Source of the DNA: Pelagibacterium sediminicola
Lineage (GTDB): Bacteria > Pseudomonadota > Alphaproteobacteria > Rhizobiales > Devosiaceae
Assembly (NCBI RefSeq): GCF_003390885.1
Contig: NZ_QMEL01000011.1
Location: forward strand, 1-63,410
DNA length: 63,410 bases
Reading direction: 5' to 3'
This document shows positions 1 to 63,410 of the stretch, piece by piece (within the stretch, counting starts at the first letter, position 1; the number at the start of each line of letters is the position of its first letter). The position numbers were made by a program, and so were the translations under genes. Under the pieces are notes generated by a model. That model searched no databases. It was not told the origin of the DNA and worked only from the letters and a program-made list of their open reading frames with translations.

Positions 1-61
1 GAACATCGACCTGGCGCAGCTTCGCGACGATCTCTTCGGGCTTGTGCTTCTTCTGGGGCAT
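1..61 (-). CDS. IS3-family transposase OrfA, N-terminal fragment (runs off the window)
   Basis: Read on the minus strand from the ATG at 61, the frame begins MPQKKHKPEEIVAKLRQVDV. This is the typical start of the helix-turn-helix OrfA protein of IS3-family elements, which binds the IS ends and is extended into OrfAB by frameshifting to make the DDE transposase. Only 20 codons are inside the window. The frame points away from the CBASS operon, and the IS end lies 30-65 bases upstream of the start, as expected for this family. Confidence 0.7.
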   Translation of the reverse strand, partial: MPQKKHKPEEIVAKLRQVDV

Positions 62-90
62 TCCAAAATCCTCTCTAACGGCTAAATAGC

Positions 91-127
91 CTACTTCAGG
101 GAGGACCACTTTTCAGGGGGCAGGCCA
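91..127 (-). mobile_element. Terminal end of an IS3-family insertion sequence
   Basis: On the minus strand from 127 the DNA reads TGGCCTGCCCCCTGAAAAGT and continues GGTCC. It starts with TG and contains the CCCCTGAAAAGTGGTCC core I associate with inverted repeats of this IS3 subgroup. It lies just upstream of the OrfA start at 61. The other IS end is outside the window, so the exact terminus and any target duplication cannot be confirmed. Confidence 0.5.
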
Positions 128-198
128 AAGGAGATCAATAAAAATAATGGCTTTAAGGCCACAGCATTCTCAAACCCACAGAACAGATGGAGAGCACC

Positions 199-270
199 AT
201 GTCGAACAGAACCAGCCCAACCGGGCCTTTCACTTATAAGGAACACCAAAATGAATTCTTTTGTCTCTGA
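199..270 (+). CDS. Possible 23-residue leader ORF overlapping the CD-NTase start
   Basis: A short frame from the ATG at 199 runs to TGA at 268-270 and overlaps the nucleotidyltransferase start at 251 by 20 bases. A GGAGA purine stretch precedes it by a few bases. It encodes a polar peptide with no recognisable domain. Such an overlap could couple translation, but a chance ORF is just as likely. It is included because it sits in the presumed leader of a defence operon, which often needs tight control. Confidence 0.2.
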   Translation: MSNRTSPTGPFTYKEHQNEFFCL

Positions 271-1495
271 AGATCAATTCAACCCCCTCCCTGACCCTAT
301 CGGCGAGCTGTTGGCTGAAATCGCATTCAGCGCCCAACTGCCGCCGTCGTTGTACAAGCTTGCATCCTCCCGAGCCAATTCGGTTTGCACCCACCTTGAT
401 GGGACCGATGCATTTGCCGACCAAATCGAGCATTTTTATCCGCAGGGCTCGATGGCAATCGATGCCACCATTTCGACCCGCGGCACGGATGCCGAGTACG
501 ATATCGACATCGTCGCGCAACTCGGCGGTCGGTTCAGGGGTATGTCCCCCTGCAAAATCCTCGATGAACTTTTTGAAGCCCTTGATGGATATCGAGGTAT
601 GGAGGTCAAGCGTCAGACCCGGTGCGTGACAATCTACTATTCCGATGGCATGCATCTCGATATCACCCCGGCGCTTCGGGAGTACGGAACAGCAGATCGC
701 CAGAGCCTGATTGCTCACGCCAAGGGTCCCTTCGACAGGGATGACGATGAGTTCATCGCCATGAACGCCTACGGTTTCGCTGATTGGTATATCGAACGCA
801 CGCCGATCGAACGAAGGGTGGTCAAGGCTGCCAGTCGGTTCTTCAGCGATGCCGGGCTCCAGGTCCGCGCTGACGCCGACATAGACGAAGTTCCGGACCA
901 AACTCCCTTCACGGTCAAGAACACTGCGACCCTTGCACTGCAGTTGGTCAAGCGTTACCGCAACATCGTCTATGAGAGCGAAAAGGGCCGCATTCCGCCC
1001 TCCGTGATGCTGTCCTGCTTTGCCGGGCACGCTGCGCAGGCCAACATGACGCTGTCCGATATGTTGATCAGGCAGTGCGACTTCATTGCTCGCGAAATGC
1101 GGGCTGCGTCAGTACGTTGGGAAAAAGTGGAAGTCCGCAACCCTCGCCACTACGACGATCTGTTCACGGATCGCTGGCCGAGGGACATCATTCAGCAAGA
1201 CACCTTCGCCCGGAAGCTCGAGGACCTGGCTGAAGGGTTGCGCGTGGCGAAGAGCGGTCGGATGCCAGCCTGGAAGATCAATGATTGGCTTCGGGACATG
1301 TTCGGCAGCCATGTCGTGACCAAGGCTGCAGACGCGATTGCGAAACGCGCTACAGCGATTCAGGAAGGTCGCCATCGATATCGGCCTGACGGCCGCATCG
1401 TGTTGCCTGCCTCGGCAGGGCTCGCATCACCCGCAATCGCCCGCGGCGAAATCCCTTCTCCCAAGCACACCTTCTTCGGAGGAAAGTTGCCATGA
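251..1495 (+). CDS. CBASS cyclic-oligonucleotide synthase (cGAS/DncV-like nucleotidyltransferase, CD-NTase)
   Basis: This 414-residue protein has the CD-NTase active site: a Gly-Ser pair at residues 66-67 (PQGS), the metal-binding DID at 84-86 (EYDIDI) and a third acidic residue at D137 (HLDIT). This spacing is diagnostic of cGAS/DncV-like enzymes, which make cyclic di- or trinucleotides when phage infection is sensed. The ATG at 251 has an AAGGA ribosome site at 238-242. The gene overlaps the next by four bases (ATGA) and leads an operon with an E2-like protein and a patatin effector. The C-terminus (residues 408-414) contains FFGG, possibly the conjugation tail handled by the E2 partner. 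The cyclic product cannot be read from sequence. Confidence 0.88.
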   Translation: MNSFVSEDQFNPLPDPIGELLAEIAFSAQLPPSLYKLASSRANSVCTHLDGTDAFADQIEHFYPQGSMAIDATISTRGTDAEYDIDIVAQLGGRFRGMSPCKILDELFEALDGYRGMEVKRQTRCVTIYYSDGMHLDITPALREYGTADRQSLIAHAKGPFDRDDDEFIAMNAYGFADWYIERTPIERRVVKAASRFFSDAGLQVRADADIDEVPDQTPFTVKNTATLALQLVKRYRNIVYESEKGRIPPSVMLSCFAGHAAQANMTLSDMLIRQCDFIAREMRAASVRWEKVEVRNPRHYDDLFTDRWPRDIIQQDTFARKLEDLAEGLRVAKSGRMPAWKINDWLRDMFGSHVVTKAADAIAKRATAIQEGRHRYRPDGRIVLPASAGLASPAIARGEIPSPKHTFFGGKLP

Positions 1496-1929
1496 GTGTA
1501 GCCCTGTCGATGCGTAAGCAGGCGAAATCGATGGCAAAGGCGTGGCCCCAATTCAAGCGGGCACGCCGACCTCGCCATGGCGGCACATCCTGGATCGGGC
1601 AGGTTCGCCCGCATCTGGGAAATTTCACGGTCGAGATCACATACGGGGAGTCTTTTGAATTCCCCCACGTTCGCGTGCTGCACCCCTTACTGCGTCGCTT
1701 GCCAGAGAATGTCGAAGGCGAGCTCCCTCACGTCTATTGGCAGGCTGACGGTCCAATTCTATGCCTTTTTGACCCTGCACAGGGCGAATGGGACAAGAGC
1801 ATGTTGATCGCCGAAACGACCGTACCATGGATCTTCGATTGGCTGACCTGCTACGAAATCTGGACGATGACCGAGAAGTGGGTCGGCGGCGGCCGACACC
1901 CGGAGTGTGCAATCCAGACGGCGAGGTGA
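1492..1929 (+). CDS. CBASS E2-like conjugation protein (short type II, E2-only)
   Basis: A 145-residue protein with the core of the CBASS E2-like fold: His80 in LPHVY, a candidate catalytic Cys91 in ILCLF, and a conserved C-terminal block (PWIFDWLTCYEIW, then a GGGRH loop). In type II CBASS, ubiquitin-type enzymes attach the C-terminus of the nucleotidyltransferase to a target and so prime it. Full systems have an E1-E2 fusion (Cap2) and a JAB protease (Cap3). Here only the E2 part is present, and no E1 or protease gene follows, which matches the short type II arrangement. It overlaps the synthase by four bases. Assignment rests on motif recall. Confidence 0.75.
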   Translation: MSVALSMRKQAKSMAKAWPQFKRARRPRHGGTSWIGQVRPHLGNFTVEITYGESFEFPHVRVLHPLLRRLPENVEGELPHVYWQADGPILCLFDPAQGEWDKSMLIAETTVPWIFDWLTCYEIWTMTEKWVGGGRHPECAIQTAR

Positions 1930-1933
1930 GGAT

Positions 1934-2989
1934 ATGAACTACGCACCACCCCGCCGCTCGGACGGCACTCAACAGCAATTTCGGCACAAGTTGCCATGGC
2001 CCAAAGACAAACCCTTCCGCATTCTTTCGATCGACGGCGGCGGTATCAAGGGCGTGTTGCCGGCAAGCATTCTTGCCGAGCTCGAGACCCGCTTTCTCAA
2101 TGGACAATCGATTGCAAATTATTTCGACATGATCGCTGGCACATCGACTGGCGGCATCATCGCGCTTGCGCTGTCGAAGGGAACGACGGCTCACCAAGCG
2201 CGCGATATATATCTCGAACGCGGCCGGCACATCTTCCCGGTTCACAAAGGGTGGAAAAAAATTGCGCAAAAGCTGGGTTGGCTATTCCAGATCAAGCACG
2301 ACCAGGAGCGCCTCAAAAACGAGCTCCTCCGTGTCTTCCAGGACAAGAGGCTGGACGATGCCGAGGTTCGCCTGGTCATTCCTGCGTTCAAAGGCACCCA
2401 TGGTGAGCCCTGGATCTACAAGACACCGCACCATCCTGATTTCACGAAGGATCGGACAGAAAAGATGGCGCATGTGGCACTACATACTGCGGCAGCACCC
2501 ACCTTTTATGCCAGCGTGGAGAACGACGGTTACACCATGGTCGACGGTGGCTTGTGGGCGAACAACCCTGTCATGAACGCGCTGGTCGATGCCCTGACTT
2601 GTTACGACCTCGACCCCCATCAGGTTCGCATTCTGAGCCTTGGGACTGGCGACACCTTGCTCTCAACCAAGGGCGTCAAGAACGGCGGGCTGCGCAAGTG
2701 GATCTCACCTGCCTATCTCCGGGGAAAACTTCCTTTGGTCTTCGAGGTGGCTGTGAAGGCGCAGTCCCACAATGCAAACGGGCAGGCCGGACTCTTGGTT
2801 GGGAAACCAAACTTTTTGCGTCTCGATGCCGCCGAGGGTTCAAATCCTATCGAAATCGATGACGTTGAGCGTGCGTGCACCGAGCTGCCGACTGTAGCCA
2901 GGCATGTCGTTGAAGGCTCCGGTCACCGCATCCAGGAGATGTTTCTTCAGGAAGAGGCCGTTGGCTTTGTCAAAAATACGGCTGCCTAG
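1934..2989 (+). CDS. capV: CBASS effector: patatin-like phospholipase (CapV type)
   Basis: A 351-residue patatin. It has the oxyanion loop DGGGIKG (residues 34-40), the nucleophile Ser71 in GTSTG and the catalytic Asp204 in VDGG, the Ser-Asp dyad of the family. CapV-type enzymes bind the cyclic nucleotide made by the upstream synthase and hydrolyse membrane phospholipids, killing or stalling the infected cell. The ATG at 1934 follows the E2 stop by four bases and has a GAGG purine stretch (1923-1926) before it. There is no signal peptide, consistent with a cytosolic effector acting on the inner membrane. Patatins have other roles elsewhere; the operon makes the CBASS role likely. Confidence 0.88.
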   Translation: MNYAPPRRSDGTQQQFRHKLPWPKDKPFRILSIDGGGIKGVLPASILAELETRFLNGQSIANYFDMIAGTSTGGIIALALSKGTTAHQARDIYLERGRHIFPVHKGWKKIAQKLGWLFQIKHDQERLKNELLRVFQDKRLDDAEVRLVIPAFKGTHGEPWIYKTPHHPDFTKDRTEKMAHVALHTAAAPTFYASVENDGYTMVDGGLWANNPVMNALVDALTCYDLDPHQVRILSLGTGDTLLSTKGVKNGGLRKWISPAYLRGKLPLVFEVAVKAQSHNANGQAGLLVGKPNFLRLDAAEGSNPIEIDDVERACTELPTVARHVVEGSGHRIQEMFLQEEAVGFVKNTAA

Positions 2990-3110
2990 CTCCTATTGTT
3001 GTCGCTTGGCGAGACCGTAGATCACCCAGCCGATGCCATTCTTTCAATGATCGGTTTGTTCCTTGCATGGATCCCGGCGATAACCTTGAGATCAACGGGA
3101 GTTCCTACTT

Positions 3111-3680
3111 ATGTCGAGAGTATTTTTCACAGCCGATCATCATTTCGGCCATGCAAACATCCTGCGGTTTTGCGATCGCCGGTTCGACGATATCGATCAC
3201 CATGACCGCTATCTTGAGCAGTGCTGGAATGACACGGTTCGGCCTGAAGACACCGTCTACCACCTTGGCGATTTCGCCTATCGGTCGGACAAGGATGCTG
3301 CACGGAAACGCTTCAATCGGCTGCACGGCACCAAGCATCTGATTGTTGGCAATCACGATGGGCCATGGGTTCGTGAAATGGGCTGGGAAACCGTGGAGAA
3401 GATGGCCGATATCTCGGTGGGCGGGCAACGCATTATACTATGTCACTACGGCCTGCGGGTCTGGAATTCGATGCGTCATGGAGCCTTGATGCTTTACGGG
3501 CATTCCCATAGCCGCCTGCCTGGTAACAGCCAAAGCTGCGACGTTGGGGTCGACGACTGGCAATTCATGCCAGTGGACCTTCCGCAGATTCGCGCGCGCC
3601 TTGCGACACTTCCCAAGCTCATTGTCCATGATGACACGGATGAGTCCGGCCTGGACGAAAGCTCGGGGCTCAAAGTATGA
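3111..3680 (+). CDS. Small calcineurin-like metallophosphoesterase
   Basis: A 189-residue protein with the full set of metallophosphatase motifs: ADHHFGH near residues 8-14, GDFAY, GNHDG, a CHYG histidine and GHSHS near the C-terminus. These ligate two metals and hydrolyse phosphomono- or diesters. Compact proteins of this type are common in phages and mobile islands. It starts 121 bases after the patatin stop and overlaps the next phosphoesterase by four bases, so the two are probably co-transcribed and may belong to the CBASS unit. Substrate unknown; cleavage of the cyclic nucleotide signal or of nucleic acid ends are both possible. Confidence 0.85.
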   Translation: MSRVFFTADHHFGHANILRFCDRRFDDIDHHDRYLEQCWNDTVRPEDTVYHLGDFAYRSDKDAARKRFNRLHGTKHLIVGNHDGPWVREMGWETVEKMADISVGGQRIILCHYGLRVWNSMRHGALMLYGHSHSRLPGNSQSCDVGVDDWQFMPVDLPQIRARLATLPKLIVHDDTDESGLDESSGLKV

Positions 3681-4504
3681 GGCTCTGGACCATCTCGGAT
3701 CTGCATCTTGTGCCGCGCGAGCGATCGAATTTGCGCGAATTCTACGTCGAATCGGTGCCAACAATTCCCGATGCCGATGTCGCCGTTATTGCGGGCGATT
3801 TCACGGACGGTGCCCCCGAGGCTTCCATGGAATGGCTTGCGACCCACATCAAGCCCCGCATGCCTGTGGTGGCGGTGCTCGGCAATCACGATTTCTATGG
3901 GGAGAACCTTGCCGACGCTCGCAAGGCTGCGACCGAGGCAGCCGATCGTTTTGGCATCCATCTGCTCGACGACAGCGCGGTCACCATTGCCGGCGTACGA
4001 TTCATCGGCAGCACCCTCTGGACGGATTATGAGCTGTATGCAGACTGCGATGACGAGCTGCGCCGGAAATACATGTACGCGTGCAAAACCGGCCTGGCTG
4101 ACCACGTCAATATCGGACTGGCGCATGGCAGCCTGGAGCTTTTTTCGCCGCGGCATGCGCTCGAGCTGCATAAGAAATCGCGGTTTTTCCTCGAGGACGA
4201 ACTGCGCCGCGATTTCGACGGCCAGACTGTCGTCGTGACCCATCATGCGCCGCATCCTAATAGTGTCGCCGCCGAATTCGCTGGCGATCCGGTGACCCCG
4301 GGCTTCGTCAGTGACATGTCGGATGTCTTCGCCAGGTTCGACATCGATTTGTGGGTGCACGGGCACACGCATACACCGTTCGATTACACCGTCGATGGGT
4401 GCCGGGTCGTGTGCAATCCGCGAGGGTATAATTTCGAAAGGGTTTTCGATCCTGAAAAAGTCATCGATCTAAGCCGATTCGGTCCCGAGCCACCGGGTTG
4501 GTGA
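3677..4504 (+). CDS. Calcineurin-like metallophosphoesterase
   Basis: A 275-residue protein with SDLHL at residues 7-11, GDFTDG, GNHDFYGEN, THHAPH and GHTHTPFDY, which is a complete metallophosphoesterase active site. It overlaps the previous phosphoesterase by four bases (ATGA) and is the last gene before the tRNA. The two proteins differ in length and motif style, so they are not a recent duplication. No signal peptide is visible, so it should act in the cytosol. The physical link to the CBASS genes is clear; a functional link, such as resetting cyclic nucleotide levels, is only an inference. Confidence 0.85.
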   Translation: MRLWTISDLHLVPRERSNLREFYVESVPTIPDADVAVIAGDFTDGAPEASMEWLATHIKPRMPVVAVLGNHDFYGENLADARKAATEAADRFGIHLLDDSAVTIAGVRFIGSTLWTDYELYADCDDELRRKYMYACKTGLADHVNIGLAHGSLELFSPRHALELHKKSRFFLEDELRRDFDGQTVVVTHHAPHPNSVAAEFAGDPVTPGFVSDMSDVFARFDIDLWVHGHTHTPFDYTVDGCRVVCNPRGYNFERVFDPEKVIDLSRFGPEPPGW

Positions 4505-4696
4505 CTGTGCAAGGAAAGTGAAGCTAAGCGGGTGTTAGCTTGATTTCGGCTCCGGATGCATCAGTATGGATTGGAATTTCACTCCACAGAATTGCAAACG
4601 TGGAGCGGATCAGGTTCCCTAGCACTTGCTCGGTTCCCCATTCGGTTCCCTAACGCAAAAGGGGCCGACGATTTCCCGCCAACCCCTTGAAATCAT
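4505..4696. other. Junction between the accessory island and the tRNA, with three direct repeats
   Basis: This 192-base gap has no credible gene. It carries three near-identical GGTTCCC(T/C) words at 4613, 4632 and 4644, all in the same orientation, just beyond the tRNA 3' end. Tyrosine integrases commonly insert at tRNA 3' ends and bind short direct repeats beside the crossover, so this may be a remnant attachment region. No duplicated tRNA tail is visible in the window to prove it. Confidence 0.4.
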
Positions 4697-4772
4697 TGGT
4701 GGGCCCGGAGGGACTCGAACCCCCAACCAGACCGTTATGAGCGGTCGGCTCTAACCGTTGAGCTACAGGCCC
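4697..4772 (-). tRNA. tRNA-Ile (anticodon CAU)
   Basis: On the minus strand the 76 bases fold as a tRNA. The acceptor stem GGGCCTG (4772-4766) pairs with CGGGCCC, there is a D-arm, a five-pair anticodon stem GACCG/CGGTC with loop CTCATAA, and a T-arm with loop TTCGAGT; CCA is encoded. The CAU anticodon could mean Met. The GTTAGAGC D-arm and the CTCATAA loop resemble the isoleucine-2 tRNA, whose C34 is changed to lysidine by TilS. Its 3' end faces the CBASS island. Confidence 0.85.
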
Positions 4773-4917
4773 CGCAGATTTCCTATGATTTTCATTCCGT
4801 GGTTGCAAGCGGCGATGTTGGACCATTTCGCCTTGTTCTGGGGTTCTGTCTCCATCCTGGCCGCGGTGAGCTTAGCACGGCCCGGACCTTTCGATCACGC
4901 TCCACACCCGCGCACCT

Positions 4918-6435
4918 TCAGGGATTGCCGGTCATCGCAGGTCTGCTTTTCTTCTTGATAAAGGGAGCGACAACCGTCCAAACCAGCAACAGGGCCGAAA
5001 TGAACATCACCGTTGCACTGATCGGACGGTCTATGAAAGTCGCGAAGTCGCCCCGCGAAAGCAGCATGGCGCGGCGGAAATGCTCTTCCATAAGCGGGCC
5101 CAGAACAAAGCCCAGCAACAACGGCGCGGCAGGAAAGGCCAGCCAGCGCATGAGGCAGCCCAGCGCGCCGAAGGCAACGATCATCATCACGTCGAAGCTG
5201 GACGAATTGATCGAATATGTGCCGATGCAGATGAAGACCAGAATTGCCGGGAACAGGAGGTTGTAGGGGACGAGCAGTAGGCGCACCCAAAAACCGATCA
5301 TGGGAATGTTGAGCACCAGAAGCATCAGATTGCCGATCCAGAAGCTCATGATCAGCCCCCAGAACAACCCCGGTTGCTGCGTCATCAGCGAGGGACCCGG
5401 CGAAATGCCGTTGATTGTCAGCGCACCGAGCATCAGCGCCATGGTGGCGCTGCCGGGAATCCCGAGCGCCAACGTGGGAATGAACGCCGTCTGGTCAGCG
5501 GCATTATTGGCCGCCTCGGGCGCCACGACGCCTTCGATGGCCCCCTTGCCGAAGCGGGCCGGCTCCCTGGCGAGCCGCTTTTCGAGCGCATAGGATATAA
5601 ACGAGGCAATGGACGGCCCCGTGCCGGGGAGGGTGCCAAAGAACGACCCCAGCCCTGTGCCGCGGAGAATCGGTATCCACGAGCGGCTCAGGTCTTCCTT
5701 GGTGGGCTTCATCGCCTTGAAGCGTACAGTTGACCTGTCGATCGGCTTGCGATCACTGCCGCCGACGCTGGAAACGACTTCGGCAACACCGAAGAGGCCC
5801 ATCGCGAGGCCCACAAGGCTGATACCGTTGGCGAGTTCGAGAAACCCGAAATTGAAACGGGTCTGACCCGAATAAATATCCATGCCGAAGGTGCCGAGAA
5901 CAATGCCCAGAACCACCATTCCCAGGCCCTTGGCGGCTGATCCATCCGAGATGGCCGAAGCCGCCACCAGCCCCAGCACCATCAGCGCAAAATAGTCCGC
6001 TGACCCGAACTGGAGCGCGTAGCGGGCAATTACGGGTGCAAATCCCATCAGGATGACGATGGCGATCGAGGCGCCGACAAAGGAAGCGACGGTCGTCATC
6101 AGCAGCGCGACGCCGCCCCTGCCTTGCTGAGCCATCGGATAGCCATCGAGGCACGCTACGGCGCTCGAGGTGGTGCCGGGAATGTTCAGCAGGATCGCTG
6201 CGGTAGAACCGCCATAGGCCGTGCCGTACCAGATGCCGCCGAGCATGATGAGCGCGGTCGTGGGGTCGAAATGATAGGTCAGCGGCAACAGCATCGAGAT
6301 GGCGGTGAGCGGCCCGATGCCAGGCAGCACGCCCACCAGCATGCCCACGAACACGCCGACAAAACAGTACAGCAAATTGACGGGCGTGATTGCTGTCTCA
6401 AGTCCGATGGCGATATTTCCGAACAATTCGATCAT
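4918..6435 (-). CDS. tctA: Tripartite tricarboxylate transporter, large membrane subunit TctA
   Basis: About 505 residues, highly hydrophobic, with TctA features such as GVLPGIGPLTAISMLLPLTY and GTTSSAVACLDGYP and a second GTLPGTGPSIASF block in the other half. TctA forms the permease channel that moves tri- or dicarboxylates with sodium or protons after capture by periplasmic TctC. I place the start at 6435 because this ATG overlaps the tctB stop as ATGA; an in-frame ATG also exists at 6444. It is the last gene of the minus-strand cluster. Substrate is not evident from sequence. Confidence 0.92.
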   Translation of the reverse strand: MIELFGNIAIGLETAITPVNLLYCFVGVFVGMLVGVLPGIGPLTAISMLLPLTYHFDPTTALIMLGGIWYGTAYGGSTAAILLNIPGTTSSAVACLDGYPMAQQGRGGVALLMTTVASFVGASIAIVILMGFAPVIARYALQFGSADYFALMVLGLVAASAISDGSAAKGLGMVVLGIVLGTFGMDIYSGQTRFNFGFLELANGISLVGLAMGLFGVAEVVSSVGGSDRKPIDRSTVRFKAMKPTKEDLSRSWIPILRGTGLGSFFGTLPGTGPSIASFISYALEKRLAREPARFGKGAIEGVVAPEAANNAADQTAFIPTLALGIPGSATMALMLGALTINGISPGPSLMTQQPGLFWGLIMSFWIGNLMLLVLNIPMIGFWVRLLLVPYNLLFPAILVFICIGTYSINSSSFDVMMIVAFGALGCLMRWLAFPAAPLLLGFVLGPLMEEHFRRAMLLSRGDFATFIDRPISATVMFISALLLVWTVVAPFIKKKSRPAMTGNP

Positions 6436-6884
6436 AGCGCCCACCGGAACATGATGAAGGGCAGATTGAGCCCCAAAACGAAGATAATGTAGCTCAGAAC
6501 GCTCATCACCACCGAGACGATGATGGCGTTGACGATGCTGAAGCGGCGATCGCCGAGTGAGGAAATCAGAACCAGAATCGTAATTGCGGGTGCCAGTCCG
6601 AAGCGGGGAATGGCAAGTGCAAAACAGACGATCGAGATGAGAACGAAAACGAGGGGTCTGAGCGGCACTTTGCCCCAGCCCGCTGCGTCACGGCGCGAGA
6701 AGGCGGGTATGATCACGAGGATGCCCAGCAGAGCCATGATCACGCCGGCGCCGAACGGGAACATGCCCGGCCCCATGCGCTGCGCAGTGCCCAACGGGTA
6801 GTGCGTCGAAGCATAAAGAGCGACCGCGCTGCCAGCGGCAAGCAGGAGCATCCCTCCCAGAAAATCGCGTTTGTCCTGAATCAT
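6432..6884 (-). CDS. tctB: Tripartite tricarboxylate transporter, small membrane subunit TctB
   Basis: A 150-residue protein with four predicted membrane segments and the usual TctB start (DFLGGMLLLAAGSAVALYAS, then a GTAQRMGPGMFP loop). It partners TctA in the inner membrane. The ATG at 6884 gives the standard family length; longer readings add a non-homologous arginine-rich stretch. It lies 22 bases after the SucD-like gene and overlaps tctA by four bases. Confidence 0.9.
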   Translation of the reverse strand: MIQDKRDFLGGMLLLAAGSAVALYASTHYPLGTAQRMGPGMFPFGAGVIMALLGILVIIPAFSRRDAAGWGKVPLRPLVFVLISIVCFALAIPRFGLAPAITILVLISSLGDRRFSIVNAIIVSVVMSVLSYIIFVLGLNLPFIMFRWAL

Positions 6885-6906
6885 GATGGGCTCCCCGGTT
6901 GAAGCA

Positions 6907-7776
6907 TCATAGTCCGAGTTCCTGCCGCACGGCCTGGGCCGTCGCGAGCGGAGAGATGCAGACGGTGGCGCCGGCTTGCTTGAGGCGCTCGATCTTGGAG
7001 GCTGCCGTCTCCGAGGCATTGCGCGCCAGCGCGCCCGCGTGCCCCAGCGTGCGGCCCTCGGGGGCGCTGCGGCCCACAATCATGGCGAAGACGGGTTTGG
7101 AAAGCCCGCCCATCGCTTCCGCCAACTCGGCCTCCTTGCCCCCCCCGATCTCACCGACCACGACGATGGCATCGGTCTGCGGATCGGCGTCGAACAGGTG
7201 TGCGTATTCGACCGGCCGGCGGCCGACGATGGAGTCCCCACCGATGGAAACCGCCGTGCTCTGGCCCACGCCGTTGGCTGTAAGGGCGCGCAGCATCGCG
7301 ATGGACAGGGTGCCGCTGCGCGAGATCACGCCGACGCGGCCGGGCAGGCCGAATGCTGGCGGCAAACCGCACAGCATGCCCTGCCCCGGGCTCAGGAGCC
7401 CCAGCGCATTGGGGCCGATTACCCAGGTATCTTTGGTACGGGCATAGGCGAGCGCGGGCATGACATCGTGGACCGGAGCGTGTTCTGCTGTCGCCGCCGC
7501 CAGCTTGATGCCGCCATCCGCCGCCTCGACGATGGCGTCGGCCACGCCGAAGGCCGGCGTGTAGATGACAGAGGTATCGGCTCCCGTCTGGCGAACCGCC
7601 TCCGCTACGGTGTCGAACACCGGCAGATCGAGATAGCTCGTGCCACCAGCGCCGGCGGCAACGCCCCCGACAATGGCCGTGCCGGCGTCGCGCATCTGCC
7701 CGATCATGTTCCTGGCATAGGTGGAATGGATGTTCTGGATGATCACGCGACTGTCGCGCTTCAACAGTATGCTCAT
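6907..7776 (-). CDS. Succinyl-CoA ligase alpha-subunit-like protein (SucD family)
   Basis: A 289-residue protein with an N-terminal CoA-binding Rossmann domain (MSILLKRDSRVIIQNI start), the RVGVISRSGTL segment, GEIGG and a GHAGAL motif whose His is the residue phosphorylated during catalysis. SucD family members form an acyl-phosphate and then a CoA thioester together with a SucC-type ATP-grasp subunit, here encoded just upstream with a one-base overlap (TGATG). A housekeeping sucCD normally sits near mdh or the 2-oxoglutarate dehydrogenase genes, so this copy inside a transporter cluster probably activates a different dicarboxylate, such as malate or a substituted succinate. Confidence 0.85.
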   Translation of the reverse strand: MSILLKRDSRVIIQNIHSTYARNMIGQMRDAGTAIVGGVAAGAGGTSYLDLPVFDTVAEAVRQTGADTSVIYTPAFGVADAIVEAADGGIKLAAATAEHAPVHDVMPALAYARTKDTWVIGPNALGLLSPGQGMLCGLPPAFGLPGRVGVISRSGTLSIAMLRALTANGVGQSTAVSIGGDSIVGRRPVEYAHLFDADPQTDAIVVVGEIGGGKEAELAEAMGGLSKPVFAMIVGRSAPEGRTLGHAGALARNASETAASKIERLKQAGATVCISPLATAQAVRQELGL

Positions 7777-8942
7777 CAGCCGGCCCTCTTCATGATACCG
7801 GCATCGCGATCGACAGCCATCCGTTCGACCACCTGCTCGGGAAACTCGAATGCCGGATAGCCCGCCGCTGCTATGGCCTCGCGCGCTGCTTTGGCGGTCA
7901 TGGTCTTTTCGGCCACAAAGCTGGCGCTCAGGCCAAAATAGAACGGCTTGGGCGGCGGTGCGGCCTTGAGCCGTTCCAGCAGCCCCAGAACACGCGGCGC
8001 GAGATCGCGGGTCGACAGCGCCTGATAGAACATGATCGCCTTTATCTCGTCGGCCTCGGCCAGCCTCCAGGCCATTTCCAGGCGAGCGTCGGCGGTCTCC
8101 CCGCGCGCGCCGCCGGCATTGTCGAAGAAGGTCGCCGCTTTAAAGCCGGCATCCGCCAGAAGGTCGGACACCATCATGCCCAACCCCGCGCCCGCTGTGA
8201 TGAGGACGACGTCGCCGGGCGACTGGATGAGCACATAGCCCGCCTCACGCGCCTCACGTTCGGCCGGCGAGAGCTTGATGTCGGCGAGGCGTTGCGACAG
8301 GGCGAAGGATCTGTCGCGATGCCGATACCGGGCGCTGTCATCGGCGGTCGCCTTGCAGTCCAGTGCGATCAGACGTCCCTCCGCCGTAACCGCAAGGGGG
8401 TTGATCTCGATCATGGTCAGATCTTCGTTGCGGAAAATGCGCACTACATCGGCCGCGAGCCGCACCAGCCGCGTGACGGCGGCGGTGGGCGCCCCCGCTG
8501 ACACGAAAAAGTCGACAAGCATATGTGCCCGAACCTGGGCATCGGCCGGAAGCGTCATCGAGCGGACGCCACCGTTGTCCTCGATCTCAACCCCGCCCTG
8601 CGCCGAAAACATAAGCACCGGAGATCCGGTGAGATCGTCCAGCACCACCGACAGGTAGAGTTCGGTCTCGAACACGCTCGCGGTTTCGATCATCACGACT
8701 TGCGGCAGGCCGCGCTCGGCAAGGGCCTTGCCGATGGCATCGATGGTCGCTGCAGGATCGTCGCCAGCCCTGCGTACGAGACCAGCCTTTCCCCGGCCCC
8801 CGAACAGGGTCTGGGCCTTGATGATGTCGGAAGGATCGATCTCGACGGTTGCGTCAATCTCACGATCGACCAGGCACGCGCTCGGCACGGGCAGATTGTA
8901 CGCCCGCAGCAACGATTTCGCATCCCATTCACATAAATCCAT
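7776..8942 (-). CDS. Succinyl-CoA ligase beta-subunit-like protein (SucC family, ATP-grasp)
   Basis: A 388-residue ATP-grasp protein. It begins MDLCEWDAKSLLRAYNLP, as in SucC, and has the FGGRGKAG nucleotide loop, EINPLAV with metal-binding acidic residues, and GAGLGMMVSDLLADAGFKAA in the C-terminal CoA-ligase domain. It should bind ATP and the carboxylate and pair with the next gene's product. The genes overlap by one base. Five bases separate it from the enolase-superfamily gene. Its place between transporter genes argues for a pathway-specific acid-CoA ligase rather than the citric-acid-cycle enzyme; the true substrate cannot be read. Confidence 0.85.
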   Translation of the reverse strand: MDLCEWDAKSLLRAYNLPVPSACLVDREIDATVEIDPSDIIKAQTLFGGRGKAGLVRRAGDDPAATIDAIGKALAERGLPQVVMIETASVFETELYLSVVLDDLTGSPVLMFSAQGGVEIEDNGGVRSMTLPADAQVRAHMLVDFFVSAGAPTAAVTRLVRLAADVVRIFRNEDLTMIEINPLAVTAEGRLIALDCKATADDSARYRHRDRSFALSQRLADIKLSPAEREAREAGYVLIQSPGDVVLITAGAGLGMMVSDLLADAGFKAATFFDNAGGARGETADARLEMAWRLAEADEIKAIMFYQALSTRDLAPRVLGLLERLKAAPPPKPFYFGLSASFVAEKTMTAKAAREAIAAAGYPAFEFPEQVVERMAVDRDAGIMKRAG

Positions 8943-8947
8943 TTATC

Positions 8948-10039
8948 TTACTTTCTCAGTACTAACGCCGACGAAGAGAGCGCTTCCACCCTCTCCCAAT
9001 CGATGGCGCTGGCCCCATGCAGCGTTGGCGGGACGGCGTAACTGCCGCCATCGAGGCCGAGATCGAAGTGCAGCAGATGCTCGGTGAGCGCGTCGTGAAA
9101 CGAGGCTTCGATTCCCCAGATCGTCGTGCCTTCGGCGCCGGCCGCCATGCGCAGTTGCGCCAGCGCCCCGATCTCGGTTTCTCCAAAAAGGCCAATGACG
9201 GCATGACCGCCGCGCGCAACAGCGGCCTGGAGCATCTCTCCCGCGCCCCGGCTGCCGCATCGGCCCGGCTTGGCCGCGATATCGATCTGCCCCAGATCCA
9301 CAAACTGCCGGGCCGCCAGCAGCGAATCGCAGAAGCGGTCAACGACCACGGGCACCGTCGAACGCGCCATCCGATCGAGGCTGGCCGCCAGCGGCGTCAG
9401 TCTGCACGGATCCTCGACAAAGGTCAGCCCATGGCGCTCAGCCAGCCTCATCAGGGCGGCACACTCCGCTATCCCATAGGCGCCATTCGCGTCCCCACAG
9501 ATGGCGAAGTCCCCGCCGACGGCGGATCGCACCGCACCGAGTACCGCCGCGTCGGTTGCGAGGCCTTGGCCGAGCTTGATCTTGACGGCCCCGAAACCAC
9601 GCGTTGCAGCCGCTTCGGCTGCGCGGGCCATTTCGCGCGGATTTCCCCGCGTCACGACAGCTACGGCGGGACCCGCGATCGCTGCGGGCGCTACGTTTTG
9701 ATCGTCAGCGTAAAGGTCGGCCAGCAGGCTGTCGAGGAGCGCTGTCAGCGCGCCAACATTGCGGATCTGGCCAAGGTCTTCGGGGGCAAGGCCGGTCGAG
9801 GACAGGAGCGGCCATCCGATATCGGCGAACAGCGCGAGCAATGCGCCCTGGCTCATGCTGTTCCATGTCGGCCGGCACACTGCCTCGGCCGCCCCTTGCC
9901 GCCCATCGCAATCCCATATTCTTACCACCAGATAGTCGGCATGGGCTTCTATGCCGCCCGTGGTCCACTCGATCGGCTCCTTGTAGGTCAGGGATACCGC
10001 CCGAATTTCAGCCCTGACGATGCGGGTCGGCGTGAGCAT
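8948..10039 (-). CDS. Mandelate racemase/muconate lactonizing enzyme family protein (enolase superfamily)
   Basis: A 363-residue enolase-superfamily enzyme. Catalytic features in order: the KIK motif (VKIKLG), metal ligands in GDANGAYG, VEDP and VVVDRF, and the opposite-face lysine in IDIAAKPGRCG. This two-lysine arrangement marks the muconate-cycloisomerase subgroup, which includes lactonizing enzymes, o-succinylbenzoate synthase and dipeptide or N-acyl amino acid racemases. The ATG at 10039 gives the normal length; upstream codons are not family-like. It lies between tctC and the SucCD-like genes, so it likely racemises or cyclises an intermediate of the imported acid. The exact reaction is unknown. 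Confidence 0.8.
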   Translation of the reverse strand: MLTPTRIVRAEIRAVSLTYKEPIEWTTGGIEAHADYLVVRIWDCDGRQGAAEAVCRPTWNSMSQGALLALFADIGWPLLSSTGLAPEDLGQIRNVGALTALLDSLLADLYADDQNVAPAAIAGPAVAVVTRGNPREMARAAEAAATRGFGAVKIKLGQGLATDAAVLGAVRSAVGGDFAICGDANGAYGIAECAALMRLAERHGLTFVEDPCRLTPLAASLDRMARSTVPVVVDRFCDSLLAARQFVDLGQIDIAAKPGRCGSRGAGEMLQAAVARGGHAVIGLFGETEIGALAQLRMAAGAEGTTIWGIEASFHDALTEHLLHFDLGLDGGSYAVPPTLHGASAIDWERVEALSSSALVLRK

Positions 10040-10124
10040 TTTGGGCTTTGGCCTTTTAGGGGCTTGTGACGGGAAAGGGACAGGGCGCGAAAGCCCTGCC
10101 CCCGGTGCGGCTCGGCAACAGCGA

Positions 10125-11096
10125 TCAGTTGGCTGTTTCGCGTGTGGAGTCGATGACTTCCCGCCAACGCGGAATGTTGATTTCGATACGCTCGAGAATC
10201 TCTTCGCCGGTGGCAAAGATCGGAGAAACACCCATCTGCAGCAGCGACTCCTGGTAATCTTGCTGCGCGACCACAGCTTCGATGGCGGCTTGGAGACGAT
10301 CGACCACCGCGTCGGGCGTGTCCTTGTGGACCACGACAACGGACGGGGTTTCGACCATGGCCATGTCGATGCCCAGTTCGACAACCGTCGGTACATCGGG
10401 CAACACAGCATCACGCTCTTCGCTCATGAAGGCCAGGAAGCGCAGCTCATCTTCAAAGCCCAGATAGTTCGAGCTCGACAGCACCGCCACATCAATGTGT
10501 CCGCCCATGAGGTCGGCCACCGATGCGGAACTGCCCTGAAACGGAATATCCACTGCGTCAACGCCGGTCGCCTGGAACAGGCTCACGCCATTGACATGAT
10601 GGAAACCACCCTGCCCCGTATGGCCCCAGGAAAACTCTCCAGGCGCGGCACGCATGGCTTCGAGCAGTTCTTCCAGCGTCTGATAGGGGCTATCGGCGGA
10701 TACTGCGATCGCCGAGGTGAGTTGCGCCATCTGCGCCACATACCTGATGTCCTCAAGCGGATCGACGGATTGCTCATCGAACAGCGACGTCAGAATGAAC
10801 GTACCCAGAGATTGATGCGCGAGCTTGTAGCCATCGGCGGGGCTCGTCACGATTTCTTGCGCCGCCACATATCCGCCCGCACCTGTGCGGTTGATCGGCG
10901 CCACTGGCTGCCCGAGTTCACCTTCCAACCGGGACGCGAGTGCACGCGCCACCTGATCGTTGGCCCCTCCAGCCGAGAACGGGATCAAAAGCTCGAGCGG
11001 ACGGCTCGGATAATCCTGGCTCATTGCGGGGGCGGCAACGGTCATGGCGACAGCCGTCATAAATGCGCGAACCCAGGTCTTGCCTGTAACAGTCAT
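10125..11096 (-). CDS. tctC: Tripartite tricarboxylate transporter substrate-binding protein TctC
   Basis: A 323-residue periplasmic protein. It has a Sec signal peptide (positive start, hydrophobic core, cleavage likely after APAMS-Q), then YPSRPLELLIPFSAGGANDQ and the family segment GAGGYVAAQEIVTSPADGY. TctC proteins capture carboxylates and deliver them to TctAB. The ATG at 11096 has a strong GGGAGGA site (11101-11107). The gap to the next upstream gene holds a perfect inverted repeat, so tctC may have its own regulated promoter. It is separated from tctBA by three enzyme genes, an uncommon layout. Confidence 0.9.
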   Translation of the reverse strand: MTVTGKTWVRAFMTAVAMTVAAPAMSQDYPSRPLELLIPFSAGGANDQVARALASRLEGELGQPVAPINRTGAGGYVAAQEIVTSPADGYKLAHQSLGTFILTSLFDEQSVDPLEDIRYVAQMAQLTSAIAVSADSPYQTLEELLEAMRAAPGEFSWGHTGQGGFHHVNGVSLFQATGVDAVDIPFQGSSASVADLMGGHIDVAVLSSSNYLGFEDELRFLAFMSEERDAVLPDVPTVVELGIDMAMVETPSVVVVHKDTPDAVVDRLQAAIEAVVAQQDYQESLLQMGVSPIFATGEEILERIEINIPRWREVIDSTRETAN

Positions 11097-11136
11097 ATTA
11101 TCCTCCCTGATCAATATTCAGATTATAGGAAACTAA

Positions 11137-11154
11137 GTTATCGATTAAGATAAC
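11137..11154. promoter_or_regulatory. Candidate operator upstream of tctC (GTTATC-N6-GATAAC)
   Basis: A perfect 6-bp inverted repeat with a six-base spacer, 40 bases upstream of the tctC start. On the minus strand a TTGACA (11162-11157) precedes it, so the repeat would sit at the -10 element of a tctC promoter. That is a typical repressor position. The adjacent GTTGACATT word also occurs in the marR/lyase divergent region, which suggests one shared regulator. Confidence 0.5.
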
Positions 11155-11170
11155 AATGTCAACTAATTTC

Positions 11171-11932
11171 TCATTTTCGCAGGGCCTGCTGCATGCCCGA
11201 TTTCCAGTCGCCTTCATCGAGGTTGTCCTCAATGGCGTAGATTTCATGTGCCAGGGCGCCATGGCGGCTGTCTTCAAAACCGGCCACCATCGCTCGCTTG
11301 GCCAGGCGCAAAGTTGTTTTGGGAGCCTGCAGCATCTCGGCAAGCAGGTTCTCGACGGTCCGCTCGAGATCGGCGGCTGGAACAACCTCATTGACGAGAC
11401 CCCACCGCTCCGCGCGCGCGGCGTCGATGGTTTGGCCGGTGAACATCAATTGCTTGGCCCGGCGCAAGCCGATGGCCCGGGACAGGCGTTGCGTCGCTCC
11501 CACCGTGCCCCACCGCGCCTCGGGCGTACGGAAACTCGCGCGGTCCGATGCGATGATGAAGTCGCTGGCCAGTGCGATTTCACAGCCCGATCCGACGCAG
11601 GCGCCGTCGACGACGCAGATGACAGGCATGGGCAGCGCCTCGATCGACGCATAGGCGCGGAAGCCCCGCAGGCGTCGGGCACGCACCTGGTCCTCGTCGA
11701 GCGCCGCGCGCTCCTTGACATCGGCACCGGCGCAAAAGACGCTTCCCTCCGCTTCGATGACGGCAAGGGAAACGTCGCCATCGGCAGCGATCTCGGCGCA
11801 AGCCGCATAGAGATCCTGCGCCAACTGGTTGTTGAGTGCATTGCGGGCCTGCGGGCGGTTGAGCCGCAGTCGCGCATAGCTTTTGTCCCCATGCGAGACC
11901 TTGGACAGCGCGATCAGTTCGAGGGTTTTCAT
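11171..11932 (-). CDS. Enoyl-CoA hydratase/isomerase family protein
   Basis: A 253-residue crotonase-fold protein with the oxyanion-hole segments CAGADVKE and DGACVGSGCEIALASDF, a catalytic-region Glu in FRTPEARWG and a C-terminal helix AKRAM. Members hydrate, isomerise or cleave acyl-CoA thioesters in the cytosol. It overlaps the CoA-transferase gene by four bases and is the last of a tightly coupled set before tctC. Two different hydratases in one operon suggest two successive steps, or one hydration and one isomerisation. Confidence 0.85.
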   Translation of the reverse strand: MKTLELIALSKVSHGDKSYARLRLNRPQARNALNNQLAQDLYAACAEIAADGDVSLAVIEAEGSVFCAGADVKERAALDEDQVRARRLRGFRAYASIEALPMPVICVVDGACVGSGCEIALASDFIIASDRASFRTPEARWGTVGATQRLSRAIGLRRAKQLMFTGQTIDAARAERWGLVNEVVPAADLERTVENLLAEMLQAPKTTLRLAKRAMVAGFEDSRHGALAHEIYAIEDNLDEGDWKSGMQQALRK

Positions 11933-13134
11933 ACGGCGCCTTCCCGTTTGAGGTCTGAAATGCGGGCAGCGTCATAGCCCAGGAGGTCGGCGAGCACCAC
12001 ATCGGTGTGTTCGCCCAGAAGCGGCGGGCGGGCGAAGCCCGGCTGGTCGAACCCTTCGAACTTGAACGGTAGAGGCAACCCCTTGAACGCGCCGGCTACA
12101 GGATGCTCGAACTCGCGCACCATCGCCCGGGCGTGCGTGTGCGCATCGGCCAGCACTTCATCGATCTCGCGCACCGGGCCACAGGGCACGCCATGTGCGT
12201 CGAGCCGCTCCATCACATCGTCTCGCGGCCAGCGGGCAATGGCCCCGGCCAGTTCGGGCATGATCTCGTCACGCAACCGCACCCTCGCGCTGTTATCGGC
12301 AAATCGGGGATCGGCGCCCCAGGCCTCGATCCCGAGCGCGCGGCACAGCGGCAACCAGTGCTGATCGGCACCGGTGATGTGCACGTGTCCCCCGTCGGCG
12401 CACACGAAGGTGGCGGAGGGCACACGCCCGGGATGCTCTGTACCCAGCCGCTCGGGCACTTCGCCGAGGGCGAAATAGCGCGCCGCCGCCAGGGTCAAAA
12501 GAGAAATCTGCCCGTCCAGCATCCCCATGTCGACAAAGGCGCCCCTCCCCGATTGCTGGCGCCCGACAAGGGCGCCGAGCGCCGCGATGGCGATCCACAG
12601 CCCGGATGTGAGATCGGCAACAGGCAACCCTGCCTTGACCGGGCCGCGTCCCGCTTCGCCAGTAAGGCTCATGAGCCCGCTCATGGCTTGAAAGACCGTG
12701 TCGTAGCCCTTTCGGCTCGACAGCGGCCCGTCCTGGCCGAACCCCGTGCACGAGAGATAGACGAGAGCGGGATTGACCGGCTCGAGCGAGCGGTAATCGA
12801 GACCGTAGCGCTTCAGGGCGCCTGTCGGGAAATTCTCGATGACCACGTCGGCGTGCCGGGCAAGATCGCGAATCAGCGTCTGCCCCTCAGCGCTTTTGAG
12901 ATTGACGGTCACCGATTCCTTGGACCGATTGCATGCGTAAAAATATGCGCTGCGTTCCCCCTGGCGATCAGGATCGCCCTCGGCGAACGGTTCGTAAGAG
13001 CGCGTTTCGTCGCCGCCCTTGGGGTGTTCGATCTTGATCACCCGCGCACCCAGCTCCGCCATGATCATGCCCGCAAAGGGACACGCCAGGACACGGCCGA
13101 GTTCGAGCACCGTTATGCCTTCGAGCGGCTTCAT
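11929..13134 (-). CDS. CaiB/BaiF family (class III) CoA-transferase
   Basis: A 401-residue class III CoA-transferase. It shows the N-terminal MKPLEGITVLELGRVLACPF signature, RSKESVTVNLKS, and the catalytic aspartate in LPVADLTSGLW that forms the enzyme-acyl anhydride. The C-terminal part (GVPCGPVREIDEVLAD) is also typical. These enzymes move CoA between carboxylic acids, often succinyl-CoA to an aromatic, branched or unsaturated acid. Four-base overlaps with both neighbouring hydratase genes show one operon. It offers a second way, besides the ligases in the cluster, to activate the substrate. Confidence 0.9.
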   Translation of the reverse strand: MKPLEGITVLELGRVLACPFAGMIMAELGARVIKIEHPKGGDETRSYEPFAEGDPDRQGERSAYFYACNRSKESVTVNLKSAEGQTLIRDLARHADVVIENFPTGALKRYGLDYRSLEPVNPALVYLSCTGFGQDGPLSSRKGYDTVFQAMSGLMSLTGEAGRGPVKAGLPVADLTSGLWIAIAALGALVGRQQSGRGAFVDMGMLDGQISLLTLAAARYFALGEVPERLGTEHPGRVPSATFVCADGGHVHITGADQHWLPLCRALGIEAWGADPRFADNSARVRLRDEIMPELAGAIARWPRDDVMERLDAHGVPCGPVREIDEVLADAHTHARAMVREFEHPVAGAFKGLPLPFKFEGFDQPGFARPPLLGEHTDVVLADLLGYDAARISDLKREGAV

Positions 13135-13865
13135 GCGAGTTGCTCACGATAGCTGCGCATGCGGGCGTTTTCTTTCTCCCCCAGCGCAATCCCGTCGGTC
13201 AGGGAAATATCGGCCACCGCGTGGAGAAGCTTTTTCGAAGCCGAAACGGCAGTCGGGGAAAAGCCGGCAATCTCGCGGGCGAGGTCAAAGGATCGCTCCA
13301 CCGCCGTACCGGCGGCGGCGCATTCCGATACCAGACCCAGCATCAGCGCCTCTCTGGCATCCACCTTGCGGCCCGTGGCAATCAGCCCGAATGCAGCCTT
13401 GCGGCCCACATGCTTCACCAGTGACGCCATGACGATGGCCGCGACGATGCCATGCTTGACCTCGGGATAGGCAAGAACGGCGTTCTCGTCGGCAACGACA
13501 TAGTCGCAGGCAAGCGCAAGCCCGGCTCCGCCGCCCATGGCAAAGCCGTTGACCGCCCCGATGACGGGCGTGCCCATCTGTGGAATGATGGCATGCAGCC
13601 GTCCGGTCAGTCGTGCGCGTTCGTTCACGCTGTCGGCGTTTTGAGGCGTCAAGGTCTTGAACTCGGATGTATCCGCGCCGGCACAAAAGCTGCGCCCCTC
13701 CCCGGTCAGGACCACCGCGCGCACCTCGCTGTCCGCGTCGGCTGCCACAAGCGCGTTTACCAACGCGCTTGTAAGATCGTAATTGAGCGCGTTGAGCTTT
13801 TCTGGTCGGTTCATTGTCAGGACGCGAACAGAACCTTCGTCGCGCACGGCAAGCACGTCACTCAT
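13131..13865 (-). CDS. Enoyl-CoA hydratase/isomerase family protein
   Basis: A 244-residue crotonase-family protein: VRVLTMNRPEKLNALN start, oxyanion loops FCAGADTSEF and GFAMGGGAGLALACDYV, and LAYPEVKHGI, which holds the usual first catalytic Glu. It begins one base before the stop of the monooxygenase-like gene and overlaps the CoA-transferase gene by four bases. It is only distantly similar to the second hydratase of the operon, so the two probably act on different intermediates. Confidence 0.85.
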   Translation of the reverse strand: MSDVLAVRDEGSVRVLTMNRPEKLNALNYDLTSALVNALVAADADSEVRAVVLTGEGRSFCAGADTSEFKTLTPQNADSVNERARLTGRLHAIIPQMGTPVIGAVNGFAMGGGAGLALACDYVVADENAVLAYPEVKHGIVAAIVMASLVKHVGRKAAFGLIATGRKVDAREALMLGLVSECAAAGTAVERSFDLAREIAGFSPTAVSASKKLLHAVADISLTDGIALGEKENARMRSYREQLA

Positions 13866-14858
13866 TTATGCAAATTCTCTTCTAGTGGGAACGGGATGTG
13901 TAAAGCTGCGGAGCCGCGCCATTGCAGCCTCCATTTCACGCACCAACTGGCCCATCACCTCCGCGGCGGGCGCGATGTTGGCGATCAGGCCCGCCGATTG
14001 TCCGGCCTCGACCTTGCCCATGGCCACATCGCCGTGAAGAGCGGCCTGCTTGAGCGTCGCACCCGACAGGAGTTCGGCCCAGCGCTCGGGATCGGCGGCA
14101 GGAAGGCCCGTAGCCTCGGCGGCAAGTACTGATGCCGTGAAATCGTTCCGAACGCATCGCACGGGCAGGTTGCCGCGGCCTGCCAGCACCGTATCGGCGA
14201 TGCCGGCCTCCGCAACCGCATGCTTGTAGTTGTCGTGAACGCCAGCTTCGTGCGTCATCAGGAATCGGGTGCCCAGTTGCACCGCATCGGCGCCCAGCGC
14301 CAGCAGCGCGGCAATGCCATATCCATCGGCCACGCCACCGCCGGCGATCACTGGACAATCGACGAGGGTCAGGATGCGGCGCACCGCGACGAGCGTACTC
14401 ACCCCGTTGTCGGGCGGATGCCCTCCGGCCTCCGTGCCCACGACAATAACGCCATCGACCCCTTGCGCCGCGGCCTTTTCCGCATGCCTTGGGAAGGCTG
14501 TGACGTGCAGCCACAGGCTGCCCAGGTCGTGAAAACGCTTGAGATGGCTGCCGGGGGCGCCTTGAGAGGCGATAATCACGCTGGGCCGCGCATCCGCGAC
14601 GATATCGAGAATCTCCTCCACGCCCTTGCGATAGAGCGGAATGTTGACGCCCCATGGACGATCGGTTGCGTCGCGCAACTGCGCAAGCGCCATACGCAGA
14701 TCGTCCGGGCGCATGGGCCCCGCCGCAAGAACGCCCAGGCCGCCCGCATTGGAAACGGCGGCCGGCAAGGCGACGTTTGACGAGGCCCAGCTCATTCCAG
14801 CCTGTATGATCGGGTAATCAATACCCAGGCGCTGTGACAGCAGGGTCGAGACCGCCAT
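13866..14858 (-). CDS. Nitronate monooxygenase/2-nitropropane dioxygenase family flavoprotein
   Basis: A 330-residue FMN TIM-barrel protein with IIQAGMSW at the start, NAGGLGVLAAG, GTEAGGH (flavin phosphate region), the histidine-containing WLHVTAFP strand and VIAGGGVADG. The family includes nitronate monooxygenases and FabK-like enoyl reductases. Inside an acyl-CoA operon a role as a flavin-dependent enoyl-CoA reductase or dehydrogenase-like enzyme is as likely as nitronate oxidation. Its start codon shares one base with the marR stop (TAATG), which indicates translational coupling. Confidence 0.8.
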   Translation of the reverse strand: MAVSTLLSQRLGIDYPIIQAGMSWASSNVALPAAVSNAGGLGVLAAGPMRPDDLRMALAQLRDATDRPWGVNIPLYRKGVEEILDIVADARPSVIIASQGAPGSHLKRFHDLGSLWLHVTAFPRHAEKAAAQGVDGVIVVGTEAGGHPPDNGVSTLVAVRRILTLVDCPVIAGGGVADGYGIAALLALGADAVQLGTRFLMTHEAGVHDNYKHAVAEAGIADTVLAGRGNLPVRCVRNDFTASVLAAEATGLPAADPERWAELLSGATLKQAALHGDVAMGKVEAGQSAGLIANIAPAAEVMGQLVREMEAAMARLRSFTHPVPTRREFA

Positions 14859-15406
14859 TACATCGGCTCCGTTTCAAACAGGCTCGCGGGCTCGGGCGTC
14901 GCGAGGTCGCTCTCGGAAACATGCCCCTTGAGATCGGCGAGCAGTTCGAGCGAACCGCGCGTCGCCTTTTCCATCAGCGCCATCAGTTGGACACGCTCGT
15001 CGCCGTCAAGATAGGCCAGCATCCGGCGATTACGTTCATGGCTGGTTTCCAGCACCTGGCGCACCACTTCCCTGCCCTCGCCGGTCAGCCGCAGCAGCGT
15101 GCTGCGCTTGTCGCGCGGATTGTCCTGCCGGGCGATCAACCTGCGCTCCTCAAGCGCCGCCGTCGTACGGCTCATCTGGCTCTTTTGCACACCGGCGCGC
15201 TGCGCGAGGACCTGAAGCGGCGCCGCACCGAGGTAATCGAGCACCGCCAGGGCTCGCCAGTCGTGCATGTTGAGTTCAAATTGCGGCTTGATGTCGAGCA
15301 GGGCAATCCGCGTGGAAACGCCCGCCAACCGCTGCAAATTGTAGGAAAAAAGGTCACGGATGTCTCCGCCCTCATTGCCGATCCCGTCTTTTTTCACGAC
15401 TGCCAT
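14858..15406 (-). CDS. MarR-family transcriptional regulator of the catabolic cluster
   Basis: About 182 residues from the ATG at 15406 (an ATG at 15463 would add a basic stretch). It has a winged helix-turn-helix: LAVLDYLGAAPLQVLAQRAG, the recognition helix QKSQMSRTTAALEERRLI and the wing DNPRDKRSTLLRLT. MarR proteins usually repress neighbouring genes until they bind an acid or CoA-thioester ligand. The gene heads the minus-strand operon and diverges from the lyase gene across about 180 bases, the usual place for an autoregulated operator. Confidence 0.88.
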   Translation of the reverse strand: MAVVKKDGIGNEGGDIRDLFSYNLQRLAGVSTRIALLDIKPQFELNMHDWRALAVLDYLGAAPLQVLAQRAGVQKSQMSRTTAALEERRLIARQDNPRDKRSTLLRLTGEGREVVRQVLETSHERNRRMLAYLDGDERVQLMALMEKATRGSLELLADLKGHVSESDLATPEPASLFETEPM

Positions 15407-15517
15407 CTGAGCTGTTCTCCGTTGTGACCTCTTGGCTTTGGTGGTTCCACAGACCTGTGCCAATGTCTACCGGATGCGTGCCGTTCGTTCAAACCGGTTG
15501 TTATTATGTATGATATG

Positions 15518-15529
15518 GTTGACATTATC
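15518..15529 (+). promoter_or_regulatory. Divergent regulatory region: TTGACA box and candidate MarR site
   Basis: GTTGACATTATC lies in the AT-rich intergenic region between marR and the lyase gene. It contains a consensus -35 hexamer reading towards the lyase gene and matches the GTTGACATT-GTTATC word at 11149-11163 upstream of tctC, apart from a three-base insertion. The -10 partner is not clear. Shared occurrence at both promoters of the cluster makes it a plausible regulator site. Confidence 0.4.
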
Positions 15530-15587
15530 TACTACTTTTTTCAATGTCACGCCAGATTTCCAACCTTCAGGGGAGTGAGCGGCGGCG

Positions 15588-16523
15588 ATGGAGCGGGATG
15601 TCATCCTCAATGAGTGCTTTGCGCGCGACGGCTTGCAGAACGAGTCCGATCTGGTGGACACAGCAAGCAAGGTCGCCCTGATCGACAGCTTTACGGACTT
15701 GGGCTTCCAGCGCATCGAGGCAACCTCTTACGCCAATCCCGAGCGCGTGCCCCAGTTTGCCGACGCCAGCGCGGTTCTGGCCGGCATGCGGCGTGGCCAG
15801 GGGGTGCTCTACAAGGCCAGTTGCGGCAATGTGCGCGCCGTCGAGCGCGCCAATGCCGATTTCGACCGAGGGGCGGGACCGAACGAAATCAGCCTTCTCG
15901 CCTCGGCCAGCGAAGGTCACTCGAAGAAGAACCTCAACGCGACCAAGGCAGAACAGTGGGAGCGAATCTCGGAGATGATCGCAGTCGCCGCGGGACGATA
16001 TAATCTCGTCGGCTCGCTCTCCGTGGCATTCGCCTGTCCGTTCGACGGTCCTGTCTCACCCGACATCGTCGCGCAGGATTGCGCCCGGTTCGCCGATCTG
16101 GGGGTTTCCACCATCAGCTTGGGCGACACGATTGGCGCGGCAACACCGGACCGGATCTGCGATATGTTTGAAAGCCTGGCAACGGCACACCCAAAGTTGA
16201 CATTTGTCGCCCATTTCCACGACACGCGCGGGCTGGGCCTTGCCAATTGCCTTGCCGCCTATCAGGCAGGATGCCGCTATTTCGATACTGCCTTTGGGGG
16301 CGCCGGCGGACACCCTGCCAGGATCAAATACGGAAATGGCTACACCGGTAACGTCGCGACCGAAGACCTTGTCAACATGTTTGAAGCCATGGGCATCCGG
16401 ACCGGGATCGATCTGGGTGGACTGATCGATACGGCTCGCCGGTGCGAAGCTGCCATCGGCCGAGAGCTATTGGGCAAGGTGACGCGAACCGGCCTGTCGC
16501 CCTTTCTGGGAGCCTTGCAATGA
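15588..16523 (+). CDS. HMG-CoA lyase-like enzyme (HMGL/DRE-TIM family), atypical
   Basis: A 311-residue DRE-TIM-type barrel. It has the RDGLQNE metal/substrate motif near residues 13-19, ERVPQFADA, HFHDTRGLGLAN with the metal-binding His pair, and GYTGNVATEDLVNM. HMG-CoA lyase splits 3-hydroxy-3-methylglutaryl-CoA to acetyl-CoA and acetoacetate. The usual GGCPYA loop with its catalytic cysteine is here GGHPARIKYG, so the Cys is missing. I therefore expect a related 3-hydroxyacyl-CoA lyase with another substrate. A GGGAG site precedes the ATG. It overlaps the ligase gene by four bases. Confidence 0.8.
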   Translation: MERDVILNECFARDGLQNESDLVDTASKVALIDSFTDLGFQRIEATSYANPERVPQFADASAVLAGMRRGQGVLYKASCGNVRAVERANADFDRGAGPNEISLLASASEGHSKKNLNATKAEQWERISEMIAVAAGRYNLVGSLSVAFACPFDGPVSPDIVAQDCARFADLGVSTISLGDTIGAATPDRICDMFESLATAHPKLTFVAHFHDTRGLGLANCLAAYQAGCRYFDTAFGGAGGHPARIKYGNGYTGNVATEDLVNMFEAMGIRTGIDLGGLIDTARRCEAAIGRELLGKVTRTGLSPFLGALQ

Positions 16524-18115
16524 ACGCCTTGCCAGTACCCGCAACCCTTGCTGAACTCATTCGCGACGCGGCACGCCGCTTCGGCGACGCAGAAGCCATT
16601 GTGGGCGTCGACGGGCGCCTGAACTACGCCCGGATCGATCGGGAAAGCGACAGGATTGCCAGCGCCCTTGGCGCCGCCGGTATCAAAAAGGGGGATCATG
16701 TCGGCATCTGCGCGGGAAATACCGGGCAATGGGTGACGCTGTTTTATGGCATCGCCAAGGCTGGAGCCGTCTGCGTGCCCATCAACACAAGGCTCAAGCC
16801 TGCCGAGATCCGCTACCAGCTCGCTCAGGCGCGTGTAAGGCTGTTGTTTCTGGCTGACCGTCTGCTCTCGATCGACTTCTTGACGGTTTTCCAAGACGTT
16901 GCCCATGGCATGACAAGCGGATACCCCCAATCCGACCTGCCCCATCTGCAAGACGTCGTCCTGCTCGGTGAACGCAATCACCCTCATTGCCGCGGCCTTG
17001 CCGATTTTCTCGGTCAGGGGACCGGGGCCCCCGTTCCGGCATCGCCCGGCCCGGGTGACGTCGCCTTGATCCAATACACGTCCGGCACGACGAGCCAGCC
17101 CAAGGGTGCCATGCTCACTCACGGCTCCATGGTTCGCAACGCTGCGGCGGTCGCAAGCCGGATGGGCCTTGAAGTCGGTCATCGCTATCTCAGCGCCCGC
17201 CCGTTTTTCCATGTGGCGGGCACCACACTTTCCATTGCCGCCTCAGCGGTGGTGGGTGCAACGCTTGTCACCATGCTGCGATTTACCGCCGAGGACGCCG
17301 TAATTCTGATGGACACCGAAAGGTGCACGCATTTTTCGGGTAATGACACAATGTTCCTCATGCTGCTCGAGCGCGAGGATGCGCACAGCAAGAGCCGCCT
17401 CATCGGCGGCTGGGCCGCGGCCTCCCCTGCCGTCATCGAGCGTGCCGTATCCGAACTCGGCGCCCGAAACATGGTTGTCGCCTATGGGCTGTCCGAAGCC
17501 TCCCCAAATGTCGCGATCTCCGATTGCCAGGACCCCCTCCCCGATCGCATTGCCGGCTGGATGCGCCCCCATGAAGGCCTTGAGGTGTGCATCGCCGATC
17601 CCGAGAATGGCCTGCCCCTCCCTGCCGGCCAGTCGGGCGAGATCCGGGTCCGGGGCTGGACGGTGATGCAAGGCTATTTTGACAAGCCCCGGGAGACAGC
17701 GGCAACGCTGGGCGAAGACGGGTTTTTGCGCACGGGCGACATGGGTGTCATGGCAGAGGACGGCCGAATCCGCTTTCTCGGCCGCCTCAAGGAAATCATC
17801 AGGGTGGGCGGCGAGAACGTCTCGCCGGGCGAAATCGAGGACGTGCTGCTGAACCATCCGGACATCGCCCAGGCCCAGGTCGTCGGCATGCCAGATCCAC
17901 GTCTGATCGAAATCCCCGTAGCCTATGTGATACCAAGGAATGGGGTTGCGCTGGACCCCGGCCAGATTTTGGCCTGGGCCAAGACGCAACTGGCCGGCTT
18001 CAAGCTGCCGCGTCACATCGCGGTCATCGATAGTTTCGAGCCTCTGGGACTTACAGCCAGCGGCAAGGTCCAGAAAGCGCGATTGCGGCTGGATGCTGCA
18101 CAAAGATTCTGCTGA
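16520..18115 (+). CDS. Acyl-CoA synthetase (AMP-forming, ANL superfamily)
   Basis: A 531-residue adenylating enzyme. It shows the YTSGTTSQPKGA phosphate loop, AYGLSEASPNV, the RTGDMG aspartate, GRLKEIIRVGGENVSPGEIE hinge and a C-terminal lysine in TASGKVQKARL. It converts a carboxylic acid, ATP and CoA to acyl-CoA, AMP and pyrophosphate. The start at 16520 overlaps the lyase stop (ATGA). With the CaiB transferase and the SucCD-like pair this is the third acid-activating system in the cluster, which may mean several acids enter the pathway. Confidence 0.9.
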   Translation: MNALPVPATLAELIRDAARRFGDAEAIVGVDGRLNYARIDRESDRIASALGAAGIKKGDHVGICAGNTGQWVTLFYGIAKAGAVCVPINTRLKPAEIRYQLAQARVRLLFLADRLLSIDFLTVFQDVAHGMTSGYPQSDLPHLQDVVLLGERNHPHCRGLADFLGQGTGAPVPASPGPGDVALIQYTSGTTSQPKGAMLTHGSMVRNAAAVASRMGLEVGHRYLSARPFFHVAGTTLSIAASAVVGATLVTMLRFTAEDAVILMDTERCTHFSGNDTMFLMLLEREDAHSKSRLIGGWAAASPAVIERAVSELGARNMVVAYGLSEASPNVAISDCQDPLPDRIAGWMRPHEGLEVCIADPENGLPLPAGQSGEIRVRGWTVMQGYFDKPRETAATLGEDGFLRTGDMGVMAEDGRIRFLGRLKEIIRVGGENVSPGEIEDVLLNHPDIAQAQVVGMPDPRLIEIPVAYVIPRNGVALDPGQILAWAKTQLAGFKLPRHIAVIDSFEPLGLTASGKVQKARLRLDAAQRFC

Positions 18116-18488
18116 ATCGGAAATGTGCCGGGAATCGACTGCTTCCAGCGTGACATTGCGGCAACTGGTCCCCAAATCCAGAGCGATCCGCCCCCGGAAG
18201 CCGGAGCTGTAGTTTCCATCAAGCCCTGAAACGATCCTCCCCGGTGTGCAAGTGGATCTCGCCCCCGCCGTCCATTTGTCCGTATTTGGCGAGCGTTGAC
18301 CGCGCCAGCGCCATTGCCCAAAATCGGTCGCATTGGCGCTCGAAACCAAGGATCGATGGCCGCCGGTCGTCTCAACAGTTCCATTGCGCTGCATTCAGCC
18401 CGGGTTCAGGCACGGGCAGGCAGTCAAGTGTCAATCGGGGCGGCCTGATGAGCGCCGTTCCGCCGTTTCGATCTCAAGGAGACCATCA
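18116..18488. other. Intergenic region with no recognised gene
   Basis: These 373 bases between the ligase and the SIMPL-domain gene contain no frame with convincing start, ribosome site and protein character. I see no tRNA-like fold and no clear terminator. A promoter for the downstream gene is expected near the 3' end but no good -35/-10 pair stands out. It could be decayed coding sequence. Confidence 0.5.
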
Positions 18489-19202
18489 ATGAACCTCATT
18501 AAAGCCGCTGCCCCCGCCGTGCTCGTCCTTGCACTTGCCGCGCCCGCACTCGCCGATGGCGACATGGTGCTTTCGGGCACCGGGGTCGTCCACGCCGCCC
18601 CGGACATGGCGACCGTCTCGACCGGCGTCGTCACCCAGGCCGCAACGGCCCGCGAGGCGCTCAATGCCAATTCGGCCGCCATGGAAGAGCTGATCGGCGT
18701 CCTGCGCGGCGCCGGGCTCGAGGATCGCGACATCCAGACCTCGAACTTCAACGTCAGCCCGCAATATGTCTATTCGGACCAGCGCGACGAGAACGGCTAC
18801 ACCCTGCCCCCGGAAATCTCGGGCTATCAGGTCTCCAACGCCCTCACCATCGCCGTGCGCGACCTTGAAAATCTCGGCGCGGTGCTCGACCAGGCCGTGT
18901 CGGTCGGCGCCAACACGGTCAACGGGATCACCTTCTCGGTGGCCGACCCGGCCAAGCTGCTCGAGGAGGCCCGCCGCCGCGCCTTCACCGCGGCCCGCGA
19001 CAAGGCCGTGGTCTATGCCGAGGCCGCCGGCGTCCGCCTTGGCGAGATCGAAAAGATCATTGAGCAGCAGGACGCCGCCCCGCCCCGCCCGATGATGCGC
19101 GCCGAAGCCTTCGACATGGCCGTCGCCCAGTCGGTTCCCGTCGAGGCGGGCGAACTGAGCTATTCGGTCACCGCCACCGTCACCTGGTCGATCGACGATT
19201 GA
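18489..19202 (+). CDS. SIMPL-domain periplasmic protein (DUF541/YggE-like)
   Basis: A 237-residue secreted protein. The signal peptide has an Ala-rich core ending APALA-DG; then the SIMPL domain follows with GTGVVHAAPDMATVSTGV, QTSNFNVSPQY and GYQVSNALTIAVRDL, and the ARRRAFTAARDKA helix. E. coli YggE of this family is linked to protection against oxidative stress, and the biochemical role is unknown. The ATG at 18489 follows an AAGGAG site at 18477. It faces the TauE-like gene tail to tail with 13 bases between, so it ends its transcription unit. Confidence 0.85.
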   Translation: MNLIKAAAPAVLVLALAAPALADGDMVLSGTGVVHAAPDMATVSTGVVTQAATAREALNANSAAMEELIGVLRGAGLEDRDIQTSNFNVSPQYVYSDQRDENGYTLPPEISGYQVSNALTIAVRDLENLGAVLDQAVSVGANTVNGITFSVADPAKLLEEARRRAFTAARDKAVVYAEAAGVRLGEIEKIIEQQDAAPPRPMMRAEAFDMAVAQSVPVEAGELSYSVTATVTWSIDD

Positions 19203-19215
19203 TCCGGCCGGAGCG

Positions 19216-20043
19216 CTACCCGAACACCGCCTGCGCGATCATGCGCAGGCCCACCACCACGAGGAACGCCGCAAACACCGCCTTGAGCAGCTTTCCATCC
19301 AGCCGGTGCGCCAGCGCCACCCCCAGCGGCGCGCTCAGCGCCGCCATGGCCCCGATCAATATGAGCGAGGGGATGTTAACGAACCCAAGACTCAAGGGCG
19401 GCACGCCCGCCACACCCCAGCCCGAAATCACGAATCCGGTGGCGGCGGGCACTGCCAGCATCACGCCCAGCGTCGAACTCGTCCCCACCGCCGTGTGAAC
19501 CGGCACCCCGAAAGCGACCAGCGTGGGCACCGTCAGCGAGCCGCCCCCGATCCCCATCAGCGCCGAGACATAGCCGATCACCGCCGCCGATATCCGGTTG
19601 GCCAGCGGCACATGCGCCAGTTGTTCCATCAACTGCCGCTGTACCGGCAGCGCCATGTTGAGCGCGATGAACAGCGCCATCACCCCGAAGATGATCTTGA
19701 GCGCCGCCGCCGTATAAAGCCCCGCCATCAGCCCCCCGATCAGCGAGGCAATGACGATCCACGGCCCCCACCGCTTCGTGATCGTCCAGTCCACCGCACC
19801 GCGCCTGTTGTGCGATTCTGCGCTCCGCAACCCCGTGGGGATGATGACGCCCAGCGAAGTGCCCACCGCCACATGCATGATGACCGCCGGGTCATAACCC
19901 AAAAGCTGATAGGCCAGCACCATGGCGGGCACCATGATGATGCCCCCGCCAATGCCGAGCAGCCCCGCCATCACACCGGAAACGAGCCCCGTGGCGATCA
20001 GGCCAAGGGCAAAGGGAAGATAAAGCGTCAGGATTTCGGGCAA
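19216..20043 (-). CDS. TauE/SafE-family sulfite/organosulfonate exporter-like membrane protein
   Basis: A multi-spanning protein with the two-fold family pattern: GLVSGVMAGLLGIGGGIIMVP in the first half and GYVSALMGIGGGSLTVP in the second, plus AVGTSLG and AVGTSSTLGV after each. TauE/SafE proteins are thought to export sulfite, sulfoacetate or related anions. I suggest a TTG start at 20043 (275 residues) because the reading frame upstream, open to an ATG at 20214, has no membrane or family character. The start is uncertain and the ATG at 20214 cannot be excluded. Confidence 0.8.
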   Translation of the reverse strand: MPEILTLYLPFALGLIATGLVSGVMAGLLGIGGGIIMVPAMVLAYQLLGYDPAVIMHVAVGTSLGVIIPTGLRSAESHNRRGAVDWTITKRWGPWIVIASLIGGLMAGLYTAAALKIIFGVMALFIALNMALPVQRQLMEQLAHVPLANRISAAVIGYVSALMGIGGGSLTVPTLVAFGVPVHTAVGTSSTLGVMLAVPAATGFVISGWGVAGVPPLSLGFVNIPSLILIGAMAALSAPLGVALAHRLDGKLLKAVFAAFLVVVGLRMIAQAVFG

Positions 20044-20217
20044 GGCGAAGACTCGGGGCAAGAAACGATACCGGCCTATCAGCCCTGTCCACCCCCTGAG
20101 GTCAAGGCCCCCACCCGTTTTCCCGCCAGCTATTGCGAGGACCAAGGCTGGGTGAAACGATCTTCCGGCCATGATTGCGGCCTGTTCCCACCGCATATGT
20201 CTCTTCTCCGCCACATG

Positions 20218-20231
20218 CCGATACCTATCGG
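20218..20231. repeat. Inverted repeat CCGATA-CC-TATCGG
   Basis: A perfect 6-bp inverted repeat with a 2-base spacer, just upstream of the longest possible start of the TauE-like gene. It is short enough to be chance but lies where an operator would be expected. Confidence 0.3.
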
Positions 20232-20297
20232 ATTTCCGCGCGGGAACCCAAACCGCATCCTCGCGTTTTCACACAATCCAGTCACGATGGTCGGGCG

Positions 20298-20317
20298 GCG
20301 TGCATCGCGATGCACGC
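20298..20317. promoter_or_regulatory. Perfect 20-bp palindrome
   Basis: GCGTGCATCGCGATGCACGC is a perfect palindrome with no spacer, located about 80 bases before the small membrane protein gene at 20399 and upstream of the divergent TauE-like gene. A palindrome this long and uninterrupted is typical of a dimeric regulator site, not of a terminator, since it has no loop or T-run. Confidence 0.45.
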
Positions 20318-20398
20318 GCAGGACCGGTGGGCTGAATGCCGGTGAATACGCTCTTGCCCTTGAGCCTGGAAACACCGGCGCAATTATGGAGAAGATAA

Positions 20399-20758
20399 AT
20401 GGCTGATATTGATCGCGACTATGTTGGTCGTGAGCGCTCGGACCGCACTCACTACCAGTCCATGAGCACCGGCAACAGCGCCGGCTGGTGGATTGCGGGC
20501 CTGCTTGTCCTTGCCGTTCTGATCATCGGCTTCATCGCCATGAGCGGCGGCGAGCCTGCCCCTGTGGATCCGGCGGCAACGACCCTTGAAACCCCGGTCG
20601 CTCCGCCTGCCGATGGCACGGCGCCGATGGTCGAGCCCGCGCCCATGACCGAGCCGGCCCCGGCGACCGAAACCGCCCCGGCGACCGATGCGCCCGCCGC
20701 TCCGGCGGAAACCGCGCCGGTCGAACCGGCTCCGGTTGAGCCCGCCCCCGGCGGCTAA
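20399..20758 (+). CDS. Small membrane protein with Pro/Ala/Glu-rich tail
   Basis: A 119-residue protein with a polar N-terminus (residues 1-29), one membrane helix (WWIAGLLVLAVLIIGFIAM, about 30-48) and a low-complexity tail of PAP, TEPAPAT and VEPAPVEPAP repeats. A GGAGAAG ribosome site precedes the ATG. The topology predicts a single-pass inner-membrane protein with a flexible periplasmic tail. No known domain. The tail resembles the linker of the OmpA-family protein encoded next, so both may span or contact the cell wall. Confidence 0.75.
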   Translation: MADIDRDYVGRERSDRTHYQSMSTGNSAGWWIAGLLVLAVLIIGFIAMSGGEPAPVDPAATTLETPVAPPADGTAPMVEPAPMTEPAPATETAPATDAPAAPAETAPVEPAPVEPAPGG

Positions 20759-20913
20759 CGACCTGATACCCTGAACGCACCTTCACACCCCTGAAGGTGC
20801 GTTCAGCCTGTAGTCATATTGCGTATAATAAGTCCCGATCATCACTTGGCCGCAGAGCGCAAGAGGTTGCGCACGTGGCTTTTCCGTTGCCGGGGGGCAG
20901 AGGAGATTTTTTC

Positions 20914-23175
20914 ATGAAGCTCAAGCAAATACTCATGGCCAGCAGCGCAATGCTGATGCTGGCAACGCCTTATCTGCCCGTTCAGGCCCAGGGCATCGCA
21001 GCGGCCCGCATCGATGTCGCCCAGGCCGTGCCGCCCGCCCTTGCCGGCGCCATCCAGACCTATCTTGAAGCCCGCGCCGCGCTCCAGAATGCCGAGGCCG
21101 CCGGCGAAGACACCGCAGCAGCAGCCCAGAACCTGAGCGCCGCCGAGGGCGAATTGTCGGCGCTTTGCGCCGCCATCGGCCAGCCCGATATCGAGGCCTG
21201 CATCGCGCTAGCCCAGAGCGGCGGCCTTGAAGCCCCCGCACCGCAGCCCGAAGCGGTCCCCGAACCCGAACCGCAGCCCGAACCCATTGCAGAACCTGCC
21301 CCCGAGCCCGAGCCGGAAGCAGCGCCGCCCGCCCCCGAGCCCGAGGTGGCCCCGGAGCCCGAACCCGCGCCCCAGCCGGCACCCGAGCCCGAACCCCAGC
21401 CTGCCCCGCAGCCAGAGCCCGAGCCGCAACCGGCCCCCGCTCCCGAGCCTGCGCCCGCCCCTGAGCCCGAGCAGCAGCCCGCCCCCGTCGAGCAACCGGC
21501 AGCGGAAGAACCCGCCCCCGTCGATGAAACCCCCGCCCCTGTCGAGGCGCCGCAACAGCCCGCCGAACCCCCGGTCGAGCAACCGCCCGCTGAGGAACCT
21601 GCACCCACTGCCGCGCCCGGCCCGCTGGTCGATGCGGTCGACGCCTACCGTCAGGCGGTGGCCGATTACGAGGCGGCCCTCGCAGCGGGCGGCGACGTTG
21701 ACGCCGCCGCCAACGCTCTGGCCGGCGCGGAAGCCGAATTGCGCGACATCTGCGCCACCGTCGGCCTCACCGATCTCGACACCTGCCTTGCCACCTTCGG
21801 CATCGAACTCGAAATCGTCGCCCCCGATGGCCAGACCCCGACTGTGACCCTGCCCGCCCCCGAGGAAACGGGTGAACAGCCGGTCGTAGAGGAAGAACAG
21901 CCGGTCGAGGACGAAGAACTGCGCGACGACATCGTCCTTGATGGCGACGTCCAGGGCGAAATCGTTCCCGAAGACGTCGACGTCGATGAGGTCGCGCCCC
22001 TGCTCGACAGCGAAAAGGACGCCGCCGCCGAGGAAGCGCGCGGTGAAACCGGAACCGCGGTCGAAGCCGAGGGCGAAGCCGAAGCGGATGTCGAGGCCGA
22101 AGCGGACGTCGAAGCCGAAACCACCCCCGCCCCCGTCGAGGAAACGGCCCAGACCGCTCCCCCCGTCAGTGACGCCGAGGCCCAGCCCGATGTCGATGTC
22201 GAGCAGATCGAGGCCATCACCGCCGAGGAAGGCACGCGCCGCGAAACCGCGCCGCTCACCGCCGAGCAGCAGGGCGCCGAACTCGTGGGTCCCGTGGAGC
22301 GCCCCTCCAACATGGAGCTGATCACCACCATCGGGCTGGCCACGGTCTTTGCCATCGGCGCCAACTACTTCATCGATTCGCTCGATACCCCGCGCATCAT
22401 CGAGGACAATTACCGCGACTACTGGGTCGAGGACCTGCCCGGCGGGCGGACCCGCGAGGTCATCGTGCGCCCCGACGGCACCCAGCTCGTCACTATCCGC
22501 GATCGCTATGGCGACATCGTCCGCCGCTCGCGCATCGAGCGCGATGGCCGCGAAATCCTGCTCGTCTATGTCGATGACAGCTATCGCCGTTACGACGAAC
22601 AGGGCCGCTGGATCGATCCGGGCCGCCAGCTGCCCCCGCTCCGGCTCAACATCCCCGCGCGCGAATACGTGCTCGATGCAAGCCATGCCAACGAGCAGCG
22701 CGTGGCGAGCTTTCTCGGCCAACCCCCGGTGGAAACGCTCGAGCGTTACTACACCATCGAGGAGGTCAAGCGCTCCTCGCGCCTGCGCGACATGGTCCGG
22801 CGCCTCGAAATCGGCGACCTGACCTTTGCCACCGCCAGCGCCGATATCGGCCAGGATCAGGTGGCAACGCTCTCGGCGGTCGCCAACGCCATGCTCGACC
22901 TCATCGCCGCCAATCCCGCCGAAACCTTCCTCATCGAAGGCCACACGGACGCAGTAGGCGCCGATCTTTACAACCTCGAGCTCTCGAACCGCCGCGCGGA
23001 ATCCATCGCCTACGCTCTCACCCGCGTCTACGGCATCCCGCCGGAAAACCTCGCGACCCAGGGCTATGGCGAGCGTTACCTCAAGATCAACACGCAGGCC
23101 GCCGAACGCCTCAACCGCCGCGTCACGATCCGCAGGATAACCCCGCTCATCACCCCCGTCGGCTCCATAGGCTAA
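20914..23175 (+). CDS. OmpA-family envelope protein with Pro/Glu-rich linker and duplicated Cys module
   Basis: A 753-residue secreted protein with signal peptide 1-26 (cleavage after VQAQ). Residues about 40-104 form an Ala-rich helical module with C85 and C96. Residues 107-236 are a Pro/Glu/Ala linker. Residues 237-300 repeat the module with C280 and C291. An acidic stretch (310-460) follows, then a membrane-like helix near [18 protein letters not shown], a basic/acidic region and a C-terminal OmpA peptidoglycan-binding domain ([28 protein letters not shown]). The last domain should grip the cell wall. The ATG at 20914 is preceded by GGAGA. A strong terminator follows the stop. Confidence 0.85.
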
Positions 23176-23183
23176 CCAAAGAG

Positions 23184-23220
23184 AAGGCCGGGCGTCCAAG
23201 CGCCCGGCCTTCCTCTTTTT
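23184..23220 (+). terminator. Rho-independent terminator after the OmpA-family gene
   Basis: AAGGCCGGGCG and CGCCCGGCCTT form an 11-bp perfect stem with a six-base loop, followed by CCTC and a T-run. It starts nine bases after the stop codon. Confidence 0.9.
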
Positions 23221-23240
23221 TAAACTGGCCTCGCCGCCCC

Positions 23241-23861
23241 CTACCGCACCGGCTGCCGCAGCACCGTCCTCAGTTTCGCCGCCACCACCCTGCGCGGATC
23301 GGAGAGATAGATTTCGTGATGCTTGCCCACCATCGTCAGCCCCTGCGCCGGGATGAACGCGCGATGCATCTTTTCCAGCACCGGTCCCTCATCGTCATAG
23401 GGCCCGATATGGAGCACCTGCGCCGCCCTGCCTTCCTCCAAAAGCTCGACCCGCAGCTTGCCCAGCGCCTTGGGCATATTCTTTTTTCTCCCGACCCTGA
23501 CGATCGCCGCATCGATCACCTTGGGCCCCACCCATTCGGGGACCATCAGCATCATGGTCCACTGCCACTTTCTCTTCTCGCGGGTGATGAACGTTTTCAT
23601 GTCGTCCGCCCACCACAGCCCTTCCAGCGGCGGCACCACATAGTCCCGGCCCAGTTCGGTCTTGCTCGCGAACTTGATCGCATAGGCGACCGGATAAAGC
23701 GTTTCGAGCGCGTCGCGATAGTCCGCGGCAGTATTGGGATCGCCCTTACCGTCGATCATCAGGAACCGCATCGGCGGCACATCGACGATGTGCAAGCCCT
23801 GCCGGATGGTCGGGCCGTAAAGCGGCTTCATCGCCTTCCTGAAATCGACCTTCTCACCCAT
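23241..23861 (-). CDS. GyrI-like small-molecule-binding domain protein
   Basis: A 206-residue protein beginning MGEKVDFRKAMKPLYGP, with MRFLMIDGKGDPN, LEGLWWADDM and an HIGPYDDEGPVLEKM segment. These match the GyrI-like family of stand-alone ligand-binding proteins in which a Glu and aromatic residues line a pocket. There is no DNA-binding domain, so it is not a complete regulator. Homologues are generally uncharacterised; some GyrI-like proteins hydrolyse or sequester cytotoxic compounds. It converges on the OmpA terminator. Confidence 0.75.
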   Translation of the reverse strand: MGEKVDFRKAMKPLYGPTIRQGLHIVDVPPMRFLMIDGKGDPNTAADYRDALETLYPVAYAIKFASKTELGRDYVVPPLEGLWWADDMKTFITREKRKWQWTMMLMVPEWVGPKVIDAAIVRVGRKKNMPKALGKLRVELLEEGRAAQVLHIGPYDDEGPVLEKMHRAFIPAQGLTMVGKHHEIYLSDPRRVVAAKLRTVLRQPVR

Positions 23862-23954
23862 CGCTTGCCCTTTTTCCCAAATTTCCCGTGCCGGTCTTGT
23901 GCGGAATCGGCGCCGCTCCTATCTCAAGTCAACCGCTTATCGGAGCCAGAAACA

Positions 23955-24566
23955 ATGTTCGACATCGACCGCATCGTCACCGCCCTCAGGACCGACCCCA
24001 ACATGCAGCGCACCGCGGGCGCGGGCGCGGCCGGGCTTGCCGCGGGCATGCTGCTCGGCGGTGGCGGCGTCAGGAAACTCGTCAAATACGGCGCCCTCGC
24101 CGCCATCGGCTCCATTGCCTACAACGCCTGGCAGAAGAACCGCCAGCCCGATGATTCCACCGCCGTCGAAACCCCGCCCCCCGGCCCGTTCATGCCTTCC
24201 GAGGCCGATGAAGCCGCAAGGGAAGATCTGGGCAAGGCGCTCGTCCGCGCCATGATCGCGGCCACCAAGGCCGATGGCGGCATCGACGCCGATGAAAAGG
24301 AGCGCATTTTCGCCCGGCTCGAATCAATGGATCTGTCCGCCGCCGACAAGGCCTTCGTTTTCGACGAGCTTTCCACTCCGCTCGATATCGAGGCGGTGGT
24401 ACGCGGGGCGGACACGCCCGAGCACGCCGCCGAGATCTATGCCGCCTCCCTCGTTGCCATCGACGGCAACGGCCCCGAGGAACTGCGCTATCTCGAAACT
24501 CTCGCGGCCCGCCTCAATCTTCCCGATACGCTGGTATCCGAGATTCACGCCGCTGCGGCACAGTAA
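23955..24566 (+). CDS. DUF533/TerB-like inner-membrane-associated protein
   Basis: A 203-residue protein. The N-terminus has a Gly/Ala-rich segment (GAGAAGLAAGMLLGGGGVRKLVKYGALAAIG in pieces), then the TerB-like helical domain with ATKADGGIDADEKERI and CSL-type acidic residues, as in YebE. The TerB-like fold binds metal or membrane in tellurite-resistance proteins, but the role of DUF533 proteins is unknown. The ATG at 23955 is the one that begins with the family start MFDIDRIV. Confidence 0.75.
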   Translation: MFDIDRIVTALRTDPNMQRTAGAGAAGLAAGMLLGGGGVRKLVKYGALAAIGSIAYNAWQKNRQPDDSTAVETPPPGPFMPSEADEAAREDLGKALVRAMIAATKADGGIDADEKERIFARLESMDLSAADKAFVFDELSTPLDIEAVVRGADTPEHAAEIYAASLVAIDGNGPEELRYLETLAARLNLPDTLVSEIHAAAAQ

Positions 24567-24635
24567 CCCATTGAAGGAACCGATTCCGGCCGCCAAGGTT
24601 AACGTTTCGAGGCAATGCAACTGCGAGGTCCTGCC

Positions 24636-24803
24636 ATGACCTATCTCGACCCCAGCCATCCGCACACCCGCAACGATACCATCCGCTGGATCGTGCGCAT
24701 CGCCTTTGTGGTCGGGCTGATCGCATTCGGCTGGTTCGCCCTGACCGTGGGCACCGATCCCAACGGCGCGCCGATCATCGTACCCGAGCCTGCTGCGCGT
24801 TAA
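24636..24803 (+). CDS. Small single-pass membrane protein, unknown function
   Basis: A 55-residue protein with a polar start, one membrane helix (IVRIAFVVGLIAFGWFALTV, about residues 19-38) and a short tail. The ribosome site is weak. An in-frame ATG at 24615 would add seven residues. Codon use resembles its neighbours, and the stop lies at the base of a minus-strand terminator. No known family recognised. Confidence 0.5.
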   Translation: MTYLDPSHPHTRNDTIRWIVRIAFVVGLIAFGWFALTVGTDPNGAPIIVPEPAAR

Positions 24804-24826
24804 AAAAAAGCGCCCTGTTCCGGGCG
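24802..24826 (-). terminator. Rho-independent terminator (minus strand)
   Basis: On the minus strand CGCCC-GGAACA-GGGCG forms a stem-loop followed directly by CTTTTTTTT. It lies downstream of the 74-residue gene that ends at 24936. Confidence 0.75.
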
Positions 24827-24935
24827 ATGGTTACACGCATGTGCCATCTCGATCGGGGCGGAGCCACGATCGAGATGGCCTTTCTCGGTCCGTAACGCGC
24901 GAGCAGTTCGAGGCGGGTGCCGCGCCCGAGGAGGC

Positions 24936-25160
24936 CTATTTCTTGCCGCTGCGCGCGATCGTCTTGATCGCCAGCGGCGGAATGCCGGACTTGAGCGAAA
25001 TCTCGCGGTCCTGCTCCATGATGGCGGTGCGCGCCGGCTCATCGCCGTCGAGCCCGCCCAGAAGACTGGTGTCCACCTTGCGGTTGGAGCGCTGGCTGCC
25101 GTCCTCATAGACGACGTCGAAAAGCACGTACTCCGTACGTACGGTCGGTTTCCTTGCCAT
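24936..25160 (-). CDS. Conserved hypothetical protein (74 residues)
   Basis: A small soluble protein: MARKPTVRTEYVLFDVVYED, then an RSNRKVDTSLLGGLDGDEPA segment and a C-terminal IARSGKK. It looks like a conserved small protein of this bacterial order, but I do not recognise a named family. The stop is TAG at 24936. It has its own terminator, about 110 bases downstream, so it is probably monocistronic. Confidence 0.65.
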   Translation of the reverse strand: MARKPTVRTEYVLFDVVYEDGSQRSNRKVDTSLLGGLDGDEPARTAIMEQDREISLKSGIPPLAIKTIARSGKK

Positions 25161-25238
25161 AAGGAATGTCCAGTTCTGTCAAAGGAAAAGGGAAGCTGGC
25201 GCTCTTCTAGCCCTACGCCCCCGCAAAGGCAAATCGGG

Positions 25239-25526
25239 TCAGGAAAACAGCGCCGCCCCCTGCTCACGGATAATCTGCCGCCCCTTGCCCAGCGTCGCGG
25301 CGGCTGCATCGTCCTTATTGGAGAACTTGTCGGCCCGGATGAACGAATAGGTCTTCGTCTCCCCATCGATCTCCTTTTCGATGGTCCCCGCGATCTGGAA
25401 CTCACCCCCGGCCTTCATCAGCGTCGCCTTGATGACAAAGCCTTCATGCTCCTCCTGAGCATCCACGGAAGGTGTGGCGGGGGCTTTGTCGCTGCCGAGA
25501 CCGAAAAGGGATTTAAGGAATGACAC
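25239..25526 (-). CDS. HlyU-family protein
   Basis: A 95-residue protein starting with SFLKSLFGLGS, followed by EEHEGFVIKATLMKAGGEFQIAGTIEK and IRADKFSNKDDAA, as in HlyU-family proteins. HlyU in Vibrio is a DNA-binding activator of toxin genes, but this compact alphaproteobacterial family is uncharacterised and lacks an obvious helix-turn-helix. I choose the GTG at 25526 because a TAGGAG site sits seven bases upstream and no family-like ATG exists. Confidence 0.75.
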   Translation of the reverse strand: MSFLKSLFGLGSDKAPATPSVDAQEEHEGFVIKATLMKAGGEFQIAGTIEKEIDGETKTYSFIRADKFSNKDDAAAATLGKGRQIIREQGAALFS

Positions 25527-25536
25527 CGTAAGTCTC

Positions 25537-25809
25537 CTATTGCGCGGCCGCGTCGGGTTCCAGTTCGCCAGCCTGTTCCATTTCCCGCCGGAGCCATTCG
25601 GCATCCATATCGAAGCCGTTGGGCCAAGTCGGCGCCCCGTATTCCAGCGAAGCCCTTGCAAAGAACTCCGGGCGCCGCAAATCCTCGAGCAAGGATCCGG
25701 TCCCCGACACCAGTTTCGCGCAATCGTGAATGCCGCTCGTCCCGTCATTGAACCGGACAGCAAGGCGATAGGGCGAAAGCACCGTCAAACTCGTGACCTT
25801 AGTCAACAT
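25537..25809 (-). CDS. DUF2442-domain protein (partner of DUF4160 protein)
   Basis: A 90-residue protein with VTSLTVLSPYRLAVRFNDGT, LVSGTGSLLEDL and LEYGAPTWPNGFDMDAEWL, the hallmarks of DUF2442. The ATG at 25809 lies inside the end of the DUF4160 gene, an 11-base overlap. DUF4160-DUF2442 pairs are widespread and behave like toxin-antitoxin style gene pairs in distribution; no activity is established here. It ends 10 bases before the HlyU-family start, so all three genes may be one transcript. Confidence 0.8.
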   Translation of the reverse strand: MLTKVTSLTVLSPYRLAVRFNDGTSGIHDCAKLVSGTGSLLEDLRRPEFFARASLEYGAPTWPNGFDMDAEWLRREMEQAGELEPDAAAQ

Positions 25810-25984
25810 CGAGACCCTCGATCCGCAGCAGGGGTTCATCCTTTTGGGCAAGCTCCCAATTATCAGCTAGCTCAGCCCGGTGCAAATATGCCCATTCATG
25901 CACGAGCCTCCGCGCGGTCGGCGGCAGGTGATCGCGCGCATACATGCGGATGTCGATGCCGAAGAACCTTGATATCGTCGGCAT
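25799..25984 (-). CDS. DUF4160-domain protein
   Basis: A 61-residue protein with the family's PTISRFFGIDIRMYARDHLPP start (here MPTISRFFGIDIRMY) and the AELADNWELAQ segment. In many members the region IxxxDHxPPHFH is followed by a Glu-rich end; the HFH is replaced here by TARRLVHEW. It overlaps the DUF2442 gene by 11 bases and ends where rpoD's 3' region begins, 15 bases away. Pair function unknown. Confidence 0.75.
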   Translation of the reverse strand: MPTISRFFGIDIRMYARDHLPPTARRLVHEWAYLHRAELADNWELAQKDEPLLRIEGLDVD

Positions 25985-25999
25985 CGCCCCGCCCCAGCA

Positions 26000-28062
<2,063 letters not shown>

Positions 28063-28063
<1 letters not shown>

Positions 28064-28164
28064 TAAGTTGCTCTCCTGAGCGCGCCGGCCGGGGGCGCCG
28101 TGTATCCCTTGGAGTGAAATCGAGAAAAGCCCTGGGGCTTTACCGGCTTGATCTTACGAGACAT
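28063..28164 (-). CDS. Candidate 33-residue leader ORF coupled to rpoD
   Basis: Read from the ATG at 28164, this frame encodes a basic peptide beginning [16 protein letters not shown]. Its TAA stop shares one base with the rpoD ATG (TAATG), the classic geometry for translational coupling by a re-initiating ribosome. A GGGGAT purine stretch lies a few bases before the start. Length and composition alone do not prove translation. If conserved among relatives it could tune RpoD synthesis. Confidence 0.35.
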
Positions 28165-28329
28165 GATGATCCCCGATGTGGGTAGGACGGCTCAACTGGG
28201 CAAGGGACGACATCAGGGTTAACATTTTGCTTGCACCCGCAAAGAAAACCCCGAAATCCGGTCCGTCACCGCGCCATTTCCTGCGTATGCGCCTATGCGC
28301 AAAAGCGCACGGACACGAAAGACCTCTGT

Positions 28330-30237
28330 TTAGAGGCTCCGCGTCGCACGCCCGGATAACGAACCAAATCCCTCGATCAGCGCCTCTGTTCCATCGACAC
28401 TGGAAATCTGGTTCTGGATGTCACGCAGCCTTTCAAATGAATGTTCGCTCAGGTCTTCGCCTAGCGCTGTCTCGGCTGCTTTGAGTTCCCTATTTAGTTG
28501 AACGGATTTGTAATGCAAGGCCAGCGCGTGCTTTAATCCGGTCTCTGCGTCGATTTGTGCGCTGTCTGCATCCACTTGCCACACCCCCTGCCGCGCCAGC
28601 AACGTGCGCATCCGGTCGAGAACCGGCCCGTGCCCGCGCGCGATCAGCGCCTCATGCACCCCGTTGGTGCCAAGGTCGGGGTAGACGGTCGCAAGGTCGA
28701 GAAACGCTGCCAGCACCTGCCGCGCCGGAGGCGACTGCAACTCGATTTCCGCCAGCGATTCCACCCGCGCCTGCGCGAGTTCGGGATGATTGACCAGACT
28801 CATGACGATCACTGCATCGCGCGGATGAATGTCCAGCGGCCCCTTGAGGCGCCGCATGAGCGAATCCGAGACAACGGCCTTGGGGTTGGAGCGCCCGCCC
28901 GCCCGGCGTCCATCATATCCGCCCCGCCCGCGCCCCTGATAGTTGCCGCGCGCCGAAACGAACAGTGATGAAATTTTCTCGTCGAACGCCTGCGAGTAGT
29001 GCCGCCGCACCGAAACATCGGCGATCCGCCCCGCCCGCTCGCGCAACCGCGCTTCCAGCGCCGCGCGCTGCTCGGGCGCCTCGGGAATGCCCCCCGCCGT
29101 CTCGATCCCCCACACCGCCTCGGCCAGCGGCCGCGCATTGGCGATCAGGTCCACAAACGCCTGCCGCCCGCGCTGCTTGATCAGGTCGTCCGGGTCCAGC
29201 CCGTCCGGCAGGGTGGCGATGGCGATGCTCTTGCCGGGCCGCAATATCGGCAGCGCGATGTCCGCCGCCCGCTCCGCCGCCCGCATCCCCGCGCTGTCCC
29301 CGTCGAAACACAAGACCGGAATATCGGTCATCCGCCACAACAGCGCCAGATGGTCCTCGGTCAGCGCCGTGCCCATCCCGGCCGTTGCCCCCTCGAACCC
29401 CGCCGCCACCGCCGCGATGACGTCGAGATATCCCTCGACCACGACGACCGGCTTGCCGTCATAGCCCGCCTGCCGCGCCGCCTGCCCGTTATAAAGCGTC
29501 TGGCGCTTGTGAAAGAGTTCGGTTTCCGGCGAGTTGAGATATTTCGCGGCGACATCCGCCGACAGCGCCCGCCCCCCGAACGCGATCACCCGCCCCCGGA
29601 AATCGGTGATCGGGAACATCAGCCGGTTGCGGAACCGGTCATAGGGCACGGCAATATCCTCGCCATGCACCACCAGCCCGGTATCGATCATATCCTTGAG
29701 CGTAACGCCATTGGCCGCGAGGAACTCCTTGAGCCCGTTGCGGCTGTCTGGCGCGAACCCCAGCCGGAACCGCTGCTGCATTGCCGCCGGCACCGCGCGC
29801 TCGAGCAGATACCCCCGCGCCCGCGCGCCGACATTATGCGCCAGCGCTTCGGTGAAATAGGTGGTCGCCAGTTCCATCACGTCATAAAGCGAGCGCCGCG
29901 CCTCGGCCCGCTTTTCCGCCCGCGCATCGCGCTCGGGCATCGGCACCCCGGCCCGCCCGGCCAGCACCTCGACCGCCTCGGGAAAGCTCATCCCGGTCTT
30001 TTCGGTCAGGAACCGGAAATGATCCCCCGAAGCCCCGCACCCGAAACAATGATAGCGCCCGCGCCGGTCGTCGGCATGGAAACTGGGGCTCTTTTCGCCG
30101 TGGAAGGGGCAGCACGCCCACATGTCGCCCTTGCCCGGCTGGCTCTTGCGCTTGTCCCAGACAACATGCTCCCCCACCACCTGCGTGATCGGCAGGCGGT
30201 TTCGGATCTCATCCAGAAAGGCATCGGAAAAACGCAT
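28330..30237 (-). CDS. dnaG: DNA primase DnaG
   Basis: A 635-residue primase. The N-terminal CHC2 zinc ribbon reads ACCPFHGEKSPSF then CFGCGASGD; the RNA-polymerase core follows with MFPITDFRGRVIAFGGR, and the TOPRIM motifs are VVVVEGYLDVI and CFDGDSAG. The C-terminal helicase-interaction region is divergent, as usual. It makes RNA primers for replication at the fork. The ATG at 30237 (MRFSDAFLDEIR) matches the family start; an ATG seven codons earlier is less likely. It sits 266 bases upstream of rpoD. Confidence 0.97.
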   Translation of the reverse strand: MRFSDAFLDEIRNRLPITQVVGEHVVWDKRKSQPGKGDMWACCPFHGEKSPSFHADDRRGRYHCFGCGASGDHFRFLTEKTGMSFPEAVEVLAGRAGVPMPERDARAEKRAEARRSLYDVMELATTYFTEALAHNVGARARGYLLERAVPAAMQQRFRLGFAPDSRNGLKEFLAANGVTLKDMIDTGLVVHGEDIAVPYDRFRNRLMFPITDFRGRVIAFGGRALSADVAAKYLNSPETELFHKRQTLYNGQAARQAGYDGKPVVVVEGYLDVIAAVAAGFEGATAGMGTALTEDHLALLWRMTDIPVLCFDGDSAGMRAAERAADIALPILRPGKSIAIATLPDGLDPDDLIKQRGRQAFVDLIANARPLAEAVWGIETAGGIPEAPEQRAALEARLRERAGRIADVSVRRHYSQAFDEKISSLFVSARGNYQGRGRGGYDGRRAGGRSNPKAVVSDSLMRRLKGPLDIHPRDAVIVMSLVNHPELAQARVESLAEIELQSPPARQVLAAFLDLATVYPDLGTNGVHEALIARGHGPVLDRMRTLLARQGVWQVDADSAQIDAETGLKHALALHYKSVQLNRELKAAETALGEDLSEHSFERLRDIQNQISSVDGTEALIEGFGSLSGRATRSL

Positions 30238-30310
30238 GGATGCTAGGTAAGCACCCATGCGCCAAAAGTCACGCCATCAGGCGTTTTCCACAGGGACCGG
30301 AGTGGGATCA

Positions 30311-30331
30311 GGGAAAGTTGGAGACTTTCCC
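30311..30331. repeat. Stem-loop between dnaG and the HdeD-like gene
   Basis: GGGAAAGT-TGGAG-ACTTTCCC is a perfect 8-bp stem. It lies downstream of the HdeD-like gene (minus strand), but no T-run follows on either strand. It may act in termination with Rho, or in mRNA protection. Confidence 0.4.
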
Positions 30332-30359
30332 GGTTCGATCTCGCGACCAAACAAAAGAC

Positions 30360-30917
30360 TCAATGCCCCGCCTGATAGAGCTTCCACGCCCAGCCGAACA
30401 GCCCGAACGCAAAGATCATCATCAGCACGCCGCCGACCATCACCAGCGCGGTTGCCGCCGAGAGCGGCCAGAACACGAGCAGCAGTCCGAACAGCACATA
30501 AAGCGCGCCCGAGAGCAGCACTGGCCAGATCCTGGCGTAGCTCTCGCGTTCGCGGACGATGACCACGATCTCCATCACCCCCACGAAAATCGCTTGGAAC
30601 GCCACGAGATAGACCAGCAGCATCGCCCATACGAGCGTCCCCAGCAGCGGCCAGACAAGGATCAGCACGCCCGATATGATCGAGAGCACGTTGCGTACGA
30701 CGTCGAACCAGAAATTCCCCGTCTTGGCGCCCCCGAAGGTGATGGACCACAGCCCCAGCACGCCATCGATCAGAAACAGCGCCCCCGCGGCCACGGTCAG
30801 CACCAGCAGCGCCATCCCCGGAAAGATCAGCGCATAAAGCCCCGCCAACAGCATCAAAAGCCCGCGCAACCCGGTCAGGATGGACGGAAGGCGGGAATTT
30901 TTGGAAGATTCAGACAT
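30360..30917 (-). CDS. HdeD-family (DUF308) membrane protein
   Basis: A 185-residue protein with about six membrane segments, including GLLMLLAGLYALIFPGMALL, FLIDGVLGLW and VYLVAFQAIFVGVMEIV, and the repeated G/A-rich helix pairs of the HdeD/DUF308 family. E. coli HdeD is an acid-resistance membrane protein; the function in this order is unknown. It starts about 120 bases before dnaG on the same strand and ends with a stem-loop between the two genes. Confidence 0.85.
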   Translation of the reverse strand: MSESSKNSRLPSILTGLRGLLMLLAGLYALIFPGMALLVLTVAAGALFLIDGVLGLWSITFGGAKTGNFWFDVVRNVLSIISGVLILVWPLLGTLVWAMLLVYLVAFQAIFVGVMEIVVIVRERESYARIWPVLLSGALYVLFGLLLVFWPLSAATALVMVGGVLMMIFAFGLFGWAWKLYQAGH

Positions 30918-31013
30918 ATCGAATGGCCCCTCGCCGGATGAAACTCCACAATCGAGAATAATCCCGATTTCAGCGCATCTCCAGAGGGATAATGCCTACC
31001 TTTGCGGGAAGCT

Positions 31014-31043
31014 GGATCGCCCGGATAAACCGGGCGACGATGG
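31014..31043 (-). repeat. Palindromic intergenic repeat, copy 1
   Basis: Core GCCCGGATAAACCGGGC at 31019-31035, flanked by the family's GACGATGG tail. It is the reverse complement of the copies at 31121, 33848 and 42752. With the copy at 31121 it forms a head-to-head pair, like bacterial interspersed mosaic elements. Confidence 0.75.
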
Positions 31044-31120
31044 ACAAAGAGAGCAGGCCCGATCAAAGGACCGCGCCAGCCCCACCTCGTCCGCTTTTCC
31101 CTTTCAGTCTTCTCCTCCCC

Positions 31121-31150
31121 CGTCATTGCCCGGTTTATCCGGGCAACCCA
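31121..31150 (+). repeat. Palindromic intergenic repeat, copy 2
   Basis: Core GCCCGGTTTATCCGGGC at 31128-31144, preceded by CGTCATT and followed by AACCCA. It matches copy 1 in inverse orientation, 78 bases away. Confidence 0.75.
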
Positions 31151-31173
31151 GCCTCACAGCTCCCCGACCAACT

Positions 31174-31425
31174 CTAAGGCCGGGATATGTCTTGTTCGAT
31201 GAGCATCCGTACATAGCGCGTGAACGGCACGCCTTTCGCCTTTGCCTTGCCCTTGAGCGCATCGAGCAACGCCTGCGGGATGCGCATGTTCAACGCAGCG
31301 GACTTTTTCTCGAATTCAAAGCTCACCGGCTTCATCTGGGAGAAATCGTATTCGGTCAGGTCGGCTTCCTCGACAAAGCGTTCCGCATCCTCATCGCTTC
31401 TCAAGTCGGGCCATTTCTTTTTCAT
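31174..31425 (-). CDS. brnA: BrnA-family antitoxin (CopG-like)
   Basis: An 83-residue protein: MKKKWPDLRSDEDAERFVEEADLTEYDF in pieces, the FEFEKKSAALNMRIPQALL strand and a ribbon-helix-helix ending VPFTRYVRMLIEQDI. BrnA antitoxins bind and repress the operon and neutralise BrnT, an RNase-type toxin. The ATG at 31425 overlaps the brnT C-terminal frame by 35 bases. Because of a frameshift in brnT, the N-terminal BrnT frame now runs without a stop into this frame, so a BrnT'-BrnA fusion of 172 residues could also be made. Confidence 0.8.
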   Translation of the reverse strand: MKKKWPDLRSDEDAERFVEEADLTEYDFSQMKPVSFEFEKKSAALNMRIPQALLDALKGKAKAKGVPFTRYVRMLIEQDISRP

Positions 31426-31692
31426 AGAACTCGATTTCCTTACGGTGCATGTAGCGGGCGCTGATCGGACGGATAAGCTGCTTTCCCGCCCCTGCGCGAA
31501 AGGTGAAAGCCACAAAGACATACCGTCCGACCAATGTTTTTCCTGCCGTCCGAAGCCGCTTTTCTCCGGGATTGGGATCATCGACGACAAATCGCGCTTC
31601 CGCGATGACCGTTCGATCTCGGCTTTCGACACGCCATGCTTGCCGCATTTGGGCCAATTGCCTTCATCCCAATCGAACCCGGCAATCTGCAT
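31391..31692 (-). pseudogene. brnT: BrnT-family toxin, frameshifted
   Basis: The N-terminus (MQIAGFDWDEGNWPKCGKHG, then VSKAEIE) is in one frame from 31692. The remainder (VIAEARFVVDDPNPGEKRLR, then FVAFTFR and RPISARYMHRKEIEFYEKEM) is in another frame ending at 31391. Both parts are clear BrnT sequence: KHGVS at the front, the FTFR strand and SARYMHRKE at the back. The break falls near 31610, in the bases coding EIE-R/V. One base missing or added there would explain it. It is either a real inactivation or a sequencing error; no slippery heptamer for programmed frameshifting is visible. Confidence 0.8.
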
Positions 31693-31735
31693 CACGTAAA
31701 TGTAGCCCTTTGTATAGACAAACGCAAGACGAGCC

Positions 31736-32185
31736 CTACCCGCCCAGCGCCGCCTTCACCCGGGCCGACGCCGCTCCGAAATCGATCTGGCCGGGATATT
31801 TTGCCTTCAGGACCCCGATCACCTTGCCCATGTCCTTGATGCTCTGCGCGCCCGTCTCGGCGATCGCGGCCTTGATGGCGGCGTCGACCTCGTCCGCCCC
31901 GAGCGCCTGAGGCAAAAATTCCTGGATGACGGCGATTTCCGCGCGTTCCTTGGCCTCCAGTTCCGGCCGCGCGTTCTGGGCGTAGATCGCCGCCGATTCC
32001 TCGCGCTGCTTCACCATCTTTTGCAACAGCGCCAGGATATCCTCCTCACCCGCTTCCTTGCCCTCGCCGCGCGCCGCAATGTCCCGGTCCTTGATCGCGG
32101 CACTGATGAGCCGCAGGGTCGAGGTGCGGGCCGCGTCGCGCGCCTTGAGCGCCTCCTTCATTGCCGCATTGATCGTCTCGCGCAT
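31736..32185 (-). CDS. GatB/YqeY-domain protein
   Basis: A 149-residue protein from the ATG at 32185: MRETINAAMKEALKARDAAR, TLRLISAAIKDRD, a KMVKQREESAAIY helix and a C-terminal KDMGKVIGVLKAKYPGQIDF. YqeY resembles the tail domain of GatB, which positions tRNA in the Asp/Glu-tRNA amidotransferase; stand-alone versions are often found near dnaG and rpoD, as here. Its precise role is unknown. It diverges from carA. Confidence 0.9.
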   Translation of the reverse strand: MRETINAAMKEALKARDAARTSTLRLISAAIKDRDIAARGEGKEAGEEDILALLQKMVKQREESAAIYAQNARPELEAKERAEIAVIQEFLPQALGADEVDAAIKAAIAETGAQSIKDMGKVIGVLKAKYPGQIDFGAASARVKAALGG

Positions 32186-32307
32186 GACTGAAAATCCTTC
32201 CTTGAGTCCTTCCGCCGAACATACACCCGACCCCGCCGCCAACACCACCCGCTACAACATTTCACCAAGCTATTGAAAATCAATGATTTTTCCAATGCAC
32301 GCCCCGG

Positions 32308-32336
32308 TTGACCGCGCCCCCGCCTTGAACTAGTTT
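32308..32336 (+). promoter_or_regulatory. Probable sigma-70 promoter of carA
   Basis: TTGACC (32308-32313), a 17-base spacer and TAGTTT (32331-32336) lie about 90 bases before the carA start, in the divergent region with the YqeY gene. The spacing is ideal and the -35 matches five of six consensus bases. The leader also holds a four-codon ORF (ATGAAGGAACGATGA). Confidence 0.5.
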
Positions 32337-32424
32337 CCGCCCAACCCTTTTATGAAGGAACGATGAGGTCTCCCCGGCGCCCGCCCGGCGGAATCCCCAC
32401 GCCACGATCCCAAGGAGATGCCCC

Positions 32425-33624
32425 ATGTCCGGTTGGCAGGAAACGCCCCCCACCGCAGTCCTCATCCTGCGCGATGGCACGCGCCTGGAAGGCCGCGGCA
32501 TCGGCGCAACGGGGACGAGCGCGGGCGAGGTGTGCTTCAACACCGCCATGACCGGCTATCAGGAAATCCTCACCGACCCATCCTATGCCGGCCAGATCGT
32601 CACCTTCACCTTCCCCCATGTCGGCAACACCGGCACCAATGACGAGGATATCGAGACCGTGAACATGGCCGCCGCCTCGGGCGTGCGCGGCGTGATCATC
32701 AAGGCCGACATCACCAACCCTTCCAACTACCGCGCCGCCGAACGGCTCGACGCCTGGCTCAAAAAGCGCGGCATCGTAGGCATCGCCGGGCTCGACACCC
32801 GCGCACTCACCGCGCTCATCCGCGAGAACGGCCTCGCCGACGCCGTCATCGCCCACGCCCCCGATGGAAAGTTCGACGAAGCCGCCCTCAGGGCCGAACT
32901 GGACGCCTTTCCGGGCCTTGAGGGCCTTGATCTCGCAAAGGAGGTCTCCACCACCCAGACCTATCACTGGGACGAGACCCGCTGGCGCTGGGGCGAGGGC
33001 TACGGCACCATCGAAGATCCGCAATTCCATATCGTTGCCATTGATTACGGCGCCAAGCGCAACATCCTGCGCGGCCTCACCGAACAGGGCGCGCGCATCA
33101 CCATCGTGCCCGCCACCACATCGGCGGAAGACATTCTGGCGCTCGAGCCGGATGGAGTTTTCCTCTCCAACGGCCCCGGCGACCCCGCCGCCACCGGCGA
33201 ATACGCCGTGCCCACCATCCGCACGCTCATCGACACCGGCAAGCCCGTCTTCGGCATCTGTCTCGGCCACCAGCTCTTGGGGCTGGCGCTGGGCGGCAAG
33301 ACGCAGAAGATGCACCAGGGCCACCACGGCGCCAACCATCCGGTGAAAGACCTCACCACCGGCAAGGTCGAGATCACCTCGATGAACCACGGCTTTTCCG
33401 TCGACCGCGACAGCCTGCCTTCAGGCGTCGTCGAAACCCACGTCTCCCTCTTCGACGGCTCGAACGCCGGTCTTGCGGTGGAAGGCCAGCCGGTCTTTTC
33501 GGTGCAATACCACCCGGAAGCCTCCCCCGGCCCCCACGACGCCCACTACCTCTTTACGCGCTTCCTCAACCACGTGCGCGAACAAAAAGGCATGGCGGCA
33601 AAGCCGGAATTCACTACAGCCTGA
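32425..33624 (+). CDS. carA: Carbamoyl-phosphate synthase small subunit (glutaminase)
   Basis: A 399-residue protein: N-terminal CPSase domain (GEVCFNTAMTGYQEILTDPS, SYAGQIVTFTFPHVGNTG) and a class I glutamine amidotransferase with the nucleophile Cys in FGICLGHQLLGLA and the His-Glu pair in YHPEASPGPHD. It releases ammonia from glutamine for carbamoyl phosphate, the precursor of pyrimidines and arginine. The start has an AAGGAG site. carB lies 3.6 kb downstream, separated by four unrelated genes, so the two subunits are not in one operon. Confidence 0.97.
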   Translation: MSGWQETPPTAVLILRDGTRLEGRGIGATGTSAGEVCFNTAMTGYQEILTDPSYAGQIVTFTFPHVGNTGTNDEDIETVNMAAASGVRGVIIKADITNPSNYRAAERLDAWLKKRGIVGIAGLDTRALTALIRENGLADAVIAHAPDGKFDEAALRAELDAFPGLEGLDLAKEVSTTQTYHWDETRWRWGEGYGTIEDPQFHIVAIDYGAKRNILRGLTEQGARITIVPATTSAEDILALEPDGVFLSNGPGDPAATGEYAVPTIRTLIDTGKPVFGICLGHQLLGLALGGKTQKMHQGHHGANHPVKDLTTGKVEITSMNHGFSVDRDSLPSGVVETHVSLFDGSNAGLAVEGQPVFSVQYHPEASPGPHDAHYLFTRFLNHVREQKGMAAKPEFTTA

Positions 33625-33644
33625 TCTCGTCCCAGCCTCTGATT

Positions 33645-33735
33645 CCCAGCCCTCCCCATCAAGGGGAGGGTGTTTCCTTTTCCTTGTTGTCTCCCTACCC
33701 ACAAGGTCAGCACCTCCCCCCTTGTGGGGGACTTT
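33645..33735 (-). repeat. Dispersed 110-bp repeat, copy A (inverted)
   Basis: The core CCCTCCCCATCAAGGGGAGGG (33651-33671) and the linked AAGGTCAGCACCTCCCCCCTTGTGGG segment are the reverse complement of the copies at 35970, 45940, 48151 and 51229. The core palindrome plus a second GC-rich hairpin arm makes the whole element able to fold on itself. Confidence 0.75.
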
Positions 33736-33847
33736 CAAGCGGTTCCGGCAACGCCGGAACGCAAGGGTCCAGTGGACGCTTGCGAGCGCAGAAAGGGGAG
33801 GGGGGTATTCGGCGTAAGCCGAACCCCGTGCAATATCACCCCTCCCC

Positions 33848-33876
33848 GTCGTCACCCGGTTCATCCGGGTGACCCG
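33848..33876 (+). repeat. Palindromic intergenic repeat, copy 3
   Basis: Core ACCCGGTTCATCCGGGT at 33854-33870 with the same CGTCGTC flank as copy 4. The stem carries compensated changes relative to copies 2 and 4 (outer G-C changed to A-T on both sides), which suggests the hairpin itself is selected. Confidence 0.7.
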
Positions 33877-33885
33877 ACCCTACTC

Positions 33886-34326
33886 CTACCCCCGCTCCAG
33901 GCTCACCCCCAGATTGCCCGCGATCTTCCCCAGCAGGTCGAGATAAATCCGCCGCTCATCCGCCGTCAGCCCCCCGAGCGCCACCCCGTTGATCGACGCC
34001 ACGGCCCCCGCGACCGCCTCCAGCTTCTCACGCGCTTCGGGCGCGAGTCCGATCAGCATCTTGCGCCCGTCTTCCGGGTGCGGCCTGCGCACCAGCATCC
34101 CGTCGCGCTCCATGCGTGAGAGCGTTGCCGCCATGGTGGGCTGTTCCAGCGCCGCGTGCCGCGCGAGCTCGGCCTGTGTCATCTCCCGCCCGCCGCTCAG
34201 CGCAAAGAACACCGGCACATAGGCCACCGCCACCCCATGCGGACGGATCGCACGCTCCATTGCCTGCGCGAACAGCCGCGCGGCCAGATTGGTCATGTAC
34301 CCGGCGGAATCCTCGCTCTTCATCAT
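33886..34326 (-). CDS. MarR-family transcriptional regulator
   Basis: A 146-residue protein with helix-turn-helix EMTQAELARHAALEQPTMAATLSRMERDGML in pieces, and the wing PHPEDGRKMLIGLT-like segment. It diverges from the cytochrome b561 gene across only 74 bases, which contain two ATAGCAT-type palindromes. MarR proteins of this size bind such sites as dimers, so autorepression and control of the cytochrome gene are likely. The start may be the second ATG at 34323. Confidence 0.85.
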   Translation of the reverse strand: MMKSEDSAGYMTNLAARLFAQAMERAIRPHGVAVAYVPVFFALSGGREMTQAELARHAALEQPTMAATLSRMERDGMLVRRPHPEDGRKMLIGLAPEAREKLEAVAGAVASINGVALGGLTADERRIYLDLLGKIAGNLGVSLERG

Positions 34327-34330
34327 ACCT

Positions 34331-34342
34331 ATAGCATGCTAT
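34331..34342. promoter_or_regulatory. Operator palindrome 1 (ATAGCATGCTAT)
   Basis: A perfect 12-bp palindrome, four bases upstream of the MarR start codon. It shares ATAGCAT/ATGCTAT half-sites with the second palindrome 9 bases away, as expected for a MarR dimer site. Confidence 0.65.
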
Positions 34343-34351
34343 TTACTTTAC

Positions 34352-34368
34352 ATAGCATACTATGCTAT
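34352..34368. promoter_or_regulatory. Operator palindrome 2 (ATAGCAT-ACT-ATGCTAT)
   Basis: Seven-base half-sites with a three-base spacer, upstream of the cytochrome b561 start at 34401. Together with palindrome 1 it covers most of the divergent promoter region. Confidence 0.7.
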
Positions 34369-34400
34369 TTATCGAGGAACGCAACCCAACGGGCCTCACC

Positions 34401-34931
34401 ATGACCCTCAAAAGCACTACCGACCGCTATGGCGCCGTCGCGATCGCCTTTCACTGGCTCACCGCCATCCTCATCGTCGCACTGCTCGCGCTGGGGCTCA
34501 ACGCCGCCAACGCCCCGACCGACGAGATGCGCCGCACCCTGCTCCTGCCCCATATCGCGCTGGGTATATTCACCCTCGTGCTCACCATTGCCCGCATCGT
34601 CTGGTGGTGGTTCTTCGACCGCAAGCCCGCCACCCTTCCGGACACGCCACCGCTCTTTGCCAGTCTGGCGCGGATCACGCACCTGCTGGTCTATGCGGTG
34701 ATCATCGCGCTGGCCGCATCGGGCATCGCAACCAACCTCACGGGCGGGGTTCTCGAAGCCCTTTCGACGGGCGCCCCCATCCCCCCGCTGGACGAGATCG
34801 GCCCCCGCCGGGCCCACGGGCTGCTGGCATGGAGTTTCATGGCCTTGCTCGTGCTCCATATCGCGGCGGCCCTTTACCACCACTTCATCCGCCGCGACAG
34901 GACGCTGGCCCGGATGGTTGGACGGGCTTAA
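34401..34931 (+). CDS. Cytochrome b561-family membrane protein
   Basis: A 176-residue four-helix protein with haem-ligand histidines in AFHWLTA (helix 1), LLPHIALGI (helix 2), RITHLLVYA (helix 3) and LVLHIAAALYHHFI (helix 4), the bis-His pattern of bacterial cytochrome b561 (CybB). These proteins pass electrons from quinol, in E. coli to superoxide. The ATG at 34401 gives the usual N-terminus; an ATG at 34362 would add 13 codons. Divergent from a MarR regulator and convergent, with a 4-base overlap, on the metallopeptidase gene. Confidence 0.88.
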   Translation: MTLKSTTDRYGAVAIAFHWLTAILIVALLALGLNAANAPTDEMRRTLLLPHIALGIFTLVLTIARIVWWWFFDRKPATLPDTPPLFASLARITHLLVYAVIIALAASGIATNLTGGVLEALSTGAPIPPLDEIGPRRAHGLLAWSFMALLVLHIAAALYHHFIRRDRTLARMVGRA

Positions 34932-35830
34932 ACCGCTCCCGAAAACGTATCGCACGCCCCCACGTCGCCGCTCTCATACCCGCGGCTGAACCAGTCCCGC
35001 CGCTGGGCTGAGGTGCCGTGGGTGAAGGTCTTGGGCACCGCAACTCCTTGCGTGCGCTGCTGGATCGTATCGTCCCCGATCTGCTCGGCCGCGTTCAGCG
35101 CCTCGGCGATATCGCCGCTTTCGAGCAGGTTCTGCTGACCGGCGTAATTGGCCCAGATTCCCGCATAGCAATCGGCCTGCAACTCGATCCGTACCGACCA
35201 GGCATTGGCCTCCCCGGTGCTCATCTGCTGCCGCGCCCGGTTGAATTCGGGCAGGACGCCCGTCAGGTTCTGCACGTGATGCCCGATCTCATGGGCCAGC
35301 ACATAGGCCTGCGCGAAATCTCCCGGCGCGCCGAACTGCCGGTGCAACTGCTCGTAAAACGACAGATCGATGTAAACATTGTTGTCCGCCGGGCAGTAGA
35401 ACGGCCCCATGCGCGCATCGGCCAGCCCGCAGGCCGACCGGTCCTGCCCGGAAAACAGCACCACCGTCGTCGGCTCGTATTCCAGCCCGTTTTCCACGAA
35501 CACCTGATGCCAGAGATCCTCGGTCTCCTGCACCACGACGGCAACGAAATCGGCCAGTTCGTCCTCGCCCTCGGCGGGAAGCTCCCGCGAGGTCTGGCTT
35601 CCTGTCCCGCCCGTGGGGGAAATGGTGCCCTCGAGCAGCGCCAGCGGATTGATCCCGAACGCCATCCCGATGATGAGAATCACAACGATCGCCCCGATGC
35701 CCATCCCGCCGCCCCGCGTGGGAATGCGCATCCCGGGCCCCGAAACCCGCCCCGGCCCGAACATGCCGCCCCCACGCGCCACGCGCCGGTCCTCGATATT
35801 GGATGAACGTTTACGCCCCTGCCATTTCAT
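34928..35830 (-). CDS. Neutral zinc metallopeptidase (YpfJ/KPN_02809 family)
   Basis: A 300-residue protein with a short basic N-terminus (MKWQGRKRSSNIEDRR), one membrane helix (IGAIVVILIIGMAFGINPLAL), a periplasmic domain with FYCPADNNVYIDLSFY, and the zinc motif HEIGHH, followed by ELQADCYAGIWA with the third ligand Glu/Asp. The family is anchored in the inner membrane with the active site outside. Substrates are unknown. It converges with the cytochrome gene. Confidence 0.9.
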   Translation of the reverse strand: MKWQGRKRSSNIEDRRVARGGGMFGPGRVSGPGMRIPTRGGGMGIGAIVVILIIGMAFGINPLALLEGTISPTGGTGSQTSRELPAEGEDELADFVAVVVQETEDLWHQVFVENGLEYEPTTVVLFSGQDRSACGLADARMGPFYCPADNNVYIDLSFYEQLHRQFGAPGDFAQAYVLAHEIGHHVQNLTGVLPEFNRARQQMSTGEANAWSVRIELQADCYAGIWANYAGQQNLLESGDIAEALNAAEQIGDDTIQQRTQGVAVPKTFTHGTSAQRRDWFSRGYESGDVGACDTFSGAV

Positions 35831-35969
35831 GGTTCTTTCCCTCGCGCATCACACCGATGCAAACCACATTGCTAATGCCCCATGTCTAACCCGGTTCCCT
35901 GTCCGGCGCCACGCGGCTTGGCGGTGCTATCGAATAGGCTTCGGTTAACGCCGAATTCTCCTCCCGGCC

Positions 35970-36075
35970 TCCCACAAGGGGAGGTGCTGGCCCTGTGCGT
36001 TAGAAGACAGCCCAGAAAAGAATACATCCTCCCCTTGATGGGGAGGGCTGGGGTGGGGTGAAGCCACAAGCGCAG
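35970..36075 (+). repeat. Dispersed 110-bp repeat, copy B
   Basis: CACAAGGGGAGGTGCTGGCC, a variable 35-base middle, then CCTCCCCTTGATGGGGAGGG and CTGGGGTGGGGTGAAGCCAC. It lies between the peptidase and aldo/keto reductase genes and shares both arms with copies C-E. Confidence 0.75.
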
Positions 36076-36119
36076 TCTCCAAATACGACAGCTCAAACCG
36101 AAAAGCCGCCCCACCCCCT

Positions 36120-36947
36120 TCAGGGAAACAGCAACGGATCTGGCCCCGTCCGCCCGTCAGCCTGGTCGAGCGTTGCGATCCGCGCCATGTCCTCCGCATC
36201 GAGCGTAAAATCGAAGACGTTGAAATTCTCGGCCAGCCGCGCCGGGTTCCCCGTCTTGGGGAAGACGATCAGCCCCTGCTCGATATGCCAGCGGATCGCC
36301 ACCTGCCCCGGCGTCCTGCCATGCTTTTGCGCCACCGAGGCGATGACCGGGTCCCCGAGCAGATTACCCCGTCCCAGCGGGCTCCAGCTTTCGATCGCGA
36401 TGCCGTGCCCGGCGTGAACGTCCCGCAGATCCCGCCGCTGGAAACAGGGATGCAGCTCGATCTGGTTGACCGAGGGCGTCACCCCCGTCTCCCCGATGAT
36501 CCGTTCGAGATGGTCGGGATTGAAGTTCGATACCCCGATCGAGCGGATGCGCCCTTCCTCCCTGAGCCGGATGAACGCCTTCCAGCTCTCGACATATCTG
36601 TCGACCGCCGGGCTAGGCCAGTGGATCAGGTAAAGGTCGAGCACGTCGAGCCCCAGCCGCTCCATCGTCCCCTCGAACGCGCGCAGCGTTTCATCGAACC
36701 CATGCTCGCCATTGCGCAGCTTGGAGGTGATGAACACCTCCTCGCGCAAAAGCCCGGCCTCCGCCACGGCCCGCCCAACGCCGCGCTCGTTCCCATAGCC
36801 CTGCGCCGTATCGATATGCCGGTAGCCGAGCCGGAACGCCTCGCGCACGACCGCCACCGCCTCGTCATCGCCAATCCGCCACGTCCCCAGCCCAAGCTGG
36901 GGGATGACGACGCCGTCATTGAGCGTGATGAAAGTCTGGTCGGACAT
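36120..36947 (-). CDS. Aldo/keto reductase
   Basis: A 275-residue AKR (AKR5-like 2,5-diketo-gluconate reductase type). It has the start MSDQTFITLNDGVVIPQLG, then GYRHIDTAQGYGNE (catalytic Asp and Tyr), FITSKL (Lys) and LIHWPSP (His), completing the tetrad, and the C-terminal NADPH-binding VFPKTGNPARLAENF. It reduces aldehydes or ketones with NADPH in the cytosol. Substrate undetermined. Divergent from carB. Confidence 0.93.
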   Translation of the reverse strand: MSDQTFITLNDGVVIPQLGLGTWRIGDDEAVAVVREAFRLGYRHIDTAQGYGNERGVGRAVAEAGLLREEVFITSKLRNGEHGFDETLRAFEGTMERLGLDVLDLYLIHWPSPAVDRYVESWKAFIRLREEGRIRSIGVSNFNPDHLERIIGETGVTPSVNQIELHPCFQRRDLRDVHAGHGIAIESWSPLGRGNLLGDPVIASVAQKHGRTPGQVAIRWHIEQGLIVFPKTGNPARLAENFNVFDFTLDAEDMARIATLDQADGRTGPDPLLFP

Positions 36948-37081
36948 GGCTGGCCTCCTGATCGTTGCGCAATACCGGACCCCGGCACTGCAAGCCTTAC
37001 CCTCGAATCGAACCGCTGACGATAGCCCGGACACAGCGCGCCTGCCCACGCCCACCGGCCCGCGCGCACCGCAATCCCCCC

Positions 37082-37132
37082 ATGCGCAAAAAATGGCGCT
37101 TTGTGCTGGAAATCCTCGACCGCATGCTCTAA
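37082..37132 (+). CDS. Possible 16-codon leader ORF upstream of carB
   Basis: From the ATG at 37082 a 16-residue basic peptide (MRKKWRFVLEILDRML) ends in TAA, followed by an AGGAG stretch at 37133. It contains three arginines, the pathway end product that often controls carbamoyl-phosphate synthase. No attenuator hairpin is evident, so this is speculative. Confidence 0.2.
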   Translation: MRKKWRFVLEILDRML

Positions 37133-37217
37133 GGAGACCGCTTAGCCAACAGAATCCGCCAGCCGTTCCGCCGCGCCGCATGCCTTGCCGCGCGCCCGAT
37201 GCACGAGAAGCCAAAAT

Positions 37218-40529
<3,312 letters not shown>

Positions 40530-40631
40530 GGAGCGCGTCCCCACCCTAAGGAACGATTCATCAACTTCGTTTGTGAATTATCCAGACTTTGCAAGCCAAC
40601 GTCTCCCCCAGAATACGACTATGGGGGAACC

Positions 40632-41549
40632 ATGAAGAATACCGTTTTGAAATTTCTGGGTTTGTTTCTTGCCGTCGGCGCAATCGCTTTCGCGCCCATG
40701 TCGGCCCAGGCCGTAGAGCAGTCGCCCGAGGATCGCGCTGAGGTCGATGAATTCGTCCTCGGCGCCGCGACTGCGATCATGCTCCACGAAGTCGGGCACC
40801 TGATCATAAACGAGCTTGAAATTCCAATTCTGGCCCGCGAGGAAGATGCGGCCGACACCATCGCAACGCTGATCCTGCTGATTCAGGACGAGGAAGACGA
40901 TGAGCGCGCCGCTCGCTACCTGCAGGCCTTCGTCACCAACTGGTTTCTGTTCGGGTTAGACGAATATGGGGCGATAGATGACGCCTATATGGCTGACGAG
41001 CATTCGTTGAATCGCCAGCGCGCCTTTGCCGCCGTCTGCCTTGCCCATGGTTCGGGCCATCCCAGCTTTACCGAACATGCAGAACGTCACGGCCTTTCCC
41101 AAGAGCGCATGGCCAGATGTGAGAGCGAATTTGAAAGCGCCATGCGCAGCTTTGCCCAGCTTCTGACGCCCCATTTCCTCGATGATGGAGCCGCGCAGAT
41201 CGGTAAACCCATCATATTATACGATGAGACCGAAACATACGCCGGCCTCAGGGAAAGGCTGGAGGCGCTGGATTTCCTCGAAGAACTCGCAGAACTCGTC
41301 TTCGATGAAATCGCGATGCCGAGGGATGTTATATTCGGGACCGGCGAATGCGGCTTTCCCAACGCCTTCTATACGCCGACCTTTCTGGACGGGAACCCTG
41401 CCGTCATCTTCTGCTACGAGATGGCCGAGATGCTGGACGAAGGCTACATCGATGCCTTCTTTAGCGAAAGCGCCTACGAACCCTCCACCCCGTTCGAGAA
41501 TCTGGTCGAGGAGAACGAGGTCGACGACGCAGCCGCAGCTACCCGCTGA
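40632..41549 (+). CDS. Secreted DUF4344-type metallopeptidase-like protein
   Basis: A 305-residue protein with a signal peptide (FLGLFLAVGAIAFAPMSAQA), an HEVGH zinc motif near residues 52-56 (IMLHEVGHLIINE), and the second zinc helix EEDAADTIA, as in DUF4344 putative metallopeptidases. Cysteines near ARCESEF and GTGECGF may form disulfides in the periplasm. Two in-line Asp/Glu-rich stretches make it acidic. It follows carB by about 100 bases with its own leader. Substrate unknown. Confidence 0.85.
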   Translation: MKNTVLKFLGLFLAVGAIAFAPMSAQAVEQSPEDRAEVDEFVLGAATAIMLHEVGHLIINELEIPILAREEDAADTIATLILLIQDEEDDERAARYLQAFVTNWFLFGLDEYGAIDDAYMADEHSLNRQRAFAAVCLAHGSGHPSFTEHAERHGLSQERMARCESEFESAMRSFAQLLTPHFLDDGAAQIGKPIILYDETETYAGLRERLEALDFLEELAELVFDEIAMPRDVIFGTGECGFPNAFYTPTFLDGNPAVIFCYEMAEMLDEGYIDAFFSESAYEPSTPFENLVEENEVDDAAAATR

Positions 41550-41899
41550 TCGGTCGTCTGCAAGGACGCCCACCGCATGTTCTGCGGTATGCGGCATATC
41601 TGATCGGAGGCTCTCGCCCCGCACCAAAAGGGCCGCACCACACGGCCCTTTTTCTGTCGACTCTCGCGTAGAGCGCCCGAATAGTGCGCCACGTTCGTCA
41701 CCGGCGCCTCTTCAGTCCCGAAGAACCGGGTTGGCACGGTTTTCAACGAACCTCTCCATGTTGACCTTTGCACCATACCCGGTATTCTGCATCAATGTTC
41801 ATGACGCGCACCCGATAATTCAGCACACCGCCCGCCACGGGCCCGACCTCCGCACCCCTGCGGAGCCCTTTTTGCTGAATTATCGAAAGTCGCTATCAC
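41550..41899. other. Intergenic region with terminator
   Basis: This 350-base gap contains the terminator at 41628-41653 and otherwise no credible gene. The second half (41700-41890) is moderately AT-rich and probably carries the promoter of the broken phyH-type gene, but no strong -35/-10 pair is clear. Confidence 0.5.
41628..41653 (+). terminator. Rho-independent terminator after the DUF4344 gene
   Basis: AAGGGCCG-CACCACA-CGGCCCTT forms an 8-bp stem followed by TTT. It lies about 80 bases after the stop codon. Confidence 0.75.
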
Positions 41900-42697
41900 A
41901 TGACCCACCCCCTTCCCGCGCTCTCGGACGCGCAGATCGCCGCCTTCATCGCCGACGGCTTCGTCCGGCTCGACAACGCCTTCCCCCGCGAACTGGCCGA
42001 TGAGGGCCGCGCCATCCTCTAGCGCGATACCGGCTGCGATCCCGACAATCCCGCCACATGGACCCAGCCGGTGATCCGCCTCGGCGGCTACGCGGACGAA
42101 CCGTTCCGCAAGGCCGCCAACACCCCGGTTCTCCATTCGGCCTATGACCAGCTCGTGGGCGAAAACCGATGGCTCGCCCCGCAAGGTCTCGGCACCTTCC
42201 CCATCCGCTTCCCCTCGCCCGAATCCCCCGGTGACGACGGCTGGCATATCGATGCCAGCTTCATGTTGCCCGGCGACGATGAGAGCGATTTTTTCAGCAT
42301 CCGCGCCAACATCGTCTCGAAAGGCCGCGCGCTCCTGATGCTGTTCCTCTTTTCCGATGTCGGCGAGGACGACGCGCCCACTCGCATCCGCACCGGTTCG
42401 CACGCCCACATGGCCCGCTTCCTGCTGCCCTATGGCGAAAACGGTGCGACCATGCACCAGATGATGGCGGGCAATTTCGCCGACACCGAACACTGTGCCG
42501 AGGCGCTGGCCACAGGCCCGGCCGGAACGGTCTATCTCTGCCACCCCTTCCTCGTGCATGCCGCCCAGCCCAACCGGGGCAGCCGGGTAAAGTTCATGGC
42601 CCAGCCACCCCTCATGCCCGCCCACGGCTTCGACCCAGCGCTCCCGCCCTCCCCGGTCCAGACCGCCATCCGAAAGGCCTGCGGCCTGAAACTCTGA
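41900..42697 (+). pseudogene. Phytanoyl-CoA dioxygenase (PhyH)-like gene with an in-frame amber stop
   Basis: From the ATG at 41900 the frame reads MTHPLPALSDAQIAAFIADG and onwards for 40 codons to a TAG at 42020, then continues in the same frame for 224 codons with clear PhyH-family sequence: GWHIDASFM (iron-ligand His/Asp), RIRTGSH, and VYLCHPFLVHAAQPN (distal His). After the stop comes RDTGCDPDNPATW; TGG (Trp) to TAG would be a single change. Codon use is the same on both sides. A GTG at 42071 could start a shortened protein, but it would lack the N-terminal helix. The full family is Fe(II)/2-oxoglutarate oxygenases. Confidence 0.8.
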
Positions 42698-42751
42698 AGT
42701 CCCCGGAGGCCCCAAAGGGCCTCCGGCACTTCCCCCACGAGCCCCAACACC

Positions 42752-42781
42752 CGTCGTCGCCCGGTTTATCCGGGCGATCCA
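42752..42781 (+). repeat. Palindromic intergenic repeat, copy 4
   Basis: Core GCCCGGTTTATCCGGGC at 42759-42775, identical to copy 2, preceded by CGTCGTC. It lies between the phyH remnant and parD. Confidence 0.75.
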
Positions 42782-42842
42782 CCGCCATTGCCGCCAGTCG
42801 GATTTTATCCTACTTTATACCCTCGACCCAAGGAGACCCGCC

Positions 42843-43133
42843 ATGGAAGCTGCCGAAAAAATCTCGATCACCCTCACCCCGGAAATGGCCCGCTCTATCC
42901 GCGAGGATGTCGAAAAAGGCCGCTACGCCTCGACCAGCGAAGCCATCCGCGACGCCCTGCGCCTCTGGCAGCAGAAAAAAGAGGAACACGAAGCCCGCCT
43001 CGAATCGATCCGCCAGCGCGTCGAAGCCTCGATCAACGACCCGCGACCAGACGTGCCGCGTGAGGAGGTAAGCCGGCGCATGGACGAGCTCTACGAACGC
43101 GCTATGGCAACGGGCAAGTATGACGATATTTAG
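42843..43133 (+). CDS. parD: ParD-family antitoxin
   Basis: A 96-residue ribbon-helix-helix protein: ISITLTPEMARSIREDVEKG, YASTSEAIRDALRLWQ, then a charged C-terminal arm that binds the toxin. ParD represses the operon and neutralises ParE. The ATG at 42843 has an AAGGAGA site. It overlaps parE by 14 bases, the usual order of this module. Confidence 0.92.
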   Translation: MEAAEKISITLTPEMARSIREDVEKGRYASTSEAIRDALRLWQQKKEEHEARLESIRQRVEASINDPRPDVPREEVSRRMDELYERAMATGKYDDI

Positions 43134-43431
43134 AGTCGCATTTCGCGAGGAAGCTGTTAGCGACCTCGCGACGATATTTGCATATATCCTCGAGAACACT
43201 GGCAGTCCGGCCTCTGCGAAAAATCACGTCAAGCGACTGGAGCAACAGTGCAACGCACTCTCGCTTTTCCCGCATCGCGGCATCCAGCGCAACGACATCC
43301 GTCCCGGCTTGCGCCTGCTCCCCATCGAGCGCCGCTCCGTCATTGCCTATATCATTGAAGTGGAAGCCGTGCGCATCATCAACATCTTCCACGCCGGACA
43401 GGACTTCGACACCCTCCTCCGCAACCCCTGA
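43120..43431 (+). CDS. parE: ParE-family toxin
   Basis: A 103-residue RelE/ParE-fold protein: FREEAVSDLATIFAYI, NHVKRLEQQCNALSLFPHRG, then RPGLRLLPIERRSVIAYIIE and VRIINIFHAGQDFD. ParE toxins poison DNA gyrase. All core strands are present, so it appears intact. Overlap with parD supports translational coupling. Chromosomal copies may serve phage defence or stabilise the region. Confidence 0.92.
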   Translation: MTIFRVAFREEAVSDLATIFAYILENTGSPASAKNHVKRLEQQCNALSLFPHRGIQRNDIRPGLRLLPIERRSVIAYIIEVEAVRIINIFHAGQDFDTLLRNP

Positions 43432-43439
43432 CGCCTTCC

Positions 43440-44459
43440 CTACGCCCCGAAAAACCCGCTCACCGTCCCCAGCGCCGCCTCGATCGCCTCGTCCCCCACA
43501 TCCTTGTGCGTCACCCAGCGCGTTTCGCCATAGCGCCCCGAAACGCGAATGCCGTTTGCCGCCATATGTCCGGCGAACCGGTCCGCCAGCCCCTTCTCGA
43601 CGCGCATGAAGATGATGTTGGTCTGCGGCATCTCGACCGATAGCGCCGGAAACCACGCCAGCCCCTCCGCCAGTCTTTTGGCCCGGATATGGTCCTCCGC
43701 CAGCCGCGCGATATTGTTGTCGAGCGCATAAAGACCCGCCGCCGCCAGAATGCCCGCCTGTCGCATGCCCCCGCCCAGCATCTTGCGCAGCCGCCGCGCC
43801 TTTTCGATCAGCTTCGCGCTGCCCGTCAGCACCGACCCCACCGGCGCACCAAGTCCCTTGGAAAGACAGACCGAAACCGTATCGAACGGCGCCGCGAGGT
43901 CCGCTGCATCCCGCCCGCTCCTGACCGCCGCGTTGAATATGCGCGCGCCATCCAGATGCGTTGCCAGCCCATGCCGCCGCGCCAGTCCGGTCGCCGCAAC
44001 CACGAAATCCTCGGGCAGCACGCGCCCTCCGATCGTATTTTCGAGCGCCAGCAGCCGCGTCGTCGCAAAATGCGGATCGTCTGACTTTATCGCCGCCTCG
44101 ATCTTGCCAAGCGCCATCGTCCCGTCGGGCAGATTCTCCACCGGCTGGGGCTGGATCGAGCCCAGCACCGCCGCCCCACCCGCCTCGAACTTGTAACAAT
44201 GAGCCTCCTGCCCCGCGATGAACTCATCCCCCCGCCCGCAATGGCTCATCAGTGCGATGAGGTTCGATTGCGTGCCCGAGGGCAAGAAAAGCCCCGCATC
44301 CTTCCCCATCAATCCGGCCACCCGCGCCTCGAGCGCTGCGACCGTGGGGTCCTCGCCATAGACGTCGTCGCCCACATCGGCCGCCGCCATCGCGGCGCGC
44401 ATTCCCGCACAGGGACGGGTGACGGTATCGGAACGGAAATCGTAAAAACGTATGGTCAA
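43440..44459 (-). CDS. ltaE: Low-specificity L-threonine aldolase
   Basis: A 339-residue PLP enzyme starting IRFYDFRSDTVTRPCAGM, with DDVYGEDPTVAALE, LFLPSGTQSNLIAL, the Asp in ATHLDGARIFNA and the PLP lysine in VSVCLSKGLGAPVG. It cleaves threonine or allo-threonine to glycine and acetaldehyde. I take a TTG start at 44459, preceded by a GAGGG site, because family members begin at this point; an ATG at 44507 would add 16 residues without homology. Confidence 0.9.
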   Translation of the reverse strand: MTIRFYDFRSDTVTRPCAGMRAAMAAADVGDDVYGEDPTVAALEARVAGLMGKDAGLFLPSGTQSNLIALMSHCGRGDEFIAGQEAHCYKFEAGGAAVLGSIQPQPVENLPDGTMALGKIEAAIKSDDPHFATTRLLALENTIGGRVLPEDFVVAATGLARRHGLATHLDGARIFNAAVRSGRDAADLAAPFDTVSVCLSKGLGAPVGSVLTGSAKLIEKARRLRKMLGGGMRQAGILAAAGLYALDNNIARLAEDHIRAKRLAEGLAWFPALSVEMPQTNIIFMRVEKGLADRFAGHMAANGIRVSGRYGETRWVTHKDVGDEAIEAALGTVSGFFGA

Positions 44460-44889
44460 GGCGCCCTCGCAACGGGTTGGGTCATCGGGCGATACACTTA
44501 GCGCCATCCGCCGTGCCGGGCCATCGCTTTCCCGGCTCACCGCGCCCCAACCTGCCGCTTGTTACCCGGCGCCCGAGCCGTAATACTTGCAACTCCGCGC
44601 CCGCCCCGCCACGATCGGGCGACGTTACTGGCATGTTAGAAGCCCTTCGCGCCCCGGATCGGGAGTTCTATTGTCGAGCGAACCAGTAAAAATTTTTCGG
44701 TTCGGCATCAATTCAGTTTCGCTTGAATATTGCCCTTGTTTCATCTACAAAAACGGGATCGAATTTGCGGCCGACCGATCTAGCCTAGCGATTTTCGCCT
44801 GCTGACGTCCTGAACCACAAACTTTCGATATACCGGGAGCCGTCGATGGTGGTTCCTCAAGTTACGACAGCACGACGAAAGGACACGCC
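44460..44889. other. Long leader region of the cold-shock gene
   Basis: No protein gene is apparent in these 430 bases. The part from about 44690 to 44889 is AT-richer and ends in an AAAGGA site just before the cold-shock start. CspA-type genes usually have long structured 5' leaders that act as thermosensors, so this is probably the promoter and leader. I could not define a structure by eye. Confidence 0.45.
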
Positions 44890-45102
44890 ATGGCTACTGG
44901 CACTGTCAAATGGTTCAACACCCAGAAGGGCTACGGCTTCATTCAGCCCGATGAAGGCGGCGCGGACGTCTTCGTCCACATTTCCGCCGTCCAGAACAGC
45001 GGCATGGCCGGGCTCGACGAGGGCCAGCGCATCTCCTACGAGATCGTGAAGGACAAGCGCACCGGAAAATCCGCCGCCGGCAACCTCGCGGCGTCCGAAT
45101 AG
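44890..45102 (+). CDS. Cold-shock protein (CspA family)
   Basis: A 70-residue OB-fold protein with the two RNA-binding motifs KGYGFIQP (RNP1) and VFVHISAV (RNP2), and [16 protein letters not shown] at the start. It binds single-stranded RNA or DNA and melts mRNA structure at low temperature. The gene is flanked by a long leader and a strong terminator, so it is monocistronic. Confidence 0.96.
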
Positions 45103-45157
45103 GTCTCCCCGCCACTTGAGCACATCGCCCGGCTCAAACGGCCGGGGCAAGAACACG

Positions 45158-45192
45158 AGGGCGCGAACCGGAAAGGTTTCGCGCCCTTTTCT
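45158..45192 (+). terminator. Rho-independent terminator after the cold-shock gene
   Basis: GGGCGCGAA and TTCGCGCCC form a 9-bp stem with a ten-base loop, followed by TTTTCTT. It lies 56 bases after the stop codon. Confidence 0.88.
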
Positions 45193-45401
45193 TATACCGG
45201 ACCGGGGCTTGCAGCCCGCCACCTGCACCCCATATTGCGCCCAACCCGCCGGGATATGAAACGCGCCCTTGACCCCGCACCAAGTCGGGGGCAACCTGCG
45301 CGAAGCAATCCCCGGCAGTACAAGGCGAATGGCGCTGATGACGCATCGGCGAGGTTGGCTTTTTATTGGCTCACCCCTTATCTACGGGAGCGAAAAGGAA
45401 A

Positions 45402-45875
45402 ATGAACAAGATCCCGATAACCGTGGCCGGACACGCCGCGTTGGTCGAAGAATTGCAGCGCCGCACCGGCCAGGACCGCCCCGCGATCATCGATGCGATC
45501 TCCGAAGCGCGCGCGCATGGCGACCTGTCGGAAAACGCTGAATATCATGCGGCCAAGGAGCAGCAGAGCCTCAATGAAGGCCGCATCATGGAGCTCGAAT
45601 CCCTGCTCGCGCTGGCCGAGATCATCGACGTTTCCAAGCTCTCGGGCGACACCGTCAAGTTCGGCGCCACCGTCACCATGATCGATGAGGACACCGACGA
45701 GGAAAAGACCTACCAGATCGTGGGCGATCCCGAAGCCGACGCCAGCGCCGGCCGCATCTCGGTGTCCTCCCCCATCGCCCGTGCCCTCATCGGAAAATCG
45801 GTCGGCGACTCAATCGAAGTCTCCGCCCCCGGCGGCGCCCGCGGCTACGAAATTCTTAAGATCGCCTTCGCCTGA
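45402..45875 (+). CDS. greA: Transcription elongation factor GreA
   Basis: A 157-residue protein with the coiled-coil N-terminus carrying the acidic tip [14 protein letters not shown] (the Asp and Glu that activate RNA polymerase cleavage) and the C-terminal FKBP-like domain ([22 protein letters not shown] in pieces; [13 protein letters not shown]). It rescues backtracked polymerase. The ATG at 45402 follows AAAAGGAAA. A repeat element separates it from trxB. Confidence 0.96.
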
Positions 45876-45939
45876 ATCGCTCGGGGGGATCGGCCTCCCC
45901 CCTTCCCCCTCCCATTCTCACCCGCACCCTTTCTGCGCT

Positions 45940-46043
45940 CTCAAGGGGGAGGCGCTGGCCTTGTGCGTAGGGAAGTGCACAGGAAAAGAAAGCACCCTCC
46001 CCTTGATGGGGAGGGCTGGGGAGGGGTGAAGCTACAAGCGCAG
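45940..46043 (+). repeat. Dispersed 110-bp repeat, copy C
   Basis: TCAAGGGGGAGGCGCTGGCC, then AAAGAAAGCACCCTCCCCTTG, continuing ATGGGGAGGGCTGGGGAGGG and GTGAAGCTACAAGCGCAG. It lies in the 367-base gap between greA and trxB; the rest of that gap (46044-46242) carries only the presumed trxB promoter. Confidence 0.8.
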
Positions 46044-46184
46044 GACCGTCCAATAACCTGCCCCCAAGAGATTCGCGTCCCCCAAAATCCCCCCTCCAAA
46101 TACCCCTTTCCGGGCAAATCATTCCCCATTGCGGCAAATAAGCCGCAAGCTCACAGCTTTCGGCCCCCTTCCCCCGCGCGCGGC

Positions 46185-46214
46185 TTGTAACGTGCGTGCG
46201 GCGTGCCATATTTT
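46185..46214 (+). promoter_or_regulatory. Possible trxB promoter
   Basis: TTGTAA (46185-46190), an 18-base spacer and TATTTT (46209-46214) lie 29 bases before the trxB start. The match is reasonable and the position suits a short leader. Confidence 0.4.
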
Positions 46215-46224
46215 GTTCATCTGA

Positions 46225-47193
<969 letters not shown>

Positions 47194-47225
47194 GCAGCAA
47201 TATAGTAAAAGAGGGGACAAGGAGG

Positions 47226-48119
47226 ATGCTGGATTGGGACAAGCTGCGCATATTTCATGTCGCCGCTGAATCGGGAAGTTTCACCCATTCCGCCGAAAAG
47301 CTCGGCATGTCCCAGTCGGCCGTTTCGCGCCAGATTTCCGCGCTCGAGGAAGACCTTGGCCTGAAACTCTTCATCCGGCACGCGCGCGGGCTGGTGCTGA
47401 CCGAGGTGGGCGAACAACTCTTCCGCACCGCCCACCGCATGGCATGGGAACTTCAATCGGTCCACGCCCAGATGACCGAAAGCCAGGATGTGCCCACCGG
47501 CCCGCTTCTGGTCACCACTACGGTCGGGTTCGGCTCGACCTGGCTCACCAACCGCATCCACGAATTCGTGAACCTTTATCCCACCATCCAGCTCGAAATA
47601 AAGCTCGACGACGCCGAGCTCGACCTTGCCATGCGCGAGGCGGACGTCGCCATTCGGCTGCACCGGCCCAACCAGTCCGAGATGATCCAGCGCAAGCTGT
47701 TCACCGTGCACTTCCACATCTACGCCGCCCAAAGTTACATCGCCGAGCACGGCGCGCCGCAAAGCGTGGAGGAACTTGACGCCCACAAGATCATCTCCTT
47801 TGGCGAGCCCTCGCCCTCCTATCTGGGCGACGTCAACTTTCTCGAACGCATCGGCCGCCCCGATAACAGCCCGCGCCGCACCGCGCTCAAGGTCAACGCC
47901 ATCTACGGCATGATGCAGGCGTGCCGCCAGGGCATCGGCATTGCCATGCTGCCCCACTACATCACCGAACAGGAGCCCAGCCTCGTCGAAGTGCTCCCCG
48001 ATCTCGAACTGCCCGCCTTCGAGACCTATTTCGTCTACCCCCCTGCCCTCAAGAACTCCAAACGCGTCGCCGTCTTCCGCGACTTCCTCGTCGAAAAGGC
48101 CCGCGACTGGAATTTCTGA
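47226..48119 (+). CDS. LysR-family transcriptional regulator
   Basis: A 297-residue LysR protein. The N-terminal helix-turn-helix reads LRIFHVAAESGSFTHSAEKL, GMSQSAVSRQISALEEDLG; the C-terminal part is a periplasmic-binding-like ligand domain (FVNLYPTIQLEIKLDD). The ATG at 47226 is preceded by GGAGG. Its closeness to trxB suggests co-transcription and perhaps a redox- or metabolism-linked role, but the ligand and targets are unknown. Confidence 0.93.
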   Translation: MLDWDKLRIFHVAAESGSFTHSAEKLGMSQSAVSRQISALEEDLGLKLFIRHARGLVLTEVGEQLFRTAHRMAWELQSVHAQMTESQDVPTGPLLVTTTVGFGSTWLTNRIHEFVNLYPTIQLEIKLDDAELDLAMREADVAIRLHRPNQSEMIQRKLFTVHFHIYAAQSYIAEHGAPQSVEELDAHKIISFGEPSPSYLGDVNFLERIGRPDNSPRRTALKVNAIYGMMQACRQGIGIAMLPHYITEQEPSLVEVLPDLELPAFETYFVYPPALKNSKRVAVFRDFLVEKARDWNF

Positions 48120-48150
48120 ACCGATCTCTCCAGCCCACAACAGATTCCCT

Positions 48151-48260
48151 TCCCCAAAAGGAGGGAAGTGCTGGCCTTGCGCGTATGGAAGTGCCGAAGA
48201 AAAGGAAGCACCCTCCCCTTGATGGGGAGGGTTGGGGAGGGGTGAAGCCACACACGCAAA
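48151..48260 (+). repeat. Dispersed 110-bp repeat, copy D
   Basis: GAAGTGCTGGCCTTGCGCGT, then AAGGAAGCACCCTCCCCTTG, continuing ATGGGGAGGGTTGGGGAGGG and GTGAAGCCACACACGCA. Closest to copy E. It begins 31 bases after the LysR stop. Confidence 0.8.
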
Positions 48261-48489
48261 TCCATCTGTGGTAGCCCGGCCTCAAGGAGGAAGGGACAAA
48301 AAGAGCCGGCACGTTCGCCATTACCCCTGCGACACAATGACAACCCTCCCCGCTCCAGCCTGCCACCACCCCGCGCAACCCCCAGTATCCCTGGCCCTTG
48401 CGCACCCTGCACGCCCAGCCATGCACCAGACGCATGGCTGACATGAACCTGCCGGGCTTGCCCTCCATCACTCGAAACACTACTTCCCC
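48261..48489. other. Leader region before the small-RNA array
   Basis: No protein gene is supported here. The segment carries the first copy of a conserved GCATGGCTGAYATG word (48432-48445) that recurs upstream of the two other units at 48701 and 48956. It may hold a promoter for unit 1, for example the CTTGCG at 48398, but no confident -10 is seen. Confidence 0.4.
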
Positions 48490-48607
48490 GGCAGACATTG
48501 CGCGCTTTTCTCCTCCTCCCTTTGAGCGCGTTTGATGTTCCCTCCTTGCGAGAGGCTTACCTCTTGCACTCCGCCCCGCTCCCCCCTCGAGCGGGGCTTT
48601 TTTTTGC
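48490..48607 (+). ncRNA. CCTCCTCCC-motif small RNA, unit 1 (cuckoo/CcsR-like)
   Basis: The motif CCTCCTCCC at 48512-48520 sits in the loop of a 6-bp hairpin (CGCGCT at 48501, AGCGCG at 48525). A second hairpin follows (48548-48567), then a strong terminator. This is the layout of the cuckoo RNA family (CcsR RNAs of Rhodobacter), where the loop presents an anti-Shine-Dalgarno-like sequence. Boundaries are estimated; the 5' end is not known. Confidence 0.6.
48574..48605 (+). terminator. Terminator of small-RNA unit 1
   Basis: CCCCGCTC and GAGCGGGG form an 8-bp stem, followed by C and eight T. Confidence 0.9.
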
Positions 48608-48716
48608 CCATGCGCCAGCCCGCCCTTCCTCATCGCCATCGTGGCCATCTCTGGTTCTGTTAGGCGCTCTAAGTGCAAATCGGCAACACATGCACGAGAT
48701 GCATGGCTGCCATGTC

Positions 48717-48743
48717 TAATCACGACTTCCCAAGTCGTGATTA
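48717..48743. repeat. 12-bp perfect stem with three-base loop
   Basis: TAATCACGACTT-CCC-AAGTCGTGATTA. It is too perfect for chance and has no T-run on either strand, so it is more likely an operator or an RNA 5' stem than a terminator. It lies between the conserved GCATGGCTG word and unit 2. Confidence 0.6.
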
Positions 48744-48769
48744 AGCATGCATATAGAGACCGTCACTGA

Positions 48770-48931
48770 CGCGGCGCGCTTTTCCTCCTCCCAAGCCCCC
48801 CGCGAGGTGACACTGAGCGGGAAAGGTTTCTCCTCCTCCCTTCCTGACCCGCTCCACGGCCTTAATCGATCCTCCTCCCTCGATTTTGGCCGACAGATCA
48901 GGCCCCACCGCAAGGTGGGGCCTCTTTTTTT
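48770..48931 (+). ncRNA. CCTCCTCCC-motif small RNA, unit 2 (three motifs)
   Basis: Motifs at 48784, 48832 and 48871. The second is in the loop of GAGCGGG/CCCGCTC (48815-48821 with 48848-48854). The third is in the loop of AATCGA/TCGATT (48864-48869 with 48880-48885) with an outer GGCC/GGCC clamp. The first has a weaker GC stem. One terminator ends the set, so the three hairpins are probably made as one transcript that is processed, as reported for CcsR RNAs. 5' end estimated. Confidence 0.65.
48900..48931 (+). terminator. Terminator of small-RNA unit 2
   Basis: AGGCCCCACC-GCAA-GGTGGGGCCT is a perfect 10-bp stem with a four-base loop, then C and seven T. Confidence 0.93.
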
Positions 48932-48980
48932 GCCCGCTCGGGCGATTTGCCTCGTGCATGGCTGATATGCGCAATTACGC

Positions 48981-49009
48981 ATTGAAGCGGGGAACCCCTG
49001 GCCCCATAT
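48981..49009 (+). promoter_or_regulatory. RpoH (sigma-32)-type promoter before small-RNA unit 3
   Basis: ATTGAAG (48981-48987) and CCCCATAT (49002-49009) match the heat-shock consensus CTTGAA and CCCCATNT with the usual spacing. CcsR-type RNAs in Rhodobacter are known to be driven by RpoHI/RpoHII, so the finding fits. The transcript would start near 49016. Confidence 0.65.
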
Positions 49010-49015
49010 TCGCAT

Positions 49016-49209
49016 TGTCAATCGAGCGACGCGCCCCTCCTCCTCCCTGGGCCCCTCGCTCATGACAACCGAACCGGGGTTCGTATCCTCCTCCCACGAA
49101 CCCCCGTTCACCCGGCCCGCCGTATCCTCCTCCCACGGTCCGGCCGCAAACTGAAAAGATTTGGGTTCGCCCGATCAAGGCTCCGTCTTCTGGCGGAGCC
49201 TCTTTTTTT
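49016..49209 (+). ncRNA. CCTCCTCCC-motif small RNA, unit 3 (three motifs)
   Basis: Motifs at 49039, 49087 and 49126. The second is in the loop of a perfect 9-bp stem, GGGGTTCGT (49076-49084) with ACGAACCCC (49096-49104). The third is closed by CCGT/ACGG with further bulged GC pairs. The first has a GC-rich surround. The unit starts at an RpoH-type promoter and ends at a strong terminator, which makes it the best-defined of the three. Confidence 0.7.
49178..49209 (+). terminator. Terminator of small-RNA unit 3
   Basis: AGGCTCCG-TCTTCTGG-CGGAGCCT forms an 8-bp stem followed by C and seven T. Confidence 0.92.
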
Positions 49210-49233
49210 GCTGCGCACGGCAGCGGACTGCAA

Positions 49234-49372
49234 CATCGCAGCCCCCTCATCCGACCTCCACTCCGTTCCGGCCCCCTTCTCCCACGAGGGGAGAAGGGGA
49301 ACCGGGGCCGCCACACGAGCCCCCCTCTCCCCCCGTGGGAGAGGGGTTGGGGGTGAGGGGGTCAGCGATGCC
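49234..49372 (+). repeat. Dispersed 140-bp repeat, copy 1
   Basis: It begins CATCGCAGCCCCCTCATCCG and ends GGGGGTGAGGGGGTCAGCG, with two internal hairpins (CCCTTCTCCC...GGGAGAAGGG and CCCTCTCCCC...GGGAGAGGGG). It matches the reverse complement of 54994-55142. It fills the gap between the small-RNA array and the aminotransferase gene. Confidence 0.75.
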
Positions 49373-49399
49373 GGCATCATGCTCCGTAGCAGGCTGCCC

Positions 49400-50650
<1,251 letters not shown>

Positions 50651-50746
50651 CTACGGGGCGGCGCCACGCCCGCCATGCCACCAAAGCCGCTCTTGCGCGT
50701 TGAGCATCATGCAGGCAAGGTCTAGCTATCAGGAGGAACCAGCGCC

Positions 50747-51172
50747 ATGCACGTCGAAACGATTCTGAACGCCAAGGACGGCACCATCGTCACCGTTACT
50801 TCGCGATCCACCATCGGCGAACTCATTGCCACCCTTGCCCAGCACAATATCGGCGCCGTGCTCGTGGTCGATGATGGACGGCTTACCGGCATCGTCTCGG
50901 AACGCGACGTCGTCCGCCACCTCGCCAGCAGCGCCGAAGGCTTCCGCAGCCAGCCCGTCGCCACCATCATGACGCGCACCCCCAAGACCTGCACCCGCAA
51001 CGACACGCTCGACGACGCCATGGCCAAAATGAGTACTGGCCGCTTCCGCCACCTTCCCGTCATGGAAAACGACCGCCTCATCGGCATCATCTCCATGGGC
51101 GACGTCGTCAAACGCAAGATCGACATGGCCGAACAGGAAGCCAACGAACTGCGCGAATACATTTCAAGCTGA
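50747..51172 (+). CDS. CBS-domain pair protein
   Basis: A 141-residue protein consisting of two CBS domains: ATLAQHNIGAVLVVDDGRLTG with IVSERDVVRHL, and DAMAKMSTGRFRHLPVMEND with LIGIISMGDVVKRKI. CBS pairs bind adenosine nucleotides and regulate partner enzymes or channels. A GGAGGA site precedes the ATG. Stand-alone forms are common in this order; the partner is unknown. Confidence 0.93.
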   Translation: MHVETILNAKDGTIVTVTSRSTIGELIATLAQHNIGAVLVVDDGRLTGIVSERDVVRHLASSAEGFRSQPVATIMTRTPKTCTRNDTLDDAMAKMSTGRFRHLPVMENDRLIGIISMGDVVKRKIDMAEQEANELREYISS

Positions 51173-51228
51173 ACGGCCTCTCCCCTCGAAAGCCAGCGGC
51201 CCCATCGCCTCCCTCCCCCCTCCCAACC

Positions 51229-51340
51229 TCCCCCACAAGGGGGGAGGTGCTGGCCTTGTGCGCATAGGGACAGCCAAGCAAAGGAAGCACCCTCCCCTTG
51301 ATGGGGAGGGCTGGGGAGGGGTGAAGCCACACACGCAGAT
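51229..51340 (+). repeat. Dispersed 110-bp repeat, copy E
   Basis: CACAAGGGGGGAGGTGCTGG, then AAGGAAGCACCCTCCCCTTG, continuing ATGGGGAGGGCTGGGGAGGG and GTGAAGCCACACACGCAG. It fills the 302-base gap between the CBS and DMT-transporter genes. Confidence 0.8.
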
Positions 51341-51474
51341 TCAGGATGCGATAGCCCCCCGCAAACGCAGAGCACTAAGAAAAATCACAGCACCCCGCTA
51401 ACGCCCTCCCCTTGCCCCTCCCCCCACAACCGGCTACCACTCCCGGCACCTCGTCTCCCGCAGCCCATCCCCAC

Positions 51475-52371
51475 ATGCCCCGTTCCATCGCGCTTTTTTG
51501 CCTGCTGCTGACCACCGCCATCTGGGGCTTTGCCTTCATTGCCCAGAAGACGGCGATGGACGTCATGGGGCCACTGACTTTCATGGCCTCACGCTACCTG
51601 CTCGGCGGCCTCGTCATCCTGCCGCTTGCCCTGCGCGAGAATGGTTTGCGCACCGCCCCGCTCACGGGTCGCGACTGGTCGCTCATCGGCGTCATGAGCG
51701 TGGTTTTCTTCATCGCCTCGCTGCTCCAGCAACTGGGGCTCATCTTCACCACCGTCACCAACAGCGGTTTTCTCACCGGGCTCTATGTGCTGTTCGTGCC
51801 GCTGATCCTGCTGGTCTTTTTTCGCACCGCGCCCCATCGCATCGTGTGGTTCGCGGCCCCGTTCGCGCTGTTCGGCCTGTTCCTGCTCAATGGAGCGACA
51901 CTCAGCGCCATTAACCGCGGCGATGCGCTGGTCATCGCAAGCGCCGTCTTCTGGGCGCTGCACGTCCTGCTTATCGGCCTGCTCGCCACCAGGACCAGAC
52001 GCCCGGTCCTCATCTCCGCCATCAGCTTCCTGATCGCGGGCGGGCTCAGCGCTGTGGGAGCGCTGGCCTTCGAGGCACCCTCCCTCGAAGCGATCTCATC
52101 GGGCTGGGTCGAAATCCTTTACGCAGGCGTCATGTCCACCGCCATCGCCTATACCCTTCAGGCCGTCGGCCAGCAGCACGTGCCCCCCGCCAACGCCGCC
52201 ATCATCCTTTCAGCCGAAAGCCTTTTCGCCGCGCTTGGCGGCGCGCTGCTGCTAGGCGAGCGCCTGCCGCCCGAAGGTTATGCCGGGGCGGCGCTGATCT
52301 TTGCCGCCATCGTCCTGGTCGAAGCAATTCCGCAATTGCGCAGACGCAGCACTGAAGCGCTTCCAGAATAA
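51475..52371 (+). CDS. EamA/DMT-superfamily membrane transporter
   Basis: A 298-residue protein with ten membrane segments in two EamA repeats (LLTTAIWGFAFIAQKTAM at the start; AIAYTLQAVGQQHVPPANAA in the second half, followed by LSAESLFAALGGALLLGE). The family exports metabolites or amino acids. The ATG at 51475 begins at the first membrane helix; an ATG at 51412 adds a Pro-rich stretch without homology. Substrate unknown. Confidence 0.9.
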   Translation: MPRSIALFCLLLTTAIWGFAFIAQKTAMDVMGPLTFMASRYLLGGLVILPLALRENGLRTAPLTGRDWSLIGVMSVVFFIASLLQQLGLIFTTVTNSGFLTGLYVLFVPLILLVFFRTAPHRIVWFAAPFALFGLFLLNGATLSAINRGDALVIASAVFWALHVLLIGLLATRTRRPVLISAISFLIAGGLSAVGALAFEAPSLEAISSGWVEILYAGVMSTAIAYTLQAVGQQHVPPANAAIILSAESLFAALGGALLLGERLPPEGYAGAALIFAAIVLVEAIPQLRRRSTEALPE

Positions 52372-52418
52372 GTGGGCACCACTTATTCGGTTCGGGAGCG
52401 CGACAAATCAAAGGCTTG

Positions 52419-52447
52419 GAGCTGTTTTGACTTCATCAAAACAGCTC
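52419..52447. terminator. 12-bp perfect hairpin at the 3' ends of two convergent genes
   Basis: GAGCTGTTTTGA-CTTCA-TCAAAACAGCTC. It overlaps the stop codon of the DUF2147 gene (minus strand) by one base and lies 48 bases after the DMT-transporter stop. No T-run follows, but the stem contains a run of T and A on both strands, so it may end both transcripts. Confidence 0.5.
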
Positions 52448-52851
52448 TACCGCACCCGGTTGAGCGCGATATTCTCGCAGATGACGAACAGCGCGCAGGC
52501 CTTGAGTTCCATGTTGTCCGGCCCGGTCTGGGTCACCGTCCCGCCGATATTGAAGCCCTCGAGCGTCACCGTGCCCTGCCAATGTCCGTAGCGCGTCTGC
52601 CGCGCGTTCTTGAACATATAGGTGTTGAGATATTTGGTGTTGCGCGCGTCCTTCTTGTCCTCCTGAATCCAGATCAGCTCCGCGCACAACCGGTCGCCAT
52701 TCTCTCCGCAATAGGAAAATTCATAGCGGGACTCACGATTGTCCGGCTCCCAGACCCCGATCGGATCGAGCCCCTGCTGCGCTCCCACACCCGCCGCCCC
52801 CACAACGCCAAGCGTGAGACCAAGGCACAGCGAAATCATTTTACGCAACAT
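52447..52851 (-). CDS. DUF2147-domain secreted protein
   Basis: A 134-residue protein from the ATG at 52851 with a signal peptide (MLRKMISLCLGLTLGVVGAA, cleaved near VGAQQ) and the DUF2147 domain: DPIGVWEPDN, FSYCGENGDRLCAELIWI, NTYMFKNARQTRYGHWQGTV. Three cysteines could form disulfides in the periplasm. The family is lipocalin-like and functionally uncharacterised. Confidence 0.85.
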   Translation of the reverse strand: MLRKMISLCLGLTLGVVGAAGVGAQQGLDPIGVWEPDNRESRYEFSYCGENGDRLCAELIWIQEDKKDARNTKYLNTYMFKNARQTRYGHWQGTVTLEGFNIGGTVTQTGPDNMELKACALFVICENIALNRVR

Positions 52852-52915
52852 CGTTCGGCTCCTGACTGCGGCAACACCCGCCATTTTTCCCAAACCACAT
52901 GAACAACGCCTGAAC

Positions 52916-52950
52916 CGTAGGGAAGCGCCGAAAAAAAAGGAAGCACCCCC
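52916..52950 (+). repeat. Remnant of the 110-bp repeat (middle section only)
   Basis: GTAGGGAAGCGCCGAAAAAA and AAGGAAGCACCCC match the centre of copies C and D, without either hairpin arm. It appears to be a deleted copy. Confidence 0.5.
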
Positions 52951-53038
52951 GTCACACCACTGTCATCCCGCCCCCTTACCACTACCCCCAGCAAGCCTTA
53001 CCCCGCTTGCATCCGCCGGTTCCCCGCCGGCTCCCTTC

Positions 53039-53066
53039 ACGGCCGCCCGTCCCGGCGGCCGTTTTT
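53039..53066 (+). terminator. Rho-independent terminator without an obvious upstream gene
   Basis: ACGGCCGCC-CGTCCC-GGCGGCCGT is a perfect 9-bp stem followed by TTTT. The nearest plus-strand gene upstream ends at 52371, beyond a hairpin and an opposite gene. A short RNA from about 52950 could end here. Confidence 0.75.
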
Positions 53067-53150
53067 CTGTGGATGCCCCGCACCGGCGCATGGCCGCACC
53101 GCCAGAGCGCGATAAGAAGCAAGGGTCCGCCCCTTGCCCCCGGAGCGCCG

Positions 53151-53750
53151 ATGGCCAAGCTTTATTTCTCCTACGCCGCCATGAATGCCGGCAAATCGAC
53201 GATTCTGCTTCAGGCGTCCCACAATTACCGCGAACGAGGCATGAAAACCCTCCTGTTCACCGCCGCGCTCGACGACCGCGCCGGCCTCGGCGTCATCGCC
53301 TCGCGCATCGGCGTTTCCGAACAGGCGCGCCTCTTCGGCCCCGAGGATGATCTGTTCAACCAGATCGCCGAAGCCCACGCCCGGCAGCCCCTCAGTTGCG
53401 TCTTTTTCGATGAGGCCCAGTTCCTCACCCCCGCCCAGGTCTGGCAGCTCGCCCGCGTCGCCGACCGGCTGGGCATCCCCGTCATGTGCTATGGCCTCAG
53501 GACCGATTTTCAGGGCAAGCTCTTTCCCGGCTCGGCCGAACTGCTCGCCATCGCCGATACCCTGCGCGAAATCCGCACCATCTGCCATTGCGGCGCCAAG
53601 GCCACCATGGTCATCCGGCTGGGCGCCGACGGAACCCCGTTGGTCGAAGGCGAACAGATCGACATCGGCGGCAACGACAAATATGTTTCGCTGTGCCGCC
53701 CCCACTGGGAGGAAGAAACCGGCCGCTACCGGCCAGAGGATAAACGATGA
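53151..53750 (+). CDS. tdk: Thymidine kinase
   Basis: A 199-residue type II thymidine kinase: P-loop AAMNAGKST near residues 10-17, FFDEAQFLT, the lasso-domain zinc cysteines in TICHCGAKA and VSLCRPHW. It phosphorylates thymidine from salvage. The ATG at 53151 is the family start [14 protein letters not shown]. It overlaps the thioesterase gene by four bases. Confidence 0.95.
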
Positions 53751-54130
53751 ACGCTGACACCGAACCAAGGGGCGAATTGACCATCCGCACCATGCCCATG
53801 CCCGCCGATACCAATCCGGCGGGCGACATTTTCGGCGGCTGGGTGATGAGCCAGATGGACGTGGCTGGGGCCATCGCGGCGGTCGAGCACGCGGGCGGGC
53901 GCGTCGCGACCGTCGCCATCGAGGCCATGGCCTTCATCGCGCCGGTACGGGTGGGCGACGTCTTTTGCGTCTATACCTGGGTCGATCGCGTCGGCAACAC
54001 TTCCATCACCATCGGCATGGAAGCCTATACCCGCTCGCGCCACACCCCCAACCGCACCAAGGTAACCGAGGGCAAGTTCATCTATGTCGCGCTCACCGAG
54101 GACGGCCACAAGCGTATCATCGGAACTTAG
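53747..54130 (+). CDS. Acyl-CoA thioesterase (YciA-like hotdog fold)
   Basis: A 127-residue hotdog protein with [20 protein letters not shown] (catalytic Asn/Asp region), [12 protein letters not shown] and an [11 protein letters not shown] strand. YciA-type enzymes hydrolyse short- and medium-chain acyl-CoA. Its start overlaps the tdk stop by four bases (ATGA), so the genes are co-transcribed, although no functional link is known. Confidence 0.92.
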
Positions 54131-54312
54131 CGCGCCTCCGGTATCGGCAAGCATCGGCCCGTTCATGTCCGGTTCAACCGGCCCCGTTTATTTGTCGCGG
54201 CCATGTTGAACGTCGGCCGTGGCAGTAACGGCGGACGGGTTGCCCGGAACTGACCGGCCCCTCTGGAAGTTTTCTTTCCAAGTGACCGGCATCTCGCCCA
54301 AGGGAGAATGAA

Positions 54313-54966
54313 ATGAACGCTCGCAAGTTTGCCACCGCCGCGCTCCTGGCCATCGCAACGCTCATGACCAGCGCAGGCGCGGCCTTCGCCTACGATGCCG
54401 CCGCGACCACCGCGCTCAACGTCCGCTCGGGGCCCGGCACCAATTACCGCGTCGTGGGTGTCCTGGAGCAGAACCAGGTCGTTCAGGTTCTCGAATGCAC
54501 CCCCTCCAATACCTGGTGTCGCATTCAGGATCGCACCATCCAGGGCTGGGCCTCGTCGCGCTATCTGCAACAGGTTGCGGGCGGCAGCACGCCGGTGCGC
54601 CCCACCCCGCCGACCGGCCAGCCTGATGTGGGTATTTCGATCAACACCCCGAACTTTTCGTTCGAGATCGGCACCGGCAACCGTCCCGGCATCACGCCCC
54701 CACGCCCCTCGGGCCAGATCTGCTTTTTCGAAGAGTACGATTATCGCGGCCGCAGCTTCTGCGCCTCGGGCGGCGACAGCGCCCGCTATATCGAGCGCTT
54801 CTGGGACAACCGTATCCGCTCGGCCCGCGTCGAAGGCAACGCCGAAGCCACGGTCTGCACCGACACCAACTTCTCGGGCCGCTGCGCCGTGATCGATCGC
54901 TCCGTCCGCAATCTGGGCATGCTCTCGGACGACATCTCCTCCTACTGGATCTCGCGCGCCCGGTAA
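54313..54966 (+). CDS. Secreted SH3b plus beta/gamma-crystallin-like protein
   Basis: A 217-residue protein with a signal peptide (LLAIATLMTSAGAAFA), a bacterial SH3 domain (TTALNVRSGPGTNYRVVGVL, GWASSRYLQ), a Pro-rich linker, and a Greek-key motif pair (QICFFEEYDYRGRSFCASGG; TVCTDTNFSGRCAVID) resembling crystallin domains. SH3b domains bind peptidoglycan; crystallin-type motifs often bind calcium. Four cysteines suggest disulfides. Likely periplasmic or surface-associated. Function unknown. An AGGGAGAA site precedes the ATG. Confidence 0.85.
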   Translation: MNARKFATAALLAIATLMTSAGAAFAYDAAATTALNVRSGPGTNYRVVGVLEQNQVVQVLECTPSNTWCRIQDRTIQGWASSRYLQQVAGGSTPVRPTPPTGQPDVGISINTPNFSFEIGTGNRPGITPPRPSGQICFFEEYDYRGRSFCASGGDSARYIERFWDNRIRSARVEGNAEATVCTDTNFSGRCAVIDRSVRNLGMLSDDISSYWISRAR

Positions 54967-55322
54967 CGCCTGAGCACCCAGCATTCGTCGCCACATCGCG
55001 AGCCCCTCACCCCCGGCCCCTCTCCCTCAAGGGGAGAGGGGGGCTCAAGAGCCGAGACATTCGCAGGGTTCCCCCTTCTCCCCTTGAGGGAGAAGGGGGG
55101 CTTTCGCGGAAGCGAAAGGTCGGATGAGGGGTGCTGCGATGCCAATGACCCGCGTCATGTAAACCAGTTACCAGACGTTCCCCCCGCCATGCCGTTGCCC
55201 CTGTTGCCCAAATACCATAGTTCCGAATCACCGGTCCTCCCCTCCGCCACGGCGCCCCTTTCTCGCCACATCCCCGTGCAGAACCGCCCATCAGGGTTAA
55301 CAGTACGGATTTTTTGGGTACA
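54967..55322. other. Intergenic region with a 140-bp repeat
   Basis: Positions 54994-55142 are the second copy of the 140-bp repeat (below). The remainder, 55143-55322, is a short leader with no protein gene; it probably holds the promoter of the RlpA-like gene. Confidence 0.5.
54994..55142 (-). repeat. Dispersed 140-bp repeat, copy 2 (inverted)
   Basis: On the minus strand it begins CATCGCAGCACCCCTCATCC and ends GGGGGTGAGGGGCTCGCGAT, matching both ends of 49234-49372. The internal arms here read CCCCTCTCCCTCAAGGGGAG and CCCCTTGAGGGAGAAGGGGG. Confidence 0.75.
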
Positions 55323-55721
55323 ATGAAGGTTATCAAGGCCGCCGCGCTTTCCGTGGCGCTCGCTGCCGGTGCGATCACGTTCGCCGCGCCGGTCTCTTAC
55401 GCACAACAGCAGGTCGCGGTCGTTGAAACCGCTTCGGGCACCGCCTCCTGGTATGGCGGAAAATTCCACGGCCGCCGCACGGCCTCGGGCGAAAGCTACA
55501 ACCAGCACGCCCTCACCGCCGCCCACCGCACGCTGCCCTTCGGCACCGAGGTGGTGGTCACCAACCAGAACAACGGCAAGAGCGTCGTCGTCCGCATCAA
55601 CGACCGCGGCCCCTTCATCGGCGGCCGGATCATTGATCTTTCCCATAAGGCGGCAAGCCAGATCGGCATGATCAATTCAGGAACGGCCAGCGTCAAACTC
55701 GAAGTCATCGGCGGCGCCTGA
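55323..55721 (+). CDS. RlpA-like double-psi beta-barrel protein
   Basis: A 132-residue protein with a signal peptide ([20 protein letters not shown], cleaved near SYAQ) and a DPBB domain: [44 protein letters not shown] (catalytic Asp region) and [15 protein letters not shown]. RlpA cleaves denuded peptidoglycan at the septum. There is no lipobox Cys and no SPOR domain, so this is a short soluble form. An upstream GTG codon exists but the ATG gives a standard signal peptide. Confidence 0.9.
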
Positions 55722-55860
55722 TCGGCGTTTCGGACCATTAATCTAAAATTTACCGACAATTTGAGTTTCCCGCACAACGGCCGGCATCGGGCGCATACTC
55801 GCTTCAGGTGCCGGCCCGGATACGATGGTTCCGCCCCGGCCGGATGGAGGGGTAGTGGCG

Positions 55861-55980
55861 ATGTCCCATAAACTGTCGGCCCAAAAGCTCGTTTCGATGA
55901 CCGTCGCGGCGCTCACCGGCGCGATGATGTGCGGCCTGTTCGCCCTTGTCCTCATGGCCACCGGGGCCTTTGCCGCCTGA
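55861..55980 (+). CDS. Tiny single-pass membrane protein 1
   Basis: A 39-residue protein beginning MSHKLSAQKLVSM and continuing as one hydrophobic helix (TVAALTGAMMCGLFALVLMA) that ends TGAFAA. A GGAGGGG stretch lies ten bases before the ATG. It shares its ending (M-x-TGAFA) and layout with the next small gene, 130 bases downstream, so the two are probably paralogues. No family recognised. Confidence 0.55.
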   Translation: MSHKLSAQKLVSMTVAALTGAMMCGLFALVLMATGAFAA

Positions 55981-56109
55981 ACCGCCCGTTCAGCATCCGT
56001 TCAGCCGCCTCCTGCTTATCTGCATCAACACGAAAACGTCATCGCGTGAAACCCAACCGCGCCCTGTGACGTTGAAGCAGACAAGAGGCATCGAACGAGG
56101 AGGCTAAAA

Positions 56110-56211
56110 ATGGCCCGCACCCTGATCCAGATGAGCATCGCCGGCGCTGCTGGCGCAGTCATGCTGACCATGATGGTCACCATCATGACCTTTACCGGCG
56201 CCTTCGCCTGA
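56110..56211 (+). CDS. Tiny single-pass membrane protein 2
   Basis: A 33-residue protein starting MARTLIQMSIAGAAG and continuing AVMLTMMVTIMTFTGAFA. It is almost all hydrophobic. An AGGAGG ribosome site at 56098-56103 is near-perfect, and a terminator follows the stop by 25 bases, which together argue that it is a real gene. Similar in ending to the 55861 protein. Confidence 0.65.
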   Translation: MARTLIQMSIAGAAGAVMLTMMVTIMTFTGAFA

Positions 56212-56236
56212 ACCTTCTCTCTCCAAAAGCAGTCTG

Positions 56237-56266
56237 CCCCCGCCGCTTCCTCCCGGCGGGGGTTTT
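56237..56266 (+). terminator. Rho-independent terminator after the small membrane protein
   Basis: CCCCCGCCG-CTTCCTCC-CGGCGGGGG is a perfect 9-bp stem followed by TTTT. It reaches the stop codon of the opposing sigma-factor gene. Confidence 0.85.
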
Positions 56267-56976
56267 CAGTTCTTCAGAACGCCGCGCGCCGCGAGCGCCG
56301 CCACGGTTCTTTCCGTCAGCGCCTGGCACCGCTGCCCATCGAAGGGAAATACGCTGGCGAACCCCCCGGCCAGTTCCTTTTCCACGAGGGTCCGCAGTCG
56401 CCGCCGCGCCCGGAATAGCCGCGTCTTGACGGTGATCGGGTTGAGCCCCAGATCCATGGCAATCGAGCGCACGTCCATGCCCTCGCTTTCATGCATCAGG
56501 AACACCACTCGCAGCGGCGCTGGCAGGGTGGCGATGGCCGTTTCCAGAATATCGCGAACTTCGCGTCTCGCCACAGCGGCCTCCGGACGTTCGATTTCCA
56601 CACCGGGAAAAGGCACGACGCTCGACGTCTCCGTCCCCGTTTCGATTACCGTGTCATAGCTTTCATACGGCCGGGCCGCCCGTTTTCGCATCGCCGCCGC
56701 GTTGAGCGCGATCCGTGTGACCCATGTCGAGAATCGCGCCTCCCCGCGAAAGCTGTCGAGCTTCGTGAAAGCCGCCAGATAGGCCTCCTGCACGACCTCC
56801 TCGGCTTCCGCATCCGTGTCCACCACGCCGCGCGCCACGCGGAACAGCCGCGGATTGAGGCGCCGGATCAGCTCGCGGATGGCCACCTGATCCCCCCGCC
56901 GCGCACCGGCCACCAGCGCGGGCTCGCCGCGCTGGTCTTCGTGTTCACCAATCTCTGTTACGGTCTTGAGCACCAT
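56266..56976 (-). CDS. ECF-type RNA polymerase sigma factor
   Basis: A 236-residue sigma factor with region 2 (ELIRRLNPRLFRVARGVV, AEEVVQEAYLAAF, FSTWVTRIALNAA) and region 4 (LPAPLRVVFLMHESEGMDVR, LGLNPITVKTRLFRARRRL). The linker is long, and 35 residues follow region 4. Its start codon touches the cupredoxin stop (TGAATG). No anti-sigma gene is adjacent, so control may be by the C-terminal tail or by the periplasmic partners. Confidence 0.93.
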   Translation of the reverse strand: MVLKTVTEIGEHEDQRGEPALVAGARRGDQVAIRELIRRLNPRLFRVARGVVDTDAEAEEVVQEAYLAAFTKLDSFRGEARFSTWVTRIALNAAAMRKRAARPYESYDTVIETGTETSSVVPFPGVEIERPEAAVARREVRDILETAIATLPAPLRVVFLMHESEGMDVRSIAMDLGLNPITVKTRLFRARRRLRTLVEKELAGGFASVFPFDGQRCQALTERTVAALAARGVLKN

Positions 56977-57501
56977 TCACCTGTTGGCTTCGGGGCCTGC
57001 CGCGACGATCTCGTCCACAGGCACCAGACCGGCCTGCGCGGCGACCGGCAGATCGCCCTTTGCCGCCTGCTCCCCCTCCCAGCCCGGATCGCCAGGCGCA
57101 CCGACCACGATGCGGCCCACCATCCCGTGCATTTCATGCGGAATGCAGTAGTAATCATACACTCCCGGCGCAGAAAGCACGACCTCGAAGCTTTCGCCGG
57201 GCAGAAGAAAGCCGCTATCCCACGGCACGGCGGCCGATGGTATGCGCCTTGCCCTGCCGAAGACATCGGGATGATAGGCGGTCGCCGTGTGGCTGTTTCC
57301 GGCGTCCTCATTGACAAAACGGACGCGCGCGCCCACCGGCACCGCAATGGCATTCGGCTCGAACCAGGCGCTTTCGCCACGCGGGCTGCCCTTCATCGCG
57401 ATCGTCACCGTCTCCTGTGCCCGTGCCGGCCAGCCGGACAGGAGAGCGGCGGCAACTGCGCCGCTCCCCAGCCCGAGCACGGTTCGCCGTGTCGGGCTCA
57501 T
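56977..57501 (-). CDS. Tat-exported cupredoxin (plastocyanin/pseudoazurin-like)
   Basis: A 174-residue protein with a twin-arginine signal ([20 protein letters not shown], cleavage near ARAQ). The copper ligands are visible: His in NSHTATAYH, then Cys, His and Met in [17 protein letters not shown]-terminal 35-residue extension follows the fold. It should carry electrons or buffer copper in the periplasm. It overlaps the upstream secreted-protein gene by four bases and abuts the sigma-factor gene, so these three form one operon. Confidence 0.9.
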
Positions 57502-57920
57502 TCCGCCAGCCTCGCCTTGGCGTCTTCGTCATGGTGCAGCACCACATGGGCGTGCGGCGACTCGACCCCCGGATGGCCGGCATTGTAATAGATATCCACC
57601 GAGGTCACCGTGTGCGATCCTACCCCCAGATCGTCGAAGGAGACGCCATTTTCGAGGTCCTCGATGGGCGTCATATAGACCGTGGCCGAGAGCTTGCCCT
57701 CATGGTCATAGGAGAGAAACGGTCCGGCGGGGAGCGTGGCGGGGTCGACATAAAGGGTCCCCAGCCCCGGAATGAATTCAGGCAGCGGCAACACGTCGCT
57801 GACCTTGACATAAGGCTCCGGCGGCGGAGCCTGAAGCAAAGGCCCTTCGTCATGCGCCCAAACCGGCGCGGCCAGCATCCCCACAACCAGAGCGATTGGC
57901 GCGATTTTCCCGATCATCAT
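57498..57920 (-). CDS. Secreted protein of unknown function (possible TTHB210-like)
   Basis: About 140 residues from the ATG at 57920 with a signal peptide ([20 protein letters not shown], cleaved near WAHD). The mature part has [33 protein letters not shown] and a C-terminal [16 protein letters not shown] segment with four His, suggesting metal binding. I think it may belong to the TTHB210-like family, but this is uncertain. It begins the operon with the cupredoxin and ECF sigma genes. Confidence 0.7.
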
Positions 57921-58094
57921 GTATCCTTTCCACTCGAGGCGAACTTGCCTCACACCCCCTTGGATGCAGCTTCGGCCAAAAGGTTCGCCATCGAACGGAA
58001 ATTATTTTCACGTCCTGGTCTTTGCCCGCCACCGTTCACATTCCGTTCTTCTCGTGCTATTGAATCCCTCCGATCGCCGAACCACATGTGCGCC

Positions 58095-60692
58095 ATGGCT
58101 TCCGACAAGAAATCCCGCCCCTCCAAACCCGATTTCTCCATCGACGATTTCATCCGCGAGATCGAAAAGGCAGAGGATGCGGCAGCGTCCAGACCGCTCC
58201 CGCAGGAGCGCCTGCGCAACAAACGCCGGCTCGATCGCGAAGAGCGGCAGGCCGCGCAGGAACCCTTTCGGCTGGCCGGGAAGGGCAAAGACAATGCCGA
58301 GGCCAATGCCCGCCGCATGAGCGAAAAGCTCAAGGGCGCCAAGTCTTCGGCCACGGGCCGGTCCCCCATCACCGGCATGAGCCTCAAGGCCCCCAAATCC
58401 AAGGCCAACGCCATCGAGCGCCCCACCAATCTCGACGGGTTCGGCGAAGCGCCGCAGGCCGGGTTCGGCCACGTCCCCTCCCGGCCGACCGCCCTTGAAA
58501 CCGCAAGAAACACCAATGCCCGTGGAGGGGCTGGCGGGGCCGACGCCAGCGCGTTAAGTGGCGTTACGGCTACCGTCAAAGCCCTCGAAGACATCATCCT
58601 GCACGGCCGCAAGGAAGTGGAAGGCTCGGCCCCCTGGCAGCCCCACCGCCCCGAGCGCCCCGCCAAGGATCGCGGCGGCATTCCCTTCAAGCTCGTCACC
58701 GATTACACCCCGGCTGGCGACCAGCCCACCGCCATTGCCGAGCTTGTCGAGGGCGCCAGCAATGGCGAGACCGATCAGGTCCTGCTCGGCGTCACTGGCT
58801 CGGGCAAGACCTTCACCGCCGCGCAGGTCATCGCCCGCACAGGCCGCCCCGCCTTGATCCTTGCCCCCAACAAGACGCTGGCCGCCCAGCTCTATGGCGA
58901 GTTCAAGAATTTCTTCCCCGAGAACGCGGTCGAATATTTCGTCTCCTATTACGACTACTACCAGCCCGAGGCCTACGTTCCGCGCACCGACACCTATATC
59001 GAGAAGGAATCCACCATCAACGAGCAGATCGACCGGATGCGCCACTCGGCCACCCGCGCGATTCTCGAACGCGACGACGTGATCATCGTCGCCTCGGTGT
59101 CCTGCATCTACGGCATCGGTTCGGTCGAGGACTACACCACCATGACCATCTGGCTCGAAAAGGGCCAGAAGATCGACCAGCGCGCCCTGCTCAACGAACT
59201 CGTCGCCCTGCAATACAAAAGGGGCGACATGGGCTTCGTGCGCGGCACTTTTCGCGTACGCGGCGATACCGTGGAAATCTTCCCCGCCCACTATGAGGAC
59301 GCCGCCTGGCGCATCACGCTGTTCGGCGACGAGATCGAGGCCATCGCCGAGTTCGATCCCCTGACCGGCAAGAAGTCCGCCGAGCTCAACGCCGTCCGCG
59401 TCTTCGCCAACTCCCACCACGTCACCACCCGCACCACGATGAACGCGGCCATCAAGGAGATCAAGAAGGAACTCCAGGCGCGCCTCCAGGAGCTCAACGG
59501 CATGGGCCGGTTCCTCGAAGCCCAGCGCCTCGAACAGCGCACGCTGTTCGATCTCGAAATGATGGAAGCCACCGGCTCGTGCGCGGGCATCGAGAACTAT
59601 TCGCGCTATTTTTCGGGAAGAAAGCCCGGCGAGCCGCCCCCCACCCTCTTTGAATATCTCCCCGACGACGCGCTGGTCTTCGTCGACGAATCCCACGTCA
59701 CCATCGGCCAGTTGGGCGCCATGTATCGTGGCGACCTCCGCCGCAAGGCGACGCTGGCCGAATACGGCTTCCGCCTGCCGAGCTGCATGGACAACCGCCC
59801 CCTGCGCTTCGAGGAATGGAACGCCATGCGCCCGCAGACGGTCTATGTGTCAGCAACGCCGGGCGCGTGGGAACTGGAGCAGACCGGCGGGGTCTTCGCC
59901 GAACAGGTCATCCGCCCCACCGGGCTCACCGACCCCAATGTCGAGATCCGCCCCGCCACCTCGCAGGTGGACGATCTGGTGGACGAAATCCGCAAGACGA
60001 CCGACGCGGGCTACCGCACGCTGGCCACCGTCCTCACCAAGAAGATGGCCGAGGATTTGACCGAATACCTCCACGAGCAGGGCATCCGCGTACGCTACAT
60101 GCACAGCGACATCGACACCATCGAGCGCATCGAAATCATCCGCGATTTGCGGCTGGGCACCTTCGACGTCCTCGTCGGCATCAACCTCCTGCGCGAAGGC
60201 CTCGACATCCCCGAATGCGGCCTCGTCGCCATCCTCGACGCCGACAAGGAAGGCTTCCTGCGCTCCGAAACCTCCCTCATCCAGACCATCGGCCGCGCCG
60301 CCCGCAACGTCGACGGCAAGGTCATCCTCTACGCCGACCGCGAAACCGGCTCCATGGAACGCGCCCTCGCCGAAACCAACCGCCGCCGCGAAAAGCAACT
60401 CGCCTACAACGAACAACACGGCATCACGCCCCAGTCCGTCAAAGCCCGCATCAACGATATCGTAGATTCCGTCTACGAACGCGACCACGTCTCGGTAAAG
60501 ATCAGACCGGGCAAGGACGGCAAGGACACCGTGCCGGTGGGCGCGAACCTCGCAGCGGTCATCAAGGACCTCGAAGGCAGGATGCGCGAGGCCGCAACCA
60601 ACCTCGAATTCGAGCAGGCGGCAAGGCTAAGGGACGAGATCAAGAAGTTGCGCGAGATGGAGATGGATGTGCTGGAGGGGCCGGGGGGATAG
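58095..60692 (+). CDS. uvrB: Excinuclease ABC subunit B (UvrB)
   Basis: An 865-residue helicase-like repair protein. The core starts near residue 196 ([20 protein letters not shown]) with Walker [11 protein letters not shown], the beta-hairpin region [16 protein letters not shown]-type VDESH, and helicase motifs [20 protein letters not shown] and QTIGRAARN; the C-terminal UVR motif is [20 protein letters not shown]. It loads UvrC on damaged DNA. The first ~195 residues, charged and low-complexity, are an extension seen in this order. Starts at 58086 and 58095 are both possible. Confidence 0.97.
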
Positions 60693-60863
60693 GGCAGGAC
60701 ATGCTCAGCGGGGTTGGCGTTGTTTTCCAGAAGCCCTACATCCCGCACAAATAAAGCGTGGTGCGTTTCCTTGTCGAGCATCCAATCAACCTCAAACAAA
60801 ACCTGCTTTTAAATTATTGCAAAACTCGTATGAATCAATTTGATTGAACGGGCAACAAGGGGG
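60693..60863. other. Junction between uvrB and an AT-rich cassette
   Basis: Base composition changes from GC-rich at 60700 to AT-rich by 60800 (for example TTTTAAATTATTGCAAAAC). No gene or clear terminator is seen. It probably contains the promoter of the HD-domain gene and the insertion point of the cassette. Confidence 0.45.
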
Positions 60864-62234
60864 ATGTCTGTGCAAAAATCACAAAGAGTTCGCGATCCAG
60901 TTCACGATCTGATTGTTTTCGATACGAGCGATTTTGAGCAGAAAATTTGGTACTTTTTAAATAGTAGAGAATTTCAACGCTTAAGACGGATAAAGCAGCT
61001 CGGTTTTTCAGAACTCGTTTATCCAGGAGCAACACATTCTCGACTTGCCCATAGCCTAGGAGTGTTTCACACCGCTAGACAACTTTCTGGATTGGTCCGG
61101 GATAGGCTCGGAGGAAAGTATGACAATGACCGGGCGAAGATTGCCCAAGCTGCCGCGCTCGTTCATGACGTAGGCCATGGGCCATTTAGCCACGCATTCG
61201 AGGAGGCCGTTAAGCAGCTCGATAAAGATCGAGGTGAAAAGCGTGAACACCGACACGAAATGTGGACTGCCGAAATTATCCGCGGCAACACCGAACTAGG
61301 AGATCGGATTCGTGATCGTTTCGGGAGCGATTTTCGGGAGCAGGTCGCTCAGTTGCTACTTCAAGACACGCCCACGGACATATACTCCGCCATTGTATCC
61401 AGCCAGTTCGATGCGGACCGACTAGATTACGTGAGACGGGATAGAATGATGACAGGGGCACAATCTGGCGGCTTCGACTATTCTTGGCTGCTAGCAAACT
61501 TGGAAGTAGCCAAGGTCACAATCGCGACAGACGATGAAGAATATGCAGAGGTCGATAGCCTTGTTTTAGGCAGCAAAGCACTTCAAGCAGCCGAGGCATA
61601 TGTTCTCGGTTTGTTCCAAATGTATTTTACGGTATACTTTCACAAATCGACTCGCTCAGCGGAAAAAATGCTTACAGCTATTTTCCGCAAGCTGGGCAAC
61701 TTTGTTCTGGACGGCAAGGCAGAACAAATCGGTCTTGAGGAAGAGAGCCCTGTGGTGAAATTCGTTAAGGAAAGGTCACTAGATTCCTATATAGAACTGG
61801 ACGACTCAGTCGTATGGAGTGCCCTGCGCACATTGACTAAGTCAACGGACGAAGGTTTGGCGATGCTTTCTACAAGACTTCTGGATAGGAGACTGTATCA
61901 AGCCATAGACGTATCTGCGCATCTCAGCGCGAATGAAGGACAGGTGGCTAATTTTCGAAAGCAGCTCAAGGCCGCGAAAGAGGCCGGCCATATTGCCGCA
62001 GATGAAGTTTTTGAGGACCAGCCAAAGCGGAATCCCTACAAGCGTCGTGGCTATGACACTCCGGAAGCCTTGTCTCGAGTTCTCATTTATCCTCCGGGGG
62101 GTGATAAATATGATGACCTTGCCACCATGTCGGATGTGGTAAAATCACTCAACGAAAAGAAAATTTTTCGAGCTTATGCCAAGGATGATAGAGCAAAGAA
62201 AAAGATAATGGAGATATTGGAGGAGTTGAAATGA
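60864..62234 (+). CDS. HD-domain phosphohydrolase (SAMHD1/YwfO-like)
   Basis: About 456 residues. The HD motifs are HSRLAHSLGVFHTA and AALVHDVGHGPFSHAFE, with a later DADRLDYVRRDRMMTGA segment; these are the metal ligands and the dNTPase signature of the SAMHD1/dGTPase group. The start has R-V-R-D-PVHDLIVFD, as in YwfO. Such enzymes hydrolyse dNTPs. An AAGGGGG site at 60857 favours the GTG at 60870 or the ATG at 60864. It overlaps the next gene by four bases and is much richer in A+T than its neighbours, which suggests transfer. Confidence 0.85.
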   Translation: MSVQKSQRVRDPVHDLIVFDTSDFEQKIWYFLNSREFQRLRRIKQLGFSELVYPGATHSRLAHSLGVFHTARQLSGLVRDRLGGKYDNDRAKIAQAAALVHDVGHGPFSHAFEEAVKQLDKDRGEKREHRHEMWTAEIIRGNTELGDRIRDRFGSDFREQVAQLLLQDTPTDIYSAIVSSQFDADRLDYVRRDRMMTGAQSGGFDYSWLLANLEVAKVTIATDDEEYAEVDSLVLGSKALQAAEAYVLGLFQMYFTVYFHKSTRSAEKMLTAIFRKLGNFVLDGKAEQIGLEEESPVVKFVKERSLDSYIELDDSVVWSALRTLTKSTDEGLAMLSTRLLDRRLYQAIDVSAHLSANEGQVANFRKQLKAAKEAGHIAADEVFEDQPKRNPYKRRGYDTPEALSRVLIYPPGGDKYDDLATMSDVVKSLNEKKIFRAYAKDDRAKKKIMEILEELK

Positions 62235-62719
62235 CCGACGACGTAAACAATATTGCCAAAGTCATAATTCTCAATGGACGACAACTTATTGGAAAAACAC
62301 GCCTTCAAAAGACAATTTACTTTCTTGAGGCAAGGGAAGCGGGCTTTGGATTCGATTTTGACTATTATCATTACGGACCTTACAGCGAAGAGCTTTCTAT
62401 AGCCTCAGATGACGCAGTTGCGCTTGGCGCTATCGAGATCGAATGGAAGGCGAGCCAGCGCTTACAGGCTTATGCCGTTTTTCGCACAGAATTGGATTGT
62501 CCGGGTGAGGCGTTAGACGCCAAACGCAAAGCAATACTCGAAGTTCTGGATCGTTACGATTCAGTTTCATTAGAATTGGCTGCTACAGCGGATTTTTTGA
62601 AACGCACTGGAGAATATGAAGACAGTTGGATCGAAACAAGAAACCGAAAAACCACTAAAGCCACAACCGAACGTATGGAACGTGCCAAAAAATTGCTGAG
62701 GGATTTAGAGGCTATTTAG
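62231..62719 (+). CDS. YwgA-like partner protein of the HD phosphohydrolase
   Basis: A 162-residue soluble protein: AKVIILNGRQLIGKTRLQKT, YFLEAREAGFGFDFDYYHYG, PYSEELSIASDDAVALG. This K-T-x-L-Q-K-x-x-Y-x-L pattern with a tyrosine-rich PYS loop resembles YwgA, which in Bacillus lies next to ywfO as I recall. The overlap with the HD gene and the matching AT-rich composition show that they travel together. The family is uncharacterised; a regulatory or antitoxin-like role is a guess. Confidence 0.7.
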   Translation: MTDDVNNIAKVIILNGRQLIGKTRLQKTIYFLEAREAGFGFDFDYYHYGPYSEELSIASDDAVALGAIEIEWKASQRLQAYAVFRTELDCPGEALDAKRKAILEVLDRYDSVSLELAATADFLKRTGEYEDSWIETRNRKTTKATTERMERAKKLLRDLEAI

Positions 62720-62789
62720 CCCCACCCCCACAAACCTCCCTTATCCTCTCCTGTTGCCCTCGGCCACCGCCGCGCAACAGGAGCCCCAC

Positions 62790-63161
62790 ATGCAAGACGA
62801 TTTCAGCGCACGCGCCTTTCGCTATCGACAGCACCACGCCAAGCTCACAGTTCTTTACAGGGAAGTCGCCGGGCAGGCGCGGTATCGGCCTCGGCTCAAG
62901 GTGCCGGTCGAAACCATGCGGATCGTCAGGCGGCATCTGCTTGAAATCCGCAAGTTCCGCGTCGCGTGCGGCGCAAAGGCGAGGCGGTTTCCGACTGTTC
63001 CCGGTGGCACCTTGCGCTTTTCCACCCTCTCGATGCTGCTCGCCATGACCCGCGCCGAGTTCGAGAGCTTTGGCCGCGCCTTCCAGTATCATGTCGATCC
63101 CGAGCCCCCGATACGGCGTCCGGGCAGGCGGGTGGATACGCAGGCGCAAAAATTTGACTGA
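62790..63161 (+). CDS. Hypothetical basic protein (123 residues)
   Basis: From the ATG at 62790, preceded by an AGGAG site six bases upstream. The protein is rich in Arg and His (FSARAFRYRQHHAKLTVLYR, RLKVPVETMRIVRRHLLEIR) and has no signal peptide or membrane segment. Base composition returns to GC-rich here. I do not recognise a family. The opposite strand is also open over this stretch but has a weaker start, so the plus strand is preferred. Confidence 0.5.
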   Translation: MQDDFSARAFRYRQHHAKLTVLYREVAGQARYRPRLKVPVETMRIVRRHLLEIRKFRVACGAKARRFPTVPGGTLRFSTLSMLLAMTRAEFESFGRAFQYHVDPEPPIRRPGRRVDTQAQKFD

Positions 63162-63308
63162 ACGAATTGAACGGAAATCGTTTTCTCGTTCAGTTATGGA
63201 TAGGGGTTTCCACCGCTGCCCCAAAATCTTGTCCCCGCGCCCCGAACCCTCATTATGATCATCCCCGTCGCCGCCCAGAGCACGGTAAGCATCCGCTGAG
63301 GGCCGCGG

Positions 63309-63410
63309 TTATTTCGCTTTCGCCTTGGGTTTCCATCGCCGAGCGTAGCGCTTGAGCTCACCTTCGATGGCTTCCACATCGACCAGACGTGGATCGAAGC
63401 CGTCCTCGAG
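63309..63410 (-). CDS. C-terminal end of an unidentified protein (runs off the window)
   Basis: The minus strand is open from the window edge to TAA at 63309-63311, giving a 33-residue tail: LEDGFDPRLVDVEAIEGELK, then RYARRWKPKAKAK. The amphipathic helix and lysine-rich end look like a real protein end. Too little is present to name it. Confidence 0.5.
   Translation of the reverse strand, partial: LEDGFDPRLVDVEAIEGELKRYARRWKPKAKAK

Follow-up and report, generated by a model that had tools for sequence, protein, structure and literature searches.

A seven-motif anti-Shine-Dalgarno array downstream of an lsrB/vtlR-type gene in Pelagibacterium sediminicola as a probable LsrB small-RNA locus

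The window analysed here, a 63,410-nucleotide stretch of the Pelagibacterium sediminicola genome, carries seven copies of the motif CCTCCTCCC in close succession. This raises the question of which family of small RNAs they belong to, and which regulator would control them. An earlier note had described them as an orphan array of stress-induced CcsR/cuckoo RNAs, larger than the Rhodobacter example. Our analysis points, with a probability of about three in four, to a compact LsrB/VtlR small-RNA regulon that would repress the translation of transporter mRNAs.

The array and its neighbours

A motif scan of the window placed all seven copies of CCTCCTCCC on the + strand, inside 623 bases and exactly where the earlier note had put them. 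In 100 dinucleotide shuffles of the whole window the mean count was 1.02 and the largest 4. Genome-wide, CCTCCTCCC gave 39 matches vs 27 for a reversed control pattern, and among the other 32 genome copies there was no cluster of three or more within 1 kb; their one close pair lies on opposite strands (contig C40, 6897/6920). A terminator scan divided the array, again as the note had claimed, into three units with one, three and three motifs, each closed by a strong intrinsic terminator that is followed by a T run. The motifs had been said to lie mostly in hairpin loops, and both the MFE and the centroid folds of the three inferred transcripts placed 7/7 in predicted loops. The genes and units are as follows.

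46243..47193, + strand: trxB, thioredoxin reductase (TIGR01292, 405.2 bits vs a cut-off of 343.45)
47226..48119, + strand: LysR-type regulator (LysR HTH domain, substrate domain), treated here as the lsrB/vtlR ortholog
48493..48606, + strand: unit 1, AbcR-like sRNA of about 114 nt, start inferred
48512-48520, + strand: unit 1 aSD1, the motif, in the 5' hairpin loop
48537-48545, + strand: unit 1 aSD2, GTTCCCTCC, in the linker to the next hairpin
48573-48597, + strand: unit 1 terminator
48762..48932, + strand: unit 2, NfeR1/cuckoo-like sRNA of about 171 nt (inferred), loops at 48784, 48832 and 48871
48900-48923, + strand: unit 2 separate terminator
49017..49210, + strand: unit 3, NfeR1/cuckoo-like sRNA of about 194 nt (inferred), loops at 49039, 49087 and 49126
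49178-49201, + strand: unit 3 separate terminator

A protein-coding reading of the region was tested on three reverse-strand ORFs (48049-48723, 48716-49111 and 49108-49539) and rejected, as none had a Pfam match at E 0.01. GC-rich REP-like inverted repeats stand on either side of the array (window 48205-48245 and 49270-49350), with comparable sequence also elsewhere in the window. A single end of a MITE-like palindromic element was observed at 48636-48676; its other genome copies occur as inverted pairs (contigs C35 and C38) with inner GATACC/GGTATC repeats.

The gene order is trxB, lsrB, the array and then an aminotransferase gene on the opposite strand. We took the LysR-type gene to be the LsrB/VtlR ortholog because it is matched in near-single copy across the order and its counterparts in several families have Rfam ar15 matches beside them. 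At E <= 1e-70 its protein was matched in 112/121 genomes of the order, with two matches in only 2. Matches to ar15 were found in 15/121 genomes (above the cut-off in 4) and adjoin lsrB in several families; ar15 matches or box-led anti-Shine-Dalgarno (aSD) units lie downstream of lsrB in other families too. The closest relatives of the protein (89-92% identity) come from Pelagibacterium and near MAGs, followed mostly by Devosia and Maritalea; Pelagibacterium and Maritalea belong to the Devosiaceae, order Hyphomicrobiales. The order trxB-vtlR-abcR1-abcR2 is reported for A. tumefaciens (PMC7486931), and abcR1/2 are reported to adjoin lsrB in S. meliloti (PMC8844928). The array is thus not an orphan, since it occupies the place that AbcR has after lsrB/vtlR: the gene of its likely regulator ends 392 bases before the first motif. 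As a separate observation, the lsrB start codon is directly preceded by AAGGAGG (window 47219-47225), with which the array loops could in principle pair, a possible feedback.

Promoters and LsrB/VtlR boxes

The reported consensus of the LsrB/VtlR box is GCAT-N3-TG-N3-T (PMC8844928, PMC7486931). Each of the three units is preceded by a sequence GCATGGCTGnnnT that fits it, followed after 12 nt by a -35-like hexamer and, after another 17 nt, by a -10-like hexamer.

48432..48444, + strand: unit 1 LsrB/VtlR box GCATGGCTGACAT, with the upstream extension TGCA-N6-GCAT
48457-48462 and 48480-48485, + strand: unit 1 -35 CTTGCC and -10 CTACTT
48701..48713, + strand: unit 2 LsrB/VtlR box GCATGGCTGCCAT, with TGCA-N6-GCAT
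48726-48731 and 48749-48754, + strand: unit 2 -35 CTTCCC and -10 GCATAT
48956..48968, + strand: unit 3 LsrB/VtlR box GCATGGCTGATAT, TGCA arm of the longer site absent
48981-48986 and 49004-49009, + strand: unit 3 -35 ATTGAA and -10 CCATAT

This spacing equals the one implied by the box published for PabcR1, at -61 to -49 (PMC8844928), so that the array resembles AbcR1/AbcR2 of Sinorhizobium and Agrobacterium both in lying downstream of trxB-lsrB and in its box at equal spacing. The TGCA-N6-GCAT of units 1 and 2 has, counted from the inferred starts, the form and place of the LsrB site reported for the NfeR1 promoter at about -72 to -57 (PMC10746234). A tally over 144 units whose box has no mismatch or one gave the consensus GCATgGCTGnCAT, with ATTGCT as the commonest -35 and CTATAT and TCATAT as the commonest -10. 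Units 1 and 2 have weak -35 hexamers, and a generic sigma-70 scan flagged 0/3 of the inferred promoters, its sole hit lying elsewhere, at 49062. The narrow box form GCATGGCTGNNNT has 12 matches genome-wide, three of them in the array; judged by eye, none of the other nine has an array-like -35 plus -10 at the array spacing.

LsrB is reported to activate AbcR1 (PMC8844928) and NfeR1 (PMC10746234) in S. meliloti. Since box, spacing and loops are shared with these S. meliloti systems, we infer the same activation, and silencing by pairing, for the array; the transcription starts are likewise carried over from relatives. By this analogy, LsrB is the likely activator of all three units. The box on every unit differs from S. 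meliloti, where abcR2 is reported to depend on RpoH1 (PMC8844928). The promoters bear the LsrB box, and the LsrB protein has Cys233 as its only cysteine, without the Cys144/Cys273 pair described in A. tumefaciens LsrB (PMC11975290). An oxidative signal to LsrB is therefore not assumed, and the heat or oxidative induction suggested earlier is not indicated by these sequences, though stress induction is possible.

Two other features of these promoters may be mentioned. An 18-nt inverted repeat with the core AATCACGACTT-CCC-AAGTCGTGATT lies over the -35 and spacer of unit 2 (window 48711-48749), and four other unit-2 promoters of the Pelagibacterium type (L021, L024, L026 and L028) retain its AAGTCGTGATTA half; the repeat could be a site for a second regulator. 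In eight Devosia loci (L030, L037, L041, L050, L055, L062, L080 and L083; for example L041:6783) the second triple unit contains, between its -35 and -10, a GACC-N4-GGTC dyad, a possible operator of another regulator, which is missing from unit 3 of the window.

Two kinds of RNA unit

In AbcR1/2 the 5' loop reportedly carries CUCCUCCC, and UUCCCCUC lies between hairpins 1 and 2. Unit 1 shows this layout in its single-sequence fold: aSD1 forms a CUCCUCCC loop in the 5' hairpin, aSD2 stands between hairpins 1 and 2, and the linker is followed by a hairpin and then the terminator, which makes three hairpins including the terminator. It also adjoins lsrB, with its box at -61 to -49 from the inferred start. 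On this sequence layout, with a single aSD loop and another aSD in the linker, unit 1 is AbcR-like; its aSD2 reads UUCCCUCC, unlike the UUCCCCUC of AbcR. Across the loci compared, TTCCC(C/T)TC occurs within 40 nt after the motif in 36/51 single-motif units vs 0/103 triple units, and aSD2 is absent from 15/51 single-motif units. GTTCCCCTC was found at the aSD2 place in 11/11 aligned ar15-matching rows (11 of the 19 ar15 matches). An alifold consensus recovered the terminator of unit 1 alone, and its other hairpins rest on single-sequence folds.

Units 2 and 3 are of another kind. Their three CCUCCUCCC loops are unpaired in each hairpin and close to invariant, whereas the stems vary. In unit 3, two-sided changes were found in 27/40 stem pairs (11 sequences of <85% identity), and the covariation score was 0.543 vs 0.212 for shuffled and at most 0.137 for slid alignments. 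Unit 2 showed two-sided changes in 25/33 pairs (13 sequences), with a score of 0.492 vs 0.236 shuffled and at most 0.120 slid. For both units 0/500 shuffles reached the score; by another measure, that of further pair types, the unit 2 value was reached by 26/500. A cuckoo RNA is reported to have 2-4 hairpins with a conserved loop and variable stems (PMC4504443; related text in PMC3927594). Units 2 and 3 fit this description in their 2-4 hairpins, conserved loop motif and unconserved helix sequence; unit 1, with one conserved-motif loop, does not. We read units 2 and 3 as paralogous, NfeR1/cuckoo-like RNAs, unlike unit 1 in kind.

The covariance-model search that the note had proposed assigned the array to no Rfam family at gathering thresholds. 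The best family for units 2 and 3 was ar14 (RF02344), with 39.5 and 32.3 bits vs a gathering score of 58.8. Unit 1 scored 35.1 bits, over linker and terminator, with the MmgR/suhB family (RF00519, cut-off 41), which it resembles to that extent, and 23.1 bits with ar14. At E <= 1e-3 ar15 (RF02345) had no match in this genome, and it was absent among the sub-threshold array matches listed, a list that hides the lower-scoring match where families share a clan. When 11 of the 19 other-family ar15 matches were made into a model, it gave 18.8, 16.1 and 22.6 bits for units 1, 2 and 3, and 16.9 bits for an unrelated site in the window. It was rejected as a classifier, since it matched units of all kinds, not far above chance.

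The ar14 scores bear on one alternative, that units 1, 2 and 3 alike are genuine alpha-r14 (NfeR1) genes which moved beside lsrB while the AbcR gene was lost. Units 2 and 3 are the sole ar14 matches of this genome at E <= 0.001, and NfeR1 is activated by LsrB elsewhere through TGCA-N6-GCAT, which units 1 and 2 have in common. Like NfeR1, for which three identical, redundant aSD motifs acting by base pairing are reported (PMC10746234), units 2 and 3 carry three CCUCCUCCC loops on variable stems, and the TGCA-N6-GCAT of unit 2 (and of unit 1) matches the NfeR1 promoter in kind and place from the inferred start. Against this, both units stay below the ar14 cut-off, and the Rfam model ends with the third motif in the last hairpin before the U run, whereas units 2 and 3 have a terminator hairpin separate from the third motif hairpin. 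They are also longer than NfeR1 (115 nt) at their inferred lengths, they stand in two copies downstream of lsrB, and unit 3 has no TGCA arm. Unit 1, with its one aSD loop and AbcR-type linker aSD2, does not fit an alpha-r14 gene either. We consider this alternative unlikely, and prefer the reading of one AbcR-like RNA with two triple-loop RNAs that stand in the place of AbcR2 at an AbcR locus.

The identity proposed earlier, CcsR/cuckoo, thus stood in part: the units are aSD-loop sRNAs and the cuckoo layout is that of units 2 and 3, whereas unit 1 and the assignment to a CcsR/CIN1 locus did not hold. Such a locus would carry RpoH-driven cuckoo RNAs of a stress response, with its DUF1127 gene lost. 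Conserved CCUCCUCCC loops on unconserved stems and the tandem arrangement are indeed shared with CcsR1-4 (RF02791) of Rhodobacter. For R. sphaeroides, four CcsR RNAs with an RpoHI/RpoHII promoter and a role in stress defence are reported, which share a transcript with ccaF1 and arise by processing of a single precursor. In place of that single ccaF1 co-transcript each unit here has its own box-led promoter and terminator, the box is that of LsrB where an RpoH promoter is reported for CcsR, units 2 and 3 have three loops where CcsR1-4 have two, and the conserved upstream gene is lsrB. The best CcsR1 match was a partial one of 19.3 bits vs a cut-off of 65.3. As the note had stated, no DUF1127 gene stands beside the array; there are 0 on this contig, and the three of the genome lie on two other contigs. 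On the score, the missing DUF1127 gene and the separate box-led promoters, CcsR/CIN1 membership was rejected, and we regard the reading as such a stress locus as quite unlikely. Nor was the claim of a larger array than in Rhodobacter supported, given the four CcsR RNAs of R. sphaeroides and the two aSD stem-loops reported for RS0680a (PMC3927594).

Conservation, predicted targets and meaning of the locus

The array was matched in 12/12 same-genus genomes, each with 6-8 motifs in the fetched stretch of 3.4-3.8 kb, which included lsrB in 9/12. The loops are conserved in relatives, their motifs being near invariant; a lack of such conservation had been named as evidence against the array. When the window was taken together with 80 named lsrB loci, at least one motif group was observed downstream of lsrB in 76/81 (75 of the 80 named loci). 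The distance from lsrB to the array ranged over 110-4258 bases with a median of 1197, and was within 2 kb in 61/76 and beyond it in 15/76. No downstream motif group was found in L052 and L085, nor in L034, L040 and L065, three loci that stop within 34-530 bases of lsrB. The exact-motif pattern was 1-3-3 in 26/76 loci and 3-3 in 14/76; in 9 of these 14 a box-led unit with the changed loop CTCCTCCCTCCC stands ahead of the triples.

These 81 loci contain 107 triple groups, and 103 of them, including the two of the window, have a terminator by our rule and are counted as complete triple units. The box was found before 100 of the 103 (78 exact, 22 with one mismatch), 81-86 nt upstream of the first motif, whereas random 33-position stretches of the same loci contained an exact box in 0.8% and one with a mismatch in 4.8%; the counts are drawn from related genomes and hence are not independent. 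In five Devosia loci (L050:8308, L068:8588, L070:8636, L080:6933 and L100:8406) a further exact LsrB box lies after the last triple unit. It is followed by a terminator about 150 nt on and no CCTCCTCCC, and may mark a fourth unit; these boxes failed the -35/-10 filter.

Beyond the named loci, we sampled the regions downstream of lsrB in 87 genomes out of the 111 non-own ones that have this gene (27 regions are 1500 bases long and one 1003). A box, a -35 with at least 3/6 matches and a CT-rich aSD within 75 nt were present in 24/87. A triple group occurred in 2/87, both Devosiaceae, and a third Devosiaceae region has a 1+2 pattern; in the 84 genomes from other families of the order, 0 triple units were found downstream of lsrB. 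Weak ar14 matches do lie beside lsrB in two other families (G127, 36.0 and 33.4 bits; G147, 37.0 bits), where exact CCTCCTCCC is absent, and as sequence matches these count against a strict limit to the Devosiaceae.

AbcR and NfeR1 aSD motifs are reported to silence mRNAs at the translation start. The mRNA leaders were searched, as the note had suggested, and leaders able to pair with the loops were found. The pattern GGGAGGAG-N4..11-ATG had 15 matches genome-wide vs 3 for its reversed control, and GGAGGAGG-N3..10-ATG had 14 vs 3. Behind either pattern stand 11 distinct ORFs of at least 100 aa, eight of which encode transporter proteins (DctM, two DctQ, two periplasmic binding proteins, an ABC ATPase, a BPD_transp_2 permease and NicO); of the other three, two encode a GH43 enzyme and a molybdopterin oxidoreductase, and one, of 110 aa, has no match. 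With AAGGAGA as control, 3/19 distinct ORFs of at least 100 aa were transporter proteins. The difference between 8/11 and 3/19 (one-sided Fisher p = 0.003; ABC/TRAP alone, 7/11 vs 2/19, p = 0.004) comes from a small and partly post-hoc sample, in which ORFs <100 aa were dropped, 30/68 AAGGAGA control matches were taken, PhoU was not counted as transport and GGAGGAGG was picked after the GGGAGGAG result had been seen. The predicted pairing sites thus probably favour mainly transporter genes.

Taken together, LsrB made from the upstream gene would bind the box 12 nt before the -35 of the three promoters and activate unit 1, the AbcR-like sRNA, together with units 2 and 3, the paralogous pair of NfeR1/cuckoo-like sRNAs. 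Each RNA would be released at its own terminator, and the exposed CCUCCUCCC loops would pair with GGGAGGAG-type Shine-Dalgarno sequences, blocking translation of a set of mRNAs, chiefly those of ABC and TRAP transporter genes. The loops could also serve chiefly as decoys, either as a sponge for another RNA or protein or as a general mimic of the 16S rRNA 3' end. Three identical loops, near-invariant letters and freely varying stems would suit titration equally well, but published experiments on NfeR1 and AbcR report mRNA repression through these motifs, and the predicted pairing sites are biased to transporter genes; we hold a decoy role to be very unlikely and retain that of LsrB-driven silencing.

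Every ingredient of the locus is already known. What appears to be undescribed is their combination downstream of lsrB, along with a triple unit whose terminator stands apart and, in our sample, the restriction of this unit to a single family. A literature search returned no account of the array and nothing pairing Devosia with AbcR1 (the species list of the original cuckoo RNA description fell outside the search), and for Pelagibacterium and sRNA a single item, on another topic by its title.

It is tempting to speculate, though we regard this as tentative and somewhat doubtful, that the Devosiaceae gathered an LsrB-driven AbcR-type RNA and duplicated three-loop RNAs which are kept apart in S. 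meliloti, the three-loop RNAs having arisen by the addition of aSD hairpins behind a shared LsrB promoter. The number of loops would then set the strength or breadth of transporter silencing, and if this is true, alpha-r14 and alpha-r15 would be branches of one LsrB small-RNA lineage. If our main reading is correct, this window brings together, within 2 kb, a regulator gene and a group of sRNAs under its control. The locus would lend itself naturally to two questions, namely what leads bacteria to multiply the same anti-Shine-Dalgarno loop and what the relationship between AbcR and NfeR1 is. Pelagibacterium and Devosia would also join the symbionts and pathogens in which the LsrB/VtlR-sRNA circuit is known, and TRAP transporters would form a predicted group of its targets.
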